From NCBI GenBank assembly GCA_027049035.1, contig JALTVI010000064.1:1-64000 (forward strand): a stretch of DNA of 64,000 nucleotides, read 5' to 3'. The notes beneath the pieces are model-generated. The model saw nothing but the letters and a program-made list of their open reading frames with translations, had not been told where the DNA came from and made no database searches. This DNA comes from Sulfurovum sp. Its GTDB lineage: Bacteria > Campylobacterota > Campylobacteria > Campylobacterales > Sulfurovaceae. Each line of letters starts with the position of its first letter. Positions within the stretch are counted from its first letter, which is position 1. Below, one piece after another: positions 1 to 64,000 of this stretch. Made by a program: the position numbers and the translations under genes.

Positions 1-140
1 ACATTCCTGACGGTCTTTTCAACCAATGACAAATAAGTCTTTTATCACTCTCTGTCTATTGTGCTTTCTTAGTCTATCACTTTCTTCGTGAAGACTCTTC
101 CGGTCACTTTTGGATTATACGATGACGCGTTGAAATGTTT

Positions 141-262
141 GTCATCCCGGACTTGATCCGGGGGATCTTGACACTGATTTATAAAGTGAGGAAAAGACAC
201 CTGCCTTCGCAGGAGTGACAGTCTTTCGGAACCTGGAATTCATTCCCGGCAAGGGGTGACGA
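141..262. repeat. Palindromic intergenic repeats; rest of 1-305 without a gene
   Basis: Two palindromic segments lie here. The first (about 141-219) starts GTCATCCCGGA and ends GGAGTGACAG. It holds the inner hairpins TCCCGGA/TCCGGGG and CCTGC/GCAGG. The second (about 233-262) contains GGAATTCATTCCCGGCAAGG and has a relative at 3163-3190. The pattern is that of dispersed extragenic palindromes found in many proteobacteria. I see no convincing coding sequence, tRNA or promoter in bases 1-305. Confidence 0.6.
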
Positions 263-305
263 TGAATCCTCACTTTCTTATATTATGTAAAACGACAACT
301 TCTTT

Positions 306-455
306 CTACAAAAAGAAGATCCCTATCATCAGCCCGAAAAAAGGTACCATTGCAAGCATGTAAACCACTTTTTGTGTCCGCAGCGCCTTCCAGACGCCCC
401 AGAAGAAGAGTACAAGCGTCACAAAAAAGATGGCGATCAAAAGCGTATCGGTCAT
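306..455 (-). CDS. Small two-helix membrane protein, 49 aa
   Basis: A 49-residue reading frame starts at the ATG at 453-455 and stops at 306-308. The ATG overlaps the stop of the upstream 71-residue gene as ATGA (452-455), the usual sign of translational coupling. Residues about 4-22 (LLIAIFFVTLVLFFWGVW) and 31-49 (VYMLAMVPFFGLMIGIFFL) are strongly hydrophobic. A short basic linker (KALRTQK) separates them, so two membrane helices are expected. I do not recognise a family. The codon pattern, the overlap and the clean hydrophobic profile support a real gene, probably the last of the mog operon. Its function is unknown. Confidence 0.6.
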   Translation of the reverse strand: MTDTLLIAIFFVTLVLFFWGVWKALRTQKVVYMLAMVPFFGLMIGIFFL

Positions 456-667
456 GAGAGCTTCTCCAACTCCTCTTTGTGGAGCCTGTCGACCATCTTG
501 ATGCTCTCAAGGGCATTGAGCAGAATCTTCTTGGTAGAGGCGAGCGGCTTCATGTGGATGTTAGTCATCTGCTTGTCGATGCTCTCATCCATTACCAGTG
601 CCATCACCTCTTGCTCGAGCGAATCGACGATCTCATTGATGTTCTTTTCGATAAGCTCCATATCCAT
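452..667 (-). CDS. Small helical protein of unknown function, 71 aa
   Basis: The start is taken at the ATG at 665-667, which overlaps the mog stop codon as TAATG. That makes a longer upstream start unlikely. The 71 residues are acidic and predicted helical, with heptad-like leucines (IEKNINEIVDSLEQEVMALV; later ILLNALESIKMVDRLHKEEL). There are no cysteines, no membrane segments and no signal peptide. The gene sits between mog and a 49-residue membrane protein with overlapping ends on both sides, so the three are very probably co-translated. I do not recognise the family, and no role in molybdenum cofactor synthesis can be claimed beyond this context. Confidence 0.65.
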   Translation of the reverse strand: MDMELIEKNINEIVDSLEQEVMALVMDESIDKQMTNIHMKPLASTKKILLNALESIKMVDRLHKEELEKLS

Positions 668-1200
668 TATTTCGCCTTTGGACGGAAAACTTTGATGACC
701 TCTTCGTTGGCCTCCATGTAGCGTCCGCCAATGAGGTCGATGCAGTACGGTACTGCAGGGAAGACGGCATCGAGGCACTCTCTGATGGACTTTGGTTTGC
801 CCGGCAGGTTGATGATGAGAGAACCGTCACAAATGCCCGCAGTCTGGCGGGAGAGAATGGCGGTGGGAACGTACTGCAGGCTTACAGCGCGCATCTGCTC
901 GCCAAAGCCTGGCAGCAGCTTCTGGCAGACATTCTCCGTCGCTTCGGTCGTCACGTCACGCGGTGCCGGTCCCGTACCGCCTGTGGTAACGATGAGATCG
1001 CAGTCTCGGTCTCTTGCAAGCTCAATGAGCGTCTCTTCGATGACGGGCTGTTCGTCCGGAATACAGCGGTACTCGTACTCACACTCGTTGAGCAAGTACT
1101 CTTTCATCGTATCCATGATGGCAACGCCTGAAATATCTTCGTATATGCCCTGTGAGGCTCTGTCGCTGGTGGTGACCACACCGATTCTGATGGTATCCAT
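667..1200 (-). CDS. mog: Molybdopterin adenylyltransferase (Mog/MoaB family)
   Basis: The 177-residue protein matches the MoCF_biosynth domain of Mog/MoaB. These enzymes adenylylate molybdopterin before molybdate insertion, in the cytoplasm. The hallmark TTGGTGPAPRD lies at residues 72-82, with the conserved aspartate of the family at 82. The second signature, INLPGKPKSIR, is at 130-140. The opening segment (IRIGVVTTSDRAS) is the usual first strand and loop. The length fits Mog. It lies 3 bases downstream of the SDR gene and overlaps the next small gene as TAATG. No other cofactor genes are nearby. The family is certain; choosing Mog over MoaB rests mainly on the TTGGTGPAPRDVTTEAT form. Confidence 0.88.
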   Translation of the reverse strand: MDTIRIGVVTTSDRASQGIYEDISGVAIMDTMKEYLLNECEYEYRCIPDEQPVIEETLIELARDRDCDLIVTTGGTGPAPRDVTTEATENVCQKLLPGFGEQMRAVSLQYVPTAILSRQTAGICDGSLIINLPGKPKSIRECLDAVFPAVPYCIDLIGGRYMEANEEVIKVFRPKAK

Positions 1201-1203
1201 GTG

Positions 1204-2019
1204 CTATCCTATCTTCAGTAATATTTTGTCTACTAGAGTTGTACTCAAAACTCTCTTTGAAAAGCCTAAAAGCGTCGTCGCTTTGGTGATGTAGTAGCGC
1301 GGTTTTGGCTTTGGTGAAAGTAGGATTTCATGCACCACCTTCGCCACCGCTTCCGGTCCTTCATTGAAAGGGACGTTACTCTTTTTGGCTTCCAGTGTCT
1401 GTTTGTACTTCTCTTTGAAAACGGAATGCTCGATGTCGACATTCTCCCGCAGCTTGCGCATCGCTGTCTGCCTGAAACGGCTCGTAATGGGTCCGGTGTT
1501 GAGCAGTACGGCATGAATGTCCGTGTCAGCAAGCTCAAGGCGCAGTGTATCGGTCAGCCCCTCTATGGCATACTTACTGGCATTGTAGGCCCCACGCCCG
1601 AAAAGAGAGATGAGCCCCAGTACCGAAGAGTGCTGGATGATCTTGCCGTAGCCCTGCTTTCGCATCACGGGGATGATCTGTCTAGTACACTCATGCAGGC
1701 CGAATACATTGGTCTCGAACTGTTCTCGCAATACATTAGTGCGAATATCCTCAATGGCACCGGCCTGCCCATACCCGGCATTGTTGAACCATGCATCGAT
1801 TCTCCCCTCTTTTTCCAGCACCGTTTCGATGACTGCAGCTATCTCTTCGGGTTTGGTGACATCAAGCCGCATCGCGTTCTCAAACCCTATCGCCTTGAGT
1901 TTTTGTACATCTTTCTCTTTTCGTGCGGTAGGATAGACCGTAATGAAGCGCGCTTTGAGGTAGTGTGCCGTCGCAAGCCCGATACCGCTGCTGCATCCTG
2001 TGATGACAATATTTTCCAT
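1204..2019 (-). CDS. Short-chain dehydrogenase/reductase
   Basis: A classical SDR of 271 residues with a Rossmann fold. The glycine-rich cofactor motif TGCSSGIG is at residues 7-14, NNAG at 79-82, the catalytic serine at about 131-132, and the YxxxK pair at Tyr145 and Lys149 (GAYNASKYA). The basic residues TARK at 31-34, after the second strand, suggest NADP(H) preference. The substrate cannot be read from sequence. The gene is immediately upstream of mog and is probably transcribed with it. It is divergent from the AI-2E family gene at 2082, and a TATAAT-like box lies between them. Confidence 0.85.
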   Translation of the reverse strand: MENIVITGCSSGIGLATAHYLKARFITVYPTARKEKDVQKLKAIGFENAMRLDVTKPEEIAAVIETVLEKEGRIDAWFNNAGYGQAGAIEDIRTNVLREQFETNVFGLHECTRQIIPVMRKQGYGKIIQHSSVLGLISLFGRGAYNASKYAIEGLTDTLRLELADTDIHAVLLNTGPITSRFRQTAMRKLRENVDIEHSVFKEKYKQTLEAKKSNVPFNEGPEAVAKVVHEILLSPKPKPRYYITKATTLLGFSKRVLSTTLVDKILLKIG

Positions 2020-2081
2020 CTCTTACCTTTGTTCCTGCTTTATTGGGTATAATAATGTAATTCAAATCAGAGGAAGCTAAG

Positions 2082-3092
2082 ATGGGAGAGCGTGCCACAC
2101 AGAGTGTCGGTTACAGCATGCTTGTGATGGCTGCTGTCGTCATTGTGCTTGCAGGTATCAAGGCGGCTTCCGTCATTGTCGTCCCCTTCCTGCTTGCCCT
2201 CTTTCTTGCAATCATCCTCTCCCCTCTCTTTCTGTGGCTAAAGGGCAAAGGCTTGCCCCAGGGCATTGCGCTGTTGGTGGTGGTGCTTCTGCTCTTTGGC
2301 ACCATCGCGACGCTTGTCATGCTCATTGGCAATTCGGTGCAGGATTTTACCCAGAACGTCCCCCTCTACGAAGCGAAACTACGTACCGACTTCAGGGACT
2401 TTCTTGGCTTTCTTGACCACTACAATATCAAGATTCCCAAAGAAGACATTCTCTCCGTCTTTGCCACCGACAGCGTTATGGAGTATATCGCCCGTACGCT
2501 GCGATCGCTCGGCGGGCTTTTGACAAACTCGATGCTCATCATTATCACCGTACTCTTTATGCTGATGGAAATCTCCAACTTCCGCAGCAAGCTTGAAAAC
2601 TCAAAAAGCGAAAGCCTCCAGTCGCTGCTGCATGTAAGCGAAAATATCAAACGTTTCATTCTGCTAAAGTCAATGACTTCTGCCGCGACGGGCATCATCG
2701 TCACCATCGCGCTCAAGCTCATCGGGGTGGACTACGCCGTACTCTGGGGCGTGGTCGCCTTTTTGCTCAACTTCATCCCCAATATCGGCTCCATCCTTGC
2801 CGCCGTGCCGGCCGTGCTCATGGCACTGGTACAGTTCGATCTACCCACGGCTCTGATCGTTTCCGGCCTCTACGTAGCCATCAACGTCACCATAGGCTCC
2901 ATTCTCGAACCGCGCATCATGGGCGAAGGGCTTGGGCTCTCCACCCTTGTGGTATTCCTCTCACTCATCTTCTGGGGCTGGCTGCTTGGGCCTGTAGGGA
3001 TGCTTCTCTCCGTGCCTCTGACAATCGTAGTTAAAATTCTACTCGATGCCAGAGAAGATACCCGTTGGATCGCTACGCTGCTTGGGAATTGA
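2082..3092 (+). CDS. AI-2E family transporter (UPF0118 membrane protein)
   Basis: A 336-residue polytopic inner-membrane protein. It has paired N-terminal helices (about residues 10-45), a helix at 60-85, a soluble middle part (about 90-150) and four or five C-terminal helices. The family signatures LLNFIPNIGSILAAVPAVL and GSILEPRIMGEGLGLS are present in the second half. Members are associated with export of autoinducer-2 or with sodium/proton exchange, so the substrate is uncertain. The start is supported by AGAGGAAG upstream of the ATG. TATAAT in the 2040-2060 region is a plausible -10 box. It appears to be a single-gene unit. Confidence 0.85.
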   Translation: MGERATQSVGYSMLVMAAVVIVLAGIKAASVIVVPFLLALFLAIILSPLFLWLKGKGLPQGIALLVVVLLLFGTIATLVMLIGNSVQDFTQNVPLYEAKLRTDFRDFLGFLDHYNIKIPKEDILSVFATDSVMEYIARTLRSLGGLLTNSMLIIITVLFMLMEISNFRSKLENSKSESLQSLLHVSENIKRFILLKSMTSAATGIIVTIALKLIGVDYAVLWGVVAFLLNFIPNIGSILAAVPAVLMALVQFDLPTALIVSGLYVAINVTIGSILEPRIMGEGLGLSTLVVFLSLIFWGWLLGPVGMLLSVPLTIVVKILLDAREDTRWIATLLGN

Positions 3093-3124
3093 AACGTCAT
3101 TCAAGATAAAGGTCTCAAATCAAG

Positions 3125-3195
3125 ACCCAAATAACAGAGAAATGGAAGCGCGAATTCATTCGCGCCCTTGCCGGGAATTCCCGGTTCCAAATAGT
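3125..3195. repeat. Palindromic intergenic repeat
   Basis: Two adjacent palindromes lie between converging genes: GCGCGAATTCATTCGCGC, and GCCGGGAATTCCCGGTTCC. Read on the other strand, the latter resembles the segment at 233-262 (GGAACC-GGAATT-CCCGGCAAGG). The element could also act as a terminator for both flanking genes, although no T-run follows. Confidence 0.5.
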
Positions 3196-3199
3196 TGCT

Positions 3200-3874
3200 T
3201 CACTCAACATCAAGCGCCGAAAGATCCACCTTCCGACCTTGAATGTACTCCTTGGCAAACTCCACGATCTTCCCGTGAAAACGGGCATAGACATAATTCA
3301 GAGAAACATCACCACCATAGAGGGCAGTAACCACATCCATATTATCCTCTATCCCCTCATGCAGCCACTCCTGTATTGACATATAGTCATTCAAGGTGTA
3401 GCCAACCGCTCCAAGCAGTCTGCTGGTGTAGCTGTCGACAACCATAACCGGACGAAAGCAGGCGTAGCAGAGGATGGAGTCGGCACTCTCCATGCCGATG
3501 CCCTTTTGTGAAAGCAGCCATGCCCTGTCGACCTCTTCCTGAAAGGTTTCAAAATCTCCAAAATCCTCTTTGATGTTGATGCAGAGCTGCCTGAGGCGAA
3601 CAGCTTTGGTGTTGTAGAAGCCGCTTGGTTTTATGAGCGCTGCAAGCTGTGGCTCTGAAGCAGTGCTGATGGCGTCAAGAGAAAGCCGTCCGGCTTTTTT
3701 GAGATTTTCAAGCGACTCCTCCACCCTCTCCCACTTTGTCTGCTGAGTCAGCAGCGCGCCGACGATGACTTCGAAACTGCCGCTCTTTGGCCACCAGAGC
3801 GGGTCGCGTTCGCTTTTAAGGTAGCCTGCCCGCTTCAGTGCGGCAAGGAGTTCAGCACTGTTTGTGATGTTCAT
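3200..3874 (-). CDS. MagIII-like 3-methyladenine DNA glycosylase (HhH-GPD, EndoIII superfamily)
   Basis: A 224-residue HhH-GPD glycosylase. The helix-hairpin-helix covers about residues 120-133 (LLSQKGIGMESAD), and the catalytic aspartate is Asp147 in VVDSY. The position of the catalytic lysine of bifunctional endonuclease III is a glutamate here (Glu129), and the C-terminus lacks the four-cysteine Fe-S loop. Both fit a monofunctional enzyme. From memory the sequence resembles Helicobacter MagIII, which removes 3-methyladenine, including the segments SGFYNTKAVRL and YARFHGKIVEF. It overlaps the preceding Nudix gene by 23 bases, so the two are likely co-expressed. The base specificity is inferred from this resemblance. 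Confidence 0.8.
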   Translation of the reverse strand: MNITNSAELLAALKRAGYLKSERDPLWWPKSGSFEVIVGALLTQQTKWERVEESLENLKKAGRLSLDAISTASEPQLAALIKPSGFYNTKAVRLRQLCINIKEDFGDFETFQEEVDRAWLLSQKGIGMESADSILCYACFRPVMVVDSYTSRLLGAVGYTLNDYMSIQEWLHEGIEDNMDVVTALYGGDVSLNYVYARFHGKIVEFAKEYIQGRKVDLSALDVE

Positions 3875-4304
3875 TTCGGCTCTTCAGGTAGTTGCGAAGT
3901 ATATCGGCATGGTCAAACACCAGTTTATCGAACGCAATTTCATCCAAGGTGTAGATATGCGCCTCTTTCGCATCGTCACCGCCCTTTGGAGTACCTTCGG
4001 CACGGGCGACATAGACGACACTTGCCGTATGAAAACGAGGGTCTCGCTTTGGGTCGGAGTAGACACCCAGCAGCCCGGTTATCTGCACATCCAGACTGGT
4101 CTCCTCTTTCATCTCGCGCACCAGTGCGTCTTCGACCCTCTCACCCACATCCACAAATCCGCCCGGAAGCGCCAGTCCGACAGGCGGATTTTTTCGTGCT
4201 ATCAGCACAATGCCAAGAAAACTGTCGCCGTCATACATTTCAATGATGCCGTCAGTGGTCAGGTACGGGGTTTTGGGTTCGAACGGGTAGGTATATTCAG
4301 ACAT
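3852..4304 (-). CDS. Nudix hydrolase
   Basis: A 150-residue single-domain Nudix protein. The Nudix box starts at about residue 49 (GGFVDVGERVEDALVREMKE), with REMKEE at 63-68 supplying the metal-binding glutamates. Family members hydrolyse nucleoside diphosphates linked to another group, with a divalent metal, in the cytosol. The profile suggests the ADP-ribose/8-oxo-dGTP group but the substrate is not determinable. The start has a strong ribosome binding site (AAAGGAGGTGAACGT before ATG). It overlaps a DNA glycosylase gene, which makes nucleotide-pool cleaning coupled to base repair plausible (inference). Confidence 0.85.
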   Translation of the reverse strand: MSEYTYPFEPKTPYLTTDGIIEMYDGDSFLGIVLIARKNPPVGLALPGGFVDVGERVEDALVREMKEETSLDVQITGLLGVYSDPKRDPRFHTASVVYVARAEGTPKGGDDAKEAHIYTLDEIAFDKLVFDHADILRNYLKSRNEHHKQC

Positions 4305-4350
4305 ACGTTCACCTCCTTTGGTTCATACAATCGAAAACATTTGCTTACTT

Positions 4351-4460
4351 ACACTCGTTCCCATGCTCCCGTGTGGGAACGCATACGTAAATCTTGGATA
4401 AAAGCTTGCCATTCCACACAAACGCACATATACACTCCCACGCAGAGCATGGGAAGCAAG
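4351..4460. repeat. Dispersed repeat element, copy 1 of the ACTCGTTCCCA family
   Basis: The left part contains ACTCGTTCCCATGCTCCC and GTGTGGGAACGCATACG. The right part contains CATATACACTCCCACGC and GCATGGGAAGCAAGAG. The outer ends can pair (CTCGTTCCCA with TGGGAAGCAAG). A second copy at 34138-34220 shares both ends but has a different middle. It lies between the Nudix gene and the 3' end of the efflux operon. Confidence 0.7.
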
Positions 4461-4468
4461 AGAATTGC

Positions 4469-5749
4469 CTACTTCCCAACCGCTCTGTTAAGCTCCGCAC
4501 GCGCGGTAAAATATTCGTAATAGCTGTTGACAAGCCCTGCGAGTGACTGGATGTAATCCTGTCTGGCATCCTGCAGTTCCACATAGTCCGAGAGGTCGTT
4601 GGTGTAGCGTTTCTGTGCCTGATGGAACTTGCTGCGTGCCTGGTTGACGATCTCTTTGTTCAGGAAAAAATTCTCACGCATGTGCTGCAGATTCAGATAT
4701 GCTTCTGTCACCTCCCTGCGGATGGCAAGCGATGCCTGCTCTTTGTATGCATACGCCTTCATCACGTCGACGCGAGCAGATTCGGCTTCGGCTGACTCCC
4801 TATATCCGCTAAAGAGGCTCCAGCTCATACGTACTCCCGCTTTCTCATGGCGCCACATCAGGTCATCGCCTGCAGGGTTGACTCCTTTCGCACCTGCCTC
4901 GCCATAGAGTTCAAGCCTTGGGGTGTAGTGCAGTGATTTGCTTTTGGCATATGCCCGGGCTCCCATAATGTCATGTTCGCTCTGAAGCAGCAAAGGCCGG
5001 TGTCTTTGTGCATACTGAAGCAGTGATCTCAGTGCCTCTTCATGCTTTGGAAGCTGCCATTTTGTCGGGTCACTCTGTGCCATATAGAGTTTGTACCTTC
5101 CGTGCTCTGGAACCATGCCTATGCTCTCTTCGAGCAGAGTGCGTCGTGCTCTGAAAAGATAGGTGGCATCGGTCAGTGATCTTCGTGCCTGTTCCATCTG
5201 AAGCTTCGCATCGGTCACATCAATGATCGTTTTGATACCCGCTTTGAGATATTTTTTGGCACGGTAGAGATGCTTTTTTTGCAACCTGTAGTTCTTCTCG
5301 TACACCCAGATGAGCGTTTTTGCTTTCAGAGCATCGTAGTAGCGCTGCTTGACCTCGAATATCTTGTCCGATATCAGCTGCTGCATTTGTGCATGCACCG
5401 ACATCTCACCCTGATGCGCCGCTTCAATCTCACCTGCACTTTTGCCGAAATCATACAGAAGCTGGCTTGCGCTCAGTGTCCCTTCGACTGTATCGAAGTG
5501 CTCTCCACCGCTGTGCCGGTAGTGGTCATACTCCCTGTCTGCATGTACCGATAGTCCCAGCTGCGGCAAAAGTGCACTCTCGACCGAACGGCTGTACTCC
5601 CGTGCATTCTGTTCATTGTAGTGACCAATGGCAATGTCGGGGCTGTGGCGTAGGGCGATGCGTACAAGATCGTCCACATTCAGCGTACCCGACCAGAGCT
5701 GTACCGATGCCGTCACTACCCAGATCACTATTGACTTACGCTTTATCAT
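4469..5749 (-). CDS. TolC-family outer membrane efflux protein
   Basis: A 426-residue outer-membrane factor of the TolC family. The start chosen is the ATG at 5747-5749. It is preceded by GGAGGGAAC and followed by a signal peptide (KRKSIVIWVVTASVQLWSGT). It overlaps the RND gene by 14 bases. The two halves show the long amphipathic helices and internal duplication typical of the family, for example the repeated ALRHSPDI-type and LLLQSEHDI-type segments and the final SYYEYFTARAELNRA. It should form the trimeric exit duct for the pump encoded just upstream. It is the last gene of the three-gene operon. Substrates are unknown. Confidence 0.88.
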   Translation of the reverse strand: MIKRKSIVIWVVTASVQLWSGTLNVDDLVRIALRHSPDIAIGHYNEQNAREYSRSVESALLPQLGLSVHADREYDHYRHSGGEHFDTVEGTLSASQLLYDFGKSAGEIEAAHQGEMSVHAQMQQLISDKIFEVKQRYYDALKAKTLIWVYEKNYRLQKKHLYRAKKYLKAGIKTIIDVTDAKLQMEQARRSLTDATYLFRARRTLLEESIGMVPEHGRYKLYMAQSDPTKWQLPKHEEALRSLLQYAQRHRPLLLQSEHDIMGARAYAKSKSLHYTPRLELYGEAGAKGVNPAGDDLMWRHEKAGVRMSWSLFSGYRESAEAESARVDVMKAYAYKEQASLAIRREVTEAYLNLQHMRENFFLNKEIVNQARSKFHQAQKRYTNDLSDYVELQDARQDYIQSLAGLVNSYYEYFTARAELNRAVGK

Positions 5750-8700
5750 TGTTCCCTCCAAATCGTTCACGCATCCGCTCGAACAGTACAAAGAGCACCG
5801 GTGTCAAGAGGAATGTCAAGATGGTCGAAAGCAGCATCCCCCCAAAGACGGCCGTTCCCAGAGACTGTCTCGATGCCGCGCCGGCTCCCGTTGCCGTCAC
5901 CAGCGGCCAGATACCCAGCAGAAAGGCAAAAGCAGTCATCAAAATGGCTCGCATACGCAGTTTGGCAGCCATGACGGCACTCTCGACAAGGTCTGTGCCT
6001 TTTTCTCTGAGCTCTTTGGCAAACTCCACCACCAAAATGGCATTCTTCGATGCCATACCGATCAGCAGTACAAGCCCTATCTGTGTATAGATGTCATTGA
6101 GCAGTCCCGCCATCATGTTCGCACCCAGTGCACCCGCCATAACCGCAGGAATGGGAAGCATGATCGTAAGCGGAATGACCCAGCTCTCATACTGTGCAGA
6201 GAGGAAGAGAAAGACCATCAGCAGTGAAAGCATAAAAATGTACATGGCGGCATTGCCCGCCTCTTTCTCCTGCAGAGTCACACCCGAATAATCGATACCT
6301 ATCCCTGCAGGAAGCTCTTTTTGGGCATGCTCCTCGATGGCGGCAATGGCATCTGCAGAGCTGAACCCCTTGGCTGCATTATGCATACCGTTTACCGCAA
6401 TGCTCTGATAGCCGTTGAAGTGGGTAATGGTATTGGCTCCGGCACTCTTTTCGATGTGGACAAAACTTGAAAGCGGGATCAAAACACCGTCTTTGTTTTT
6501 GACAAAGAAGTGTTCCAGTTTTCCCGCATGGGTTCTGTACTTCTCATCTACCTGTACAAAAATACGGTAGGTTTTGGAAAACTTGTTGAAGTCATCGACG
6601 TAGAGTGAGCCAAGATAGCTTCCCAGCACTCCAAGAAGGTCACTCAGATCCACTTGTGCACTCGCTACTTTGTCACGGTCAATGTCGATGCGCAGCTGCG
6701 GATAGTTGGCATTGAACATCGTGTAGGCGCTGGCGATGCGGGAGTCTTTGTTGAGTGACGCGATGAATTTTCGCGCCCTGCTTTCAAACTCCCGAAGCGG
6801 GATGCCTTCGAGGTTTTCAAGCTTGAACTCAAACCCTCCGGTAGCCGAGAGTCCGGGTATGGATGGCGGGTTGAAGAGGCGCACGGTGATGTCAGGGAGT
6901 TCACTGTGTACCTTTTTTTCAATACGGGAGATGATGGCAGGAACACTCAGCTCTTCAGTTTCCCGCTCACTCCAGTCCTTGAGTACCACAAAGGTCGTTG
7001 CCGTAGAGGAATCCAGCGTTCCCATAATGCCGTTAAATCCGTTGACTGTCGTTGCCGATGCCACACCAGGGTCTTTCCGGATAATCTCCGTCACATGCCT
7101 GGCAATCTCTTCGGTATTGTGCAGCCTCACACCAGGCTCCAATGTAACAGCGGCAATGAGCGTTCCCTGATCCTCCTCAGGCAGAAAGCCCGTAGGCAGT
7201 GTTTTGAACAGAAACCATGTCGCAACCAACAAAAGCACAAAGCCCCCAACGGCAAGTCGCCAGTGTCCGATCAGAAAGCGTATCACCTTCTCATAACGCT
7301 CCTTGAACCGTTCAAGTCCTGCATCAAAGGTTTTGAAGAAAATATTTTTGCCCTCGGGGCGGCGTTTGAGTACCGTTGCAGCCATAGCAGGCGAAAGGGT
7401 CAGTGCCACCAGTGCAGAGAGGAGTACCGAAAAGGCGATGGTCATGGCAAACTGTTTATAGAGTGCTCCTGAGATACCGGGTATAAAGGTTACCGGCACA
7501 AACACGGCAAGCAGTACAAGCGTTGTAGAGATAATCGGTGCGGAGATCTCCTTCATCGCGGTACGCGTCGCCTCCTTGACACTGATGTCAGGGTTTTTCT
7601 CCAGATTGGCTTCGACATTCTCCACAACCAAAATGGCATCGTCCACAACAATACCGATGGCAAGGATCAGCCCAAAGAGTGTCAGTGTATTGATGGAAAA
7701 ACCGACAGCAAGCAGTGCGGCAAAGGTACCGATGAGCGAAACAGGGATCGCCACAGCGGGAATGATGGTGGCACGCAGCGACTGCAAAAAGAGGTACACC
7801 ACAGCTAGTACCAGTATCAGCGCTTCAATAAGCGTCTGTACCACCTCCTCTATGGAGACTTCCACAAAACGGGTGGTATCGTACGTCGGCTCTACGATGA
7901 TATCTTTGGGGAAACGCTTTTTAAGGGTTTCGAGTTTGGCTTTGACCCGTTTGGCGACATCGAGCGCATTGGCACCGGGAAGCTGATAGATGGCAAGCTG
8001 TGCAGAGGGTTTGCCGTTGTAGTATGCAGAGGCAAGATAGTTCTCCGCACCAAGCTCGATGCGTGCAACATCCCGAAGGCGTATTTTCGAGCCGTCAGGG
8101 CGGCTGAGCAGTACCACTTTACCAAAATCACCTATAGCTGAAAGCCTCGTTTTGGCAACAAGGGTGTACTGAAAACGCCCCTGAGCGGTCAGTGTCGTAT
8201 CGCCAACCCTTCCAAGCGCACTCTGGACGCTCTGGCTCTTGAGCGCAGCGGCAACATCGGTTACAGTCAACCCAAGGGAGCTGAGTTTGTCCGGATCTAT
8301 CCAGACACGCAGTGCATACTTTCTTTCACCAAGGTTCTTCACTTCACCTACACCCGGAATACGCTGAAGCTCTTCGAGCAGATTGAGGGTGGCGAAGTTG
8401 GAGAGATAAAGCAGATCGTGGTGGGGATCTTTCGAGCGTACCGTCACTATTTGGATAATATTACCTGCCGATTTCTGGGTACTGACACCTGTCCGCTTAA
8501 CCATGTCGGGCAGACGGGGCATCGCAAGTGCCACACGGTTCTGCACATCTACCGCCGCTGTGTCAAGATCGTAACCTGGTTCAAAGTAGACCGTAATGAC
8601 AGAGGTACCGTCCGATACGGAAATAGACTCTGTGTAAATCGCCCCTTCAATACCGTTAAGACGTTCTTCGATGGGACGTGTCACTGCCTCTTCCACCACA

Positions 8701-8867
8701 TCTGCCGATGCTCCTGTGTAACTGGCTACCACCTGCACCGTAGGCGGGACGATCTCCGGAAACTGAGCAACAGGAAGCACCTTCATCGCGATCAGTCCCA
8801 CCAGTACGATAAGAATGGAGATGACCTTCGCTACAACCGGACGGTCGATGAAAAAGAGCGAGAACAT
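5736..8867 (-). CDS. RND efflux pump, inner membrane transporter (AcrB/HAE1 family)
   Basis: At 1043 residues this has the full length of an HAE1 pump. A first membrane helix (residues about 10-30) is followed by a large periplasmic domain, a helix block, a second periplasmic domain and a second helix block. The proton-relay motif GIVVDDAILVVENVE, with its paired aspartates, lies in the fourth helix near residue 405. QFPEIVPPTVQV and GASADVVEEAVTRPIEERLNG are typical of the first porter domain. The drug-pump form, rather than the metal-exporting CusA form, is suggested by the absence of methionine-rich motifs. It sits between its membrane fusion protein and TolC partner. Confidence 0.93.
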   Translation of the reverse strand: MFSLFFIDRPVVAKVISILIVLVGLIAMKVLPVAQFPEIVPPTVQVVASYTGASADVVEEAVTRPIEERLNGIEGAIYTESISVSDGTSVITVYFEPGYDLDTAAVDVQNRVALAMPRLPDMVKRTGVSTQKSAGNIIQIVTVRSKDPHHDLLYLSNFATLNLLEELQRIPGVGEVKNLGERKYALRVWIDPDKLSSLGLTVTDVAAALKSQSVQSALGRVGDTTLTAQGRFQYTLVAKTRLSAIGDFGKVVLLSRPDGSKIRLRDVARIELGAENYLASAYYNGKPSAQLAIYQLPGANALDVAKRVKAKLETLKKRFPKDIIVEPTYDTTRFVEVSIEEVVQTLIEALILVLAVVYLFLQSLRATIIPAVAIPVSLIGTFAALLAVGFSINTLTLFGLILAIGIVVDDAILVVENVEANLEKNPDISVKEATRTAMKEISAPIISTTLVLLAVFVPVTFIPGISGALYKQFAMTIAFSVLLSALVALTLSPAMAATVLKRRPEGKNIFFKTFDAGLERFKERYEKVIRFLIGHWRLAVGGFVLLLVATWFLFKTLPTGFLPEEDQGTLIAAVTLEPGVRLHNTEEIARHVTEIIRKDPGVASATTVNGFNGIMGTLDSSTATTFVVLKDWSERETEELSVPAIISRIEKKVHSELPDITVRLFNPPSIPGLSATGGFEFKLENLEGIPLREFESRARKFIASLNKDSRIASAYTMFNANYPQLRIDIDRDKVASAQVDLSDLLGVLGSYLGSLYVDDFNKFSKTYRIFVQVDEKYRTHAGKLEHFFVKNKDGVLIPLSSFVHIEKSAGANTITHFNGYQSIAVNGMHNAAKGFSSADAIAAIEEHAQKELPAGIGIDYSGVTLQEKEAGNAAMYIFMLSLLMVFLFLSAQYESWVIPLTIMLPIPAVMAGALGANMMAGLLNDIYTQIGLVLLIGMASKNAILVVEFAKELREKGTDLVESAVMAAKLRMRAILMTAFAFLLGIWPLVTATGAGAASRQSLGTAVFGGMLLSTILTFLLTPVLFVLFERMRERFGGNNDKA

Positions 8868-8871
8868 AAGG

Positions 8872-9981
8872 CTATGCTCCTTTTTGCGTCACGGCCTTGG
8901 CGGTGACCGGCTCTACGCGGCTGCCCTCGACGAGGTTTCCGGCAGGCTGCACCAACACCCGTTTATTAGCAAGTGTATCGGGAAGTATCACAATCTGCGT
9001 ATTGGAAAAGGGAGAGAGGAAGTGCTCTTTTTGAAGTGTGTTGTTGGTATCTACCATATAGACAAACTCCCCTTCCTGATCCTGGAAAACCCAGTCAGGA
9101 GAGATGGCAATGACAGGCATATTTTCATGGATGATCAGGCGAACCGTTACAAAGCTTCCGGGAAGAATCACTTCCTCCCCGTTGGCAACCTTGGCACGCA
9201 TGGCGACGGTATCGGTTATCTCATCCGCACGGCTGGCAATGAACTCCACCTTCCCTTTCAGCACAATGGCGGGGTTGTCCCGCAAATAGATCTCCACGTC
9301 GGGAAAAGGTTTTGATTTGTACTTCTGTATCTCTGCCACTTCACGTGTTGTAGGGAAGAAATTCACCTGCAGCGCACGTCCGTCTACAATAGACGCAAGT
9401 GACTGTCCGGCTGTGATCATATTACCGGGTTTGACGAACTCCCTTCCTATTTTACCGTCGATCGGTGCTTCCACATCACAGTAAGAGAGCTTGAGTTTGG
9501 CATCATCGATCAGCACCCTATCCGCTTTAACCGTTGCTTCAAGCTCCTTGCGTGCCGCCTCCAGCTGTTCGAGTTTCTGTTTGGGGGCGAGCTTCTCCTT
9601 TACCAGCGGAGCATAACGGCGGACATCCGCTTCGGCAAGCTCCAGACTTGCCTTGTCTTTTTCAAGCTGCGCCAGTGCACTGTTATACGCTGCCTTATAG
9701 TCCCGCTTGTCAATCTCGAAAAGTATCTGACCATGATGGACAGACTCTCCCGCTTTGAACATCTGCTTGAGCAGTTCTCCTTCGACCCTCGCCGTTACAG
9801 TTGCCGCCTCATACGCTTCGGCTTTGCTGGGATACTCTACCCATATCGCATGGGGTTCGGGTTTGAGCACTTTTACCTTGACCTTTGGCACAGGCTTCTG
9901 CGCAGATTTATCTGCTTTTGATTCCCCGCATCCGGTTATCATCAGTAGACTTGCCATCAATAGCATTACAGTACGCTTCAT
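8872..9981 (-). CDS. RND efflux periplasmic adaptor (membrane fusion protein), lipoprotein
   Basis: A 369-residue adaptor. The start is the ATG at 9979-9981, preceded by AAAAGGAAC. Longer upstream starts would bury the signal sequence. A lipobox (LLMITGC, Cys18) anchors it to the inner membrane. The family order is visible: a barrel-sandwich strand (EYPSKAEAYEAATVTARVEG), an alpha-hairpin with charged coiled coil (about residues 90-150), the second half of the lipoyl domain (LSYCDVEAPIDGKIGREFV) and the beta-barrel. It is the first gene of the efflux operon, 4 bases from the pump gene. No TetR-type repressor is adjacent. Confidence 0.9.
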   Translation of the reverse strand: MKRTVMLLMASLLMITGCGESKADKSAQKPVPKVKVKVLKPEPHAIWVEYPSKAEAYEAATVTARVEGELLKQMFKAGESVHHGQILFEIDKRDYKAAYNSALAQLEKDKASLELAEADVRRYAPLVKEKLAPKQKLEQLEAARKELEATVKADRVLIDDAKLKLSYCDVEAPIDGKIGREFVKPGNMITAGQSLASIVDGRALQVNFFPTTREVAEIQKYKSKPFPDVEIYLRDNPAIVLKGKVEFIASRADEITDTVAMRAKVANGEEVILPGSFVTVRLIIHENMPVIAISPDWVFQDQEGEFVYMVDTNNTLQKEHFLSPFSNTQIVILPDTLANKRVLVQPAGNLVEGSRVEPVTAKAVTQKGA

Positions 9982-10030
9982 CTCTATGTTCCTTTTAAAA
10001 TCGTATACGTTGACATTTGCCTGCTTTCCC

Positions 10031-10543
10031 TCAAGCTTGAAGCAGATGCCCTGCTTCTTTAAAATAGTAAGTTGTCGCAAGCGGTACAAAAAAATCCCTT
10101 GCCGCTTCGGCATCGATAATCTTGTCTTTGGCTCCCAGGAAGACTTCAACGACCGTACCTCTCTCTTGCAATGCTTTAAGCTCCTCTTCCTTCCAGCGGT
10201 ATGTCAAAAGCGCTTCAAGCTCCTCTTTGTTTCCCGTATCAAGATAGGTTTCCATATCGACACTGGAGGGGTAGGCAACATTTTTGAGAAACTGCGCTAC
10301 ATAGGCTTCATGTCCGGCATCGAAATAGCGCAGCTGCGCGCGGATGAAAGCAGGTTTCTGGTTCTGAAAAAAGGCCGGAGAGAAGAGCAGCAGCCTGTCG
10401 ATGCGCTTTTGGCTCTGAAGCACATGCTCTAACGCCAGCTGTGCACCGTAGCTGAAGCCTGCCACTGCATAGTCACTCTCTATCAGCCAGGATTTGAAAA
10501 AGCGCTCCTCGCCACGGAGGGAGAATCCGTTAAAATATCTCAA
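10031..10543 (-). CDS. bioV: BioV-type pimeloyl-ACP methyl ester carboxylesterase
   Basis: A 170-residue alpha/beta-hydrolase. I take a TTG start at 10541-10543, giving MRYFNGFSLRGEE. It has AGGAAG upstream and overlaps the preceding AAA gene by 14 bases. A longer ATG-initiated frame would run through the body of that gene. The nucleophile serine is in AGFSYGAQ, the acid probably in GAKDKI, and the histidine in GHLLQ at the C-terminus. This compact size and layout match, from memory, Helicobacter BioV, which releases pimeloyl-ACP for biotin synthesis. No biotin genes are adjacent. Assignment to BioV is by resemblance; the hydrolase fold is secure. Confidence 0.75.
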   Translation of the reverse strand: MRYFNGFSLRGEERFFKSWLIESDYAVAGFSYGAQLALEHVLQSQKRIDRLLLFSPAFFQNQKPAFIRAQLRYFDAGHEAYVAQFLKNVAYPSSVDMETYLDTGNKEELEALLTYRWKEEELKALQERGTVVEVFLGAKDKIIDAEAARDFFVPLATTYYFKEAGHLLQA

Positions 10544-12203
10544 GGAGTATCTTCCTGCATTCTTCGTGGGTGATGTTCTCATGGGTAAGCAGGTAGTCCG
10601 AAACCTGTGCCAGTGCACCGTCAAGACGCTTGAGCAGCGCTTTGAGTTCCGCGACGGACTCTTTCATCAGCACCTCCTCTTCGACACTGGAGACGACGAA
10701 GTTCTCACTCATCGCATACTCATAGATGACCTTGCGTATCAGCTCTTTTGCATGTAATATGTCCTCGCTGGCATTGGTGAACTGCTCGTTATAGTGCATC
10801 TGTGTCGCAACGCTTCCGGCAAGATAGACCTTGATGCGGTTAAGCAGTGTAGAGCGCGACAGTATCTCATGCTCCTGCATGATCAGCCGCGTGTTGACGA
10901 TGCCGATCTTTTCGAACTCCACATCCAGCCATGTGGCGACAACCGCCTTGGCACCCTGATAGAACGCCTGTATCTTGCGCTCCTCTTCGGTAAAACTCAT
11001 GATCTTTCGCTTGCCAAGCAGTACCTTCTCTTTGACCGCTTCGAAGTCGGCAGTCTCCACGACACTACGGCCTTCCCGCATGGCGTGGATAGCCGCTTCG
11101 TTAGTAAGCGTATCGAGCGCGGCGGAGTTGAAACCTACCGTCATGCGGGCGATGGCGTCGATGTCCACATTGTGCGGCTTGTGCGCAAGGTAGAGCTCCA
11201 GCGTCTTCCTGCGGTCTTCGAGGTCGGGCAGTGAGATGTGGATGCGGCGGTCGAAACGTCCTGCACGCAGCAGCGCTTCATCGAGCACGTCTATCTTGTT
11301 GGTCGCGCCGATGACGATGACACCCGAACTCTCCTCGAATCCGTCCATCTCCGTCAGCAGCTGATTGAGTGTCGCTTCCCGCTCGTCGTTTCTAAACTCG
11401 CCCCTGCTCTTGCCCACCGCGTCTATTTCGTCGATGAAGATGATGCTCGGCGCATGCTGCTTGGCTTTTTGAAAGAGTTCGCTTACGCGCTTGGCACCCA
11501 TTCCCACATAGATATGCACGAACGATGCACCGCTTTGGTAGAAGAAAGGCACGCCCGCCTCACCGGCGACCGCCTTGGAGATGAGCGTCTTTCCCACCCC
11601 CGGAGGGCCCACCAGCAGTACCCCTTTTGGCAGGCGTATGTCAAGTTCACGGTACTTTTGCGGCTCGCGCAGAAAGTCAATGATCTCCTCGAGCTCCTCT
11701 TTGACATCCTTGATGCCGGCGACATCCTTGAAGGTCACCGTTGATGTAATGGGACGTATGGGGCTGTTCTGCTCTTTGGCACTCCCCTCCTGCACCGCTT
11801 CTATGCGTTCAAGCTGCTGCTGTCTGCTTTTGTCTATAAAGCGGAACATATAGGCAAATGCACCAAGGAGCAGCAGCAAAGTCAGAATGTTATAAAAATC
11901 TTCATTAGAGCCCTTGACCTCTACGGGGTACTTGCTGAAAAAGGCGTTCTTGTTAATCGCATCTTTATAGACCTTGTAGACACCCTGCGGGGTTACCAGA
12001 CGCACATAGTCGCCATCAATCACCAGTTTTTCAATCACATCTTTCTTGTAGAGTGCATTGGCCTGTTTATGGGTGATAAGTTTCGCACTGTCTCGCAGCA
12101 GGGCAAAGCCTACCAACAGCAGCAGTACGGCAAGCAGCCCTATGATGATCTTGAGATTTTTCTGCGCAAGCAGTCTTCTTTTAAAGTGTCGCACGGTTGC
12201 CAT
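10530..12203 (-). CDS. FtsH-like membrane AAA+ ATPase with degenerate protease site
   Basis: A 557-residue protein with the FtsH plan: membrane helices at about 17-37 and 104-122 around a small periplasmic domain, then an AAA+ domain. Walker A GPPGVGKT is at 199-206, Walker B IIFIDEID at 254-261, and the arginine finger is in GRFDRR (315-320). The pore loop FVHIYVGMG follows residue 228. Where FtsH carries the zinc-binding HEAGH, this protein has YQGAK (415-419), so metalloprotease activity is not expected although the helical C-terminal domain remains. H. pylori has a comparable second FtsH-like gene beside the same neighbours (from memory). It overlaps mtaB by 23 bases and bioV by 14. The role may be chaperone-like unfolding (inference). 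Confidence 0.85.
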   Translation of the reverse strand: MATVRHFKRRLLAQKNLKIIIGLLAVLLLLVGFALLRDSAKLITHKQANALYKKDVIEKLVIDGDYVRLVTPQGVYKVYKDAINKNAFFSKYPVEVKGSNEDFYNILTLLLLLGAFAYMFRFIDKSRQQQLERIEAVQEGSAKEQNSPIRPITSTVTFKDVAGIKDVKEELEEIIDFLREPQKYRELDIRLPKGVLLVGPPGVGKTLISKAVAGEAGVPFFYQSGASFVHIYVGMGAKRVSELFQKAKQHAPSIIFIDEIDAVGKSRGEFRNDEREATLNQLLTEMDGFEESSGVIVIGATNKIDVLDEALLRAGRFDRRIHISLPDLEDRRKTLELYLAHKPHNVDIDAIARMTVGFNSAALDTLTNEAAIHAMREGRSVVETADFEAVKEKVLLGKRKIMSFTEEERKIQAFYQGAKAVVATWLDVEFEKIGIVNTRLIMQEHEILSRSTLLNRIKVYLAGSVATQMHYNEQFTNASEDILHAKELIRKVIYEYAMSENFVVSSVEEEVLMKESVAELKALLKRLDGALAQVSDYLLTHENITHEECRKILLEIF

Positions 12204-13428
12204 CCGGTCCTACCTCCACGTCGTTCAGGAGTACCCAGTTGCTTGATAGGTCCTCTTCGCTTGCCACCTCCACGCGGTTGAAGTACTGGTCAAATCCGCT
12301 ATAGATACCCTCTTTGCCTGTTTCAAGCAGCACCTCGAGGTTGATGTTGTGCGAACGTCTAAAAGCATAGTTTTTCGCCTTGATAAGTGCGGTCAGTTCG
12401 CGGTGGCGCTCCTTGGCGATGTTGCCGCGTACTTCGGGTTTCATGGTTGCCGAAGCGGTGTTGTCGCGCTTGGAGTAGGAGAAGGCGTGAATATGGGTCA
12501 GCGGCAGCTGCTTTACACGCTCAATGGCCTCTTTCCACTCCGCTTCGCCCTCACCAGGATGGCCGACGATGAAGTCCGTTCCCAGTGCGTAGCCGCGGCT
12601 TGCAATGGTGTTGAAAAGTTCGATGTCGCTTTCAAACCGGTTGCGGCGGTTCATCAATTCTAGCATTCTGTCGCTGGTGTGCTGCAGGGCGATATGCAGG
12701 TGCTTCGCCATCCACGGTTCACTGAGCAGCTCCATGAACTCGTCGTCTATCTGAATGGGCTCGAGGCTCCCGATACGGATACGCCGTACGCCGCGGATCA
12801 TACTCATCTTCTTGAGCAGCTTCGCCATGCTTGTACCGTGGTCCTTGCCGTAACTTCCCACATTGGTGCCTGTAAGGATGAACTCCCCAAAACCGTTGGC
12901 GGCGAGTTTACGTATCTGCTCTAAAATGGTCTCTTCTCTATGTGAGCGCGCATTTCCTCTGACAGAGGGGATGATACAATACGAACATCGAAAGTCACAC
13001 CCCTCCTGAATCTTGATGAATGCCCTGCTCTTGCCTACGAACTCTTCGACAATCGTCGAATCGATATGCTCAAGATCGCCTATTTCGTAGAAGCGCGTCT
13101 CTTTTTTGAGAATTTCGTTGATATTCTCTTTTTCAGAGTGCCCCATGACACCGAAGACCTTGTTGTCCTCAAAGAGTGCCTCCCCCTTGGAATGAGAGCC
13201 GCACCCTGCCAAAATCACCTTGGCATTCGGGTTCTTGCGCTTCATGGAGGCGATGTAGTTTCGCACCGAAGAGTCCGCACCGTTGGTGACCGTACAGGAG
13301 TTGACAACGATGATGTCCGAACTGTTCTCATCCTGAGTCAATTCAAACTCCTTGAGTTTGGACATCATCACCTGTGTGTCGAACTGGTTGGTACGACAGC
13401 CAAACGTTTTGAAAAAGACTTTTTTCAT
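12181..13428 (-). CDS. mtaB: tRNA t6A37 methylthiotransferase MtaB
   Basis: A 415-residue radical SAM methylthiotransferase. The N-terminal UPF0004 domain carries the auxiliary-cluster cysteines at 11, 45 and 76 (FGCRTNQFD, NSCTV, AGCGS). The radical SAM triad is Cys144/148/151 in GCDFRCSYCIIPSVRG. The C-terminal part is a TRAM-like domain. FGCRTNQFDTQ and the RGNARS segment favour MtaB (ms2t6A formation at position 37 of ANN-decoding tRNAs) over MiaB or RimO. The gene begins with an ATGA overlap with the mscS-like stop and overlaps the FtsH-like gene at its end, so it is inside one operon. Confidence 0.88.
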   Translation of the reverse strand: MKKVFFKTFGCRTNQFDTQVMMSKLKEFELTQDENSSDIIVVNSCTVTNGADSSVRNYIASMKRKNPNAKVILAGCGSHSKGEALFEDNKVFGVMGHSEKENINEILKKETRFYEIGDLEHIDSTIVEEFVGKSRAFIKIQEGCDFRCSYCIIPSVRGNARSHREETILEQIRKLAANGFGEFILTGTNVGSYGKDHGTSMAKLLKKMSMIRGVRRIRIGSLEPIQIDDEFMELLSEPWMAKHLHIALQHTSDRMLELMNRRNRFESDIELFNTIASRGYALGTDFIVGHPGEGEAEWKEAIERVKQLPLTHIHAFSYSKRDNTASATMKPEVRGNIAKERHRELTALIKAKNYAFRRSHNINLEVLLETGKEGIYSGFDQYFNRVEVASEEDLSSNWVLLNDVEVGPDGNRATL

Positions 13429-15107
13429 GCCTGCTCCCCATCAAAGAGTGTCGGCTGCGGTGCAGCTGGTTTGCGTACATCTTTGTCGATGTAGATAGAC
13501 TGTGTAGGGTATGCCAGGTGTATATCCTCTTCCGCCTGAATGCGCTCGATGATCTCCATGGAGATGGTACTTCGAAGTGTCAATGTCGCATAGGCGTTGG
13601 TATGGTACCATGCGGAGATTTTGATGCCGTAGGGTTCGATGAAGCTGTAGATGCGCGGCTCAACGTTGGTATTTTTCATACTGTACTGGCTGCGCAGCTT
13701 GTTGAGCTGTTTACGGGTAATGTCGGTGTATCCCTTGGAGTACTTCTTTGTCACCTCTTTGGCGATGGTACTTGCCTTGCTGGCATTGGAATCGAAAGTG
13801 ATCGTAAAATCAATGCCGTCCCACACTGTCTTGAGCCCCGCATGCGAATAGTTGGCGATCATGTCGGTAAAGACGTAGTTGTTGGGCACGAAGATGATAC
13901 GCCCCGCCCTGCGGTTGTGCATGTAGGTGGTCAGCGTGATGTCCTCCTGAATCGTCATACGCAGGAGCGAAATGTCAACCACATCACCAACGTACTCCAT
14001 ACCATTGCGCACGAACTTCACGCGGTCACCTACGTGAATGGCACCGCCTACAATGATGACAAACCAGCCCAGAATCGACATGAACCAGTCTTTCATCGCA
14101 ATGGCGATACCGGCTGAGGCGAACCCGAGAATGGTGACAAGGTAGCTGACATTCTCGATATAGGCAAAGAGCAGAATGAGTACGATCAGTGTAATGAAGG
14201 TGAAATTGAGCGCCTTGTTGATGGTGTAGAAGCGCTCGTTGTCTGACATATAGCGGCGTACAAGATACTTGATGAGGAAGATGATGATGAGGAAAACAAG
14301 GATGATGATGCCGATCGTTGTCGCTTTCTCTACCTCTTTTTTAATGTCAGCGCGCAGATTAAGCATAATCTCGTCGAGCTTTTTGGTGTAGACATTCTGT
14401 GTGGTCTTGAAGATCTCCACCACCGGTGTGAAGGTATTGATCTGCTCGATCGTGTCTTTAAGCTCCTTTTGATACTCAAACCTGTCCGGTTTGACTTCAA
14501 TGAGCGAGCGCAGAATACGCTCCTTCTCTTTGAGCTCCTGCATCACCTGCTGAATGGAGAGATAGCGGTCGTTATACTCTTTAGCATCGTTTTTGAGTTT
14601 CTCAATAAACGAGAGAGCCGAAATGATCGCAAGCGGATTCTGTACGGTAGGAATCTCGCCCACAGGTGGCGGTGTGAGGAACTTTTTGAAAGGGTCCTTC
14701 TCATACTCCTTAAGCAGCTGCAGTTTGCCAAGCAGAATCTCCTTTTTACTGCGAAGCTCTTTGAGAATCTCACGCTGCTGTTTGTTCAACAGGCGTTTTC
14801 GTGACAGTTTTTCCAGTTCAGCGATCTTTTTGTCGAGTACCGTTTCCTGCTCTTTGAGCTCTTTGTAGACATGGTAGTTGCTGTAGATCTTCGACCAGAT
14901 ATTATTCTCTTTGAGCTGCACATCCAGGTTGTCTTTCTCACTGATAAGCCGGGAGAGTGTCTCGACATGTTTTTTGATGCTCTGGTCAGCACTCTTCGTT
15001 TCGGTTGCAGGTGTATTCTCACCGGCACGGCTCTCTCCTGTGGCAAATGCCGGCATCAGGCTCACACCGGCAAGCAAAAGCAGTATGCTCAGGAGGCGAA
15101 GGATCAT
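13425..15107 (-). CDS. MscS-family mechanosensitive ion channel
   Basis: A 560-residue channel. A signal peptide (LRLLSILLLLAGVSLMPAFA) leads into a long charged coiled-coil periplasmic region (about residues 30-255). Membrane helices follow at about 263-285, 305-325 and 332-355. The pore helix and MscS beta domain come next, with the segment GWFVIIVGGAIHVGDRVKF and the family motif VGDVVDISLLRMTI. The C-terminal domain ends near 540. The family gates in response to membrane tension during osmotic downshift. Its ends overlap aroB (15104-15107, ATGA) and mtaB (13425-13428, ATGA), so expression is tied to the operon. Confidence 0.87.
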   Translation of the reverse strand: MILRLLSILLLLAGVSLMPAFATGESRAGENTPATETKSADQSIKKHVETLSRLISEKDNLDVQLKENNIWSKIYSNYHVYKELKEQETVLDKKIAELEKLSRKRLLNKQQREILKELRSKKEILLGKLQLLKEYEKDPFKKFLTPPPVGEIPTVQNPLAIISALSFIEKLKNDAKEYNDRYLSIQQVMQELKEKERILRSLIEVKPDRFEYQKELKDTIEQINTFTPVVEIFKTTQNVYTKKLDEIMLNLRADIKKEVEKATTIGIIILVFLIIIFLIKYLVRRYMSDNERFYTINKALNFTFITLIVLILLFAYIENVSYLVTILGFASAGIAIAMKDWFMSILGWFVIIVGGAIHVGDRVKFVRNGMEYVGDVVDISLLRMTIQEDITLTTYMHNRRAGRIIFVPNNYVFTDMIANYSHAGLKTVWDGIDFTITFDSNASKASTIAKEVTKKYSKGYTDITRKQLNKLRSQYSMKNTNVEPRIYSFIEPYGIKISAWYHTNAYATLTLRSTISMEIIERIQAEEDIHLAYPTQSIYIDKDVRKPAAPQPTLFDGEQA

Positions 15108-16165
15108 TGTTTTGCTCCAAACTGCGCCAGAACACGTTTTACCACCGTTTCATCAAGGTCTTTGACAATCTTGTGGTTCCCAATTCCATTGGGAAGGATG
15201 AACTTGATACTGTTGTTGGCACTCTTCTTGTCGAGGAAGAAGTGTTCGTAAAAATCATCAATGTTCTCAATGGTATAGTCGGTCGGAAGCGCATACTTCT
15301 CAAGCAGCGCCTTCACCTCCTCAGCCTCTTCAGGCTGCATAAGACCATGTTCTACCGCCAGTGCATTCGCCATGACCATACCGATGGCAACCGCTTCACC
15401 ATGCAGGTAGGTCGTGTAGTTTGTCTCATTCTCCACGACATGTCCGAAGGTGTGGCCGTAGTTGAGTACGGCACGGATGCCCGCCTCTTTCTCATCCTGA
15501 TTGACCACCCATGCTTTAAGCTCGACACTACGTCTGATGGCCTCTTTTAGCTGCGCTTCATCGCCTAGGTCTGCCGTTTTGAGAAAATCGAAGTACTCCC
15601 TGTCGAACATCACCGCCATCTTGACAATTTCAGCCACACCCGCAGCAAACTCCCTTTTTGGCAGCGTTTCCAAAAAGGCTGTGTCAATGTAGACCGCTTT
15701 GGGCTGATAGAAGGCACCGATGAGATTCTTGCCGTATTTGTTGTTTACACCGGTCTTTCCGCCTACACTGGCATCGACCTGACTGAGCAGTGTTGTTGGG
15801 ATCTGAATAAAGTCAATACCGCGCTGGTAAAGGCTTGCGGTAAACCCCGTCATATCTCCGATAACACCGCCGCCGAAGGCGATAAGAAGCGACTTTCTGT
15901 CCAGCTTCTGCTCAAAACACTCGTCAAGAATCTGCTCGACAGTCTGCAGTGTCTTGTACTGTTCCCCGTCAGGGACAGTGACTACATGCAGCTGTTTCGC
16001 CTCAAGTTTTTCCAGTAGTCTATCGAGGTGGAATCCGGCCACTGTCGGGTTGGTAACTACCACCACCTTCGTATCGAAAGAGAGTTTTGGAAGTGCATCG
16101 ATGGTAATGTCATACTTTACAGGCTTGGGAGGGAGAAGTTCAATAGGGACGATCATACGTGTCAA
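15104..16165 (-). CDS. aroB: 3-dehydroquinate synthase
   Basis: A 353-residue enzyme of the shikimate pathway that converts DAHP to 3-dehydroquinate using NAD and a divalent metal. The NAD-binding and substrate segments GGGVIGDMTGFTASLYQRGI and TTLLSQVDASVGGKTGVN are intact. The metal ligands are expected at the glutamate of GVAEIVK and the histidines in LNYGHTFGHVVE and LHGEAVAIGM. The length fits the family. It is the first gene of the aroB-mscS-mtaB-ftsH-like-bioV operon. A promoter should lie in the AT-rich 66 bases before it, where minus-strand TAAAATAAA-type boxes occur. Confidence 0.95.
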   Translation of the reverse strand: MTRMIVPIELLPPKPVKYDITIDALPKLSFDTKVVVVTNPTVAGFHLDRLLEKLEAKQLHVVTVPDGEQYKTLQTVEQILDECFEQKLDRKSLLIAFGGGVIGDMTGFTASLYQRGIDFIQIPTTLLSQVDASVGGKTGVNNKYGKNLIGAFYQPKAVYIDTAFLETLPKREFAAGVAEIVKMAVMFDREYFDFLKTADLGDEAQLKEAIRRSVELKAWVVNQDEKEAGIRAVLNYGHTFGHVVENETNYTTYLHGEAVAIGMVMANALAVEHGLMQPEEAEEVKALLEKYALPTDYTIENIDDFYEHFFLDKKSANNSIKFILPNGIGNHKIVKDLDETVVKRVLAQFGAKQ

Positions 16166-16231
16166 CCTTGCTCGATAATAATTTGCTTTATTTTATCTTA
16201 TAAGCACTTAAATCCCGGGGTGATCGGCAGA

Positions 16232-17671
16232 TCAGGCCTGATGTTCCTCGTCTGCTGCATACGGTACAAGCAGTTTTGGGTGTTTGTCACTGGTGAGCAA
16301 AAAGTCTTTGATGCGTGTGGAGATCAGCTTCCAAAGTGTTGCGCCGTGCATATTCTTTTCAAAGGGAGCAATCTGCAGCACATTATCCATTTGGGCAAGC
16401 TCCCTGACAGGGTTGGAGACTTTCTGCTCTATCTTTATCTCCATCGAGAAAATGTGTGCGAGCGTTTCGTAATGTTCGATGATAATTTTCTTGCTTTCGA
16501 ACTCCCCCTCCGGGTCGAAGTCACAGAGTGAAAGCTCCAAGCCCAAAGACTCGGAAACATCGAATGCGGTGGAGGAGATCGACTCCATCTTCTGCTCATT
16601 CTCCATCAGAATGACACTCTTTTTGATGTTGTAGAGACGCTGCATACCAAAAAGATAAATCACCTTTTTAAGGAAATAAAGTGTCTGCTGCATAGAGCCG
16701 GAGAGAAAGGTTTCACGGCTTGCGAGTACAAGCCCTATATCATGCTCCTGAATATCGTACTCTACAAGGTGTTCTACACTGCTGTTGTCGTAACAGACCG
16801 AGACACTTACCTGTTCACTCTCGTATGACTTCACTTTTTCGATCAAACCGAAGTCATTGGGATGGAGTATCCGGACAAAAAGTTTACGGTTCTCAAGCTT
16901 TTTCAGCATATAGAGACTCTCTTCAAGATAGAGCATCGTGTGTTCCCTGTCAAAGCGCAGATCGAGCAGCAGATAGAGCTCTTTTCCAAAGGGTTCCGGG
17001 AAGAGTCCTATACGCTCATTGATCGTCTTGTATACCCCGTCGAGCACAAGCGGCTTTCCGACAATGAGCAGTGTATCGTTGGGAAGGATCGTCGTTGCAT
17101 TGGTAGGCAGTATCTGTTTCTCTTTACGGTAGATGGCGGCAATTTTCCATTTACGCTGCAAAATCGAACCGACATGTCGAAAGGCGAAGGTACTGCCAAA
17201 AGGAACAAGCACCTCCATGATCTCTCCCTTGCCAAGCCCGACATTCTGTGCGACTACAGGCACGTTCGGCAGGTGGTCGTAGAGGTGTGCAGCTATCAGC
17301 TCATTGACATTGAGAACGGTGATGTTTTTGTCATCACTCCCTATTGCATCGTCATCCCACGGATTGACCAGCACAATACGGATCTTGTCATCCACCAGCC
17401 GTACATTCTTCAGAACATACTGCGCATCCTCATGCGCCTGAATAATGATGAATACCTGGCTGAACGAAGTTTCGGACATGATGTGCCGAATACGGGCATA
17501 GCTCGTGGGATCGGCTTTGATGAGGGTGATATTCTTTCCCATCTTCTCGGGGACGGCATTGTCAGTGAAGCAGGTAACATAGTAGCGGTTCTCGGAAACG
17601 CGCTTGCGTCCTATCCATTCGATGAAATGTCTTGCGATGCTGCCATCGGCAAGTATCAGTATATTCTTCAT
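16232..17671 (-). CDS. TrkA-like NAD-binding regulatory protein (COG3400 type)
   Basis: A 479-residue cytoplasmic protein with an N-terminal Rossmann-like RCK_N domain (KNILILADGSIARHFIEWIG; strands up to about 125). An RCK_C-like domain follows (about 135-215; VLVPFGSTFAFRHVGSI and ILPNDTLLIVGKP). The C-terminal half (about 225-479) has no clear motif. It has no membrane segments, so it is a regulatory subunit type rather than a channel. Campylobacterota have a homologue between tgt and aroB (from memory of H. pylori). It is divergent from tgt and separated from aroB by 66 bases. The role in K+ transport control is inferred from the domains. Confidence 0.75.
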   Translation of the reverse strand: MKNILILADGSIARHFIEWIGRKRVSENRYYVTCFTDNAVPEKMGKNITLIKADPTSYARIRHIMSETSFSQVFIIIQAHEDAQYVLKNVRLVDDKIRIVLVNPWDDDAIGSDDKNITVLNVNELIAAHLYDHLPNVPVVAQNVGLGKGEIMEVLVPFGSTFAFRHVGSILQRKWKIAAIYRKEKQILPTNATTILPNDTLLIVGKPLVLDGVYKTINERIGLFPEPFGKELYLLLDLRFDREHTMLYLEESLYMLKKLENRKLFVRILHPNDFGLIEKVKSYESEQVSVSVCYDNSSVEHLVEYDIQEHDIGLVLASRETFLSGSMQQTLYFLKKVIYLFGMQRLYNIKKSVILMENEQKMESISSTAFDVSESLGLELSLCDFDPEGEFESKKIIIEHYETLAHIFSMEIKIEQKVSNPVRELAQMDNVLQIAPFEKNMHGATLWKLISTRIKDFLLTSDKHPKLLVPYAADEEHQA

Positions 17672-17692
17672 TTATGCCCTAATTCGATATAA

Positions 17693-18856
<1,164 letters not shown>

Positions 18857-18929
18857 AATGCAACATAGGTTACATCACTTCAAACAAAAGTACGGTATGA
18901 TTGCACAAAATCATTTTAAAGGATAGATT

Positions 18930-19193
18930 ATGAGTCACAGACACAAGGCAAAAATCGAAAAAGTTTTCGAGCACCCTATCTCTACCAACATCGACGTCAA
19001 AAAACTGATTTCGGCACTGGAGCACTACGGTGTCGAAGTAGAGCTAACAAAGAAACACAAAGCAAAACTCTTCTACAAGGAGAGTGAATTCGTGCTGCCC
19101 CTGCCGCACGGCGATCACCTGACCAAAGACGAAGTGGTTATGCTGCGCCACTGGCTTGAAGAGGTAGGACTTACACCCGATACTGTAGAATAG
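18930..19193 (+). CDS. HicA-like dsRBD-fold small protein
   Basis: 87 residues resembling stand-alone HicA-family proteins. The opening HKAKIEKVFEHPISTNID followed by VKKLISALEHYGVEVE, and the closing LPLPHGDHLTKDEVVMLRHW, fit the group that carries a PH-x-K/H-E-type motif near the end. HicA toxins are ribosome-dependent mRNA interferases with a catalytic histidine, but no hicB antitoxin gene lies on either side. The next gene runs in the opposite direction. A toxin role is therefore not supported. It has a ribosome binding site (AAAGGATAG before ATG) and a TATGAT box upstream. Confidence 0.6.
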   Translation: MSHRHKAKIEKVFEHPISTNIDVKKLISALEHYGVEVELTKKHKAKLFYKESEFVLPLPHGDHLTKDEVVMLRHWLEEVGLTPDTVE

Positions 19194-19198
19194 ATAGG

Positions 19199-19564
19199 CT
19201 ACTTGGCCAAGATCCACTCCCGCGCCTCTTTTCTCTGGGCGTAGGGAAACTCTTTCACTTCCGCTGCAACGAAATGCGAAGCAATCTTCTCTGCGAACTT
19301 CCCTATGGGCGAATCGGTCACGAACGCAAGTTTCTTCACTTTTTTATGGTGGTTTTTAATGAAGTTCAAATGTTCGGTAAATGCTGAGAAATCTTCCCAT
19401 CCAGGAAAACTCTCTGCTGCAATAATAAGTCCGGAAAGTTTTCCGTGCTCGGCGATAAACGGATCTATTACCTTTACAGCTGTCTGAAAATCCTCTTCAC
19501 TTAGCGGCCCTTCGGGTTCCAGTGTCACGATGGCCTTCTCTTTATCGAGCGTAATACTCAGCAT
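19199..19564 (-). CDS. STAS/SpoIIAA-like protein
   Basis: 121 residues with the SpoIIAA-like fold (PF11964 type): a beta strand start (MLSITLDKEKAIVTLEPEGP), the helix after LSEEDFQTAV, and the central LSGLIIAAESFPGWEDFSAF followed by HKKVKKLAFVTDSP and the final strand-helix. In this family the serine phosphorylated in true anti-sigma antagonists is not conserved, and no partner kinase is nearby, so no sigma-factor role can be claimed. It converges with the HicA-like gene, 5 bases apart. AAAGGGG precedes the ATG. Confidence 0.7.
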   Translation of the reverse strand: MLSITLDKEKAIVTLEPEGPLSEEDFQTAVKVIDPFIAEHGKLSGLIIAAESFPGWEDFSAFTEHLNFIKNHHKKVKKLAFVTDSPIGKFAEKIASHFVAAEVKEFPYAQRKEAREWILAK

Positions 19565-19635
19565 ATCTGCCCCTTTATAATGTTGTGATTGTTGTCGTCA
19601 AGCCATTATAACACACATTAATTAATGATTAACTA

Positions 19636-20535
19636 TTATTTTTTCTTTTTTATATAGGGAACCTTTGCAGAGGGAGTCGACTTGGAAGTCCTGTCAAGAT
19701 GGACATCCTGGTCATCAAAGAAGATGTCGGCCTTGAATGCCTTGACTATCCTCCGCTTCTCTACACCGCCGAGAAAGAAGGCTTCATCCACCCGCACACC
19801 CCAGGCATCGAAGGTACGGATGACACGTTCAAACGTAGAGAAGTTGCGGGCGGTGATAAGCGCTGTCTTGATGGGTGCCTTCTCCATGGGAAAGCGCTGC
19901 TGTATCTGTGAGATAACTTTGAGCAGTTTGGCAAAAAGTCCCTTTGGCAGCGGCTTTTTGGCATTTTTCTTCTCATGTGCCAGAAAGGCTTCAAGTCCGT
20001 GCTTTTTGTAGATCTTCTCCGATTCATCCGAAAGGAGTACTGCATCGCCGTCGAAGGCAATGCGCACATCGTGCCGCTTTCCTCTCTTTTTGTATTTCTT
20101 TGGGATGATGCGCGCAGCGGCAATACCTTCGTTGATAGCTGCCTGCACATCCTCTTCATGTGCCGAAAGAAAAAGGTCTACCTCAAAGACTTTGAGATAA
20201 TTGGAAATCGGTGCACCTGCTGTCCACCCTGCCCTGTCGATATCAAGACCGTACCGGTCGATGGCGTGCTTGATGCGAAGCCCAGTTGCAGCATTGTTGC
20301 GTGAAAGGACAATCACCTCTATGAGTTTATCGTCAAAGGCCCTGTTGATACGCAGAATGTTCTTGACGAATTCGAATGCCGCACCCGGCTTGAGCGGCTT
20401 CTCCTCATTGCGTATCTGGTAGCGGTAGTAGCGCTCCAGTCCCTTTTTTTCAAACAGGCGGTTCTCCTCCTCAAGGTCGAAAAGTGCACGCGAAGAGATC
20501 GCGATCACCAGTTTCTTTTTCAAATCATATGCCAT
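19636..20535 (-). CDS. 5'-nucleotidase family protein
   Basis: 299 residues from the ATG at 20533-20535. A further upstream ATG would add a hydrophobic stretch with no ribosome binding site and is less likely. The sequence matches the bacterial 5'-nucleotidase family PF06189, related to mammalian cytosolic IA enzymes. It opens with LVIAISSRALFDLEEENRLF, then has VIVLSRNNAATGLRI, a central VRIAFDGDAVLLSDE (aspartates likely catalytic) and the closing DIFFDDQDVHLD. These enzymes dephosphorylate nucleoside monophosphates, often AMP, in the cytosol. The lysine-rich tail ends IKKKK. It is divergent from lemA. Confidence 0.78.
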   Translation of the reverse strand: MAYDLKKKLVIAISSRALFDLEEENRLFEKKGLERYYRYQIRNEEKPLKPGAAFEFVKNILRINRAFDDKLIEVIVLSRNNAATGLRIKHAIDRYGLDIDRAGWTAGAPISNYLKVFEVDLFLSAHEEDVQAAINEGIAAARIIPKKYKKRGKRHDVRIAFDGDAVLLSDESEKIYKKHGLEAFLAHEKKNAKKPLPKGLFAKLLKVISQIQQRFPMEKAPIKTALITARNFSTFERVIRTFDAWGVRVDEAFFLGGVEKRRIVKAFKADIFFDDQDVHLDRTSKSTPSAKVPYIKKKK

Positions 20536-20567
20536 GGGTACTCTTTTTTTAAGTAAGTATAACGCGC

Positions 20568-20608
20568 TATAATAAATTATGCAAATCAACTACAAGGAAA
20601 CCTTATGA
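20568..20608 (+). promoter_or_regulatory. lemA promoter with a possible 9-residue upstream ORF
   Basis: TATAAT at 20568-20573 is a good -10 box. Five bases later an ATG (20579) opens a 10-codon frame (MQINYKETL, then stop). Its TGA at 20606-20608 overlaps the lemA ATG as ATGA (20605-20608). AAGGAA inside the mini-frame is the lemA ribosome binding site. Whether the mini-ORF is translated is unknown. Confidence 0.4.
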
Positions 20609-21168
20609 GTTTTGGAAATATCGTACTGCTTATTATCGTAGGTGTCGGAGCCTACCTCGTTGCCATCTATAACAAACTGGTCTCACTGCGTGCAGGTATC
20701 GACGCTGCCTGGTCAGACATTGACGTACAGCTAAAACGGCGCTACGACCTCATTCCTGCCCTTGTCGAAACGGTCAAAGGCTATAAGGAGTATGAAGGAG
20801 AAACGCTTGAAAAGGTCATTGCCGCACGCCAGAAGGGCCTGAGTGCGAACAGTGTCGAAGAGAAGGCAGAGGCTGCCAATATGTTGAGCGGAGCGCTGGG
20901 CAAACTCTTCGCCCTTGCCGAAGCCTACCCCGACCTCAAGGCCAATACCAATTTCCTCAAACTCCAGGAGGAGCTCAGCAACCTCGAAGAGGCAATCCAG
21001 AATGCCAGACGCTACTACAACGCCATTGTGCGTGACTACAATGCAAAGATCGAATCATTCCCGGATCTCTTTGTAGCACAGAAGTTCAACTTCACCAAGC
21101 GTGACTACTTCGAACTGGATGAATCGGAAGCCGAAGCGGTCAAGCAGATGCCAAAGATCAGTTTCTAA
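20605..21168 (+). CDS. lemA: LemA family protein
   Basis: 187 residues with one N-terminal membrane helix (about 4-24) followed by the LemA helical domain. The family signature is clear: YNKLVSLRAGIDAAWSDIDV, then LKRRYDLIPALVETVKGY and the central FLKLQEELSNLEEAIQNARR. The C-terminus carries the FPDLFVAQKFNF motif. LemA proteins are membrane-anchored with no defined activity; they commonly sit beside a DUF2207/TPM-type gene, as here with 5 bases between the two. AAGGAAACCTT precedes the ATG. Confidence 0.9.
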   Translation: MSFGNIVLLIIVGVGAYLVAIYNKLVSLRAGIDAAWSDIDVQLKRRYDLIPALVETVKGYKEYEGETLEKVIAARQKGLSANSVEEKAEAANMLSGALGKLFALAEAYPDLKANTNFLKLQEELSNLEEAIQNARRYYNAIVRDYNAKIESFPDLFVAQKFNFTKRDYFELDESEAEAVKQMPKISF

Positions 21169-21173
21169 CCGTG

Positions 21174-23030
21174 ATGCTGCGTTCACTTTTTCTGCTGCTC
21201 CTGCTGAGTATCACACTTTATGCGGAAAAGATCGACCGTTTCAGTGTCGATGTCGTCATCGAACAGAGCGGTGAACTTGCCATTGAAGAGCATATCGACT
21301 ACAACTTCGAAGCCCAGAGCCGCCACGGTATCTACCGTGATATTCCCTACCAGATCAAATATGACGGTGTGCTCAAAGATATCGGTCTCTACGACTTCAA
21401 AGTTATGATGGACGGCATGCCGGTCAAATGGGAGAAAAGCACACAGCACTCTCCACGTGCCGGAGAGCTGCTTCGCATCAAGATCGGCAGTGCCTCCTCC
21501 TACCTGAGCGGCCAACACCGCTACACCATTGCCTACCGTGTCAAGCTGGGTGTGCTTCCTGCGGCACAGAACCCGCAGAACGATGCGGTGCGCTGGAATG
21601 TCATAGGGACCGGATGGGCTGTACCCATCGCCAATATCACTGCCACATTTCACCTGCCGCCATCGTTGTCACGTTCGGATATTGCGCTCTCAACCTACAC
21701 CGGCAGATACGGAACAACAGCCTCTTCGGCACATACCGAGTGGATCAACGACACAACGCTCCTTGTCCATGTCCCTCAACTCACACCTTACGAAGGATTG
21801 ACCGTAGAACTTGCATTTCCAGGCGGCACGCTCGATCAAAACGGTCTTGAGAATGTCACCCCGACACTTGCCGACTGGTTTTCACAGTACTGGCACTGGG
21901 CAGCCCTTGTGGCATACCTGCTCTATTTCGTCAATACATTCAAGCGCTATGTCGGTTTTGAGGACAAACGCTCCGTAGCTGTACGTTACCTGCCGCCCAA
22001 AGGACTCAGTGTACTGCAGTCGGGGCTGCTCCTTGACAAACATGCCGACGATGAAGATTTCGCCGCAGCGGTCATTGAACTGGCACAACAGGGCTATATT
22101 GAGATAGAACAGGCAGGTGCCCACAGCGAACCCGTACTGATACGCACAGACAAAGAGGAGGAAGGGCTGACTGCAAACCAGCGTTACCTGCTCAATGCCA
22201 TACTCTTTCCAAAACTGAAAGTCTTTACAATGCAGCGGGGCAGTGAGGCACTGGCACAGCGTCTCAAAAGCGGCTTTGCCTATATCAACAACAACCTCTA
22301 CAGCTGGGCGGTACAAGAGGGATATATGAGCGAAAATCCCAAACAGACACGCAGACGTTTTCTCATGAAAAACCTGCTTCTGCTCTCACCGATGATTCTC
22401 TACACCCTCTACACACTCTATCGAAAGGTTGGAGAAGACCTTTTCATTCTTGTCTTTCCGGTTGCCTTCGGTGCTGTCGGTATCCACCTCTTTTTGCGCC
22501 AACCGTCATGGGGAGCAAAACTTCAGGGGCTTTTCTTCCTTGGTGCAGGTCTCATGCCTCTTATACTTGCCGGGATCAACGGGCTTGATCTGCCTACCCT
22601 GCTTACAGGCCCTTTCAGTGTCCTGCTGCTTCTGCTTGGCGTACTCTTCTACCAATACAAACAGGTAGGACGTTTTACCCAAAAGGGTGCCTATACCCAT
22701 AAGCAGCTCCTGGGGCTGGAGGAGTTTGTCAAACGTGTCAAAACCGACGAAATCAAACGCCGACTCGCACTTGATCCGCTCTATCTGGACAAGATGCTTC
22801 CTTACGCAATGCTCTTTGGCCATACCAACCACTGGCTTGAGTTCTACTCGCTGATGCAGATCGACACCCCCGCCTGGTATCACGGGGACATCGATGATCT
22901 ACGATATTTTGGAAGCAATATGCACCGTGCCGCCACACCACCTTCTCAAAACAGCGGTGGCGGCGGATTTTCCGGAGGCGGCGGCTTCTCAGGCGGCGGT
23001 GGCGGCGGTGGCGGCGGCGGAAGCTGGTAG
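21174..23030 (+). CDS. DUF2207 domain membrane protein
   Basis: About 618 residues from the ATG at 21174; a GTG three bases earlier is possible. It begins with a signal peptide (LRSLFLLLLLSITLYA). The DUF2207 domain follows as a beta-rich exported region (about residues 20-230; IEEHIDYNFEAQSRHGIYRD). A helix at about 240-258 and a three-helix group near 400-500 (LLLLSPMILYTLYTLYR and similar) come next. It ends with a glycine-rich tail of GGGGFSGGGG repeats. The tail may be cytoplasmic or exported. Always next to lemA in many genomes; function unknown. The glycine run is also a strand-slippage risk. Confidence 0.85.
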   Translation: MLRSLFLLLLLSITLYAEKIDRFSVDVVIEQSGELAIEEHIDYNFEAQSRHGIYRDIPYQIKYDGVLKDIGLYDFKVMMDGMPVKWEKSTQHSPRAGELLRIKIGSASSYLSGQHRYTIAYRVKLGVLPAAQNPQNDAVRWNVIGTGWAVPIANITATFHLPPSLSRSDIALSTYTGRYGTTASSAHTEWINDTTLLVHVPQLTPYEGLTVELAFPGGTLDQNGLENVTPTLADWFSQYWHWAALVAYLLYFVNTFKRYVGFEDKRSVAVRYLPPKGLSVLQSGLLLDKHADDEDFAAAVIELAQQGYIEIEQAGAHSEPVLIRTDKEEEGLTANQRYLLNAILFPKLKVFTMQRGSEALAQRLKSGFAYINNNLYSWAVQEGYMSENPKQTRRRFLMKNLLLLSPMILYTLYTLYRKVGEDLFILVFPVAFGAVGIHLFLRQPSWGAKLQGLFFLGAGLMPLILAGINGLDLPTLLTGPFSVLLLLLGVLFYQYKQVGRFTQKGAYTHKQLLGLEEFVKRVKTDEIKRRLALDPLYLDKMLPYAMLFGHTNHWLEFYSLMQIDTPAWYHGDIDDLRYFGSNMHRAATPPSQNSGGGGFSGGGGFSGGGGGGGGGGSW

Positions 23031-23076
23031 CCCCTAAGAGAGTTTCGCTACAATCGCATCCAAAAAGGAAGCATAC

Positions 23077-23424
23077 ATGGAAACCCTCTTTGTCTACGGT
23101 ACCCTGATGCCCGGATGCCCCAACGGCCACGTACTGGAGAACATTATCGGGAAGTTCGTACCCGCTACAGTAAGAGGCAATCTCATCGGTGCGGGGTGGT
23201 CCGCTTCCATGGGATATCCCGGCATCAAACTCGACCCGGAAGGCGACATCGTGCACGGTTTTCTCTTCTACTCGCACAACCTCTGCGACCACTGGGAGTT
23301 TCTCGATGCCTTCGAAGGAGAAGAGTTCGTACGTATGCCGGTTACGGTGGAACGCTACGATGAGCTCGATGTCGATACCTGCATCTATGTTCTCAAAGAG
23401 GAAAAAGAACATCTGGAGGAGTAA
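23077..23424 (+). CDS. Gamma-glutamylcyclotransferase-like protein (AIG2/GGCT fold)
   Basis: 115 residues with the GGCT-like fold. The substrate-pocket motif FVYGTLMPG is at residues 4-12, and the expected catalytic glutamate lies in DAFEGEEFVRM. The strands around ATVRGNLIGAGWSASMGYPG match the family. Known members release 5-oxoproline from gamma-glutamyl amines or peptides, but many bacterial ones are uncharacterised. AAAAAGGAAG precedes the ATG and TACAAT stands about 23 bases upstream. It appears monocistronic. Confidence 0.8.
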   Translation: METLFVYGTLMPGCPNGHVLENIIGKFVPATVRGNLIGAGWSASMGYPGIKLDPEGDIVHGFLFYSHNLCDHWEFLDAFEGEEFVRMPVTVERYDELDVDTCIYVLKEEKEHLEE

Positions 23425-23481
23425 AAATGTCTATTTGACATATTTTACCCCCTGGGTGAGTTTAATCGCTACAATACCGGC

Positions 23482-23823
23482 ATGTATCAGAAGAAAAAAG
23501 AGAAACTCTATATCACCGATCTCGTTGAAGACCCCGCATACGCCTATCCTGCCTACTACACCTTATCGTCTTCCTTGGCAAAAAATGAAATGCTCCACAG
23601 TGCACTGATTGCTCTGCACAGTTACGACTTTCGCTTCTATGCACACCCAAAAAGCTTCGACGCACTCTTTGAAACCTTAGAGAGCGGTGCCTTTGCAATC
23701 TATAAAGAGAAGTATATCGTAGGATTTTTTGGAGGAAAGATGATGTATCTTGAGAGTCACGGATGGAAGGCAATGCCCGCTACACGGGAGGTTTTTGACC
23801 TTGGCCAATGGCTGACAGCCTGA
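23482..23823 (+). CDS. Hypothetical protein, 113 aa
   Basis: I do not recognise this family. The 113 residues are rich in aromatic and mixed charged positions (YITDLVEDPAYAYPAYYTLS; FAIYKEKYIVGFFGGKMMYL), with no membrane segment longer than about 12 residues and no cysteines. TACAAT (23470-23475) lies only six bases before the ATG, which would give a leaderless or nearly leaderless transcript. There is no Shine-Dalgarno sequence. The coding frame ends just before an AT-rich stretch. Real-gene status rests on length, composition and promoter placement. Confidence 0.55.
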   Translation: MYQKKKEKLYITDLVEDPAYAYPAYYTLSSSLAKNEMLHSALIALHSYDFRFYAHPKSFDALFETLESGAFAIYKEKYIVGFFGGKMMYLESHGWKAMPATREVFDLGQWLTA

Positions 23824-23897
23824 TAAGCTGCACAAAAAACAATTATAATTTTTTAATTAAGACAAATTTTATCTTATTTAGGTTATACTTCGACATA

Positions 23898-24000
23898 TCT
23901 TAGGTATCGGCAAAGACTTTTTTCATTCTTCCTCCTTTTTAAAAGTTTTTGTTGTATCGACTACCCTCGTACATTTCCATTCTCCGGCCGGTACCTAAGA
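23898..24000 (-). other. Structured 3' region with a possible 8-residue ORF
   Basis: A 13-base inverted repeat (TCTTAGGTATCGG at 23898-23910 and CCGGTACCTAAGA at 23988-24000, one mismatch) encloses 77 bases. The right arm covers the stop codon of the c-di-GMP gene at 23995. On the minus strand the interior holds a very strong ribosome binding site (AAAAAGGAGGAAGA) followed by ATG at 23926 and the frame MKKVFADT, stopping at 23900. It could be a small RNA, a leader peptide or a processing structure; nothing distinguishes these. Confidence 0.35.
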
Positions 24001-26451
24001 TTGATCCTCCTTTGTTAAAAACCGCTCTTCAAACAGAACACCCGGCATCGGTTTACCGTAAAAATATCCCTGCATAGTGCTGCATCCCTGTAGAAGCAGG
24101 AATATCTTTTGTGCTTCATTTTCGACACCTTCTGCAATAATATCGATACCCAGACTCTCAGCCAGGGCAATAATCGCTTTTACGATGGCGGTATCATCTT
24201 TGTTTTCAGGCACCTCGCGTACAAATGACTGGTCGATCTTCAGTACACTGACAGGCAGACGTTTGAGATAGGCCAGTGAGGAGTAGCCCGTTCCGAAATC
24301 ATCGATGGAGATACGAATACCCAATGCTGCGATCTTGTTGAGTTTGTCAATGCTCTCTTCAGGTTTTTTCATCACCTGACCTTCCGTCACTTCAAGTTCC
24401 AGCCATGCAGGGTTGAAGTGAAGTCTCTCCATCGTCTCTTTGAGCACCTCAATATAGTTGTGAGTATTCAGCTGTCTGATGGAGAGGTTCAGACTCAGTC
24501 TGCCCGGTTCCAGTCCCCTAGCATACCAATCGACAAACTGTGTCATCGCTTTTTCCATTACCCAGCGGTCAATTTCAATAATGAGGTCACTCTCTGCCGC
24601 AAGCGGAATGAAACGGGCAGGACTCAGGAGACCCATTTTTGAATCCGGATGCTGCCATCGGATCAGCGCTTCCATACCGACAAGCCTGTTGTCACCGGCA
24701 TCATACTGTGGCTGATAGTAGACAATGAACTCATCACGTTTGATCGCCTGACGCATACTTGATTCCAAAATGAGACGCTGGTAGGCCAGTGTCGTCATCT
24801 CTTTGGAGTAGAACTGGTAATTGTTCCGTCCCTCCTCTTTCGCACGGTACATCGCCGCATCAGCATACTTGACAAGGTGGTCAGGATTCTTGCCGTCCTG
24901 AGGATAGACACTGATTCCGATACTGCAGCTTGTATAGAGTGTATGCCCTCCCATATGGATGGGTTGTGTCATCACCTGTAGTATTCTCTCTGCAAGTATC
25001 TGTATCTCATCCAGGGCTTTGACATCTTCTATCACAATGGTGAATTCATCTCCGCCAAGCCTGGCCAGGGTATCTTCCGGACGCAGTTTCGCTTTCAGTC
25101 GTTCGGAAACGACCTTGAGGACCATATCTCCAATGTGATGTCCCAATGTATCATTGATGTGCTTGAAGTGATCAAGATCAATAAAGAGCAGCGCAAGCAT
25201 ACTCTCCTGCCTCTTTGCAACCTCTATGCCGTGCTCAAGCCGGTCCTTGAAAAGTGTTCTGTTGGGAAGTCCTGTCAAGTGGTCATGATGTGCCTGGTAG
25301 TGCAGATAGTTCTTCTGGTCAATCAGCTTACGCTCCGCTTTTTTCTTTTCGGAAATATCACGAATGACAATATGCAGTACATCTTCATCGTTAAGCACGA
25401 TGGGGGTTATGGTCACATCACTGAAAAAGAGTTCTCCCGAAGCGGTCCGGTTCAGCCACTCGAACTGGTGCGCCTTGTGTGCTTTGGCAAGGGCAACCAT
25501 CTCTTTGATCTTATCGGCAGAAGGGGTACCGTCAGGCTGCATTTCAGGAGAGAGTGTGTGCAGCGGCGCAGCGAGCAGTGCCTCTTTTGAGGGACAGCCA
25601 AACAGTGAAACCGCACGCTCGTTGCACTCTATAATGCTCTTTCCGCGTATGATCAAAATACCGTCCGATGCCTTTTCAAAGAGTGTTTCGAAGGTATCAC
25701 GCTGCTTCTCAACCTCTGCTGTCTTTGCTTTGACCTCTTTTTCCAGCGTCACTGTATGATGTTCCTCTTTCTGGCGCATCTTTCTGAAAAGTAGATAGAT
25801 AATGCCAAGGAAGAGTAGATAGATCAGCATCGTTGTAATAACCGTATTTCTAAAATCCTCGTAGAGTACATCAAAGAGTGTATCCTCTTTCACTTCGATA
25901 CTGAGCAGTCCACGCAGATCTCCTACCTTGTAGCCGTAAGCGCTATCATACTTTTTACGAATACTTGGAATGGTTTCTTCCCGTTTTCCGTGACACTTCA
26001 GACAACTCTCTTTGATATAAAGAGGTTTCGTATAGAGATACTCGTTCCCTTTTTGGATAAAGTGTTCCCTGGCGTTGGGGTGCTTTCTGAAATACTCAAT
26101 CATCTGCATTTCGTAAGCATTTGCCAGGTTGGCAGGGTTTCTAGGCCTGTCGGAGACCGTTCTTACTACAATGTCTCCCTTGACACGCTTGGAAAAACGT
26201 CTGCTTATCTCATGTATGGTTTTGACAGGAAGCAGATTGAGTGTCTTGTCATCTATGGGGATCCCGTGGCGCAGAAAGAGTTCCTGGTAGGTTTGTCTGA
26301 AGGCGGAGATGAACTCTCCCAACGAAGCGGTCTCGTTCTCTACAATCACATCCTGCGTATGCGATATCCGCTGATACTGCTCATACGTCTTGTAGCCCAA
26401 CATAACAAAAAGAAGCAATGCGAAAATCAAAAAGTAGCGAAAAGTTCGCAT
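23995..26451 (-). CDS. Membrane c-haem sensor with PAS, GGDEF and EAL domains
   Basis: 818 residues. Helix 1 (about 4-22) is followed by a periplasmic DUF3365 (Tll0287-like) domain carrying a CXXCH motif (Cys150-His154, CLKCHG). Helix 2 is at 203-223, then PAS (about 250-370). The GGDEF domain has LARLGGDEFTIV and DLDHFKHINDTLGHHIGD intact. The EAL domain has MEALIRWQHP, DDFGTGYSSLAYLKRLP and IIAEGVE, so both catalytic sites look active. The haem motif suggests redox or gas sensing in the periplasm that sets c-di-GMP levels. GAGGT precedes the ATG. The last bases lie inside an inverted repeat. Confidence 0.88.
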   Translation of the reverse strand: MRTFRYFLIFALLLFVMLGYKTYEQYQRISHTQDVIVENETASLGEFISAFRQTYQELFLRHGIPIDDKTLNLLPVKTIHEISRRFSKRVKGDIVVRTVSDRPRNPANLANAYEMQMIEYFRKHPNAREHFIQKGNEYLYTKPLYIKESCLKCHGKREETIPSIRKKYDSAYGYKVGDLRGLLSIEVKEDTLFDVLYEDFRNTVITTMLIYLLFLGIIYLLFRKMRQKEEHHTVTLEKEVKAKTAEVEKQRDTFETLFEKASDGILIIRGKSIIECNERAVSLFGCPSKEALLAAPLHTLSPEMQPDGTPSADKIKEMVALAKAHKAHQFEWLNRTASGELFFSDVTITPIVLNDEDVLHIVIRDISEKKKAERKLIDQKNYLHYQAHHDHLTGLPNRTLFKDRLEHGIEVAKRQESMLALLFIDLDHFKHINDTLGHHIGDMVLKVVSERLKAKLRPEDTLARLGGDEFTIVIEDVKALDEIQILAERILQVMTQPIHMGGHTLYTSCSIGISVYPQDGKNPDHLVKYADAAMYRAKEEGRNNYQFYSKEMTTLAYQRLILESSMRQAIKRDEFIVYYQPQYDAGDNRLVGMEALIRWQHPDSKMGLLSPARFIPLAAESDLIIEIDRWVMEKAMTQFVDWYARGLEPGRLSLNLSIRQLNTHNYIEVLKETMERLHFNPAWLELEVTEGQVMKKPEESIDKLNKIAALGIRISIDDFGTGYSSLAYLKRLPVSVLKIDQSFVREVPENKDDTAIVKAIIALAESLGIDIIAEGVENEAQKIFLLLQGCSTMQGYFYGKPMPGVLFEERFLTKEDQS

Positions 26452-26560
26452 GTATACCTCACTTTCTCTATTTATATTCTATCATAAAATGAAAAAAGTA
26501 GATAAAAAAAGATTTTTCCTCTTTTTTGGAAAAAGTCTGGCTTTTTGGAAAAAAACCCGC

Positions 26561-26772
26561 TATAATACGGCACTTTTCTGCAAGAGTGTACTAAACTCCC
26601 TATAATTTGAGATTTCCTATCTCCTCTTTTCCACGAACAGCAAAACGTGTGACACAAGTTTGGTATCGGTTGCATAAAACAGGGTTTTACGCCTCTTAAT
26701 ACCGTTAGAACTTTTTCTGCGCGAAACAAGACAACTTCAACACCGACCATTTCAACACAAAGACACAATATA
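26561..26772 (+). promoter_or_regulatory. Promoter and long leader of the DEAD-box helicase gene
   Basis: TATAAT at 26561-26566 is a likely -10 box, which would give a 5' leader of about 200 bases. Inside it a hairpin spans 26662-26703 (GGTAT with ATACC outside; TAAAAC-AGG-GTTTTA at 26675-26689 inside). Long structured leaders are typical of cold-induced RNA helicase genes. The stretch 26452-26772 has no other gene that I can support. Confidence 0.5.
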
Positions 26773-28236
26773 ATGACATTTACAGATTTCAACCTCAAAG
26801 AGAGCATCCTCCAGGCCGTAACCGAAGCAGGATTCAAAGAGCCAAGCCCCGTACAGAAAGAGGCTATCCCTCTGGTACTCGAAGGCCACGACATGATCGC
26901 ACAGGCACAGACGGGAACAGGAAAAACGGCTGCATTCGGACTGCCCATCATGAGCAAAATGAAAGCCGACGGCAGTGTGGAGGGACTGGTTATCGTTCCG
27001 ACACGCGAACTCGCCATGCAGGTAAGTGACGAACTTTACCGTTTCGGTAAATTCGCAGGTCTAAAGACTGCTACCGTCTATGGCGGCACAGCATACGGCA
27101 AACAGATAGAACGTATCAAGCAGGCATCCATCGTCGTTGCCACGCCGGGCAGACTGCAGGACCTTCTGATGAGCGGAAAGATCAAACTCAACCCGAAATT
27201 CGTCGTACTCGATGAAGCCGACGAGATGCTCGATATGGGCTTTCTTGACGAGATCAAGAACATCTTCACCTTCCTGCCGAAAGAGCGTCAGACACTGATG
27301 TTCTCGGCAACGATGCCAAAGGGTATCAGGAAACTGGCCGAAGAGATCCTCAACGATCCAAAAACTGTCTCCATCACCAAGAGCGAGAGCACCAACTCAA
27401 AGATCACCCAATACTACTACGTGGTACAGGAGCGTGAGCGTGACGATGCCCTGGTACGTCTGATAGACTTCAAAAATCCGGACAAGTGTATTATCTTCTG
27501 CAGAACAAAAAAGGAAGTGGACAGACTCACAGCCCACCTGACCGCTCAGGGCTTTAAGGTCAGCGGCCTGCACGGCGATATGGAACAAAAACAGCGAGAA
27601 GTGACCATCCGCGCCTTCAAAAGCGGCGGCATCGATATCTTTGTCGCTACCGATGTAGCGGCACGTGGTTTGGATGTCAACGATGTCACACACGTTTTCA
27701 ACTACCACATCCCTTTCGATTCCGAAAGCTATGTGCACCGTATCGGCCGTACGGGCCGCGGCGGGAAAAGCGGTGAGGCCATTACACTGGTAAGTCCCAA
27801 CGAACTGCGTACCATCAAGCGTATCGAAAAGGATGTCGGTGCCAAACTGACTACGCAGGTGATCCCTACACGTATCGAAGTGCAGAACAACCGCCACGAC
27901 GAACTCATTGCCAAAATCGCACAGACACAGATCACCGACAAGGCGATCGAACTGGTAAAAACGCTGCAGCACGATCTTGACATCGTCACCATCGCCCATC
28001 TTCTGGCATCGATGATACAGAGTGAAAATACCGTAAAGGGTAAAGATATCATCGGACTTGGACTTGAAGAGGTGGAACTGCTTATCGAGCGTGCGATGCA
28101 GCAGCGCGGCAACGACAGAGGACGCGGCAGAGGAAACTACCGCGGCAACAACAGACGCAGACAAGGTGGCGGTGGCGGAAACCGTCACAGCCGAAACGGT
28201 CGCGGCAGCAGAAACGGCGGCGGCAACAGGGGGTAA
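26773..28236 (+). CDS. DEAD-box ATP-dependent RNA helicase
   Basis: 487 residues with all helicase motifs: the Q motif region (FKEPSPVQKEAIPLVLEGHD), Walker A AQTGTGKT at 45-52, PTREL, DEAD at 147-150, SAT in MFSATMP, then ARGLD and HRIGRTGR in the second RecA domain. The tail after about residue 440 is rich in Arg, Gly and Asn (GRGRGNYRGNNRRR), an RNA-binding extension. The architecture is of the CsdA/RhlE type that unwinds RNA during ribosome assembly and at low temperature. The preceding leader of about 200 bases with a hairpin agrees with post-transcriptional control. It converges with the broken cyclase gene. Confidence 0.93.
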   Translation: MTFTDFNLKESILQAVTEAGFKEPSPVQKEAIPLVLEGHDMIAQAQTGTGKTAAFGLPIMSKMKADGSVEGLVIVPTRELAMQVSDELYRFGKFAGLKTATVYGGTAYGKQIERIKQASIVVATPGRLQDLLMSGKIKLNPKFVVLDEADEMLDMGFLDEIKNIFTFLPKERQTLMFSATMPKGIRKLAEEILNDPKTVSITKSESTNSKITQYYYVVQERERDDALVRLIDFKNPDKCIIFCRTKKEVDRLTAHLTAQGFKVSGLHGDMEQKQREVTIRAFKSGGIDIFVATDVAARGLDVNDVTHVFNYHIPFDSESYVHRIGRTGRGGKSGEAITLVSPNELRTIKRIEKDVGAKLTTQVIPTRIEVQNNRHDELIAKIAQTQITDKAIELVKTLQHDLDIVTIAHLLASMIQSENTVKGKDIIGLGLEEVELLIERAMQQRGNDRGRGRGNYRGNNRRRQGGGGGNRHSRNGRGSRNGGGNRG

Positions 28237-28241
28237 CCCTT

Positions 28242-29942
28242 TTAGGTGTTGACACCCTCGTCGACATCAAGAATAACTACCCTGTTTCTTCCCTCTGCCT
28301 TGGCACGATAGAGTGCCTTGTCAGCGAGCTGGTAGACCTGCAAAGCACTCTTCAGAACAGTCTTATCAGTATAGAAACCGCCGATAGAGACACTCAGCCG
28401 ATCAGAAACACCACTTTTTTCATGTGTGATTTTCAGATTTGAAATCCGTTCCATGATCTTGTGCGCACATCGCTCAAGCTTTTTTCTTGATGTGTTGATA
28501 CACAAAACAGCAAACTCTTCACCGCCTATTCTGAATGCCTTGTCCTGCTCCTTTTCCAAAACCTCTTTAAGCACCACCGCCACCATTCCCAGTACACTGT
28601 CTCCTGCACTGTGACCATAGGTGTCGTTGTACTGCTTGAAATAGTCGATATCGATTACCAGTAACCCGAGTGTCTTCTGCTATTTCCGATGCTGTATAAT
28701 CTGCCGCTGCAGTTCCTCTTCAAAGTAGCTTCTGTTATAGAGTGTCGTCATCATATCGGTACGCAAAATGGCATCTTTTCGGAGATTCTCCTCTTCGAGT
28801 ATTTTGATGCGGTAGGAGACCAAGGCACCCAGCAACAGTGCTTCTATCATTGTACCGATGGCGATGGCATGCGATGTCAGGAATGTCCATGGAATCATAT
28901 TGTGATAATAGAGCAGTGCGATAATGCTGAAAACGATGTTGGAGAGGTGGGCATAGAGAAAAAAGGCAATCAGTTTCTCTTTTTTGACATAGAGCGAGAG
29001 TGCGACGGCCAGCATCACGATCAGCTGGTAGATATAGATAAACGATGTCCACTCGATAGCACGATAGTAGTCGTAGAAGCTGTAGAGATACAATCCGCCG
29101 AAAATCACAATCAGACTGTTCAGGAAGGCATTTTCTATTTTATGTTTTTTGGCTGTGTTGAAAACTGATTTGACAAAGAGTGCAAGAAAGACCGGTGCGA
29201 GTATGATCGTTGCGTTGAGATAGAGTGTTACCTTGCCAAAAAGGTGGAAATAGTGCGTTACCATACCATAGCTATAGGAGATGAAGATCGTCGAAGCGAT
29301 CAGGTAAAGACTATAATAAAGGTAGTCTCTGTATTTTGAAACAACAAAGAGCATCAGGTAGTAGAGTGCCAGTGTCATCAGGATGCTGGCGAGTACGACA
29401 ATCCAGAAAAAAGACTCTATCAGGTTTTTGACAGCATGCTCTGTATCGTTCAGTTTGAAGTGTACCAGTTGATAGGCAAGAAACTGTGACTGCACATAAA
29501 CTGTTTTGGTTTCATCAGGTGCAAGCTCGATCAAAAAAGAAGCTATAGCTCCATCGAGTTTGTCCACATTCACTTTGTTTCTGGGTTCAAAGACAATAGA
29601 GCTCTCCAGTTCCTCTGCCCTGTTAAACAGATAAAAGGCTGTTCTCGAAGAATGAAAAACATACTCATCCTGCAAATAGAGTGTAAGTCTCTCCTTTGTT
29701 GCATTGTAGAGAACAATCTTGTACCATGTTGTATGGGCATTTATACCGAGGCTCAAACGGTTCGATCCCTCACTAAAATCGGCCTCTTTTATCTCCTCGA
29801 GTTTCAATGTACCTTTATGGTCTACCATGTAGTTTATGGTAAAATCATCCATCTGAACAGGGCATTTATCTATAACTGTCAACGCTTCCGCATGCAGTAT
29901 CGAAAAAGATAAAAACAGGAACACGGTCACTCACCGAGCCAT
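28242..29942 (-). pseudogene. 7TM-DISM diguanylate cyclase interrupted by two in-frame stops
   Basis: Read as one frame of about 566 codons from the ATG at 29940-29942 (AAGGAG five bases upstream), the product would be a receptor. It has a signal peptide (TVFLFLSFSILHAEA), a 7TMR-DISMED2 extracellular domain (about residues 25-165), seven helices of 7TMR-DISM_7TM (about 175-385), and a GGDEF domain. Codon 4 is TGA (29931-29933). A TAG (28680-28682) falls inside the GGDEF domain, between IIQHRK and QKTLGLLVIDIDYF. The frame is otherwise unbroken across both stops, and the active site RIGGEEF is intact. A GTG right after the TGA could allow weak initiation. A pseudogene, or a gene needing readthrough. 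Confidence 0.8.
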
Positions 29943-30072
29943 CGATACTCCTTATTACACACCTTTTTTTAATTATAGCATTATTTCAAAAAACTACTAT
30001 TAGATAATATTTATTTTCCTTTAATATTTTTTATTGTAGAATAACCCAATCACAAAACGAAGGAGAATAGAG

Positions 30073-31095
30073 ATGAAGATGACCTATATCATCGGTGTTT
30101 CGGTGCTGGCTTCAAGCATGCTGCTTGGTGCATCAGACCTGACACAGAAAGCAAAAAGTGCAGGATTGACAGCGATACCGACGGACAAAACGGAGCTGAA
30201 GAAGCTGGTTGATCCTAAAAAAATCGTTACACCCGAGCGTGTCGAACTGGGGAAGAAACTCTATTTCGATCCACGCCTTTCAAAGAGTGAACTGATTTCA
30301 TGTAACACCTGTCACAACCTGGCAACCGGTGGTGTAGACGGTGTTCCGGCTGCAACCGGTCATAAGTGGACAGCAAACCCACATCATCTCAACTCGCCGA
30401 CAGTCTACAATGCTGTCTTTGCCCAAAGACAGTTCTGGGACGGACGCAGTCCTGACCTTGAAGATCAGGCAAAAGGCCCTATGCAGGCAGCACCTGAAAT
30501 GGCAGCAGCACCCTCTTTGGTAGAGGCACGTGTCAACTCCATGCCGGAGTATGTGGAGGCGTTCAAAAAGGCGTACGGTAAAGATACGAAAGTTGACTTT
30601 GAAACCATTGCAAAAACAATCGGTATTTTTGAAAGAACGCTGGTAACCCCTTCTAGATACGATGATTTCCTTAACGGCAAGGCGGATGCACTTACCGATG
30701 CCGAAAAAGAGGGACTGGCTCGCTTTATTGATCTTGGATGTACTGCCTGCCATACCGGCATCGCTCTGGGAGGGAGCATGCAGAAGTTCCCGCTTGTCAA
30801 ACCTTACAAGTACGCCAATGTCGGTGACTTCAAAGGTGACAAAAACGGTATGGTCAAAGTGCCGACGCTCAGAAACATTACCGAGACGGCACCCTACTTC
30901 CATAACGGTGCAGTCTGGTCACTTAAAGAAGCAGTACAGATCATGGGTGAGACACAGCTTGGAAAGACCATTTCCGATGCGGATGCTGAAAAGATCGTAA
31001 CCTTCTTTGGTGCGCTTAAAGGACGCAAACCCGCAGTTGAGTATCCTCAGCTTCCGGCAGTGACGGCAAAGACACCAAAGCCCGATATGAACTAA
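30073..31095 (+). CDS. ccp: Di-haem cytochrome c peroxidase
   Basis: 340 residues with a Sec signal peptide (TYIIGVSVLASSMLLGAS). Two c-type haem sites follow: CNTCH (Cys77, Cys80, His81) in the peroxidatic domain and CTACH (Cys223, Cys226, His227) in the electron-transfer domain. GRSPDLEDQAKGPM and VPTLRNITETAPYFHNGA are signatures of bacterial CCP/MauG proteins. The enzyme reduces periplasmic hydrogen peroxide with electrons from cytochrome c. A strong GAAGGAG precedes the start. It is followed by a large inverted repeat and then nnrS. It is likely to be controlled by oxygen or peroxide, although I see no clear operator. Confidence 0.93.
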   Translation: MKMTYIIGVSVLASSMLLGASDLTQKAKSAGLTAIPTDKTELKKLVDPKKIVTPERVELGKKLYFDPRLSKSELISCNTCHNLATGGVDGVPAATGHKWTANPHHLNSPTVYNAVFAQRQFWDGRSPDLEDQAKGPMQAAPEMAAAPSLVEARVNSMPEYVEAFKKAYGKDTKVDFETIAKTIGIFERTLVTPSRYDDFLNGKADALTDAEKEGLARFIDLGCTACHTGIALGGSMQKFPLVKPYKYANVGDFKGDKNGMVKVPTLRNITETAPYFHNGAVWSLKEAVQIMGETQLGKTISDADAEKIVTFFGALKGRKPAVEYPQLPAVTAKTPKPDMN

Positions 31096-31123
31096 ATACT
31101 TTGCGGCGCGTTGCGCTGCAAAA

Positions 31124-31229
31124 TGTCTCTATGCATCTCCCGAGAAGATGTCGTCGACCATTTCTTCTTCCTGAATGAAATTTCTCCCTCCCCAACTGGC
31201 GGCATCGGCTCGGGAGTTGCATGGAGACA
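31124..31229. repeat. Long imperfect inverted repeat between ccp and nnrS
   Basis: TGTCTCTATGCATCTCCCGAG (31124-31144) pairs with CTCGGGAGTTGCATGGAGACA (31209-31229) with two mismatches over 21 bases, enclosing 64 bases. Just upstream TTGCGGCGCGTTGCGCTGCAA (31101-31121) is a second hairpin. No transposase or T-run is present. It could be a small mobile remnant, a terminator or a regulatory RNA structure. Confidence 0.6.
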
Positions 31230-31309
31230 CGCTCCAACCTCTCTTTCATCCCTGTTTATACCCATTTTTGTTATGATATGCTTTATCATTCCCTACCAAA
31301 GGTGACGCC

Positions 31310-32500
31310 ATGTATATGCAATTCAGCGAAGAGGCCCAATCTCACTACTTCTTTTCACAACCCCACCAGCCTTTTTTTCTGCTGGCCTTCGTCAACGCCA
31401 TTGTAACGATGCTTATTTTCATGCTCTCCTACAAGGGTGTGCTGCACCTTGGTATCGCCCCCACGACGTTTCATGCCTACAGCATGTTCTACCTGATTTT
31501 CACGCCGGCATTTACCGCCTTTCTTTTTACCACTTTCCCCCGTTTCACATCTACACCCGCCATACCCAAGACAGCCTACATGCGGGTCTTCAGCCTCTTC
31601 TATCTGGGGGCAGTGCTTTTCGTGCTTGGAAGCATCGTCTCTCCCCTGCTCTCGCATGCGGGGATGCTCCTTCTCTTTGCCGGACACACAATGGTCTTTA
31701 TGACACTTCGCCGTATCTACAAGACAACCACAATGCCGGACACCCATGATGTCTTCTGGATACTTACTGCCATGGGGTGGGGATTGTTTTCACACTTCAT
31801 CTTCATTGTCGCCTCCCTCTTCTATATGCCGCTGATGGGGCTTGCCACGGAGATTGCCGTCTATCTCTACCTCTTCCTGCTCACCTTCTCCGTCGCGCAG
31901 CGTATGGTGCCCTTCTTCTCCCATGTGATGCACGAAAAGAATATGACACTGCTCCGAAATATCTTTGTACTCCTTCTGCTGCATATCATTCTTGAAGGCA
32001 TCTATACCAACAGCTCCTTCATCGTCGATCTGCTTTTGGCCTACGTCATCGGCAAAGAGGTTCTCTCATGGAACCTGCCCTTCCCCAACCTCAATCCGCT
32101 GCTCTGGATACTGCATCTGGCACTCTACTGGGTGCCGGTCGCCTTTATATTCGGTGCCATGGCGAACCTCACCAGAATGCTTACAGGCACAAGCTTTCTG
32201 CAGTTGGACATCCACGTGCTGATGCTGGGCTTTGTCTTTACGATGCTCATCGGCTTCGGTACCCGTGTGACCATCGGACACTCCGGCAACATGATGCAGG
32301 CAGGCATATGGGAGAAGGTACTCTTCAACTGGACACAGGTGGTCGTTGTCATGCGCCTCTTTGTCTCCGTTGCCGCAGCGTTCGGGTGGAACTTCATGGT
32401 ACTCTTCGACATCTCTGCCACCGTATGGATGATAATGTTCATCCTCTGGGGCGTCCGCTTCTTTGCCGTACTCATCAACGGAAAGAAGCTGAACACCTAA
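31310..32500 (+). CDS. nnrS: NnrS family protein
   Basis: 396 residues with about twelve membrane helices and almost no soluble loops. It opens EEAQSHYFFSQPHQPFFLLA and contains FTPAFTAFLFTTFPRFTSTP and, near the end, LDIHVLMLGFVFTMLIGFGTRV with TIGHSGN. The conserved histidines are those thought to bind haem and copper in NnrS. Family members lessen nitrosative stress in denitrifiers. It follows the peroxidase gene across a structured 214-base gap. TATGAT (about 31272) and AAAGGTGA before the ATG suggest its own promoter. Confidence 0.85.
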   Translation: MYMQFSEEAQSHYFFSQPHQPFFLLAFVNAIVTMLIFMLSYKGVLHLGIAPTTFHAYSMFYLIFTPAFTAFLFTTFPRFTSTPAIPKTAYMRVFSLFYLGAVLFVLGSIVSPLLSHAGMLLLFAGHTMVFMTLRRIYKTTTMPDTHDVFWILTAMGWGLFSHFIFIVASLFYMPLMGLATEIAVYLYLFLLTFSVAQRMVPFFSHVMHEKNMTLLRNIFVLLLLHIILEGIYTNSSFIVDLLLAYVIGKEVLSWNLPFPNLNPLLWILHLALYWVPVAFIFGAMANLTRMLTGTSFLQLDIHVLMLGFVFTMLIGFGTRVTIGHSGNMMQAGIWEKVLFNWTQVVVVMRLFVSVAAAFGWNFMVLFDISATVWMIMFILWGVRFFAVLINGKKLNT

Positions 32501-32549
32501 ACAGAAGGCTGTTAACCTTCCTCTCACCTGCTATGGTATAATCCGCCCT

Positions 32550-33311
32550 ATGAAACGATTACTCTATACACTACTCTTTGGCGGTCTGCTCTTTGCCGCC
32601 ACCCCTGAACAGATTGACAAGTACCTCAGTGTCTCCAACGCCGACGAGCAGCTGCTCGAACTTGAGTCGCAGTTTAGTAAAATGCAGGAGAACATCAACC
32701 GCATCAGCCAAGAGGAGGACCCGGAAAGTTACGACATGCAGATGCTTCCCATCCGATTCAAGGAGTACCTCCAAAAGCATATCAGCGAAGATGAGATGGA
32801 AGATATTCTCAAACTTTACAAAAATATTATCATGCTGCAGTTTGTCTCCGCGACTGCCGAAGAGATGCCCGATGAAAAGAGTGTGGAAGCCTATGTAAAA
32901 AATTTGGAGTCCGACCCTGAATCAGGTGTGCGTATCGACCTTGTCAAAAAGATCACTTCCCAGATGTATGACAAATCCTCTATGGCGCTGGTCTTCGACA
33001 AGCTCATCAAGCCGATGCTGCAAAACGCACCCGGCGGTGACAAGCTCGATCCTAAAATGCTTGAAAAGAGCCGTGAAGCCTACATCAAGCGTATGACAAA
33101 AGAGACACAGAATGAAGTGCTTTATGCCACAAGAGACTTTACCATGGAGGAGCTGGAGAAACTGGAAAAGCTCTCACAGGAACCCGCCGTCTCCATAGAG
33201 ACCAAAGCAGTCTTCGGTGCAACTGCTTACGCACTTGAAGCCTTTTTCCTCTCTCTTGCAAAGCGCTACGACATCTCCAAACACCAAACCGCCACAAAGC
33301 CGCCGCAGTGA
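32550..33311 (+). CDS. Exported protein of unknown function (DUF2059-like)
   Basis: 253 residues with a signal peptide (KRLLYTLLFGGLLFAATP, cleaved near Ala17). The mature part is helical and strongly charged (IDKYLSVSNADEQLLELESQ and FTMEELEKLEKLSQEPAV). The repeated layout of a short helix, an EEL-type motif and a final helix block resembles DUF2059 proteins, but I am not sure of the family. TATAAT (32537-32542) stands seven bases before the ATG, and there is no Shine-Dalgarno sequence, so a leaderless transcript is likely. The stop overlaps the next start (GTGA), so it is coupled to the HAD hydrolase. Confidence 0.6.
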   Translation: MKRLLYTLLFGGLLFAATPEQIDKYLSVSNADEQLLELESQFSKMQENINRISQEEDPESYDMQMLPIRFKEYLQKHISEDEMEDILKLYKNIIMLQFVSATAEEMPDEKSVEAYVKNLESDPESGVRIDLVKKITSQMYDKSSMALVFDKLIKPMLQNAPGGDKLDPKMLEKSREAYIKRMTKETQNEVLYATRDFTMEELEKLEKLSQEPAVSIETKAVFGATAYALEAFFLSLAKRYDISKHQTATKPPQ

Positions 33312-34129
33312 AGCCGCTTTTCATCACAGACCTCGACCATACCTTTCTGCGCTCCGATCTCAGCCTGAGCCCCTTCAGCATCGAAGCTTGGAACACCAAG
33401 GCAGAAAACGCGCTGATGGGGGTCGCGACCGCACGCAGCTTCACCAAGTCCAAAGAGCTTCTCTCCAAACTGCATATCAATGCACCTCTCATCCTGCTTG
33501 ACGGTGCCATTGTTGTCACTGCCCAGCGGGAACTCATAGACCTCAAGACACTCGACAAAAAGACGGGCGATGCCATCGTGCAGCTTGGGCTGGAGTACGA
33601 TATTGACCCCTTCATTATCGGGCTCAAAGACAAGAATCTAAATGAATCTTTTCTCTACCCAAGAAAGCTCAACGACTACCAAAAAGAGGTGCTTAAAGGC
33701 TACAAAGACGATCCAAGAATGCAGTTCAATCCGCACAACCGTACGATGGAACAGAACCTCAAGATCGTCTACTTTGGCTATGAGGAGCAGCTGCGTCCGC
33801 TCTACGAAGCGCTTCTCTCCACTTTCGGCGATACGATAGAAGCGAAACTCTCGCCCGAAAAGTACGGCGGAGGCTGGTTTCTGACCCTGCTGCATCCAGA
33901 AGGCGACAAGGCACATGCCCTTAAAAAGGTAATGGAGTATCTGGGAAGAGAGCCTTCCGATGTCACGGTGTTTGGAGATTCGGTAAACGATGTGGGGATG
34001 TTTCAGCTTGCAGGCACCTCCGTCGCTGTAGCGAACGCCCTTGAGGAGGTCAAAGCCGTTGCCGATGTGGTACTGCCACATACCAACGACGAGGATGCGG
34101 TGGCGCACTATCTTAGCACACAAAAATAA
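33308..34129 (+). CDS. HAD superfamily hydrolase, Cof type
   Basis: 273 residues starting at GTG, which overlaps the preceding stop as GTGA. HAD motif I is FITDLDHTFL near the N-terminus, with motif II around GVATARSFTK. Motif IV is VTVFGDSVNDVGMF. The cap between residues about 80 and 190 is of the C2 type used by Cof and sugar-phosphate phosphatases. Substrates of such enzymes are phosphorylated metabolites, often sugars or cofactors, and cannot be fixed here. It is probably co-transcribed with the exported protein before it. A repeat element follows its stop. Confidence 0.83.
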   Translation: MKPLFITDLDHTFLRSDLSLSPFSIEAWNTKAENALMGVATARSFTKSKELLSKLHINAPLILLDGAIVVTAQRELIDLKTLDKKTGDAIVQLGLEYDIDPFIIGLKDKNLNESFLYPRKLNDYQKEVLKGYKDDPRMQFNPHNRTMEQNLKIVYFGYEEQLRPLYEALLSTFGDTIEAKLSPEKYGGGWFLTLLHPEGDKAHALKKVMEYLGREPSDVTVFGDSVNDVGMFQLAGTSVAVANALEEVKAVADVVLPHTNDEDAVAHYLSTQK

Positions 34130-34137
34130 ATACTTAA

Positions 34138-34220
34138 ACTCGTTCCCAAGCTATGCGTGGAATGCATATATGAGTCTAATATGTTACATATACACTCCCA
34201 CTTAAAACGTGGGAGCGAGA
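34138..34220. repeat. Dispersed repeat element, copy 2 of the ACTCGTTCCCA family
   Basis: AAACTCGTTCCCAAGCTATG and GTGGAATGCATATA on the left, CATATACACTCCCAC and GTGGGAGCGAGATG on the right. Both ends match the copy at 4351-4460, while the middle differs and is shorter. The ends form a long-range stem (CTCGTTCCCA with TGGGAGCGAG). It sits between converging genes and may also stop transcription. Confidence 0.7.
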
Positions 34221-34258
34221 TGGAGTGGTTATGGAATTTTATGACAAAGTAGCGGCCG

Positions 34259-34597
34259 CTACTTCACGGGATGCGCACACCCGATAAGCCCTTTTTGTGC
34301 CAGATTTTTGTGAATGTTCGGATTCCCCTCATTGATCGCTTCGGCGATCTTCGCTTTGGCGCCTTCGGCATCCCAGAGCACATCTCCCTCTTTACAGTCA
34401 GCTACACCGGACTTTTTGTAGAACTCGATCTCTTTTTTTGTCGCCAAATGCGGTGACGGCGTTGCTCCCTCAGGAATGTTGAACTTCTTGCCGTCGATTG
34501 TCTGTACTGATGTTACCGTCGGGTCGAACTTCGGCTCTGTCTGAGCGCATCCTGCTATCAAAAGTGCTGCTGCCGCGACTGCTGTGATCGTTTTCAT
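34259..34597 (-). CDS. Small lipoprotein
   Basis: 112 residues with a classical lipoprotein signal (KTITAVAAAALLIAGC; lipid-modified Cys17). The mature part is short and includes KFNIPEGATPSPHLATKKEI and a pair of further cysteines (VADCKEG and LIGCAHPVK) that could form a disulfide. I recognise no family beyond lipoprotein. It is preceded by GAGGAGAAAAAG, a good ribosome binding site. It stands alone between a repeat and the murU operon end. Confidence 0.7.
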   Translation of the reverse strand: MKTITAVAAAALLIAGCAQTEPKFDPTVTSVQTIDGKKFNIPEGATPSPHLATKKEIEFYKKSGVADCKEGDVLWDAEGAKAKIAEAINEGNPNIHKNLAQKGLIGCAHPVK

Positions 34598-34658
34598 CTT
34601 TTTCTCCTCAATCTGTTTTAGATATTATAGTCTTTCCGGATTAAACTTTTCCTTCTGC

Positions 34659-35330
34659 CTAATAGCGGTTGAAAAGCATACTGTTGAGCATCTCAAGTCT
34701 CTGCGGCGTACCGATGTCGTACCACTCCCCATCGTATAGTTCTGCGGTAACTCTGCCTTCTTTCATCGCTTCTCTAAGCCGCGGTGCAAGCGCACTTTTT
34801 CCATAGGATACTCCCTCGAAGAGTTTCGGCGAATAGTAGCCGATGCCGGAAAAGGTGTACTCCGGTCTGTTCACCGCTTTGCCGGCTTCTATGGCAAAGT
34901 CCCCTTTGGGGTTGTGTTCGGGGTTTGGCACCAGCACAAGATGCGCCAATATCCCCTCATCAAGTTTCAGTGATGCATCGAAGTCGTAGTCGGTCCAGAC
35001 ATCCCCGTTGGCCACTAGAAATGGATCTGAGTCTTTCAGGTGCGGCAGTGCCTTGACGATGCCGCCGGCACTCTCCAAACCTCCCTCCTCCTGCTCATCA
35101 GAATAGGTAATTGTCAATCCCCACTCCGAACCGTCACCCAGCGCTTCAGGGATCATATAGCCAAGGTGGGCGATGTTGATGACTACCTCCTTGAAACCGT
35201 AGTGTGCCAGCTTCTCCAGATGCCACACGATCAGCGGTATGCCGCCCACTTCAAGCAGCGGTTTTGGCGTATGGTTGGTCAGTGGGCGCATTCTGGAGCC
35301 CAAACCTGCGGCAAGTATCATCGCTTTCAT
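34659..35330 (-). CDS. murU: N-acetylmuramate 1-phosphate uridylyltransferase MurU
   Basis: 223 residues from the ATG at 35328-35330, which overlaps the amgK stop as ATGA; a longer frame is possible but unneeded. It is a nucleotidyltransferase with LAAGLGSRMRPLTNHTPKPL at residues 5-24 and the metal-binding aspartate in VANGDVWTDYDFD. MurU couples MurNAc-1-phosphate with UTP to give UDP-MurNAc, bypassing de novo synthesis. The identification rests on the pairing with amgK and anmK; by sequence alone it is a sugar-1-phosphate nucleotidyltransferase. Confidence 0.82.
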   Translation of the reverse strand: MKAMILAAGLGSRMRPLTNHTPKPLLEVGGIPLIVWHLEKLAHYGFKEVVINIAHLGYMIPEALGDGSEWGLTITYSDEQEEGGLESAGGIVKALPHLKDSDPFLVANGDVWTDYDFDASLKLDEGILAHLVLVPNPEHNPKGDFAIEAGKAVNRPEYTFSGIGYYSPKLFEGVSYGKSALAPRLREAMKEGRVTAELYDGEWYDIGTPQRLEMLNSMLFNRY

Positions 35331-36271
35331 CGTGTTTTCTCCTCCAGCCACTTGGCAAATGCCCGTGTCTCTTCATACTTTTTGGCACTCTCAAGCACAT
35401 ACTTCCGTGTCAGCGGAATATCGTTGAGATATCCCGTTTTTCCGTCACGCAATGCAAGGCGGGCGAAGATACCCAGTATCTTGATGTGCCGCTGCAGTCC
35501 CATGAAGTCAAACCATTTCATAAAGGTTGTATCGTCCACATCAACGCCGCTGATATCTCTAAAATAGAGAGCCAGACGCGTTACCTCCTCCTGTGGCAGC
35601 TCCACGTAGGCATCTTTGAGTAGAGAGACCAGATCGTAGGTGAGCGCGCCTACCCTTGCATCCTGAAAATCGATAACGACGATGTCATCCTTACAGTCGA
35701 ACATCAGGTTGCGTGAATGGTAGTCACGGTGTACGAAAAGTCCCTGCGCCTGCTGCTCTACCACATCAGCGATCTTCTCAAGTGTCGTATCAACAAGTGC
35801 TTTCTCATCGCTTGAGAGTGTCACGCCAAGGTGCTTTTCAAGATACCACTCCTCCATTAGTCCCATCTCAAAGAGCAGAAACGCCCTATCGTAAGGCGGC
35901 AGGCCGGAAGTGTCTGCTCTTTGCATCTTTACGATCGTCTCGACCGCTTTGGGGTAGTAGTGTGTCCCCTCTTTCTCTATGGCATCGTAGAAGTGTCGGC
36001 TGCCAAGGTCTTCCATAAAGACAAATCCCTGCTTTAGATCGAAGGCGTTGATCTTAGGGGTACGTACTCCTGCCTCGTAAAGACGGTGGGCAATGTCGAC
36101 AAAGGGTGCCACCGACTCAGGCTGTGCGGAGGCATCCATCACAATGCCGCTGTGAAGCGGATCTTCGATACGGTAGTACTTACGCAGGCTCGCATCTCCG
36201 GCAAGAGGTTTGAGCTCGGCATCTATGCCGTACCGTTCAAGCCAGCGCTCCAGTGCTTCATTCTCGTTCAT
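35327..36271 (-). CDS. amgK: N-acetylmuramate/N-acetylglucosamine kinase AmgK
   Basis: 314 residues of the aminoglycoside phosphotransferase fold. The catalytic segment VHRDYHSRNLM has the expected aspartate and asparagine, and VVIDFQDARVGALTYDLVSL supplies the metal-binding aspartate. The N-terminus ELKPLAGDASLRKYYRI corresponds to the nucleotide-binding lobe. In peptidoglycan recycling it phosphorylates MurNAc at the anomeric position. It overlaps anmK (36268-36271) and murU (35327-35330) by four bases each, which fixes its place in the salvage operon. Confidence 0.87.
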   Translation of the reverse strand: MNENEALERWLERYGIDAELKPLAGDASLRKYYRIEDPLHSGIVMDASAQPESVAPFVDIAHRLYEAGVRTPKINAFDLKQGFVFMEDLGSRHFYDAIEKEGTHYYPKAVETIVKMQRADTSGLPPYDRAFLLFEMGLMEEWYLEKHLGVTLSSDEKALVDTTLEKIADVVEQQAQGLFVHRDYHSRNLMFDCKDDIVVIDFQDARVGALTYDLVSLLKDAYVELPQEEVTRLALYFRDISGVDVDDTTFMKWFDFMGLQRHIKILGIFARLALRDGKTGYLNDIPLTRKYVLESAKKYEETRAFAKWLEEKTR

Positions 36272-37416
36272 CTGTAGAGACCTCCAAGTATCGTATTTTC
36301 TTCTGCTCCCGTCACATCTTTAAGTGCGACCGGTTCGTTGTGCATCCGTTTATAGGCAAGCCACGCCATCATCATCGCTTCAAGGTTGTCTGCGTGTTCC
36401 ATCACCCCCACCTGCACATTGGGCATCAGTGCAGCGATACGTTCGACCAGAAAACCGTTTTGCGCCCCGCCGCCGCAGAGCAGCAGCATATCGGGGTTGA
36501 ATTTGAGTACTTCATTGGAGATGGTCTGTGCGGTTAGCTCCAGCAAGGTGCGCTGGACGTCAACAGATTTGAATGAGGAATGAGGAATGAGGAATGAGGA
36601 ATTTTGGTATGCATCGCGTGGCGATGCTTTTTCTTTTTTCTGAACACTAAGCGCTAAACGCTGAACGCTCTCCAGCCACCCTTCGTTGAACTTTTCCCGA
36701 CCCGTGCTCTTTGGGTACGGCATGGCAAAGTAGTCATCGCTCATCATCGCTTCAAGCAATGTGTAGTCGATTCTCCCCTCTCTTGCCCAGTTGCCATTCT
36801 CATCATAGGAAACACCTTTATGCTTGGATATCCAGAGGTCCATCAGTATATTTCCGGGGCCTGTATCGTAACCGGTAAGTGGATCGCCCAGCACCGTAAT
36901 GTTGGCAATACCGCCTATATTGACGATACACACCCCACTGGTCTGCTCTCCCAGCAGGAATTGGTGAAAGGCGGGCGCGAACGGCGCGCCGCTGCCGCCA
37001 AAAGCCATATCTTTGCGTCTGAAGTCGGCTGCGACGGGTATGCCGGTCTGCGCAGTGATGATGTTGGGGTCACCAAGCTGCATTGTAAAGGGTGTAGCCC
37101 CTGTCGGTTCATGCCACAAGGTCTGGCCGTGTGAGCCGATCGCTTCAATCTGCTCTGCTTCCATACCGCTCTTTTGAAGAAGTGCCTTGACTGCATCGGC
37201 ATAGAGTTCACCAAGCATATGGTCGATGGTGCCGACCTCCTGCAGTGTCGTTTCACCGCCAATGGCTGCCAGCACACGTGCCTTGAGCGCTTCAGGAAAG
37301 GGGTGTGTATGGGTCTGCAGCGCGTCACAGCTGTCAGCATCGATACGGCAGAGCACCGCATCGACACCGTCAAGCGATGTTCCCGACATAAGACCAATGT
37401 AGTATTGCTTTTTCAT
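36268..37416 (-). CDS. anmK: Anhydro-N-acetylmuramic acid kinase AnmK
   Basis: 382 residues from the ATG at 37414-37416. I prefer it to the ATG at 37423-37425, because TATAAT (minus strand, 37429-37424) overlaps that one and stands seven bases before this one, implying a leaderless transcript. AnmK opens 1,6-anhydroMurNAc and phosphorylates it. The signature GLMSGTSLDGVDAV, then IGSHGQTLWH and LCGGGAQNGFLVERI, are intact. Between the STGREKFNEGWLE region and VDVQRTLLELTA there is an insertion of about 24 residues (KEKASPRDAYQNSSFLIPHS), encoded by a heptamer repeat element, in frame. Activity may survive if the loop is exposed. Confidence 0.88.
   Translation of the reverse strand: MKKQYYIGLMSGTSLDGVDAVLCRIDADSCDALQTHTHPFPEALKARVLAAIGGETTLQEVGTIDHMLGELYADAVKALLQKSGMEAEQIEAIGSHGQTLWHEPTGATPFTMQLGDPNIITAQTGIPVAADFRRKDMAFGGSGAPFAPAFHQFLLGEQTSGVCIVNIGGIANITVLGDPLTGYDTGPGNILMDLWISKHKGVSYDENGNWAREGRIDYTLLEAMMSDDYFAMPYPKSTGREKFNEGWLESVQRLALSVQKKEKASPRDAYQNSSFLIPHSSFKSVDVQRTLLELTAQTISNEVLKFNPDMLLLCGGGAQNGFLVERIAALMPNVQVGVMEHADNLEAMMMAWLAYKRMHNEPVALKDVTGAEENTILGGLYR
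36571..36668. repeat. Heptamer-hairpin repeat element inside anmK (copy 1)
   Basis: Four copies of GAATGAG (36571-36598) are followed by TTTTGGTATGC (36602-36612). A perfect 7-base hairpin GCATCGC-GTG-GCGATGC (36611-36627), a T-rich spacer and four degenerate heptamers of the form TRARCRC (36641-36668) follow. The complement of the junction, GCATACCAAAA, recurs beside hairpins at 40988 and 61080. The whole unit is read through in frame by anmK. Confidence 0.8.
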
Positions 37417-37503
37417 AGAGTCCATTATAGCCTAAAGCGCCTTGCCGCTCTTTGGAATGATATGCTATGATACGCGAAATTTTCAACAGTGGGGTGTACA
37501 GAG

Positions 37504-38127
37504 ATGATAAACATGATGATCGGCTTTTTCAAAGACTATTTCAAATACAAAGAGGCGGCAAAAAAACAGCAGAAGTGGATGGAGAAGTTCTGTGAGCAGA
37601 AGGGCTACGCCATCAACCCCAGCTGGATGATGGCAACCAACCTCAAGAGCAACCTCTGTGAAATGGAAGCGACCTTCGGCAAGCGCTACTGCCCCTGTTT
37701 CGAGCCCTCAGGTGACAAGGAGCTCGACAAGAAGATGATGTGCCCGTGTGAGTACATCGAAGATGAGATTGCAGAGTACGGCACCTGCCACTGTGCGCTC
37801 TTCGGACCGGCCGATCTGAGCAAAGAACAGTGGAAAGCCTCTTCCAAGCGTCTGATGGAGGAGTATCAGGTTCCCAAAAATCTCAAAAACGGCGTGCTTG
37901 ACACACGTGGCATGCCGCTTGACCCCCGCCGCGGCCTCCCGGTTCCCGATATGATGCACCAAGTCAAAGCGGTACTCAACGGCTACAAAGGCGACAGACT
38001 CACTGTCATCGTAGAGCGTGAGCAGGAAGCGCTGAACCTTGAAAAGATCGCCCAGTACCGTGCTTATGGATGTTCGTGGGAATCAAAAGGGGATCATATC
38101 GAAGCGGAGCTTGTGCTGAAGCCTTAA
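37504..38127 (+). CDS. Ferredoxin-thioredoxin reductase catalytic chain-like protein
   Basis: 207 residues from the ATG at 37504; a GTG 15 bases earlier is an alternative. Seven cysteines are arranged Cys52, CPC at 63-65, CPC at 80-82 and CHC at 95-97, as in the catalytic chain of ferredoxin:thioredoxin reductase, which holds a 4Fe-4S cluster beside a redox disulfide. The spacings differ somewhat from the plant/cyanobacterial pattern, and the protein has extra N- and C-terminal parts. No variable-chain gene is visible. It probably passes electrons from ferredoxin to a thioredoxin-like partner (inference). Confidence 0.8.
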   Translation: MINMMIGFFKDYFKYKEAAKKQQKWMEKFCEQKGYAINPSWMMATNLKSNLCEMEATFGKRYCPCFEPSGDKELDKKMMCPCEYIEDEIAEYGTCHCALFGPADLSKEQWKASSKRLMEEYQVPKNLKNGVLDTRGMPLDPRRGLPVPDMMHQVKAVLNGYKGDRLTVIVEREQEALNLEKIAQYRAYGCSWESKGDHIEAELVLKP

Positions 38128-38134
38128 CGCTTTG

Positions 38135-38190
38135 GTTGGCCTATATCAGCCAATTGGCGTTCAATCATGGTGCGTGATTACGCACCCTAC
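38135..38190. repeat. Two intergenic hairpins after the FTR-like gene
   Basis: TTGGTTGGC with GCCAATTGG (about 38133-38157) forms one imperfect hairpin, and GGTGCGT-GAT-TACGCACC (about 38169-38187) a second, stable one. They lie between converging genes and probably end transcription from both sides, although T-runs are weak. The second resembles a common dispersed palindrome. Confidence 0.5.
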
Positions 38191-38203
38191 ACGCTGCTAT
38201 AAA

Positions 38204-38509
38204 TCATAAACCACCATAAATAGTTCCATTCGGTCGTAAACCTCTAAAGCCCTCTACTTTTGTTCCACATTTGGGACATAAACCAAATTTAATTTGGCTC
38301 CGTGCAAGTTTCTCATTGCAGTTTTGACATATCCACTCTTTTTTGGCAGGCTTCACATAAAAAGAGATGATATAAAACAATAAAGAAAAACTCCAAAGAG
38401 CATATGTTGTTCTATTTGATTCTATCCCAAAAAGAAATCCAAAAAAAGCAAAAAAAATACCAAATATCAAAAACCCTACTGCTACTCGTATGGCTGCATC
38501 TTTAGTCAT
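38204..38509 (-). CDS. Membrane protein with C-terminal zinc ribbon, 101 aa
   Basis: Two hydrophobic helices (residues about 8-29 and 35-53) are followed by a cytoplasmic or periplasmic zinc ribbon with two CxxC pairs (WICQNCNEK and GLCPKCGTK). The end is GFRGLRPNGTIYGGL. I do not recognise the family. It overlaps the symporter stop by 8 bases, with AGGGAG as ribosome binding site, so it is the distal gene of that unit. It is visibly more AT-rich than its neighbours, which suggests later acquisition. Confidence 0.65.
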   Translation of the reverse strand: MTKDAAIRVAVGFLIFGIFFAFFGFLFGIESNRTTYALWSFSLLFYIISFYVKPAKKEWICQNCNEKLARSQIKFGLCPKCGTKVEGFRGLRPNGTIYGGL

Positions 38510-40010
38510 TTTTACTCCCTGTCATCATCACCCCAAACGCCACCACAGTCCCCGCAACAATCTGCCACGCGAACCCAAGTTTAAAGTCAAAGACTGCACC
38601 AAGCATATAGGGCTGCAGCAGCAGGACTGCCAAAAAGCCGCCAAGGAGCGCAAGGGGTACGGTGATGCGGTTTCCTCGATTGGTAAAGAGCGCGGCACCG
38701 TAAACCCCAAGCAGTCCGGTGTAGGCAAAGGCCATGACACCAAGGGCGAAACTCAGCAGCGGCAGCTCGGTGTAGCGCTGCCAGTAGTAGCTGAGCATCG
38801 CCATGATACTGAGTGCTACGGCAAAGAGCAGCACCGCCAGACGCCCCGCTTTGACATAGTGCGCTTCAGAAGCTTTTGCATACTTCTCTCTCCAGGGACG
38901 GTAGAGGTCTTCGACGGCTACCGAAGCCATTGCACCCAGTACGGAGTTCGAGCTGCTAAGCGCTGCAGCCACCGCTCCGACAGTAACAAGCCCGCGCATG
39001 CCCTCCGGCATCTCATGCAGAATGTAGTACATAAAGATGGTAATCTTCTCTCCATCGAACTTCTGCACCACGCTCTTGCCCATGCCGGAAAGCTCCGGAT
39101 GGTGGTAGAAAATGTAGAGCAGCAGACCGATGAAGAGAAAGAGCATCGCAACAGGTATGGTCATATAGATGCTCATCATCAGCGACTTTTGCGCCTCTTT
39201 GGCATTTTTACAGGTGAGTGCACGCTGTGTCATGTCCTGGTCGAGCCCGTAGGCGGCGATGTTCAGCAGTAACCAGCCCCCAAGCAGCGCCCAGATGCTG
39301 AAGCCGCCGCTTAGCGAAGTATCTATCAGCCGCAGCTTTCCGTCCGCTTCAAGGGTACTGACCACAGTGGCGAAGTCAGTATTGAGTGAAACATACAGGT
39401 AGATTAGCACCGCGATACCCGCACCGATGTAGGTCACCGCCTGAATGATGTCCGAGAAGATGACTGACTTTACACCCCCAAAGTAGGCGTAGGCCAGCGC
39501 GCCGCCCATCAAAATGATGATGGATAGCGCCACGTGTGCAGCGGCAATGTCCAGAAAGAGGATCATCGATATGGCAAGCGCACCGATGTAGAGCCGCGCA
39601 CCGCTGGCAAAGAGCCGCCCCATCAGAAACATCACACCCGCCTGCTTCTTTGCAGCACTCCCGTAGCATTTCTCCAGCAGTTCATAGACCGTTACGGCAT
39701 TTATGGCATAAAAACGGGGAATGAGCACACGCGCCACGAACCATACCGCAAGAAAGGCTGAAGCGTAGAAGCCAAGAAAGGTCAAATCCTTGGAGTAGCT
39801 GTATTCCGGGCCGCCAAGAAAGGTCGCCGCCGACTGAGAGGTGGCCAGTACTGACATCGCCGCAGCGAACATCGGCACACTGTTGCCCCCGACAAAGTAG
39901 TCGCGGGAGTTCTCTATCTTGATACGGGAGAAGATGACACTGGTAAGTGCCAGTACCAGAAAGTAGGCAACAAAAACGCTCCAGTCAAGCACGGAAAAAG
40001 CAGAATGCAT
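38502..40010 (-). CDS. Sodium:solute symporter family protein (SSS)
   Basis: 502 residues with about thirteen membrane helices. The first helix starts LDWSVFVAYFLVLALTSVIF. GGNSVPMFAAAMSVLATSQS follows, with SAATFLGGPEYSY; these are features of SSS carriers (LeuT fold), where conserved serines help bind sodium. VTVGAVAAALSSSNSVLGAM near residue 355 matches the second sodium-site helix. The substrate could be a sugar, amino acid or monocarboxylate and cannot be told. It lies 18 bases downstream of glutaminase and may be co-expressed with it. Confidence 0.83.
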   Translation of the reverse strand: MHSAFSVLDWSVFVAYFLVLALTSVIFSRIKIENSRDYFVGGNSVPMFAAAMSVLATSQSAATFLGGPEYSYSKDLTFLGFYASAFLAVWFVARVLIPRFYAINAVTVYELLEKCYGSAAKKQAGVMFLMGRLFASGARLYIGALAISMILFLDIAAAHVALSIIILMGGALAYAYFGGVKSVIFSDIIQAVTYIGAGIAVLIYLYVSLNTDFATVVSTLEADGKLRLIDTSLSGGFSIWALLGGWLLLNIAAYGLDQDMTQRALTCKNAKEAQKSLMMSIYMTIPVAMLFLFIGLLLYIFYHHPELSGMGKSVVQKFDGEKITIFMYYILHEMPEGMRGLVTVGAVAAALSSSNSVLGAMASVAVEDLYRPWREKYAKASEAHYVKAGRLAVLLFAVALSIMAMLSYYWQRYTELPLLSFALGVMAFAYTGLLGVYGAALFTNRGNRITVPLALLGGFLAVLLLQPYMLGAVFDFKLGFAWQIVAGTVVAFGVMMTGSKND

Positions 40011-40028
40011 GTTACGCTTCCTTCATTT

Positions 40029-40955
40029 TTAAAATATAGACACACCAGTCTTTGTCGTAAACTTCTCCAGTGCCAGTGTACCGGCGTGGGAGTTGCCGTA
40101 TTTGTTGAGCGCGGGAGACCAGACGGCAATGGACATTTTGCCGGGCACTACGGCGGCAATGCCGCCCCCTACACCGCTCTTTGCGGGAAGTCCCACGTGA
40201 AAGGCAAATTCACCGCTGGCATCGTAGTGTCCACAGGTAAGCATTACGGCATTGATACGCTTGGTCTTGGGGCAGGTGATGAACTCCCTGCCGCTGATGG
40301 GGTCTTTGCCTGCAAATGCCAGAAAGAGAAAAGCGCGTGAGAGCTCTTCGGTGTTCATGATAATGGAACAGTGTTTGAAGTAGGTCATCACCGTATTGGT
40401 AACATCATTTTCGAAGTTGCCAAAACTCTTCATCAGATGGGCTAGTGAGAGGTTTCGGTCACCATGTTCCATCTCGGAGTTGGCCACTTCGGGGTCGAAG
40501 GAGAGGGACGGATTGCCAGAAAGTTCCCGCACAAAGTTCATAATGACTTCAAGCGTCTTGTAGTGGTCTTTGTAGTGAGATACCAGCGAATCGGTAATGG
40601 CGATAGCACCGGCGTTGATAAAGGGGTTACGTGGAATGCCGTTTTCATACTCAAGCTGCACCAGAGAGTTGAAGGGGTTCCCGGAGGGTTCCACCCCTAC
40701 CCTTTTGTAGAGTTCGGTCGAATAGATGTCAAGCGCCAGCGTAAAGGTAAAGACTTTGGAGATGGACTGGATGGAAAACTGCTTTTTGGCATCACCAACC
40801 GAATAGACGGAGCCATCCTCCAGTGTCACCGTCATTGCGAACTGCTCCTGCTCTACCTGGGCAAGTGCAGGAATGTAGTCAGCTACCTTCCCCCGTTTGA
40901 GTTCGGGCTGTATCTCCTCATATATCTCATCGAGTATCGCCTGATAGTCCATCAC
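40029..40955 (-). CDS. glsA: Glutaminase A
   Basis: 308 residues, the usual length for bacterial glutaminase of the beta-lactamase-like fold. The SxxK active site is Ser64/Lys67 in SIQSISKVF, and a tyrosine near the middle (SHYKDHYKT) and the FINAGAIAITD motif are conserved features. KSGVGGGIAAVVPGKMSIAV closes the active site. It hydrolyses glutamine to glutamate and ammonia in the cytosol. In other bacteria such enzymes contribute to acid resistance and nitrogen handling. It shares its strand with the symporter just downstream. Confidence 0.93.
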   Translation of the reverse strand: MMDYQAILDEIYEEIQPELKRGKVADYIPALAQVEQEQFAMTVTLEDGSVYSVGDAKKQFSIQSISKVFTFTLALDIYSTELYKRVGVEPSGNPFNSLVQLEYENGIPRNPFINAGAIAITDSLVSHYKDHYKTLEVIMNFVRELSGNPSLSFDPEVANSEMEHGDRNLSLAHLMKSFGNFENDVTNTVMTYFKHCSIIMNTEELSRAFLFLAFAGKDPISGREFITCPKTKRINAVMLTCGHYDASGEFAFHVGLPAKSGVGGGIAAVVPGKMSIAVWSPALNKYGNSHAGTLALEKFTTKTGVSIF

Positions 40956-40965
40956 CCTCTCCTAA

Positions 40966-41030
40966 AAAATAGCTTTTCATCAGAAAAGCATACCAAAATT
41001 CTTCACTCTTCTCTATTCACTCTTCACTAT
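40966..41030. repeat. Heptamer-hairpin repeat element (copy 2)
   Basis: A hairpin GCTTTT-CATCAG-AAAAGC (40972-40989) runs into the junction GCATACCAAAA (40988-40998), then four heptamers CTTCACT, CTTCTCT, ATTCACT, CTTCACT (41001-41028). The layout is that of the copies at 36571 and 61014. The array covers the stop codon of the amidase gene (41027-41029), so it may have replaced the original end. Confidence 0.8.
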
Positions 41031-41737
41031 TTAGGCGGCTCTTTGAGCCCAAGCAACTTCACACCCGAACGTACCTCATTCATGAACTTCACACCCGGGT
41101 CGTACTTTTTCGTGCGGTACCCTTTGTCTTTTTCAAGCCACAGCGGTGTCTTTTCCATCCTACGGTACTCGTGGTGACCGATGAGATACTCAATAGTCGG
41201 GTATTTGCGCTTGAGATACTTCACCAGTGCGATATTCGCTTTTACCTGTGCAGGGGTAAGGTCATTTGCATTCTTTGCGACATTCTCGACACCGATCGCG
41301 CTGTAGTTAAGGCCAATGACGTGGCGCGCCATATGGTTATCCGGCATCAGACGGTAGACGGTGCCATCTTTGTCGATGAGATAGTGTGCCGAGACATTGA
41401 GTGCGGAGGCTTTGGCGATATCTTTACGTCCTCTGAGCATCTCCGGCTTGAGAGCATTGAACGAATCTTTGAGTGACCCTATTGCGGTGTAGTGCAGTAC
41501 GATGACTTTTGGCGTAATGGCAATGGAGTTGACATCTTTGCCGTAGTGCTGTTTGATATAGGCTTTGGTCAGGACGACACGTTTTGGGCCAAAATCGATG
41601 GGTTTGTCGACAATTTTCAGTTTGGTAGCGGCCGGCGGCGGTGCAATGGGCTGTGTTTGGCACCGGTTTGGCTCTGTCTGTGTTGCGCAGGCGGTCAGCG
41701 TAAGGGCAAAAGAGGCGAGCAGGAACAGTCGTTTCAT
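41027..41737 (-). CDS. N-acetylmuramoyl-L-alanine amidase (Amidase_2), lipoprotein
   Basis: 236 residues with a lipoprotein signal (KRLFLLASFALTLTAC, Cys17). The Amidase_2 (PGRP-type) domain covers about residues 70-215. The first zinc histidine is in VIVLHYTA, followed by SAHYLIDKDGTVYRLMPDN, HMARHVIG and GHHEYRRMEKTPL, the second and third ligands and the exposed loop. It cleaves the lactyl-amide bond in peptidoglycan and could supply anhydroMurNAc for the recycling operon nearby (inference). It overlaps the preceding membrane protein gene by 4 bases. Its stop codon lies within a heptamer repeat. Confidence 0.85.
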   Translation of the reverse strand: MKRLFLLASFALTLTACATQTEPNRCQTQPIAPPPAATKLKIVDKPIDFGPKRVVLTKAYIKQHYGKDVNSIAITPKVIVLHYTAIGSLKDSFNALKPEMLRGRKDIAKASALNVSAHYLIDKDGTVYRLMPDNHMARHVIGLNYSAIGVENVAKNANDLTPAQVKANIALVKYLKRKYPTIEYLIGHHEYRRMEKTPLWLEKDKGYRTKKYDPGVKFMNEVRSGVKLLGLKEPPK

Positions 41738-42315
41738 CCGTTTTCCTTTGTTTGGGTTGATTCACTCACTGTGTGTTTGGCACTCACCAGCATAAAGGCT
41801 ACAATCAGCGGCGGCAGTCCGATGGAAAGCAGATAGGATGGCAGATGCAGCACTCCGTGGCGATTAAGATAAAGAAAGCCCAGAATCAGCACCACATAGG
41901 CACCGATACGGTAGAGAGAAAGTGCCCCTTTGGTATCGCGCAGCACTTCGAAGAGCGACCGGCGGTTTGCCTTGAGACGCTGTTTCTCCTCTTTGATTGC
42001 CGCACGGATATCCTCTACAGGCTCCTCCTCACTCTCTTCGGAGTAGAGGTCGTGTGGGTCTTCAAGCTTGTCGATGACATCCCTGTCAATATCGGTCGTA
42101 ACGATTTCATTCTCCACCCGGGCATCGACCATTCGTTTGTAGCTCTTCATCGAACCAAGCATCACCAGTGAAGCGGAGAGGAAACCTATCTGGGTATTGA
42201 GCAGTACCTTTTCATTGAAAAAAAGCGCACCTGCAAGCAGTAAAAGACCATCGATACCGACAAGGGCACCGAAAATCTTTCTATCAGTAACGTTCATCGT
42301 CGTTATCTTCGGCAT
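41734..42315 (-). CDS. Membrane protein of unknown function, downstream of atpZ
   Basis: About 193 residues from the ATG at 42313-42315 (AAGAGAG upstream). The ATG at 42295-42297 is nearly as good, and either would overlap the AtpZ gene end. Helices lie at about 20-40 and 43-60, then an acidic stretch (DPHDLYSEESEEEPVEDIRA) and two further helices (AYVVLILGFLYL and YLLSIGLPPLIVAFMLVS). No motif identifies a function. The position after atpZ is kept in related bacteria as I recall, so it might assist the ATP synthase, but this is speculative. Confidence 0.6.
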   Translation of the reverse strand: MPKITTMNVTDRKIFGALVGIDGLLLLAGALFFNEKVLLNTQIGFLSASLVMLGSMKSYKRMVDARVENEIVTTDIDRDVIDKLEDPHDLYSEESEEEPVEDIRAAIKEEKQRLKANRRSLFEVLRDTKGALSLYRIGAYVVLILGFLYLNRHGVLHLPSYLLSIGLPPLIVAFMLVSAKHTVSESTQTKENG

Positions 42316-42586
42316 CGATCTCTCTTTGGTGACGGTAGCGCGGATCACGTGCAAGCTCATCAAGTGATGCTTTCTGCTTTCGGTAAGCGATATAGACATT
42401 GTTTACTGCCGCCCCGACACCGATCACCACCCCTATCCAGAGCATCCAGGTCTCTCCGGTCATCTTCTTGAGCCCCACACCGATGGCGATACCTATAAGG
42501 ACAGCAACCACCATGGAAATACCGAGGCTCAATCCGTCAGCGGCGTCAACAATCTTTTTGAATTTGGGTTCTTCTTTTTCAGACAC
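42284..42586 (-). CDS. atpZ: AtpZ/AtpI family membrane protein
   Basis: 100 residues with two membrane helices (about 18-38 and 47-66) joined by a short KKMTGETW loop, and a charged tail (DPRYRHQREIDAEDNDDERY). LSLGISMVVAVLIGIAIGVG and WMLWIGVVIGVGAAV match the ATPase gene-1 family (PF09527). Its members help assembly of the ATP synthase c-ring or divalent ion supply. The ATP synthase genes themselves are not in the window. Between ychJ and a further membrane protein gene. Confidence 0.8.
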   Translation of the reverse strand: MSEKEEPKFKKIVDAADGLSLGISMVVAVLIGIAIGVGLKKMTGETWMLWIGVVIGVGAAVNNVYIAYRKQKASLDELARDPRYRHQREIDAEDNDDERY

Positions 42587-42649
42587 TCGATTTCCTTTCT
42601 ATTGTGGCAATTAGTATAACCAAAAGTATTGAACGCAAAGAAACAGACA

Positions 42650-43114
42650 TCATTTCAAAAGTGCACCGCAGCAGCGCTTGTACTTCTTCCCACTGCCGCA
42701 GATACACACTTCATTGCGCGAAAAATTTACCTTGTCTTCGTAAATCTCACCGTCGACATACTTCCACATATCGTTTATCTTTTTGAATACAGACTTTTCG
42801 TGGTGAACGTGCTGTACGCCGTCGTAGATGTAGTAGGCCTTGAACTCCACCGTATCGTCGCTGTGGTCTATGATCTCCAGATGCTGCCAGTGGCTGTTGT
42901 CGGCCCAGTCCTGAATGAACTTGAGCTCCTCGTCACTCCAGGTGTGGTCGTGCGTCGTCGCCTGCAGGTAGTTGACATCTCCAAGGCAGTAGGCGCTGTA
43001 GCGGGAACGCATCAGTGCCAACGCATTGGGTGCGACTTCCAATACCCGCAGTATCGGCTCACAGCACTCACTAAAGGGTTTGCCGCTTTTGCAGTAACAG
43101 AGCTTCTGTTCCAT
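42650..43114 (-). CDS. ychJ: YchJ family protein with two SEC-C motifs
   Basis: 154 residues with a zinc-binding SEC-C motif at each end: CYCKSGKPFSECCEPIL at 6-22 and CICGSGKKYKRCCGALL near 137-153. The middle is the NTF2-like YchJ domain (ALMRSRYSAYCLGDVNYLQAT, then YYIDGV-type strands). The function is undefined; SEC-C domains often mediate protein or ribosome contacts. It is one base downstream of the hemL start side (43116) and shares its direction, so a joint transcript is likely. Confidence 0.88.
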   Translation of the reverse strand: MEQKLCYCKSGKPFSECCEPILRVLEVAPNALALMRSRYSAYCLGDVNYLQATTHDHTWSDEELKFIQDWADNSHWQHLEIIDHSDDTVEFKAYYIYDGVQHVHHEKSVFKKINDMWKYVDGEIYEDKVNFSRNEVCICGSGKKYKRCCGALLK

Positions 43115-43115
43115 C

Positions 43116-44408
43116 TTAGGCGGTGATCTCTTTGAGTGTTTCGTAGGCAGCCTTGATACTCTCTTCTATCATCTCATCGGTTGTAGCAGTTGAGATGAAA
43201 CCGGTCTCAAACGACGAACAGGCCAGGTAAACACCGCGGTCAAGCATCCCTTTGTGGAACTTGGCAAAGAGCTTCTGGTCATTCTCAAGCGCATCGGCAA
43301 AATTTTTGACAGGCTTGTCGGAAAAAAAGAAGCCGAACATACTGCCGCGAACGTCGGTAACCATCGGTACGTTCACAGCGTCAGCTGCTTTCTTGAAGCC
43401 CTCCATCAATCTTTTGGCCCTGTTGCCAAGCTCTACGTAGAGTGCCGGGTTGCTCTTGAGCTTTCGCAAACTGGTCAGTCCCGCAGCCATCGCCACCGGA
43501 TTTCCGCTAAGTGTACCCGCCTGGTAGACAGGCCCCTCAGGAGAGAGGTGTGCCATAATCTCCTTGGCACCCCCAAAGGCACCTACAGGCATTCCCGCAC
43601 CGATCACCTTGCCAAGCGTGACCATATCGGGCTTGACTGTCGTAATCCCCTGCGCACCCTTGAGTGAAGCCCTGAATCCGCTCATCACCTCATCGAAGAT
43701 AAGCAGGGTTCCGTGTTCGTTACAGAGAGCACGCAGTTCCTTGAGGAACTGCTCTTCAGCCGGAACAAGCCCCATATTGCCGGCAATCGGCTCTATGATG
43801 ACACAGGCAATTCCCTCTTTGGAATCGGAAAAACACTGCTTGACACTCTCAATATCGTTGTAGGTTGCCAGCAGTGTATGCTTGGTCAGGTCAGCCGGTA
43901 CACCGGGGCTGCTCGGGTTGCCGAAGGTTGCCGCACCAGAACCTGCCTGTACCAGCAGTGAGTCGCTGTGGCCGTGGTAGCAGCCTGTGAACTTGACAAT
44001 GTCGTCACGCCCTGTAAAGCCGCGCGCCAGACGGATCGCACTCATGACCGCTTCGGTTCCGGAACTTACGAAACGTACTTTGTCGATCGTATCGAAGAGT
44101 GAGACGATCTCTTCGGCCAGCTCGGTCTCCACTGTAGTGGGCGCACCGAAACTAAGCCCCTTTTTAACAGCCTCGATGACGGACGCTTCGATATCCGCAT
44201 CACAGTGGCCGAAAATGAGCGGCCCCCAGCTCTGTACATAGTCAATATAGCGGTTGCCATCGATGTCGTAGAGGTATCCGCCCTCACCTCTTTTAATGAA
44301 CGGAGGGGTTCCCTCCACGCCGCTGAATGCTCTTACCGGAGAGTCCACGCCTCCGGGAATGACCTTGTATGCCTCTTTAAATGCCGCGATGCTCTTGTCG
44401 TATGCCAT
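43116..44408 (-). CDS. hemL: Glutamate-1-semialdehyde 2,1-aminomutase
   Basis: 430 residues, full length for HemL. The PLP lysine is in [59 protein letters not shown] and [12 protein letters not shown] are class III aminotransferase signatures, and [11 protein letters not shown] is typical of the N-terminus. The enzyme makes 5-aminolevulinate, the first dedicated haem precursor in the C5 pathway. This suits the number of haem proteins in the window. It heads the hemL-ychJ-atpZ-membrane protein-amidase run and is divergent from tonB. Confidence 0.96.
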
Positions 44409-44463
44409 GCATTAATCCTTGTTAAGTATAATATCGCAGATTATACAACAGAGGGACTAAAAG

Positions 44464-45396
44464 GTGAGGGATACACGGACGCTCAAAGGCTTTATACTCT
44501 CGTTCCTGCTTCACCTGCTGATCTTTGCGCTCTTTTTTCTCTCTTTTGAGAAGATGAAGTTCACCCCTCCCCCGCCGCAGAGTGAGAAGAAGATTACCCT
44601 CAACCTTTCACAGTTCACCCCGCCAGCACCCAAACCTACCCCGCCAGCACCCAAACCAAAACCGCCTGTCGTACCGCCAAAACCGAAAGTACAGCCAACA
44701 CCGGAGCCTGTACCCGAAAAGCCTGTTGCAAAACCCAAACCACCTATGCCTGTGGCAAAAAAGAAGCACGTAGAGAAGAAAAAGGGGTTCGAGGTAGCCA
44801 AAGAGTCTAAAGAGGAGAACAACGTCACCAAGGTTGCAAAACAGGAAGTCAAAAAAGAGAAGCCCAAAAAGAAGTTGGTCAAAAAGAAAAAACCTGTCAG
44901 GAAAAAAGTGGCAAAGCAGCAACCATTGCCCACAAGTTTTCATCTCCCCAAGAAGCGTTCCAAAGACAAACTCGCCAATGCATTGCTTGGCGGCAAACCA
45001 AGCACACAGCGCCCTGCACACAGAGCTTCGGCACCAAGCAGCCGTACACAGAGAATGATCAACCAGCTCTATGGACGGGAGTTTTACAGCTATACAAAAA
45101 CACAGCAGCAGTTCATCAAGAATCATCTTGATGAAATTTACCGTATTACACAAAACACACTTGTTATCAACGGCTATCCTGATGTAGCCATACGTACCGG
45201 CCAGCAGGGCACCAATGTTGTCTCTTTCTATCTGCACCCCAACGGTGCCATCAGCAACCTGCGTCTGGTACGCCCTATGGGGTATGAGGCACTGGATAAA
45301 AACACTATTGCTGTCATACAAATCGCATACAAAGATTATCCGCGCCCCAAAACCAAAACAAAGATTGTGTTTTATGTGAATTATCGGCTTTATTGA
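44464..45396 (+). CDS. tonB: TonB-like energy transducer
   Basis: 310 residues starting at GTG 44464, with GAGGGA at a good distance upstream. An N-terminal membrane helix (TLKGFILSFLLHLLIFALFF) is followed by a proline-rich periplasm-spanning stretch (PPAPKPTPPAPKPKPPVVPP) and then a lysine-rich section with many KK pairs. The C-terminal domain (about 215-310) holds the TonB fold (GQQGTNVVSFYLHPNGAISN, then YEALDKNTIAVIQIA). It transmits inner membrane energy to outer membrane receptors. No exbB, exbD or receptor is nearby. It overlaps the kinase gene end by 7 bases. Confidence 0.85.
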   Translation: MRDTRTLKGFILSFLLHLLIFALFFLSFEKMKFTPPPPQSEKKITLNLSQFTPPAPKPTPPAPKPKPPVVPPKPKVQPTPEPVPEKPVAKPKPPMPVAKKKHVEKKKGFEVAKESKEENNVTKVAKQEVKKEKPKKKLVKKKKPVRKKVAKQQPLPTSFHLPKKRSKDKLANALLGGKPSTQRPAHRASAPSSRTQRMINQLYGREFYSYTKTQQQFIKNHLDEIYRITQNTLVINGYPDVAIRTGQQGTNVVSFYLHPNGAISNLRLVRPMGYEALDKNTIAVIQIAYKDYPRPKTKTKIVFYVNYRLY

Positions 45397-47366
45397 TTAT
45401 ATTTCAAAATAATTTCTTGAAGCACTTCATTTTTAATAGGCTTCAACAAAATATCTGTAACGCCTGCTTTTTTCATCTTGTTAACCGATTTCTCTTCAGA
45501 TACACCTGTCAAACTGTAGATAGGAATATCTTTCCCTTTCTCTGTTCTTCTAATAAGACGGATAGCTTCACTACCATCCATACCAGGCATCTGTTCATCA
45601 ATAAAAATAAGATCAATAGGGTTTTCGTTAAATATTTCTACTGCTTCATTTCCGTCTGCCGCACTCATAGGTACAGTGTGATATTTTTTCAACACTTCCT
45701 GCATCAATTTTCTATTAATAATATTGTCATCAGCAATAAGGACATTGAGGACTTTCTTTTCTGTGGTATCCGTTTGCTGGTTTACATTTATAGTATCTGT
45801 TTCTTTCAAAAGTCCGGCAATTGCATCAAAAAGCTTGTGTGGGAATAACGGACGATGCAGCAATACTGCTTCCCCGAAAGACTGCTTTGATTCTATAAAC
45901 ATAGACGATTCTATAATAACAAGACGTGAAGCGAACTTTTGATAACAGTGCTCGAAGTAAGAAGATTCATAGTTTTTCTCAATACACAAAAGAATGCCAT
46001 TTTCTTCTATTATGTTCAGATCATCTGATGCAATAATCTTCAAATCAATCTTCAGCTTATCGAAGTATTGTTTTATGTGCTTCAGATATTCAATATCAGT
46101 TTTGTCATCTTTCATGCAATAAATTGATGCATGCGATAACAACTCAAGTTTTTCCCGGTTGAGCAATGCAGGAGTACCCGCAATAGTATGGCAAGGTAAG
46201 ATAAGAGAAAAAGTACTTCCTTCACCTACTTTACTTTTTACCTCTAACTCGGCATCAAGCATATCTGCCAACTGCTTTGATATGGTCAAGCCAAGTCCGG
46301 TACCACCGTATTTTCCTGAAGTCATTTTAGAAGCCTGCTGAAATGGCTTGAATATTTGTTCAATAGCATCTTCTGAAATGCCTATGCCGCTATCGGTTAC
46401 ATCTATGCGTAGCTTGTCATTGGTTCTATCATACAAAAAACTTACAGCAACCGTTCCGTTTTCAGGTGTAAATTTAAGTGCATTACTAATGAAGTTGTTC
46501 AATATCTGTTTGATCCGGTAAGGGTCAGAGAGAATAATGAAGGGAATGTCTACATCATAATAAATGGTAAAATCAATTTTATTTTTTTTGGCAGTATGAT
46601 AAAACATCATAGCAGTGTTCTCAAATTCTTCCATAGGAGAAAAGTAGTGCTTGTCTAACTCAAGCTTTCCTGACTCTATCTTTGTGAAGTCCAACACATC
46701 ATTGATTAACGCAGATATCATTTCAGAACTTCGGTATGCCGCATAGATATACTCTTTTAGCGTTGTATCATTGACATCTTTGTCCAAAAGCTCTAAAAAC
46801 CCCATCACTGCACCTATGGGAGTACGGATATCATGTACCACGGAAGAAAAAAACTGATATGCCGCATTGAGTTTATATTCAAGTACCTCTGGAGATTTTT
46901 CTTCTATGCATACCAATGACTTTGTAGCCAGATCTTTCTCTTGGTCAGACTTTAAAGAGAGTATGCCAACCTGCTTCTCTATGCTCTCCAAATCTTTTTT
47001 ATAAAATATTTTTTTACTACCTGGTTGCTGATACATCATCACACAACCTAACATACATGTACCGCATGTGTCTTTATATAACGGAACAAGCGCAATATTT
47101 TCAACTTTGAATTTAAAAGGGTTGTCGATATGTTTATTGTATAGAAAACTGTTGGTCACATCATTAATGATAAGAGGCATACGGGTATTAAACGCAGTTA
47201 ATATTGCAGCATGATGAACAGAAGTTATATCCTTAATACCCATATGCTTGTTGGCATGGTAAAATCCCAACGATGCATCATTACGATATATACATGCGGC
47301 AATATCATCAGCATTACAGCTGTTTTTCAATGTATTTAATATGCCAATATCAATAATGCTTTGCAT
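45390..47366 (-). CDS. Soluble hybrid histidine kinase with GAF-like sensor and two receiver regions
   Basis: 658 residues without membrane helices. A GAF-like sensor (about 1-140) contains CGTCMLGC (Cys101, 104, 108). HisKA carries the phosphorylated His178 in VVHDIRTPIG. HATPase motifs are NNFISNALKF, DSGIGISEDAIEQIF and YGGTGLGLTIS. A degenerate receiver-like region follows (about 420-530), then a true receiver with Asp590 in IFIDEQMPGMDG and the lysine of LLKPIKNE. The design fits phosphorelay signalling. The gene begins directly after the previous stop (TAAATG) and is the last of the roadblock operon. Codon usage is AT-rich. Confidence 0.87.
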   Translation of the reverse strand: MQSIIDIGILNTLKNSCNADDIAACIYRNDASLGFYHANKHMGIKDITSVHHAAILTAFNTRMPLIINDVTNSFLYNKHIDNPFKFKVENIALVPLYKDTCGTCMLGCVMMYQQPGSKKIFYKKDLESIEKQVGILSLKSDQEKDLATKSLVCIEEKSPEVLEYKLNAAYQFFSSVVHDIRTPIGAVMGFLELLDKDVNDTTLKEYIYAAYRSSEMISALINDVLDFTKIESGKLELDKHYFSPMEEFENTAMMFYHTAKKNKIDFTIYYDVDIPFIILSDPYRIKQILNNFISNALKFTPENGTVAVSFLYDRTNDKLRIDVTDSGIGISEDAIEQIFKPFQQASKMTSGKYGGTGLGLTISKQLADMLDAELEVKSKVGEGSTFSLILPCHTIAGTPALLNREKLELLSHASIYCMKDDKTDIEYLKHIKQYFDKLKIDLKIIASDDLNIIEENGILLCIEKNYESSYFEHCYQKFASRLVIIESSMFIESKQSFGEAVLLHRPLFPHKLFDAIAGLLKETDTINVNQQTDTTEKKVLNVLIADDNIINRKLMQEVLKKYHTVPMSAADGNEAVEIFNENPIDLIFIDEQMPGMDGSEAIRLIRRTEKGKDIPIYSLTGVSEEKSVNKMKKAGVTDILLKPIKNEVLQEIILKYNQ

Positions 47367-48044
47367 TTATTTAGTCTCCTGGTTAAAAAATTCTTTTTCT
47401 ATAAATTCTTTTTCTATAATTTCTTTTGTCTCTTCATTTATCTTTATCATAGAACCGACAGGAAGATCACGTGAACTCACAATCACTAAAATACTGTCTT
47501 CAACGATTAATTTACAATAAATTTGAAATGTATCATAGACATCGATCACTGTTTGCCACTTGCCAACCAACTGATTGATATTTTTATTGTCTCTGATAAA
47601 ATCAATCATCGCAGAAATCTGCACAATCAACTCACCCGAATCGGTAAGGTTGTTTTCCCTAACGTAGTTCAAAAGGTCATTGTCTTTAAGGAGGAAACAG
47701 GCAAAAACTTCTTGATGCAGCACATTCTCACAAAACTTCTGGAAACGGATATTCTCCTCTGTCATCATTTTGTCTTCTTCTGCAGGAACGGTTTCATTGT
47801 CTTCTGTTTTCTGGAACGATTCTTCAGAAAGAGGCTCTTTTTTTTGGAGTGCCTGAAAGAAGAGGGACAAAGCTTTTTTATGAAATTTCATCAATTTTTC
47901 CTTTTTTGATTTTTTGTGCTTTATTGTTAATAGCTGTTCTTCTTTTCCATTCACTTCAAGACTAATATGCGTCACTATGGTATTTGTTTGTTTTGATGTT
48001 CTCAGATAATAGTTTTTTCCATCTACAACAATACGATCTTCCAT
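47367..48044 (-). CDS. Protein with divergent roadblock-like C-terminal domain (inferred), 225 aa
   Basis: Not recognised as a known family. Residues 1-55 form a strand-rich segment ending KHKKSKKEKLMKFHKK. An acidic linker (about 70-95) follows. The C-terminal part (about 105-215) has the order strand, helix, strand, strand, helix (VFACFLLKDN; ELIVQISAMIDFIRDN; VIDVYDTFQIYCKLIVEDS; ILVIVSSRDLPVGSMIKI). This pattern, and the closing VSSRDLPVGSMI, resemble the C-terminus of roadblock/LC7 proteins. It starts as TAATG with the preceding gene, and the kinase follows at once. The roadblock reading is inference. Confidence 0.6.
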   Translation of the reverse strand: MEDRIVVDGKNYYLRTSKQTNTIVTHISLEVNGKEEQLLTIKHKKSKKEKLMKFHKKALSLFFQALQKKEPLSEESFQKTEDNETVPAEEDKMMTEENIRFQKFCENVLHQEVFACFLLKDNDLLNYVRENNLTDSGELIVQISAMIDFIRDNKNINQLVGKWQTVIDVYDTFQIYCKLIVEDSILVIVSSRDLPVGSMIKINEETKEIIEKEFIEKEFFNQETK

Positions 48045-48397
48045 TATTCTTTTCCTTTAGAAAAAACATGCTGTTTGAGTAAAACAATTATTTTTCCCAA
48101 TGTTAAAGGTTTTTCTGAAATCAGAACAAAGCACATTTTTTCATCTACTTTTCTTAATGCCATATTGTACTCTGTCGTTTCCAGTACTGCTTGTTCTATT
48201 GTCGGATCGGTGAACAATACAAAACCTTTTTGAAGCAGTGTGTTGTACTGATGTTCTTTTGCTTCATATTTGAAAATTTTTTTCACGTACTTCCTGTTAT
48301 CAATATTGACAACATACATTGCACATATTTCTTTTATATCAGAAAAAATTTCGTCGTAACGTGTTAGCTTCTCTTGAAGAGTTTGCTTTAAACTCAT
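48044..48397 (-). CDS. Small roadblock-like protein (inferred), 117 aa
   Basis: 117 residues: an N-terminal helix (KQTLQEKLTRYDEIFSDIKE), a strand (ICAMYVVNIDNR), a helix-loop (TLLQKGFVLFTDPTIEQAVL), then strands YNMALRKVDEKMCFVLIS and a final helix TLGKIIVLLKQHVF. The end, CFVLISEKPLTLGKIIVLL, recalls the roadblock/LC7 motif found in the true family member at 48791 (MAPKGYKMGGLIVSL). The helix order is compatible but similarity is weak. The stop overlaps the next start (TAATG). It follows a strong hairpin, so its level may differ from that of the first two genes. Confidence 0.55.
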   Translation of the reverse strand: MSLKQTLQEKLTRYDEIFSDIKEICAMYVVNIDNRKYVKKIFKYEAKEHQYNTLLQKGFVLFTDPTIEQAVLETTEYNMALRKVDEKMCFVLISEKPLTLGKIIVLLKQHVFSKGKE

Positions 48398-48477
48398 AAT
48401 GACTTCTACCTGTCCTATAAATATTTTTTTAAATAAAAAGTGGTATTTTACTTAAAAAGATAAATATTTTCCTTTAA

Positions 48478-48513
48478 TAAGGTATATCGGTAATAAACTA
48501 CCGATATACCTTA
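48478..48513. terminator. 15-base perfect hairpin inside the roadblock operon
   Basis: TAAGGTATATCGGTA (48478-48492) and TACCGATATACCTTA (48499-48513) are perfect inverted repeats with a 6-base loop, between the 65-residue gene and the 117-residue gene. No T-run follows on the minus strand, so it is more likely a processing, stability or attenuating structure than a simple terminator. Confidence 0.55.
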
Positions 48514-48519
48514 CATTTA

Positions 48520-48717
48520 CTAACTCATATTGCGGATCAATCCGTTCACAAAAGAAAGAAGCTGAGGCGTAACCCCTTTCAGATCTTCATTTGTTACATC
48601 AAGTTCAGCAAGAACGCTCATGAGTTTTTTATAAAACTCTACAGGTTCAATCTCACCTTTTTTCATCTCTTCGATATACGTTAATAAATGCTCTTTAGCC
48701 ACTTTAACATCTCCCAT
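48520..48717 (-). CDS. Small helical protein, 65 aa
   Basis: The start at 48715-48717 is preferred, since AGAAGG lies eight bases upstream; two earlier ATGs in the same frame would leave that site unused. The 65 residues are helical and charged (VAKEHLLTYIEEMKKGEIEP, then VEFYKKLMSVLAELDVTNED) and end SFVNGLIRNMS. No cysteine or membrane segment. I do not recognise it. Its place between a roadblock protein and two roadblock-like proteins suggests a partner or adaptor in the same complex (inference). Confidence 0.6.
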   Translation of the reverse strand: MGDVKVAKEHLLTYIEEMKKGEIEPVEFYKKLMSVLAELDVTNEDLKGVTPQLLSFVNGLIRNMS

Positions 48718-48790
48718 GGTTTTCATCCTTCTCAAATTAAAATTGTCAATAATAATAAAAGAAAATTGGTCTCTTGCGAAACACCTTTAT

Positions 48791-49165
48791 TTAAAATGCC
48801 TGAATCTCTTTCATGAATGTTTTCAGTGAAACAATCAATCCACCCATTTTGTATCCTTTTGGTGCCATTGCAGCAAATGCAACATCTTCACCAAGGTCTT
48901 TGATAGCAATAGAGCCGTTGTCTGCGCTGATAACCATTTCACTTAGCGTACCACTTCCTGCATTTTCAAGAACACTTGTAAGTACGGAAAGGAGTGATGC
49001 AGTATCTGCTGCAATCAGGTCAGCATCTTTGTCTGACTTGAAATAACTCGCCATTTCCAAACCTTCTGCAGTCGCAATTACTGCACCGTCCAGTCCCATT
49101 TTGTCTACAAAGTTTTGAAGGAGTTCTTCACCCTCACTTGTCAGTTTACCGATATCTAAAGCCAT
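48791..49165 (-). CDS. Roadblock/LC7 domain protein
   Basis: 124 residues covering a single roadblock/LC7 domain. Helix SEGEELLQNFVDKM, strand LDGAVIATAEGLEMASYF, central helix ADLIAADTASLLSVLTSVLE, strands LSEMVISADNGSIAIKDLG and VAFAAMAPKGYKMGGLIVSL, and a final helix follow the family order. Such proteins often act as GTPase partners (MglB type) but no MglA-like GTPase is nearby. TAGGAGG precedes the ATG, and TATAAT (minus strand, 49199-49194) is a good -10 box. It is the first gene of the five-gene operon. Confidence 0.87.
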   Translation of the reverse strand: MALDIGKLTSEGEELLQNFVDKMGLDGAVIATAEGLEMASYFKSDKDADLIAADTASLLSVLTSVLENAGSGTLSEMVISADNGSIAIKDLGEDVAFAAMAPKGYKMGGLIVSLKTFMKEIQAF

Positions 49166-49257
49166 TATAGCCTCCTACTAAATGTATTTTATCATTATAA
49201 TAATGATTCGGAAGTATAGCATAAAAATATCTAAATTATAACAAATAGCTAATTTCC

Positions 49258-49596
49258 TTGAGTAAACCACCAGGTATGGCAGGAGTGTATGAAGTATCTC
49301 ATCCTAAGCTCATTAAATTTCTTTCAGACAACCTAATGGACGTACTGACCTTCCTGTCATTTCCCAAACCCCATCACAGGAAAATCCATTCTACCAATGT
49401 GCTTGAACGATTTAACAAGGAGGTCAAAAGAAGAACGAAAGTGGTCGGTGCTTTCCCTGGGGATAACTCTGTGCTACGCATGTTAGTGCCGCTGGCAGTG
49501 GACACCAATGCCAAGTGGGTGGATCGAAAGTATGTTTCTTGGGATAATTTGGTACAATCTGAGGAGGCTGAGGAAGAATTTACAGAAAATTTTTGA
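49258..49596 (+). pseudogene. IS256-family transposase, C-terminal remnant
   Basis: 112 residues matching only the last quarter of an IS256-type (Transposase_mut) enzyme: HPKLIKFLSDNLMDVLTFLS, then HSTNVLERFNKEVKRRTKVV and FPGDNSVLRMLVPLAV. The first DDE-containing parts are missing. AAAGTTTGACAGTTCC at 49623-49638 looks like the right terminal repeat of the same element. It cannot transpose by itself. It abuts the roadblock operon promoter on one side and an IS200-type element on the other. Confidence 0.85.
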
Positions 49597-49638
49597 CGCT
49601 ATCGTTCTACTGGTGGACTCCCAAAGTTTGACAGTTCC

Positions 49639-50215
49639 GGGAGCCCCTGTGGTATCATGGTTTTGATCCGCTCAAAGTTCAAAAGAAAAGGATGCCACAG
49701 AATGGATATTATACAACAAACCCTGAAACATAGTGTTTGGGAGTACAAGTATCATATCGTATGGATACCCAAATACAGAAAAAAGAAACTGTATGGTGAG
49801 TTAAGAAAATATTTGGGAGAGATATTCCATGAGCTTGCGAAACAAAAAGAGTGCAAGATTGAAGAAGGACACTTGATGAGTGATCATGTGCATATGCTTA
49901 TTTCAATACCACCGAAATATTCGGTAGCACAGATTGTAGGATTTATCAAAGGGAAGAGTGCAATTACAATTTCACGAACTTTCCTTGGGAGAAGAAAGAA
50001 TTTTACAGGGCAAAGCTTTTGGGTACGAGGGTATCATGTGTCTACAGTTGGCAGAGATGAAGAAAAGATACGGAAGTATATTCAACATCAAGAGCAGGAA
50101 GACAGAAGGTTGGATAAACTATCCATTGTTTTGAGTTGTCGCCTTTAGGCGGTTAAGACCGCTTTGAGCGGTTCATATTTTCATACCTCCGGCTTTGCCG
50201 GAGGTATATGACTTT
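49639..50215 (+). mobile_element. IS200/IS605-type insertion element
   Basis: It holds one tnpA gene (49702-50148) and no tnpB. The right end has the expected subterminal hairpins: GCC-TTTA-GGC (50141-50150), ACCGC-TTTGA-GCGGT (50158-50172) and a perfect 11-base stem ATACCTCCGGC-TTT-GCCGGAGGTAT (50183-50207). The left boundary is not certain; it starts just after the IS256 right end. Confidence 0.75.
49702..50148 (+). CDS. tnpA: IS200/IS605 family transposase TnpA
   Basis: 148 residues from the ATG at 49702; a longer upstream frame would lack conservation. This is a Y1 HUH single-strand transposase: the metal-binding HUH is in LMSDHVHMLISIPPKYS, and the nucleophile tyrosine in KYIQHQEQED near residue 130. 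WEYKYHIVWIPKYRKKKL at the start and GQSFWVRGYHVSTVGRDEE are family signatures. It looks intact. It acts on the hairpins at the element ends and inserts without target duplication. Confidence 0.92.
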   Translation: MDIIQQTLKHSVWEYKYHIVWIPKYRKKKLYGELRKYLGEIFHELAKQKECKIEEGHLMSDHVHMLISIPPKYSVAQIVGFIKGKSAITISRTFLGRRKNFTGQSFWVRGYHVSTVGRDEEKIRKYIQHQEQEDRRLDKLSIVLSCRL

Positions 50216-50242
50216 GTTATATTCACTAGAGGAGGAAAGAGA

Positions 50243-50674
50243 ATGTTCAATTTTTTTGCATCGAAGAACAAAAAGCTGGTCAACAAGTGGCATGATGAGC
50301 ACGGCGAGATTGTCGATCTTGCACACAAAGTGATGGCGGAGTATGCCAAAAACAACCAGGAGGGTGCCAAGAAGTACCTCAAGCAACTCAACGATCTGAC
50401 AGTTGACCATGTCATGAATGAAGATATCGAACTCTTCAAACTGGTGCATGATGACAAAAACCTGGATTTTGAGACCGAAAGAATGGTCAAGGAGTTCGTA
50501 CAAGGCTTTAAAAAAACAAAACTGGCACTGATGGAGTTTCTAAGCCACTACTCGAAGCCTGAAGTGCCGCTGGATGAGGAATTTTTCAAACAGTTCAACG
50601 ATATTGTCGATGCGGTAGGCGACCGTATTCAGTTTGAAGAGAAGAACGTATACTCCAAACTCAAGGAGAAATAA
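50243..50674 (+). CDS. Hemerythrin-like domain protein
   Basis: 143 residues from the ATG at 50243 (GGAGGAAAGAGA upstream). The pattern of ligands for a di-iron site is visible: His17 and/or His20 (KWHDEHGE), His28, His56 and Glu60 (VDHVMNEDIELF), His102 (FLSHYSK) and a glutamate in FEEKNVY near 132. The protein is all-helical. Campylobacterota have many hemerythrins that bind oxygen or protect iron-sulfur enzymes. It stands downstream of the IS200 right end and terminates at a strong hairpin. Confidence 0.87.
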   Translation: MFNFFASKNKKLVNKWHDEHGEIVDLAHKVMAEYAKNNQEGAKKYLKQLNDLTVDHVMNEDIELFKLVHDDKNLDFETERMVKEFVQGFKKTKLALMEFLSHYSKPEVPLDEEFFKQFNDIVDAVGDRIQFEEKNVYSKLKEK

Positions 50675-50682
50675 AGTTTATC

Positions 50683-50711
50683 CACCCGGTACAATACCGG
50701 GTGTTTAAGTT
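50683..50711. terminator. Bidirectional terminator between the hemerythrin and OMP genes
   Basis: CACCCGGTA-CAA-TACCGGGTG (50683-50703) is a perfect 9-base stem, followed on the plus strand by TTTAAGTT. It lies between two converging genes and should stop both. Confidence 0.8.
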
Positions 50712-50714
50712 AAG

Positions 50715-51428
50715 TCAAAATCTGTAACTTACCCCAAGTGTCAACATATGTGATGTACCCTCTAATTTTCCATCAACATAAGAAGGGGGGTTATCGTACA
50801 CACGTTCGATGTCATCACCATAGTCTGTATAGCGATATTGCAGACGGGCATAAATGTTGTCATCGAGCTCTTTTTCCATACCTGCACCGACTGTCCAACC
50901 TGTCATTCTGTACCCTCCAGCCTCATCAATTGTCATTCCAGACAGACTATCTACCGCCTTCAGGTCAAAGTCACCCCATGCCACACCGGCAGTTGCATAA
51001 AAGAGATACTCTTCAACAATCTTCCCAATCCTCACTTGCAACGCAGCATCCCAGTTTTGCTCTACGACCGAATGCCATGTTGGATCATTTTGAATGACAG
51101 CCGTAGCATCAGCATTGCTGTAGTTCCACTCTGCATCCACGCCAACAAGCCAGTCATTCCCAAGAAGCCAGTTATATCCACCGTAAATACCGCCAACCAT
51201 ACCGTCAGCATTCATATTCGGTGTCGTATAAAAACCATACCCAACAGTTGCATTCCTATAATCTACATCTACACCGTTCCATACACCACCAAACTGCAGA
51301 CCAAGATGGAAACCACTCCAACTCTCAACAACCACAGGTTCATCTTCTACCGGTTCAATATCTCCTCCTGCCATCAGTGCACTGCCAAGCCCCATTGCCA
51401 CAATTAACGATAGTCCAATCTTTTTCAT
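50715..51428 (-). CDS. Outer membrane beta-barrel protein
   Basis: 237 residues with a signal peptide (KKIGLSLIVAMGLGSALMAG). After a short acidic stretch (EPVEDEPVVVESW), alternating strands form an eight-stranded OmpW/Omp25-like barrel: WSGFHLGLQFGGVW, GMVGGIYGGYNWLLGNDWLV, and the closing LEGTSHMLTLGVSYRF with the C-terminal phenylalanine used by the BAM complex. Such small porin-like proteins have no agreed function; they may be adhesins or osmotic-stress proteins. It converges with the hemerythrin gene. Confidence 0.85.
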   Translation of the reverse strand: MKKIGLSLIVAMGLGSALMAGGDIEPVEDEPVVVESWSGFHLGLQFGGVWNGVDVDYRNATVGYGFYTTPNMNADGMVGGIYGGYNWLLGNDWLVGVDAEWNYSNADATAVIQNDPTWHSVVEQNWDAALQVRIGKIVEEYLFYATAGVAWGDFDLKAVDSLSGMTIDEAGGYRMTGWTVGAGMEKELDDNIYARLQYRYTDYGDDIERVYDNPPSYVDGKLEGTSHMLTLGVSYRF

Positions 51429-51608
51429 CTTCTCTCCCTAAGTTATATTTTACAGGATCTATTGAGTTTAAACTATTTTCAAACCTCACTATCTCTGTTA
51501 GTGTATTTCTACAACAAAAATTATAAAGGGTTTAACTTTTATATATAATTAATTATTCTAAAATTTAAAAAATTTCCATCATATCATAGCCATTAGGTAA
51601 CATGATGT

Positions 51609-52322
51609 TCACTTGAGATTCAAAGAGAAATAACGCTTCGCCATTTGTGCAGCTTCCGCTTTGGGTCCCTGCAGCAGAAGCGGATGTTTTGATGCATCCA
51701 GCCAGCGGATAAGCACTTTCATTTCATTTTCACGCATGACTGTACATCCGGCTGTCGGAACCGTTTTGATATGCAGAAAGATACATGAGCCCGCTCCCGG
51801 CACTGCCCCTGTTTCATCAATGTGGTTGTGGTTGACCACCACACCGTATTTGTAGTAGTCCTTGGGGAACTTCATATGCTCCTTGCTCTTGTAATCGACT
51901 TTTATCTTTGTACTGTCGACGATTTTGTTGTAAAACTTCGAATGGACATCATCGACACAATGGTCTGTCTCTTTGTAGACAGTGAAAGGATAATCTACAT
52001 CAAATGCTTCATACCCAAAGGCCTGTTTGAGGGCGAAAACACCTGCAGGGGAACGCCCGTCACCCTCTTTTTTGATATACTGTGCCCCTTGGGGTGTTGC
52101 ATGCAGCCCTATGCCCCATCCCAAACCGTTTCTTCCCAGTCTGATGTGTATGGGCCTGCCCACTTTGTGCCACCCTTTGGCATTTCTCTCATAGCGCTGC
52201 AGCAGACCGCTATTGTCGTTCCATCCTTTTGTCGTCACGACGACAAGCTGCCGGCTTTGGGAGACCGGGTTGGAAAAAAGTGTTACACTCATCAGTGTCA
52301 CTACAAGTAAAATTCTTTTCAT
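51609..52322 (-). CDS. L,D-transpeptidase family protein (YkuD-like)
   Basis: 237 residues from the ATG at 52320-52322, followed by a signal peptide (KRILLVVTLMSVTLFSNPVS). The catalytic region HIKTVPTAGCTVMRENEMKV holds the cysteine of the YkuD fold (GC), with the conserved histidine in VVNHNHIDET and SCIFLH. It belongs to the COG3786 group rather than the short LdtA type, so it may cross-link peptidoglycan or attach a lipoprotein. It is divergent from the nhaC-like gene, with only 38 bases between starts. Confidence 0.78.
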   Translation of the reverse strand: MKRILLVVTLMSVTLFSNPVSQSRQLVVVTTKGWNDNSGLLQRYERNAKGWHKVGRPIHIRLGRNGLGWGIGLHATPQGAQYIKKEGDGRSPAGVFALKQAFGYEAFDVDYPFTVYKETDHCVDDVHSKFYNKIVDSTKIKVDYKSKEHMKFPKDYYKYGVVVNHNHIDETGAVPGAGSCIFLHIKTVPTAGCTVMRENEMKVLIRWLDASKHPLLLQGPKAEAAQMAKRYFSLNLK

Positions 52323-52360
52323 TGTGTTATAATCCTTCAAATTGTTTTTTGGGAGACTTC

Positions 52361-53743
52361 ATGGAGTTTGGCATTCTCAGTATCGCCATCCCGCTGCTTA
52401 CGATCGTTCTGGCTATTATAACAAAAGATGTTATCGTCTCCTTGATGGGCGGCATCTTCGCCGGATTGCTGGTACTCAACGGCTACAACCCCTTCACGGC
52501 ATTCACCGCCCTCTTCAACGGCACTATCGAGCAGTTCGCACAGGGGTGGATCACCAAAACCCTTCTCTTCACCCTCTTTGTCGGCGCCATCATCACCCTC
52601 CTCGAACAAAGCGGTGCTGTCAAGAGCTTTGTGGCATTTCTTGACAGATACTCAAAAAAAATAGATTCCCCCATCGGTGCACAGATGCTCGCCTATGTTA
52701 CGGGCGTGGTCATCTTCATTGAATCCTCCATCACCTCACTTGTGGCAGGAACCGTCGCCAAGCCCCTGTGTGATCGAAACGGTATCAGCCGCGAAAAACT
52801 CGCCTACATCTGCGACTCCACCTCGGCCCCCATCTGTTCGCTGATTCCGCTCAACGCCTGGGGTGCGCTGCTGCTGGGTCTCATTGTTACCGCAGTGGAT
52901 GGTAAAGTGATACAGGGTGAGGGAATCAGTCTGCTGATCGCCTCCATTCCCTACAACTTCTACGCCATCTTCACCCTCATCATTGTCCTTGTCGTCATCT
53001 ACAAGAAGTGGGAAATAGGCCCCATGAAAGATGCACTGCCCGTTACAAGCATCAAAGCGGAGCATCACGATGATACTGCTGTGCCCGCACTCCTGCCTAT
53101 GCTGCTGCCCATTCTTGCGATGGTCCTCTCCGTTCCTGCCGTACTCTACATCACAGGGGACGGCGACATTTTCAAAGGCTCTGGCTCCACATCGGTCTAT
53201 TACGCCACCATTGTCACGCTGACACTGATGTACATCTACTATATTACGACCGGACGACTGACACACAGGAGCTTTTTTGATACACTCTTCAAAGGTATGG
53301 GGGAGATGCTCCCCATCGCCGCCATACTTCTTTTTGCCATTTTCATTGGCAAGGTCATCGGAGACCTTGGAACGGCAAAGTACCTTGCCTCCATCCTTAG
53401 CGGCAACATCTCACCGGTAGTAATGCCGATGCTCATCTTCCTTGTCTCGGGACTGACCGCTTTCTCTACCGGTACAAGCTGGGGAACCTTTTCCATTATG
53501 ATGCCTATCGCGCTGGCACTGGGGGCGAGTATGGGGCTGGACATTCCCCTTGTAATAGCGGCCGTCATCAGCGGCGGTATTTTTGGCGACCATGCCTCAC
53601 CCATCTCTGATACCACCATCATCTCCTCCATGGCTGCAGGCTGCGACCATGTGGAGCATGTCAGAACACAGCTGCCCTATGCCCTTTTGGGTGGACTCTT
53701 GGCAGTTTTTGCCTTTCTCATTGCAGGTTTTTTTACGCGATGA
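52361..53743 (+). CDS. nhaC: Na+/H+ antiporter, NhaC family
   Basis: 460 residues with about eleven helices. GGGAGACTTC precedes the ATG at 52361, and TATAAT (52328-52333) is a good -10 box. The family signature is near the end: GTSWGTFSIMMPIALALGAS and GGIFGDHASPISDTTIISSM, followed by AAGCDHVEHVRTQLPYALLG. The FIESSITSLVAGTVAKPLCD region and the second half repeat a similar plan. The substrate could be sodium/proton, or malate/lactate as in related families; sodium is the default reading. Divergent from the L,D-transpeptidase gene. Confidence 0.83.
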   Translation: MEFGILSIAIPLLTIVLAIITKDVIVSLMGGIFAGLLVLNGYNPFTAFTALFNGTIEQFAQGWITKTLLFTLFVGAIITLLEQSGAVKSFVAFLDRYSKKIDSPIGAQMLAYVTGVVIFIESSITSLVAGTVAKPLCDRNGISREKLAYICDSTSAPICSLIPLNAWGALLLGLIVTAVDGKVIQGEGISLLIASIPYNFYAIFTLIIVLVVIYKKWEIGPMKDALPVTSIKAEHHDDTAVPALLPMLLPILAMVLSVPAVLYITGDGDIFKGSGSTSVYYATIVTLTLMYIYYITTGRLTHRSFFDTLFKGMGEMLPIAAILLFAIFIGKVIGDLGTAKYLASILSGNISPVVMPMLIFLVSGLTAFSTGTSWGTFSIMMPIALALGASMGLDIPLVIAAVISGGIFGDHASPISDTTIISSMAAGCDHVEHVRTQLPYALLGGLLAVFAFLIAGFFTR

Positions 53744-53829
53744 AACGCTTCATGGCAAATAGTACAGACAGATTCCGTTTTATATCTTTCTTAACTGCAT
53801 TTTAAGAATTTATTCTCTATAGTTACTGC

Positions 53830-54264
53830 ATGAAAAAGTTACTTATAGCCATCATCATTCTCGTTGTGGGTATTCAGTTCATACCGTATGACGTACCTGC
53901 AAATATTCCGGATAAGGACGGAGAGCCTCTCCAGGCTCCAAAAGAGGTGGAAGCGATTTTAAAGCGCTCCTGTTACGACTGCCACTCAAACCATACGAAC
54001 TTCCCATGGTACAGCTCTGTCGCACCGGTATCTTTCTTTACCAAGATGCATGTCAAAGAGGGACGCGAGCACCTGAACTTCTCCAAGTGGAACAGCTACG
54101 GTGACGAGAAGAAGGCAAAGTATCTCGAGAAGATTCCTAAGGCCATCGAAAAGAAAATGCCGCTGCCAAGCTATCTGCTCATCCACAAAGATGCCAAGCT
54201 CAGCGAAGCTGATAAAAAGACATTGAGTGAGTGGGCGAGCGAAGCTGCGTTCGACCTCGAATAA
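53830..54264 (+). CDS. Haem-binding domain protein (Haem_bd family)
   Basis: 144 residues with an N-terminal membrane helix or uncleaved signal (KKLLIAIIILVVGIQFIPYD). A c-type haem motif follows, CYDCH (Cys48, Cys51, His52), and then NFPWYSSVAPVSFF and HVKEGREHLNFSKW. These are the marks of the small Haem_bd domain (PF14376 type). The protein is probably tethered on the periplasmic side and carries one haem. A redox or cytochrome role is likely but its partner is unknown. A palindrome follows its stop. Confidence 0.83.
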   Translation: MKKLLIAIIILVVGIQFIPYDVPANIPDKDGEPLQAPKEVEAILKRSCYDCHSNHTNFPWYSSVAPVSFFTKMHVKEGREHLNFSKWNSYGDEKKAKYLEKIPKAIEKKMPLPSYLLIHKDAKLSEADKKTLSEWASEAAFDLE

Positions 54265-54278
54265 CTTTCTTTAGAAAG

Positions 54279-54303
54279 AGGAGAGAGAAAATTTCTTTCT
54301 CCT
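54279..54303. terminator. Possible terminator hairpin
   Basis: AGGAGAGAGAAA and TTTCTTTCTCCT form an imperfect 12-base hairpin with no T-run after it, just downstream of the haem protein stop at 54264. A terminator role is plausible but not secured. Confidence 0.4.
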
Positions 54304-54376
54304 GCGTACCTGTTTACTCTCCATAAATCTTCACTTTCTATAATATCTTTTCAGAAAAGAACTGGGAGGACATGCA

Positions 54377-54670
54377 ATGAAAAAGAAAAACCGAGCACTC
54401 CATCTGGATATCAGTGCCATTATTCTTAAGTACGATCCTATGCAGATCGGCTCTGCCGTTGAAGCGGACGAATACGACCTGGAAGCAGCTACTATCCTCT
54501 CTCGCATCAAAGAGGTCCACTCTAAAGAGGAGCTGACTGACATAGTCTATGAAGAGTTTCAGAGCTGGTACGGGAAAGATGCAGTCGGCAGCAGAGAGAA
54601 ATATGAAAAGATGGCGGATGAGATCTGGGAGACCTGGCACCGCTACAACAAAGAGAGTGCAGCTGCGTGA
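54377..54670 (+). CDS. Hypothetical protein, 97 aa
   Basis: 97 residues, mainly helical and acidic: ALHLDISAIILKYDPMQIGS, then AVEADEYDLEAATILSRIKE and ADEIWETWHRYNKES. No cysteine, no membrane segment. The layout loosely recalls small proteins of the DUF1871 kind but I cannot be sure. GGGAGGACATGCA gives a ribosome binding site before the ATG. Its stop overlaps the sixA start (54667-54670), so the two are translationally coupled and may work together. Confidence 0.65.
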   Translation: MKKKNRALHLDISAIILKYDPMQIGSAVEADEYDLEAATILSRIKEVHSKEELTDIVYEEFQSWYGKDAVGSREKYEKMADEIWETWHRYNKESAAA

Positions 54671-55149
54671 AAACGCTTTACCTCCTCCGTCACGCAAAAT
54701 CAAGCTGGAAAGATGCCTCACTGAATGATTTTGACCGTCCCTTGAACAAGCGGGGAAAACGTGACGCTCCCTTTATGGCACAGAAACTTGCCCAAATGGG
54801 TATAAAACCTGATATCATTCTCTCAAGTCCTGCAAAGCGTGCACGAAAAACGGCAAAAGTATTTTCAAAAACCCTTGGCGTACCATTGGTACTTGAGAAG
54901 AAACTTTATGACGCAGGAGTTTATGCATTCGAAGAGATTGTCCGCAATGCGTTTCGAACATACGACAGCATAATGATCGTTTCCCACAACCCGGGTCTTA
55001 CCATCTTCAACGACGATATCTCTGACAGACCCATCTTCAATATCCCCACCACAGGTATCGTCGCCATTGACTTCAAAACAGAGAACAACATCGATGCCCT
55101 CAAGGGGCATCAGCGCTTCTTCCTCTACCCAAAGCAGTTCAGAGGCTAA
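54667..55149 (+). CDS. sixA: Phosphohistidine phosphatase SixA
   Basis: 160 residues of the histidine phosphatase family. The catalytic motif YLLRHAKSSW (histidine of RHA) is at the N-terminus, with DRPLNKRGKRDAPFMA and the second histidine in IMIVSHNPGLTIF. GTG is the start codon (54667), overlapping the previous stop. SixA removes phosphate from histidine phosphotransfer domains or PTS proteins. Its role here could touch phosphorelays such as the hybrid kinase elsewhere in the window, but nothing shows a direct link. Confidence 0.88.
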   Translation: MKTLYLLRHAKSSWKDASLNDFDRPLNKRGKRDAPFMAQKLAQMGIKPDIILSSPAKRARKTAKVFSKTLGVPLVLEKKLYDAGVYAFEEIVRNAFRTYDSIMIVSHNPGLTIFNDDISDRPIFNIPTTGIVAIDFKTENNIDALKGHQRFFLYPKQFRG

Positions 55150-55180
55150 AGCTTACATGTGAAACCGCTATAAACCTTTA

Positions 55181-55588
55181 TTATGCCTGCGCGCCTATTT
55201 TGTTCATCAGTGAAAAACTCTTGATAAACGGCCCGGCCATTGAGGGGTTTTTGATCATAGATTTGAAATCACCCGTTTTGAACTTCAGTTTTCCTGTAGA
55301 AAAAGCGATTCCCATGCCTGCCATCCCCAAAGGCTTGCGTACCCACTTCATCCAGTCATCGACATCGGCACGCATATCCCAGTCAGGATTCTCTCCGTTA
55401 TAGAGACCGGCACGTACCGCCTCTCCCTTTTCAACGACAAAGACACATCTGGGCTCCTCCTCATCCTTGAAGCCACAAGTAATGACCGAGTCAAAATCGA
55501 TCTCAGCCAGTTTCTCCTTTACTTCAGGTTCCGCATTCCACGCATCTTTAAGCTCGTTGATCCATTCATCCGAAAACAGTGTTGCCAT
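55181..55588 (-). CDS. SCP2 sterol-binding domain-like protein
   Basis: 135 residues that fit the SCP2 fold: FSDEWINELKDAWNAEPEVK, FDSVITCGFKDEEEPRCVFV, then the VEKGEAVRAG and DWDMRADVDDWMKWV strands, and the hydrophobic pocket formed by LGMAGMGIAFSTGKLKFKTG. Bacterial members are thought to bind lipids or act on acyl chains; the ligand is unknown. It converges with sixA and is divergent from polX. Confidence 0.75.
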   Translation of the reverse strand: MATLFSDEWINELKDAWNAEPEVKEKLAEIDFDSVITCGFKDEEEPRCVFVVEKGEAVRAGLYNGENPDWDMRADVDDWMKWVRKPLGMAGMGIAFSTGKLKFKTGDFKSMIKNPSMAGPFIKSFSLMNKIGAQA

Positions 55589-55745
55589 TCATTCTTCCTT
55601 GTGCTTTTTTTGAATAAAATAGCATAAGCCATATTTATTCAAAAAAGAAATTTATCAAAATACTACTTAATCTATATTTAATATCGACTTTAACTCTTTT
55701 ACCCCCAAAATGCTACAATGACAGATGACAAACGAAGGAGTGAAG

Positions 55746-57476
55746 TTGCCCAGAGTCACCAATCGTAAAATTGCCGATATTTTCAATGAGATTGCCGATC
55801 TACTCGACATAGACGGGGACAATCCCTTTAAGGTGCGTGCCTACAGAAATGCCGCACGTACGATACTTGGGTATCCCCGTGAAATGGCCGACCTGGTTGA
55901 AGAGGGGTTCGACCTGACGACGCTGAGGGGTATCGGCAAAGAGCTTGCCAAGAAGATTACCGAAATAGTCAGAACAGGGAAACTCGTGTATCTGGAAAAA
56001 CTGAAAAAAACCCATCCCCCACAGCTCGAAGAACTGCTGAAGATTCCTGGCCTGGGGCCTGGACGTGTAAGGCTGCTGCATGAGCTTCTCCGTATCAACT
56101 CGCTTGAAGATCTTGAAAACGCACTCAGAGAGGGAAAACTCAAAAAGGTTCCCGGATTTGGCCCGAAACTTATTGCAAAGATCGAAAACGGCATTCAGAC
56201 ACGACGCTATGAAGCACACCGTTTCAAACTCTCCGAAGCGCTGCCAGTAGCGGAGTGGATTGTAAAGATTCTCAAAAAGACCAAAGGCGCCATACATGTG
56301 GAGATTGCCGGAAGCCTCAGGCGCAGAAAGGAGACCGTGCACGACATCGACCTGGTTGCTGCATGCGAAGAGATAAACGATACGATGGTCTACTTTCTCA
56401 ACCTTCCCAAAATCCAGAAGATCGTGATGAAAGGCACTACCCGTTCCACGATACTGCTTGAAAACGGCATGAGCGTCGACCTTCGCGTCGTTTCCACTGA
56501 GAGTTTCGGTGCCACACTGCACCACTTCACCGGCTCCAAGGCACACAACATCACCCTGCGCAAAATGGCAGTCGAAAAAGGGATGAAGATCAACGAATAT
56601 GGTATCTGGCAGGGTAAAAAGCGTATTGGTGGCGACAAAGAGGAGGATATCTACAATCTCTTTGGCATGCAGTATATAGAACCCGAGATGCGTGAAAACC
56701 GAGGGGAGATCGCTCTTGCACAGGATCATCAGCTGCCAACACTCATAACACGTGCTGACATAAAAGGCGATCTGCACATACATACCACCTACAGTGACGG
56801 TCTTGCCTCCATCGAGGAGATGGCACTGCAGGCTAAGAGACTCGGCTACGAATATATTGCCATAACCGACCATACTGAGCATCTGAAAGTTGCCCACGGT
56901 ATGGATGAGAAACGAGCCAGAAAACAGCTTGAAGAGATCGATGTGCTCAATGAAAAACTAGATGGCATAACCATTTTAAAAGCTGCGGAGATAGACATTC
57001 TTGAAGACGGCTCACTCGATATGCCAGACTCCATCCTGGAGGCACTCGACCTTACCGTCTGCTCCGTACATACCAGGTTCAACCTCTCACTCCGGAAGCA
57101 GACAGAGCGCATCCTCAAAGCGATGGAAAATCCCCATTTCACTATCCTGGCCCACCCGACAGGCAGGCTCATAGGGCTGCGTGAACCCTATGATATCGAT
57201 ATGGAGGCGGTGATGAGGCAGGCAAAGGCGCGGGGATGTATCCTGGAGCTCAATGCACAGCCCGACAGACTCGACCTAAACGACATCCACAGCAAAATGG
57301 CAAAGGAGATGGGGATACGCATCGCCATTTCAACCGATGCCCATTCACTCAACGATCTCGAACTTATGCGCTACGGTATCTGGCAAGCAAGACGCGGTTG
57401 GATAGAAAAGGCGGATGTGATCAACACCCTGCCTCTTACAGCACTGCAGAAACTGTTTCGTGAAATGAAAGGGTAG
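55746..57476 (+). CDS. polX: Family X DNA polymerase with PHP exonuclease domain (PolX)
   Basis: 576 residues if the TTG at 55746 is the start; GAAGGAG lies five bases upstream. The ATG at 55725 is an alternative, but TACAAT (55714-55719) would put the transcript start at about that base. HhH segments are at the N-terminal third (GIGKELAKKITEIV; IPGLGPGRVRLLHELL). The polymerase aspartates are in HDIDLVAA and MSVDLRVV after GSLRRRKETV. The C-terminal PHP domain has the metal motif HIHTTYSDG, ITDHTEH and the closing STDAHSL. The enzyme fills repair gaps and has 3'-5' exonuclease activity. Confidence 0.9.
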   Translation: MPRVTNRKIADIFNEIADLLDIDGDNPFKVRAYRNAARTILGYPREMADLVEEGFDLTTLRGIGKELAKKITEIVRTGKLVYLEKLKKTHPPQLEELLKIPGLGPGRVRLLHELLRINSLEDLENALREGKLKKVPGFGPKLIAKIENGIQTRRYEAHRFKLSEALPVAEWIVKILKKTKGAIHVEIAGSLRRRKETVHDIDLVAACEEINDTMVYFLNLPKIQKIVMKGTTRSTILLENGMSVDLRVVSTESFGATLHHFTGSKAHNITLRKMAVEKGMKINEYGIWQGKKRIGGDKEEDIYNLFGMQYIEPEMRENRGEIALAQDHQLPTLITRADIKGDLHIHTTYSDGLASIEEMALQAKRLGYEYIAITDHTEHLKVAHGMDEKRARKQLEEIDVLNEKLDGITILKAAEIDILEDGSLDMPDSILEALDLTVCSVHTRFNLSLRKQTERILKAMENPHFTILAHPTGRLIGLREPYDIDMEAVMRQAKARGCILELNAQPDRLDLNDIHSKMAKEMGIRIAISTDAHSLNDLELMRYGIWQARRGWIEKADVINTLPLTALQKLFREMKG

Positions 57477-57480
57477 CACC

Positions 57481-58038
57481 CTACTCGTGGTACTCTTCCA
57501 CCTGGTAGACATAAACATCCGGATGCATCTCAATACAGTTTGAGGGCATGCCCGCCTTCTGACACAGATGCGCCATGAACGTATCAAACGTCGGCAACTG
57601 CTCCCACACCTGCGGCAGAAATGTCGCCTGGTAATTGCCCTTACGCAGAATCACCCCGTCAATACCCGGTCTCAGCTTTGACTTGAGGTCAGCCACAGAG
57701 CTGTAGGGTAACGGCTTTGGGTCAGTCAGCAGGGAAACTTCGAGAGTAATGTCGTTGAACTCCTGCGGTGAAAGCGCCACAAAACGCGGGTCATGGAATG
57801 CCGCACTCTTTGCATTTTCAATGATGTCGTCATAGAGTGTGCGATGCGCAATGATCGAACCGATGCAGCCGCGCAGTGCACCGTCACCCTTTTTATTGAG
57901 TGTTACAAATGCCGCACCCTTTTCATTCAGCCATGGATTCTCCCTGCGCAGCGCTTCCTTGTCTACACCGTAATCGATGCCGAACTCCTCCGCAATGGCA
58001 GCACGTGCCAGTTTCAGCAATACCTCTTTTTTATCCAT
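57481..58038 (-). CDS. amrA: AmmeMemoRadiSam system protein A (AMMECR1 family)
   Basis: 185 residues of the AMMECR1 family. The motif LRGCIGSIIAHRTLYDDIIE lies around residues 55-75, with FVTLNKKGDGALRG before it and LSPQEFNDITLEVSLLTDP after. The end is HLCQKAGMPSNCIEMHPDVY. AMMECR1 proteins have a defined fold but no proven reaction. It is the distal gene of the trio with a Memo-family and a radical SAM gene. It starts one base from the protein B stop, so they are transcribed and perhaps translated together. Confidence 0.9.
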   Translation of the reverse strand: MDKKEVLLKLARAAIAEEFGIDYGVDKEALRRENPWLNEKGAAFVTLNKKGDGALRGCIGSIIAHRTLYDDIIENAKSAAFHDPRFVALSPQEFNDITLEVSLLTDPKPLPYSSVADLKSKLRPGIDGVILRKGNYQATFLPQVWEQLPTFDTFMAHLCQKAGMPSNCIEMHPDVYVYQVEEYHE

Positions 58039-58039
58039 C

Positions 58040-58846
58040 TCAATCCTCCTCTGTAAATGCTATGCTTGTATACCCGACAACCTGTGACGTATCGCCGCTT
58101 GCATCTGCACTGGTACGGTAGTCGAGAATATGCGGTTTGAGCCCTTTGTGCCGTGCAGCAATCAGCATCGCCTCCACACCGATCTTGCCGCACGCCTCAC
58201 ACCCCTGGTGGAGCTCGGCAGGATCGAGATGCATCACCGCATCCAGACAGATGCTGTCAAGCTGCTTGGCTTTTTCAATATCATAGTAATGGCTAAGATC
58301 CGTACTGATTACCACGGCTGTCTCTTCATCGTTCAGCAGAAAATCAATCATCTCTGCGATCTTTTCAGGTGAAGCATCGCCATAGACGAGCTCCACAACA
58401 CTGACATCCGGCATATAGTATTTGATGAAAGGCATCTGCACCTCTGTGCTGTGTTCATGGTGTGCATCAGGTACGAAACTGACACCGAACGCACTCTCCA
58501 GTGTTTTTACCAGCGATTTGTCTACCGGCAGCGTACCAAACGGGGTCTCGTAGTTGTCATAGTCTGCAACGGAAACCCCTTTGAGGTAAACACGGTGGCT
58601 CGGCCCTATGACCACGACCCGTTTAAGCTTCTGCTGTGCCAATATGCGCAGTACGACATTGGCCGTAAACCCACTGTAGACATATCCTGCATGCGGCACA
58701 ATAACCGCCCGTGTCTTGAGTGCATGAAGCTGTTCCATGTCCGCATGACGGTCCAAAAGTGCGTTGTAGTGCTCTATCATTTTCCCAATCTCAGTGCCGC
58801 TTGCCGGGTAGAACTGTCCGGCAACGGCTGTCTCTCTCATACTCAT
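58040..58846 (-). CDS. amrB: AmmeMemoRadiSam system protein B (Memo family)
   Basis: 268 residues from the ATG at 58844-58846, which overlaps the radical SAM stop as ATGA and has GGAG seven bases upstream. The Memo-family histidines (VIVPHAGYVYSGFTANVV, HEHSTEVQMPFI, STDLSHYYD) are in place, in the fold shared with LigB dioxygenases. GPSHRVYLKG is also typical. Metal binding is likely, whereas dioxygenase activity is not demonstrated. It is the middle gene of the trio. Confidence 0.9.
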   Translation of the reverse strand: MSMRETAVAGQFYPASGTEIGKMIEHYNALLDRHADMEQLHALKTRAVIVPHAGYVYSGFTANVVLRILAQQKLKRVVVIGPSHRVYLKGVSVADYDNYETPFGTLPVDKSLVKTLESAFGVSFVPDAHHEHSTEVQMPFIKYYMPDVSVVELVYGDASPEKIAEMIDFLLNDEETAVVISTDLSHYYDIEKAKQLDSICLDAVMHLDPAELHQGCEACGKIGVEAMLIAARHKGLKPHILDYRTSADASGDTSQVVGYTSIAFTEED

Positions 58847-59853
58847 TTCCATACTCCTTCTATAATACTGCTGCAGACCGGACAGCTGCCGTCTTCATTG
58901 ACCCTGTTCTCTATCTGTCCGTAACCGTTTCGCGCAATCAGAATCGTCTCACAGTGGTGACAGCGGGTCGGAGAGTCAAGCCCAACATTGCCAAGGTAGA
59001 TATACTTCAAACCGGCTTTTTTACCGATGGCTTCTGCACGCTTGAGCGTCGCCAGTGCTGTTGCCTGATGATCACGCATTTTGTAGTTGGGATAGAAGGC
59101 ACTCAAGTGCCATGGCACATGGACACCCAGATCGTTGGCGATGAAAGATGCCATCTCTTCAAGATCTTTGGCACTGTCATTCTCTCCTTCGATGAGCAGT
59201 GTGGTCACTTCCACCCATACACCGTTTTGTACAAGGCGTCTGAGGGTATCTTTTACCTCTTCAAGCCCGCCTTTGAGTACCTTTTTGTAGTACTTGTCAT
59301 CCCAGCTCTTGAGGTCAATATTCGCCGCATCGACCCATGTTGCCATATCGTCTACCATCTCTTTGCTCTCAAAACCATTGCTGACAAAAATATTTTTGAT
59401 GCCCTTCTCTTTGGCGATCAGACCGATATCTTTGGCATAAGGGTAGAAGATGGTCGGCTCGTTGTAGGTGTAGGCGATGGATTTTGCACCGTGTTCGATG
59501 GCAAGCTGAACCATCTGTTCAGGGGTAACTTCGATGTTCTCATTCACCTCTTTGCTCTGGGAGATATCCCAGTTCTGACAGAAAGGGCACTTGAAGTTGC
59601 AACCGACCGTACCGAACGAAAGGACTTTCGAATTGGGCAACAGGTGGTAGAGCGGCTTCTTCTCTACCGGATCGACATGTACCGCGATGGGGTGCCCGTA
59701 AACCAGTGTCTTGAGCTTGCCCTCAACATTCTGGTTCACTCCGCAGATGCCCACCTGCCCCTCTTTCAACTGGCAGCTGTGCTGACAGAGATTGCAGATG
59801 ATCTTCCCATTCTCTTTGGGAGTATAATATTCAAATCTTGGATGATGCGTCAT
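58843..59853 (-). CDS. amrS: AmmeMemoRadiSam system radical SAM enzyme AmrS
   Basis: 336 residues. The radical SAM triad is Cys85/89/92 in GCNFKCPFCQNW. An N-terminal cysteine group, CNLCQHSCQLKEGQVGICG (residues 20-38), suits an auxiliary cluster of the activating-enzyme kind. Near the C-terminus CHHCETILIARNGYG and CPVCSSIIEG add a zinc-like site. AmrS proteins always travel with Memo and AMMECR1 homologues, and the joint product is unknown. It is the first gene of the operon, divergent from lpxB. Confidence 0.92.
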   Translation of the reverse strand: MTHHPRFEYYTPKENGKIICNLCQHSCQLKEGQVGICGVNQNVEGKLKTLVYGHPIAVHVDPVEKKPLYHLLPNSKVLSFGTVGCNFKCPFCQNWDISQSKEVNENIEVTPEQMVQLAIEHGAKSIAYTYNEPTIFYPYAKDIGLIAKEKGIKNIFVSNGFESKEMVDDMATWVDAANIDLKSWDDKYYKKVLKGGLEEVKDTLRRLVQNGVWVEVTTLLIEGENDSAKDLEEMASFIANDLGVHVPWHLSAFYPNYKMRDHQATALATLKRAEAIGKKAGLKYIYLGNVGLDSPTRCHHCETILIARNGYGQIENRVNEDGSCPVCSSIIEGVWK

Positions 59854-59958
59854 GATTAAATCTTTATACTTATTGACTAAAGTTTATTTCATTATATCAC
59901 TAAACTTTGTAATTGTCAAGTTTTGGGGTATACTCACAAAAAAGCAAAAGGAAGCACC

Positions 59959-61005
59959 ATGAAACTGCTTGTTTCTGCACTGGAGCCCTCCTCAAACCTG
60001 CATCTGCGGGAAGTACTCAAACAGACTGAAAATGTCACGCTTACCGGTATTTTCGATAAGCGTATTGAAGCGGGTATCCCCTTGTATGACATCAGTGATA
60101 TGGCAATTATGGGAGTGGTCGATGCGATAAAGAAACTGCCCTGGTTCTTCAAGGTTGCCGATGAGATGGTGGGCCTGGTCAAAGAGGCCGACAAAGTCCT
60201 GCTGATGGACAGTTCAGGCTTCAACCTGCCTCTGGCAAAAAAGCTCAAAACTGCCTATCCTGACAAGGAGATTATCTACTACATCCTCCCTCAGGTCTGG
60301 GCAAGCCGTCCCAAACGTGTGGAAAAACTGGAGCGCTACTGTGACAGACTGCTGGGCATTCTACCCTTTGAGACATCTTGCTACCCAAGCGGCAAAGCGG
60401 AGTATGTGGGACATCCTCTGCTTGATGAGATCGATGTTACCTGCAACCCCGAAAAGAACAAAGGGTGCGTCGCATTTCTTCCCGGAAGCAGAAAGAGTGA
60501 AATAGAACGTCTGATGCCCGTTTTTCTCGAGGTACGCAAACGGATGCCCGATATCCGACCGCTGCTTGTCATTCCGCCGCACTTCAGCCGTCAGCAGATC
60601 GCAAAGCTCTATACAGGGAACCGTAACTTTGAAATTGTCCGCAACACCCAGCAGGCACTTGAACGTGCCGAATTCGCCTTCATTTGTTCCGGCACGGCCA
60701 CACTGGAAGCCGCACTCATCGGCACCCCGTTTACCCTTGCCTACATCGCAAAGAAGCTTGACTACTTCATCGGCACAAAGATTTTGGGCATCAAGCAGGT
60801 AGGTCTGGCAAACATCATCCTCTCACACTACAACGGCAGCACACTTCACAACGAATTGCTCCAGGAAAATGTCACAGTTGACAATCTGCTTGCAGAATAC
60901 TACAATACCGACCGAAAAAAATTTGCCGACAAAGCTGCAGAGCTCAGAGCGTATCTGGGGCACGGAAGCAGCGAAAACGTAGCGAAAATATTAATGAGTA
61001 GGTAG
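59959..61005 (+). CDS. lpxB: Lipid-A-disaccharide synthase
   Basis: 348 residues from the ATG at 59959, preceded by AAAAGGAAG; TATACT (59929-59934) is a plausible -10 box. The glycosyltransferase family 19 signatures are ALEPSSNLHLREVL (N-terminal), YYILPQVWASRPKRVEKLER, AFLPGSRKSEIERLMPVFL and FICSGTATLEAALIGTPF. The enzyme joins UDP-2,3-diacylglucosamine and lipid X to form the lipid A disaccharide at the inner membrane. Together with fabZ and lpxA nearby, it places lipid A synthesis in this region. Its 3' end is followed by a repeat element. Confidence 0.93.
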   Translation: MKLLVSALEPSSNLHLREVLKQTENVTLTGIFDKRIEAGIPLYDISDMAIMGVVDAIKKLPWFFKVADEMVGLVKEADKVLLMDSSGFNLPLAKKLKTAYPDKEIIYYILPQVWASRPKRVEKLERYCDRLLGILPFETSCYPSGKAEYVGHPLLDEIDVTCNPEKNKGCVAFLPGSRKSEIERLMPVFLEVRKRMPDIRPLLVIPPHFSRQQIAKLYTGNRNFEIVRNTQQALERAEFAFICSGTATLEAALIGTPFTLAYIAKKLDYFIGTKILGIKQVGLANIILSHYNGSTLHNELLQENVTVDNLLAEYYNTDRKKFADKAAELRAYLGHGSSENVAKILMSR

Positions 61006-61013
61006 GAAGGAGC

Positions 61014-61198
61014 AGTGAGTAATGAGTAACCGAACAATGAGAAATGAGCAACCGATCAATAAAAGCGTTGCAAAGCAACGCATACCAAAACTATTCACTA
61101 TTCACCATTCACTATTCACCAAACAAAAGCTCTTCACTCTTCACTCTTCACTCTTCACTAAACAAAAACTCCTACCTCCTACCTCCTACCTACTCACT
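61014..61198. repeat. Heptamer-hairpin repeat element (copy 3, largest)
   Basis: The left side has degenerate GTGAGTA/ATGAGTA heptamers (about 61016-61050). A hairpin GCGTTG-CAAAG-CAACGC (61065-61081) and the junction GCATACCAAAA (61080-61090) follow. Three heptamer blocks come next: ATTCACY x4 (61093-61120), CTTCACT x4 (61132-61159), CCTACCT x3 plus ACTCACT (61171-61198). The blocks are separated by the 11-base spacers AAACAAAAGCT and AAACAAAAACT. No open reading frame with a family match is present. Confidence 0.82.
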
Positions 61199-61218
61199 TT
61201 CTCTCCACAGGAGAGAAT

Positions 61219-62304
61219 ATGTTAGTGCATATCTGCTGCGCCGTTGACAGCCATTACTTCCTCCAAAAGCTCCAAAAAGACTACCCGGATGAAAAGCTTG
61301 TAGGCTTTTTCTACGACCCCAACATCCACCCCTACTCGGAGTACTACCTGCGGCTGTTGGATGTCAAGAGAAGCTGCAAAATGCTCGGTATAGAGCTGAT
61401 AGAGGGGGAGTATGACACGGAAGCGTGGCTTGAGGCGGTACGGGGGCTGGAGCATGAACCTGAAAAGGGAGCACGCTGTGCTGTCTGTTTTGACAGGCGC
61501 TTTGAAGTGAGTGCGAAAAAGGCAGCCGAACTTGGTGAAAAAACCTTCACCTCTACCCTGCTGACCTCGCCCAAAAAATCTCTCAAGCAGCTCAAAGCTG
61601 CCGGTGATGCACTGGCTGAAAGAGAAGGCATTGCCTTTGTTGCACCCGACTACCGCAAAGCTTCGGGTACACAAGAGCAGAACATCCTTGCCAAAGCCGA
61701 CCAGCTCTACCGGCAGGACTACTGCGGCTGCCTCTTTGGCCTTACGATGCAACGCGACCAGCAGCAGAAACTCGCCGATGAACTCTTTGTCCCACTCTCC
61801 GGGCAGGTGCAGCCTGAATCCATCGAAGCGCGCATCGCGCTCTATGAAAAGCGGTGGGAGCTGGAGGAAGAAGGCGTTGCCTACAAAATCGTCAAACAGC
61901 GCTTTCTCAACTGGCGGCTGAAATTTGCGACACTGAAGGTACGCAAAGCGGTGGTACCCGCACACATCCTCCCCTACTCCACCCTCAAAGGCACCTACAC
62001 CCGGGGCAAGGTGGAGTATGCCACGGGTGTACTGCACCACATGAGCAGGGACGAGGTGAAGTTTCTTACCCTGGCTGACTACAACAGACTGCTTGAGACC
62101 GACTATGAAAATATCACCGAACTTATCTTTTCACCGCCGCCGTTTGAAGAGGAGGTAAAACTGCGCAGTATGCTGAAGCTGGACCCATACGATCTTTCAG
62201 CCGTAATTGTCGTTGAAACGGTGCCTGAAAACAAGATCGAACTGATGCTCGATGCCGAAACCTACAGCGACGTTAAAGAGGTGCTGATTCCCACAGCTCC
62301 GTAA
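61219..62304 (+). CDS. queH: Epoxyqueuosine reductase QueH
   Basis: 361 residues. The QueH cysteines are a CC pair at 6-7 (HICCAVD), Cys87/Cys90 (CAVCFDRRF) and Cys169/171 (DYCGCLFG), which hold an iron-sulfur cluster and a metal for reduction of epoxyqueuosine to queuosine. Typical QueH proteins end near residue 190-220. Here about 150 further residues follow, including ILPYSTLKGTYTRGKVEYAT and an acidic region, without a domain that I recognise. It completes the pathway started by tgt at 17726. GGAGAGAAT precedes the ATG. Confidence 0.87.
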   Translation: MLVHICCAVDSHYFLQKLQKDYPDEKLVGFFYDPNIHPYSEYYLRLLDVKRSCKMLGIELIEGEYDTEAWLEAVRGLEHEPEKGARCAVCFDRRFEVSAKKAAELGEKTFTSTLLTSPKKSLKQLKAAGDALAEREGIAFVAPDYRKASGTQEQNILAKADQLYRQDYCGCLFGLTMQRDQQQKLADELFVPLSGQVQPESIEARIALYEKRWELEEEGVAYKIVKQRFLNWRLKFATLKVRKAVVPAHILPYSTLKGTYTRGKVEYATGVLHHMSRDEVKFLTLADYNRLLETDYENITELIFSPPPFEEEVKLRSMLKLDPYDLSAVIVVETVPENKIELMLDAETYSDVKEVLIPTAP

Positions 62305-62376
62305 GCCTGTCGCCTAATCGTTTTTTTACCCCATTTACGATAAAATAAGCGAATTTTATACGATAAAGGTTTGACC

Positions 62377-62826
62377 GTGCTATACAATGTAGTTGATATT
62401 CAAAATATTCTTCCACACCGCTACCCCTTTCTTCTTGTTGACCGTATCACCGAACTGAAAGAGGGTGAATACATTGAGGGGTACAAAAACGTTTCCATCT
62501 CCGAGCCTGTGTTTCAGGGGCACTTCCCCGGACACCCCATCTACCCCGGTGTCATGATCATCGAGGGTATGGCGCAGGCAGGCGGCGTACTGGCATTCAA
62601 GAGTATGGACAATGCTTCACAGGAAGAGATAGAAAACAAAGTCGTCTACTTCATGAGCATTGACAAAGCGAAGTTCCGCTCCCCTGTAACTCCGGGAGAC
62701 CAGCTGGTCTACAAGATCAGTGTCATCAAGAACAAGGGTGCCATCTGGATGCTTGATGCCAAAGCGTATGTCGACGACAAACTTGTCGCCGAGGCGGAGC
62801 TCAAAGCCATGATCGTGGACAAGTAG
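62377..62826 (+). CDS. fabZ: 3-hydroxyacyl-ACP dehydratase FabZ
   Basis: 149 residues from the GTG at 62377 (AAAGG seven bases upstream); a TTG six bases earlier is less well spaced. Hot-dog fold with [13 protein letters not shown], then [20 protein letters not shown] carrying the catalytic histidine and glutamate. FabZ dehydrates beta-hydroxyacyl-ACPs and supplies fatty acid synthesis while competing with lpxA for its hydroxyacyl substrate. It is the first gene of fabZ-lpxA, followed by clpX. Confidence 0.95.
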
Positions 62827-62833
62827 GCTGTTG

Positions 62834-63613
62834 ATGTCAAACATTCACCCAACCGCCATCATCGAAGAGGGAGCTATCCTTGGTGAGAATGTCACCGTCG
62901 GTCCCTATGTCACCATCGGTGCCAATGTCAAGATCGGAGACGATACAACCATCGCCGCCCATGCACACATTGAAGGCTTTACCACGATAGGCAAGCGCAA
63001 CCGTATCTTCTCCTATGCTGCTGTGGGCACCATCCCGCAGGACCTCAAATATGACGGAGAGGAGAGTGAACTGATCATTGGTGACGACAACAGCATCCGT
63101 GAGTTCACACTGCTCAATCCAGGTACCAAAGGCGGAGGAATGGTCACCAAAATAGGCAACCACAACCTGCTTATGGGGTATGTGCACCTTGGGCACGACG
63201 TCATTCTGGGAGACCACTGCATTCTTGCAAACGGCGCCACCCTGGCCGGCCATGTTGAACTGGGCAACCATGTTGTCATCGGCGGGCTGACACCGGTGCA
63301 TCAGTTCGTGCATATCGGCGACTATGCGATGATAGGCGGAGCAAGTGCCGTAGCGCAGGACATTCCGCCGTTCTGTCTGGCCGAGGGCAACCGTGCAGTG
63401 CTTAGAGGGCTGAACCTGACGGGTCTGCGACGCAAGATCGAGCGTGAAGAGATCAATGCGCTCAAGAGCGCCTACCGTGAACTTTTCGAACAGGGAAAAC
63501 CGCTGCAGGAAGTGGCCCAGGAGCTCTTTGAATCCAGCACTTCACCTTACGTCAAATCGCTCTGTATGTTCATCAAAACATCCAAGCGCGGCATCCCGTT
63601 TACCAGAAAATAG
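62834..63613 (+). CDS. lpxA: UDP-N-acetylglucosamine acyltransferase
   Basis: 259 residues from the ATG at 62834. The left-handed beta-helix is visible as hexapeptide repeats (IHPTAIIEEGAILGENVTVG, then VTIGANVKIGDDTTIAAHAH). The active-site histidine is expected in MGYVHLGHDVILGDHC. The C-terminal helical part begins after GLNLTGLRRKIER. The enzyme acylates UDP-GlcNAc in the first step of lipid A synthesis. It follows fabZ by 7 bases. Confidence 0.95.
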   Translation: MSNIHPTAIIEEGAILGENVTVGPYVTIGANVKIGDDTTIAAHAHIEGFTTIGKRNRIFSYAAVGTIPQDLKYDGEESELIIGDDNSIREFTLLNPGTKGGGMVTKIGNHNLLMGYVHLGHDVILGDHCILANGATLAGHVELGNHVVIGGLTPVHQFVHIGDYAMIGGASAVAQDIPPFCLAEGNRAVLRGLNLTGLRRKIEREEINALKSAYRELFEQGKPLQEVAQELFESSTSPYVKSLCMFIKTSKRGIPFTRK

Positions 63614-63648
63614 TATAATAGAGAATTAAACAGAAAGAGGAATTATAT

Positions 63649-64000
63649 ATGTCACATAAAGCTTGCAGTTTCTGTGCTGCCACCGAAAGCGAAGAGAATC
63701 CGCTGATTGCCGGAGAGAGTGCCTACATCTGCTCCAACTGCGTCATCTCTGCGTACAAGATTCTTTTCGGAGAAGAGGAGGAGCAGGAAGCCGTTTATGA
63801 CGACAGTGCACAGATTCTCTATACGCCAAAAGAGATCTACGCCATGCTCGATGAGTATGTCATCGGACAAGAGAATGCAAAAAAGACACTTGCTGTGGCC
63901 GTCTACAACCACTACAAGAGAATCTTCAGGAACATTGACGAAGATGATACACAACTTGCCAAATCGAACGTCCTTCTCATCGGCCCTACCGGATCGGGTA
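63649..64000 (+). CDS. clpX: ATP-dependent Clp protease ATP-binding subunit ClpX, 5' part only
   Basis: The first 117 residues of ClpX; the window ends inside the gene. The N-terminal zinc domain has Cys6, Cys9, Cys28 and Cys31 ([18 protein letters not shown]). The AAA+ part then starts with [20 protein letters not shown] and reaches [11 protein letters not shown], the beginning of Walker A. TATAAT stands at about 63614 and AGAGGAA precedes the ATG. ClpX unfolds substrates for ClpP. The order fabZ, lpxA, clpX is that of Campylobacter as I recall. Confidence 0.95.

Follow-up and report, generated by a model that had tools for sequence, protein, structure and literature searches.

A five-gene cassette on the minus strand

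Positions 49165 to 45390 of the window (the whole stretch of 64,000 nucleotides of Sulfurovum sp. DNA that we analysed) hold a cassette of five genes, here named g1 to g5, all encoded on the minus strand according to the open reading frame list of the window. These five frames had been delimited in a preliminary description of this DNA, and all are present where it placed them. The features of the locus are as follows.

48791..49165, minus strand: g1, a roadblock/LC7 protein of 124 amino acids; core member of the cassette, evolving slowly
48520..48717, minus strand: g2, a protein of about 65 amino acids, family unassigned, probably helical; neighbour of g1 in every case
48398..48519, minus strand: intergenic stem-loop region just 3' of g2, splitting g1-g2 from g3-g5
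48044..48397, minus strand: g3, a predicted divergent roadblock protein of 117 amino acids
47367..48044, minus strand: g4, a protein of 225 amino acids with a predicted N-terminal beta domain and C-terminal roadblock domain
45390..47366, minus strand: g5, a cytosolic hybrid histidine kinase of 658 amino acids

The open reading frame of g2 covers 48735-48520, and its conserved start is the ATG at 48717, which gives 65 amino acids. The genes had been described as tightly packed. This holds for g3 to g5—g3 and g4 overlap by one base, and g4 and g5 abut—but not fully for the others, because g1 and g2 are separated by approximately 55-73 bp and g2 and g3 by 122 bp containing a strong hairpin. The AT-rich composition attributed to the genes is real: their GC contents are 0.42 (g1), 0.37 (g2), 0.31 (g3), 0.33 (g4), and 0.36 (g5), compared with 0.486 for the whole window (standard deviation of 0.046 in 1-kb windows). 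When the genes were compared with those of two close relatives, dN/dS was at most 0.15 for all five in every comparison with estimable dS (in the pair formed by the window and L018, the dS of g3 and of g4 was saturated). Since this includes the unannotated g3 and g4, the five are real, constrained genes. Their highest 19-residue Kyte-Doolittle mean is at most 1.65, and hydropathy thus does not suggest a transmembrane segment.

Just upstream of g1 (window 49258-50148) lie a truncated Mutator-family (IS256-like) transposase and an IS200-like transposase. In the Sulfurovum genome G049, a transpeptidase-like gene directly adjoins the cassette in place of these transposases, and about 70 bp of the region upstream of g1 are alike in the two genomes.

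The hairpin directly 3' of g2 (window 48430-48519) has a z-score of -4.97, and hairpins are strong at this site in eight of the nine loci: in the others, z ranges from -2.4 to -9.1 in seven out of eight and is -0.6 in the remaining one. They occupy the same place in L017-L024, L041, and L042 with sequences that are unrelated between loci. Structures kept without a common sequence suggest a conserved role for the structure itself. A terminator search at the site did not call a U-tract terminator, and the stem-loop is probably a transcript-stabilising or partly terminating element. Among eight loci, the mean identity is 69% for g1 and 75% for g2, against 31-47% for g3 to g5. Together, the hairpin after g2 and the higher conservation of g1-g2 suggest that these two proteins are produced in larger amounts than g3-g5.

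The roadblock-fold proteins and the kinase

The first gene had been described as a clear roadblock/LC7 protein, and g1 indeed belongs to the Pfam family Robl_LC7 (PF03259), with an E-value of 2.7e-12 and 46.7 bits for a gathering score of 23. Its profile matches the PDB sequences 9jue (1.2e-10) and 3leq, the conservon protein CvnB5 (2.3e-5). Relatives of g1 on plasmids were limited to distant ones in Deinococcus. The g2 family has a conserved sequence, MGD...LLSFVNGLIRNM, for which a Pfam search returned no match; judging from this sequence, the protein is probably helical.

Above cut-off, the products of g3 and g4 match nothing in Pfam or NCBIfam, and they do not belong to Robl_LC7 by sequence, as no match to PF03259 appears up to an E-value of 10. 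Candidate assignments of g3 to Androglobin_IV (Pfam, 0.002) or EAF fell below cut-off and were rejected. The preliminary description had read both products as divergent roadblock proteins, and proposed structure prediction and sensitive profile comparison as checks. The AlphaFold (AF2) model of g3, built from an 11-sequence alignment, has a pLDDT of 88 and a pTM of 0.82, and its elements follow the order helix-strand-strand-helix-strand-strand-strand-helix (H-E-E-H-E-E-E-H). All 50 of the 50 Foldseek matches listed against the PDB are roadblock-type chains, the best being MglC of Myxococcus (7ct3, 2e-5). A second aligner (VIA) gives a Z of 11.5 with an Asgard roadblock protein, at 2.6 A across 103 residues. 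Based on this model, we assign g3 to the roadblock/LC7 fold.

The model of g4 (pLDDT 76.8, pTM 0.53) starts with a four-stranded beta domain at about residues 1-44, followed by helices, and ends in a roadblock domain at about residues 94-221. In Foldseek and VIA, residues ~89-221 match MglB, Ragulator, the C-terminal domains of Rag/Gtr GTPases (which are roadblock-like), and related domains of longin type, with a best structural Z of up to 11.9. We thus assign the C-terminus of g4 to the roadblock/LC7 fold as well, with a model of moderate confidence (pTM 0.53). Structure prediction therefore bears out the earlier reading for g3 and for the C-terminal half of g4: the AlphaFold topology is that of the fold, and the leading PDB matches, at Z of about 11-12, include MglC, MglB, LAMTOR, and the Asgard roadblock.

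Profile comparison agrees with that reading only in part. It shows a weak likeness of g3 and g4 to g1 (E-value of about 0.01, probability of 4-5%) and no match to Robl_LC7; the likeness between g3 and g4 is higher (6e-5, 65%). When PDB sequences were searched with the profiles of g3 and g4, no roadblock chain came up, so that the assignment of both rests on the fold. They add two sequence-divergent families to the roadblock fold.

The last gene had been described as a cytosolic hybrid kinase with a GAF-like sensor, which agrees with its Pfam domains and hydropathy, even if the GAF match itself is weak (0.14, and 0.0095 in one orthologue). The protein comprises a GAF-like N-terminus, HisKA (3e-17), HATPase_c (4e-27), a probable degenerate receiver, and a receiver (Response_reg, 3e-24). 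The H, N, G1, and G2 boxes and the receiver lysine motif are intact in eight genomes, and these domains and motifs identify g5 as a hybrid histidine kinase. The probable degenerate receiver covers residues of about 400-535 (window 46180-45780), between HATPase_c and the true receiver; the length of this region is conserved among orthologues, and it has no Pfam match.

The GAF-like region is missing in two related kinases. The g5 orthologue of G006 (L021:9704-11260) starts directly at HisKA in a locus where g1-g4 are all present, and the kinase of G207 likewise lacks the GAF-like N-terminus. The GAF-like domain cannot, therefore, be an obligatory contact.

Distribution and rearrangements of the cassette

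We found the complete order g1-g2-g3-g4-g5 in the window genome and in G049, G069, G048, G042, G006, G023, and G246, whereas in G086 (C64) and G014 (C60) the order is kept as far as the end of the contig. At least eight Sulfurovaceae genomes thus carry g1-g5 in this order, in differing surroundings, and the survey of gene order proposed in the preliminary description shows it to be conserved outside the window genome. Neither outcome named there as refuting the reading, models without the roadblock/longin fold or a gene order confined to this genome, was thus obtained. The window genome, G049, and G069 have matching flanks, and those of the other loci differ, so that the cassette is the conserved unit.

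The cassette is rare (9 of the 78 genomes of the genus, as judged by g2), and its distribution is patchy. Among the 347 good Campylobacterota genomes of one sample, the six with a Pfam Robl_LC7 match were exactly the six with g4, so that in this sample every Pfam roadblock protein of the phylum sits in the cassette. The presence of g2 follows that of g1 and g4: in a 397-genome sample, it matched the same six genomes, plus one by chance. Weak matches of the g2 and g3 profiles in G080, G317, and G358 were rejected as chance, since they lie inside sulfatase-like and RecB-like proteins. A degenerate-pattern scan of GTDB genomes for g4 found none beyond the Sulfurovum metagenome-assembled genome already known (G049), and no plasmid relatives of g4 were found.

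Three genomes carry variants. In G207, which belongs to another family, the order is g1-g2-g2'-g4, g3 is missing, and a homologous kinase lies on the opposite strand. In G065 (L052:5032-11224), a duplicated g1-g2 precedes genes for a GAF protein, a large protein of 560 amino acids, and a kinase homologous to g5 (34% identity over 625 amino acids); the 560-residue protein has no Pfam match and may be a degenerate kinase. Besides its own cassette, G086 has a second locus (L022:7251-9194, C23) encoding a relative of g3, a roadblock-like protein with a weak LAMTOR5 match, and a GAF-receiver protein without Pfam kinase domains. Roadblock genes therefore stay with two-component proteins through rearrangements. 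Between genomes, the distances of g3, g4, and g5 show correlations of 0.94-0.96, while g1 and g2 correlate less well; these correlations partly reflect shared ancestry.

GTPases and the putative role of the cassette

Roadblock proteins normally help Ras-like switches and, to our knowledge, what is understood of the bacterial ones concerns almost exclusively the regulation of MglA-type GTPases. No Ras-like GTPase was found in the cassette or among its neighbours, and the locus is not an MglA/MglB system, because the few genes on either side of the roadblock gene encode no MglA-type GTPase. The earlier remark that no GTPase is encoded here thus holds for the locus, but not genome-wide: a scan of the window genome revealed two small Ras-like GTPases on contig C92. 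Their genes (L053:7751-13698 of G000, outside the window) are Group-1-Rup-like and in tandem, share a common coiled-coil and OmpA-domain protein, and are followed by a PAS-GGDEF protein in one case and by a kinase in the other. These loci match published Group 1 Rup systems (PMC4316618).

Among the closest known systems, actinobacterial conservons combine a histidine kinase with a roadblock protein and also include a GTPase (PMC13343842, PMC4316618), and their GAF accessory protein CvnF8 can boost the kinase (PMC13343842). The cassette shares with conservons (CvnA kinase, CvnB roadblock, CvnC, and CvnD GTPase) an operon with a histidine kinase and a roadblock protein whose profile matches CvnB5. 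It differs in having three roadblock domains instead of one, a soluble hybrid kinase with a receiver, no GTPase, and no recognisable CvnC (no Pfam family makes g2-g4 CvnC), and it is not a conservon. A roadblock-based input or scaffold for a phosphorelay, which the preliminary description suggested as something new, would fit the linkage; the pairing of histidine kinase and roadblock protein as such is not wholly new. In the polarity module of Myxococcus, MglC binds MglB at an interface distinct from that with MglA (PMC7949163) and also binds RomR (PMC12719032). This MglB/MglC/RomR module, like the cassette, combines different roadblock proteins, here two, of which one is linked to a receiver protein, and MglC is the top Foldseek match of g3; the cassette, by contrast, lacks MglA, gathers its genes in one place, and has a kinase in place of a lone receiver protein. 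In the eukaryotic Ragulator/LAMTOR, p18 wraps two roadblock heterodimers (PMC5680233). The likeness would be one of composition only—several divergent roadblock proteins and a small helical protein, with g2 as a putative parallel of p18—since Ragulator docks Rag GTPases at the membrane and the cassette has neither a GTPase nor a membrane anchor. The Group 1 Rup systems found elsewhere in the window genome also have kinase or GGDEF outputs, but they occupy separate loci and lack a Pfam roadblock protein. By analogy, the cassette resembles conservons and the MglB/MglC-RomR logic minus the GTPase, and we file it with roadblock/two-component modules.

A trio of roadblock proteins accompanies a kinase in the cassette without a Ras-like switch, which suggests a direct service of such proteins to a kinase. 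The best-supported reading, to which we give about even chances, is that of a dedicated signalling unit: the roadblock trio and the small helical protein would form a cytosolic platform controlling g5 with no need for a Ras-like GTPase. The narrower version, a GTPase-free platform of Ragulator-like composition that has a histidine kinase as client and regulates it directly, is somewhat doubtful. The analysis establishes the roadblock fold three times, for g1 from its sequence and for g3 and the C-terminus of g4 from predicted structures, as well as an intact kinase, the conserved gene order, the exact co-occurrence, and selection on the genes. Under the platform reading, g1 dimers and g2 would form the core, produced in excess of g3-g5, and g3 and g4 would act as adaptors, forming heteromers with g1 or with one another and binding g5 at its GAF-like/HisKA part. 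The platform would alter g5 autophosphorylation, and the receiver of g5 would pass phosphate on to a histidine phosphotransferase and a regulator encoded elsewhere. The conserved order within differing flanks, the exact co-occurrence, the kinase linkage through rearrangement, the distance correlations, and the existence of genomes without GTPase all speak for this platform; the loss of the GAF-like part in the G006 and G207 kinases, the absence of g3 in G207, and the presence of a Rup GTPase in all good cassette genomes of the genus speak against it.

If the platform reading is correct, the cassette offers a concrete, compact, and testable partner for orphan roadblock proteins. A survey by Wuichet and Sogaard-Andersen found 421 out of 749 MglB homologues coupled to an MglA gene and left 328 ‘orphans’ without explanation (PMC4316618). 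Our search of the open-access literature returned no description of a cassette like this one or of roadblock proteins in Sulfurovum.

Signals could also flow in the opposite direction. The kinase would then sense by its N-terminus, and the assembly or position of a roadblock scaffold would depend on the receiver of the kinase or on its state of phosphorylation, as with RomR-MglC in Myxococcus. The cassette encodes no output regulator, g5 ends in a receiver, and MglC, the best Foldseek match of g3, binds a C-terminal helix of the response regulator RomR (PMC12719032). Yet g5 lacks a RomR-like helical tail, and the kinases of G006 and G207, devoid of a GAF-like sensor, would need another input. 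We consider this arrangement rather unlikely.

Equally improbable in our view is a service of the roadblock unit to a Rup-type GTPase in trans (as GAP, GEF, or effector platform), joining G-protein and two-component signalling. A Rup-like GTPase is present in all seven good-quality cassette genomes of the genus compared with 13 of 40 overall (hypergeometric, 9e-5, kinship ignored), and in 7 out of 9 compared with 26 out of 78 when all genus genomes are counted (0.005, kinship again ignored). Rup GTPases also have no catalytic glutamine, and no GAP is known for them (PMC4316618). On the other side, none of the 121 Rup GTPases surveyed is coupled to an MglB homologue (PMC4316618), six good genomes of the genus have the GTPase without the cassette, and G086, G246, and G207, which carry the cassette outside the genus and are 99-100% complete, yielded no small Ras-like GTPase. 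A small GTPase is therefore not a required partner of the cassette, which neither shares a locus with a Group 1 Rup GTPase nor depends on one. Genomes with the cassette that naturally lack a small Ras-like GTPase allow a clean test of GTPase-independent function.

The last explanation, an AT-rich genomic island whose roadblock genes and kinase merely travel together without functional relation, would account for the composition, the patchy distribution, and the differing sites, but it is very improbable given the strict order, the kinase retained after rearrangement in G207 and G065, the matched distances of g3-g5, and purifying selection.

Given the co-occurrence of the Rup GTPase with the cassette within the genus, a regulatory link between the two inside Sulfurovum is possible. 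In G014, the gene directly upstream of a Rup-type GTPase encodes a protein with a weak Hpt-domain match (L055:71-890; 2.6e-4, below cut-off), which possibly represents a link between phosphorelay and GTPase.
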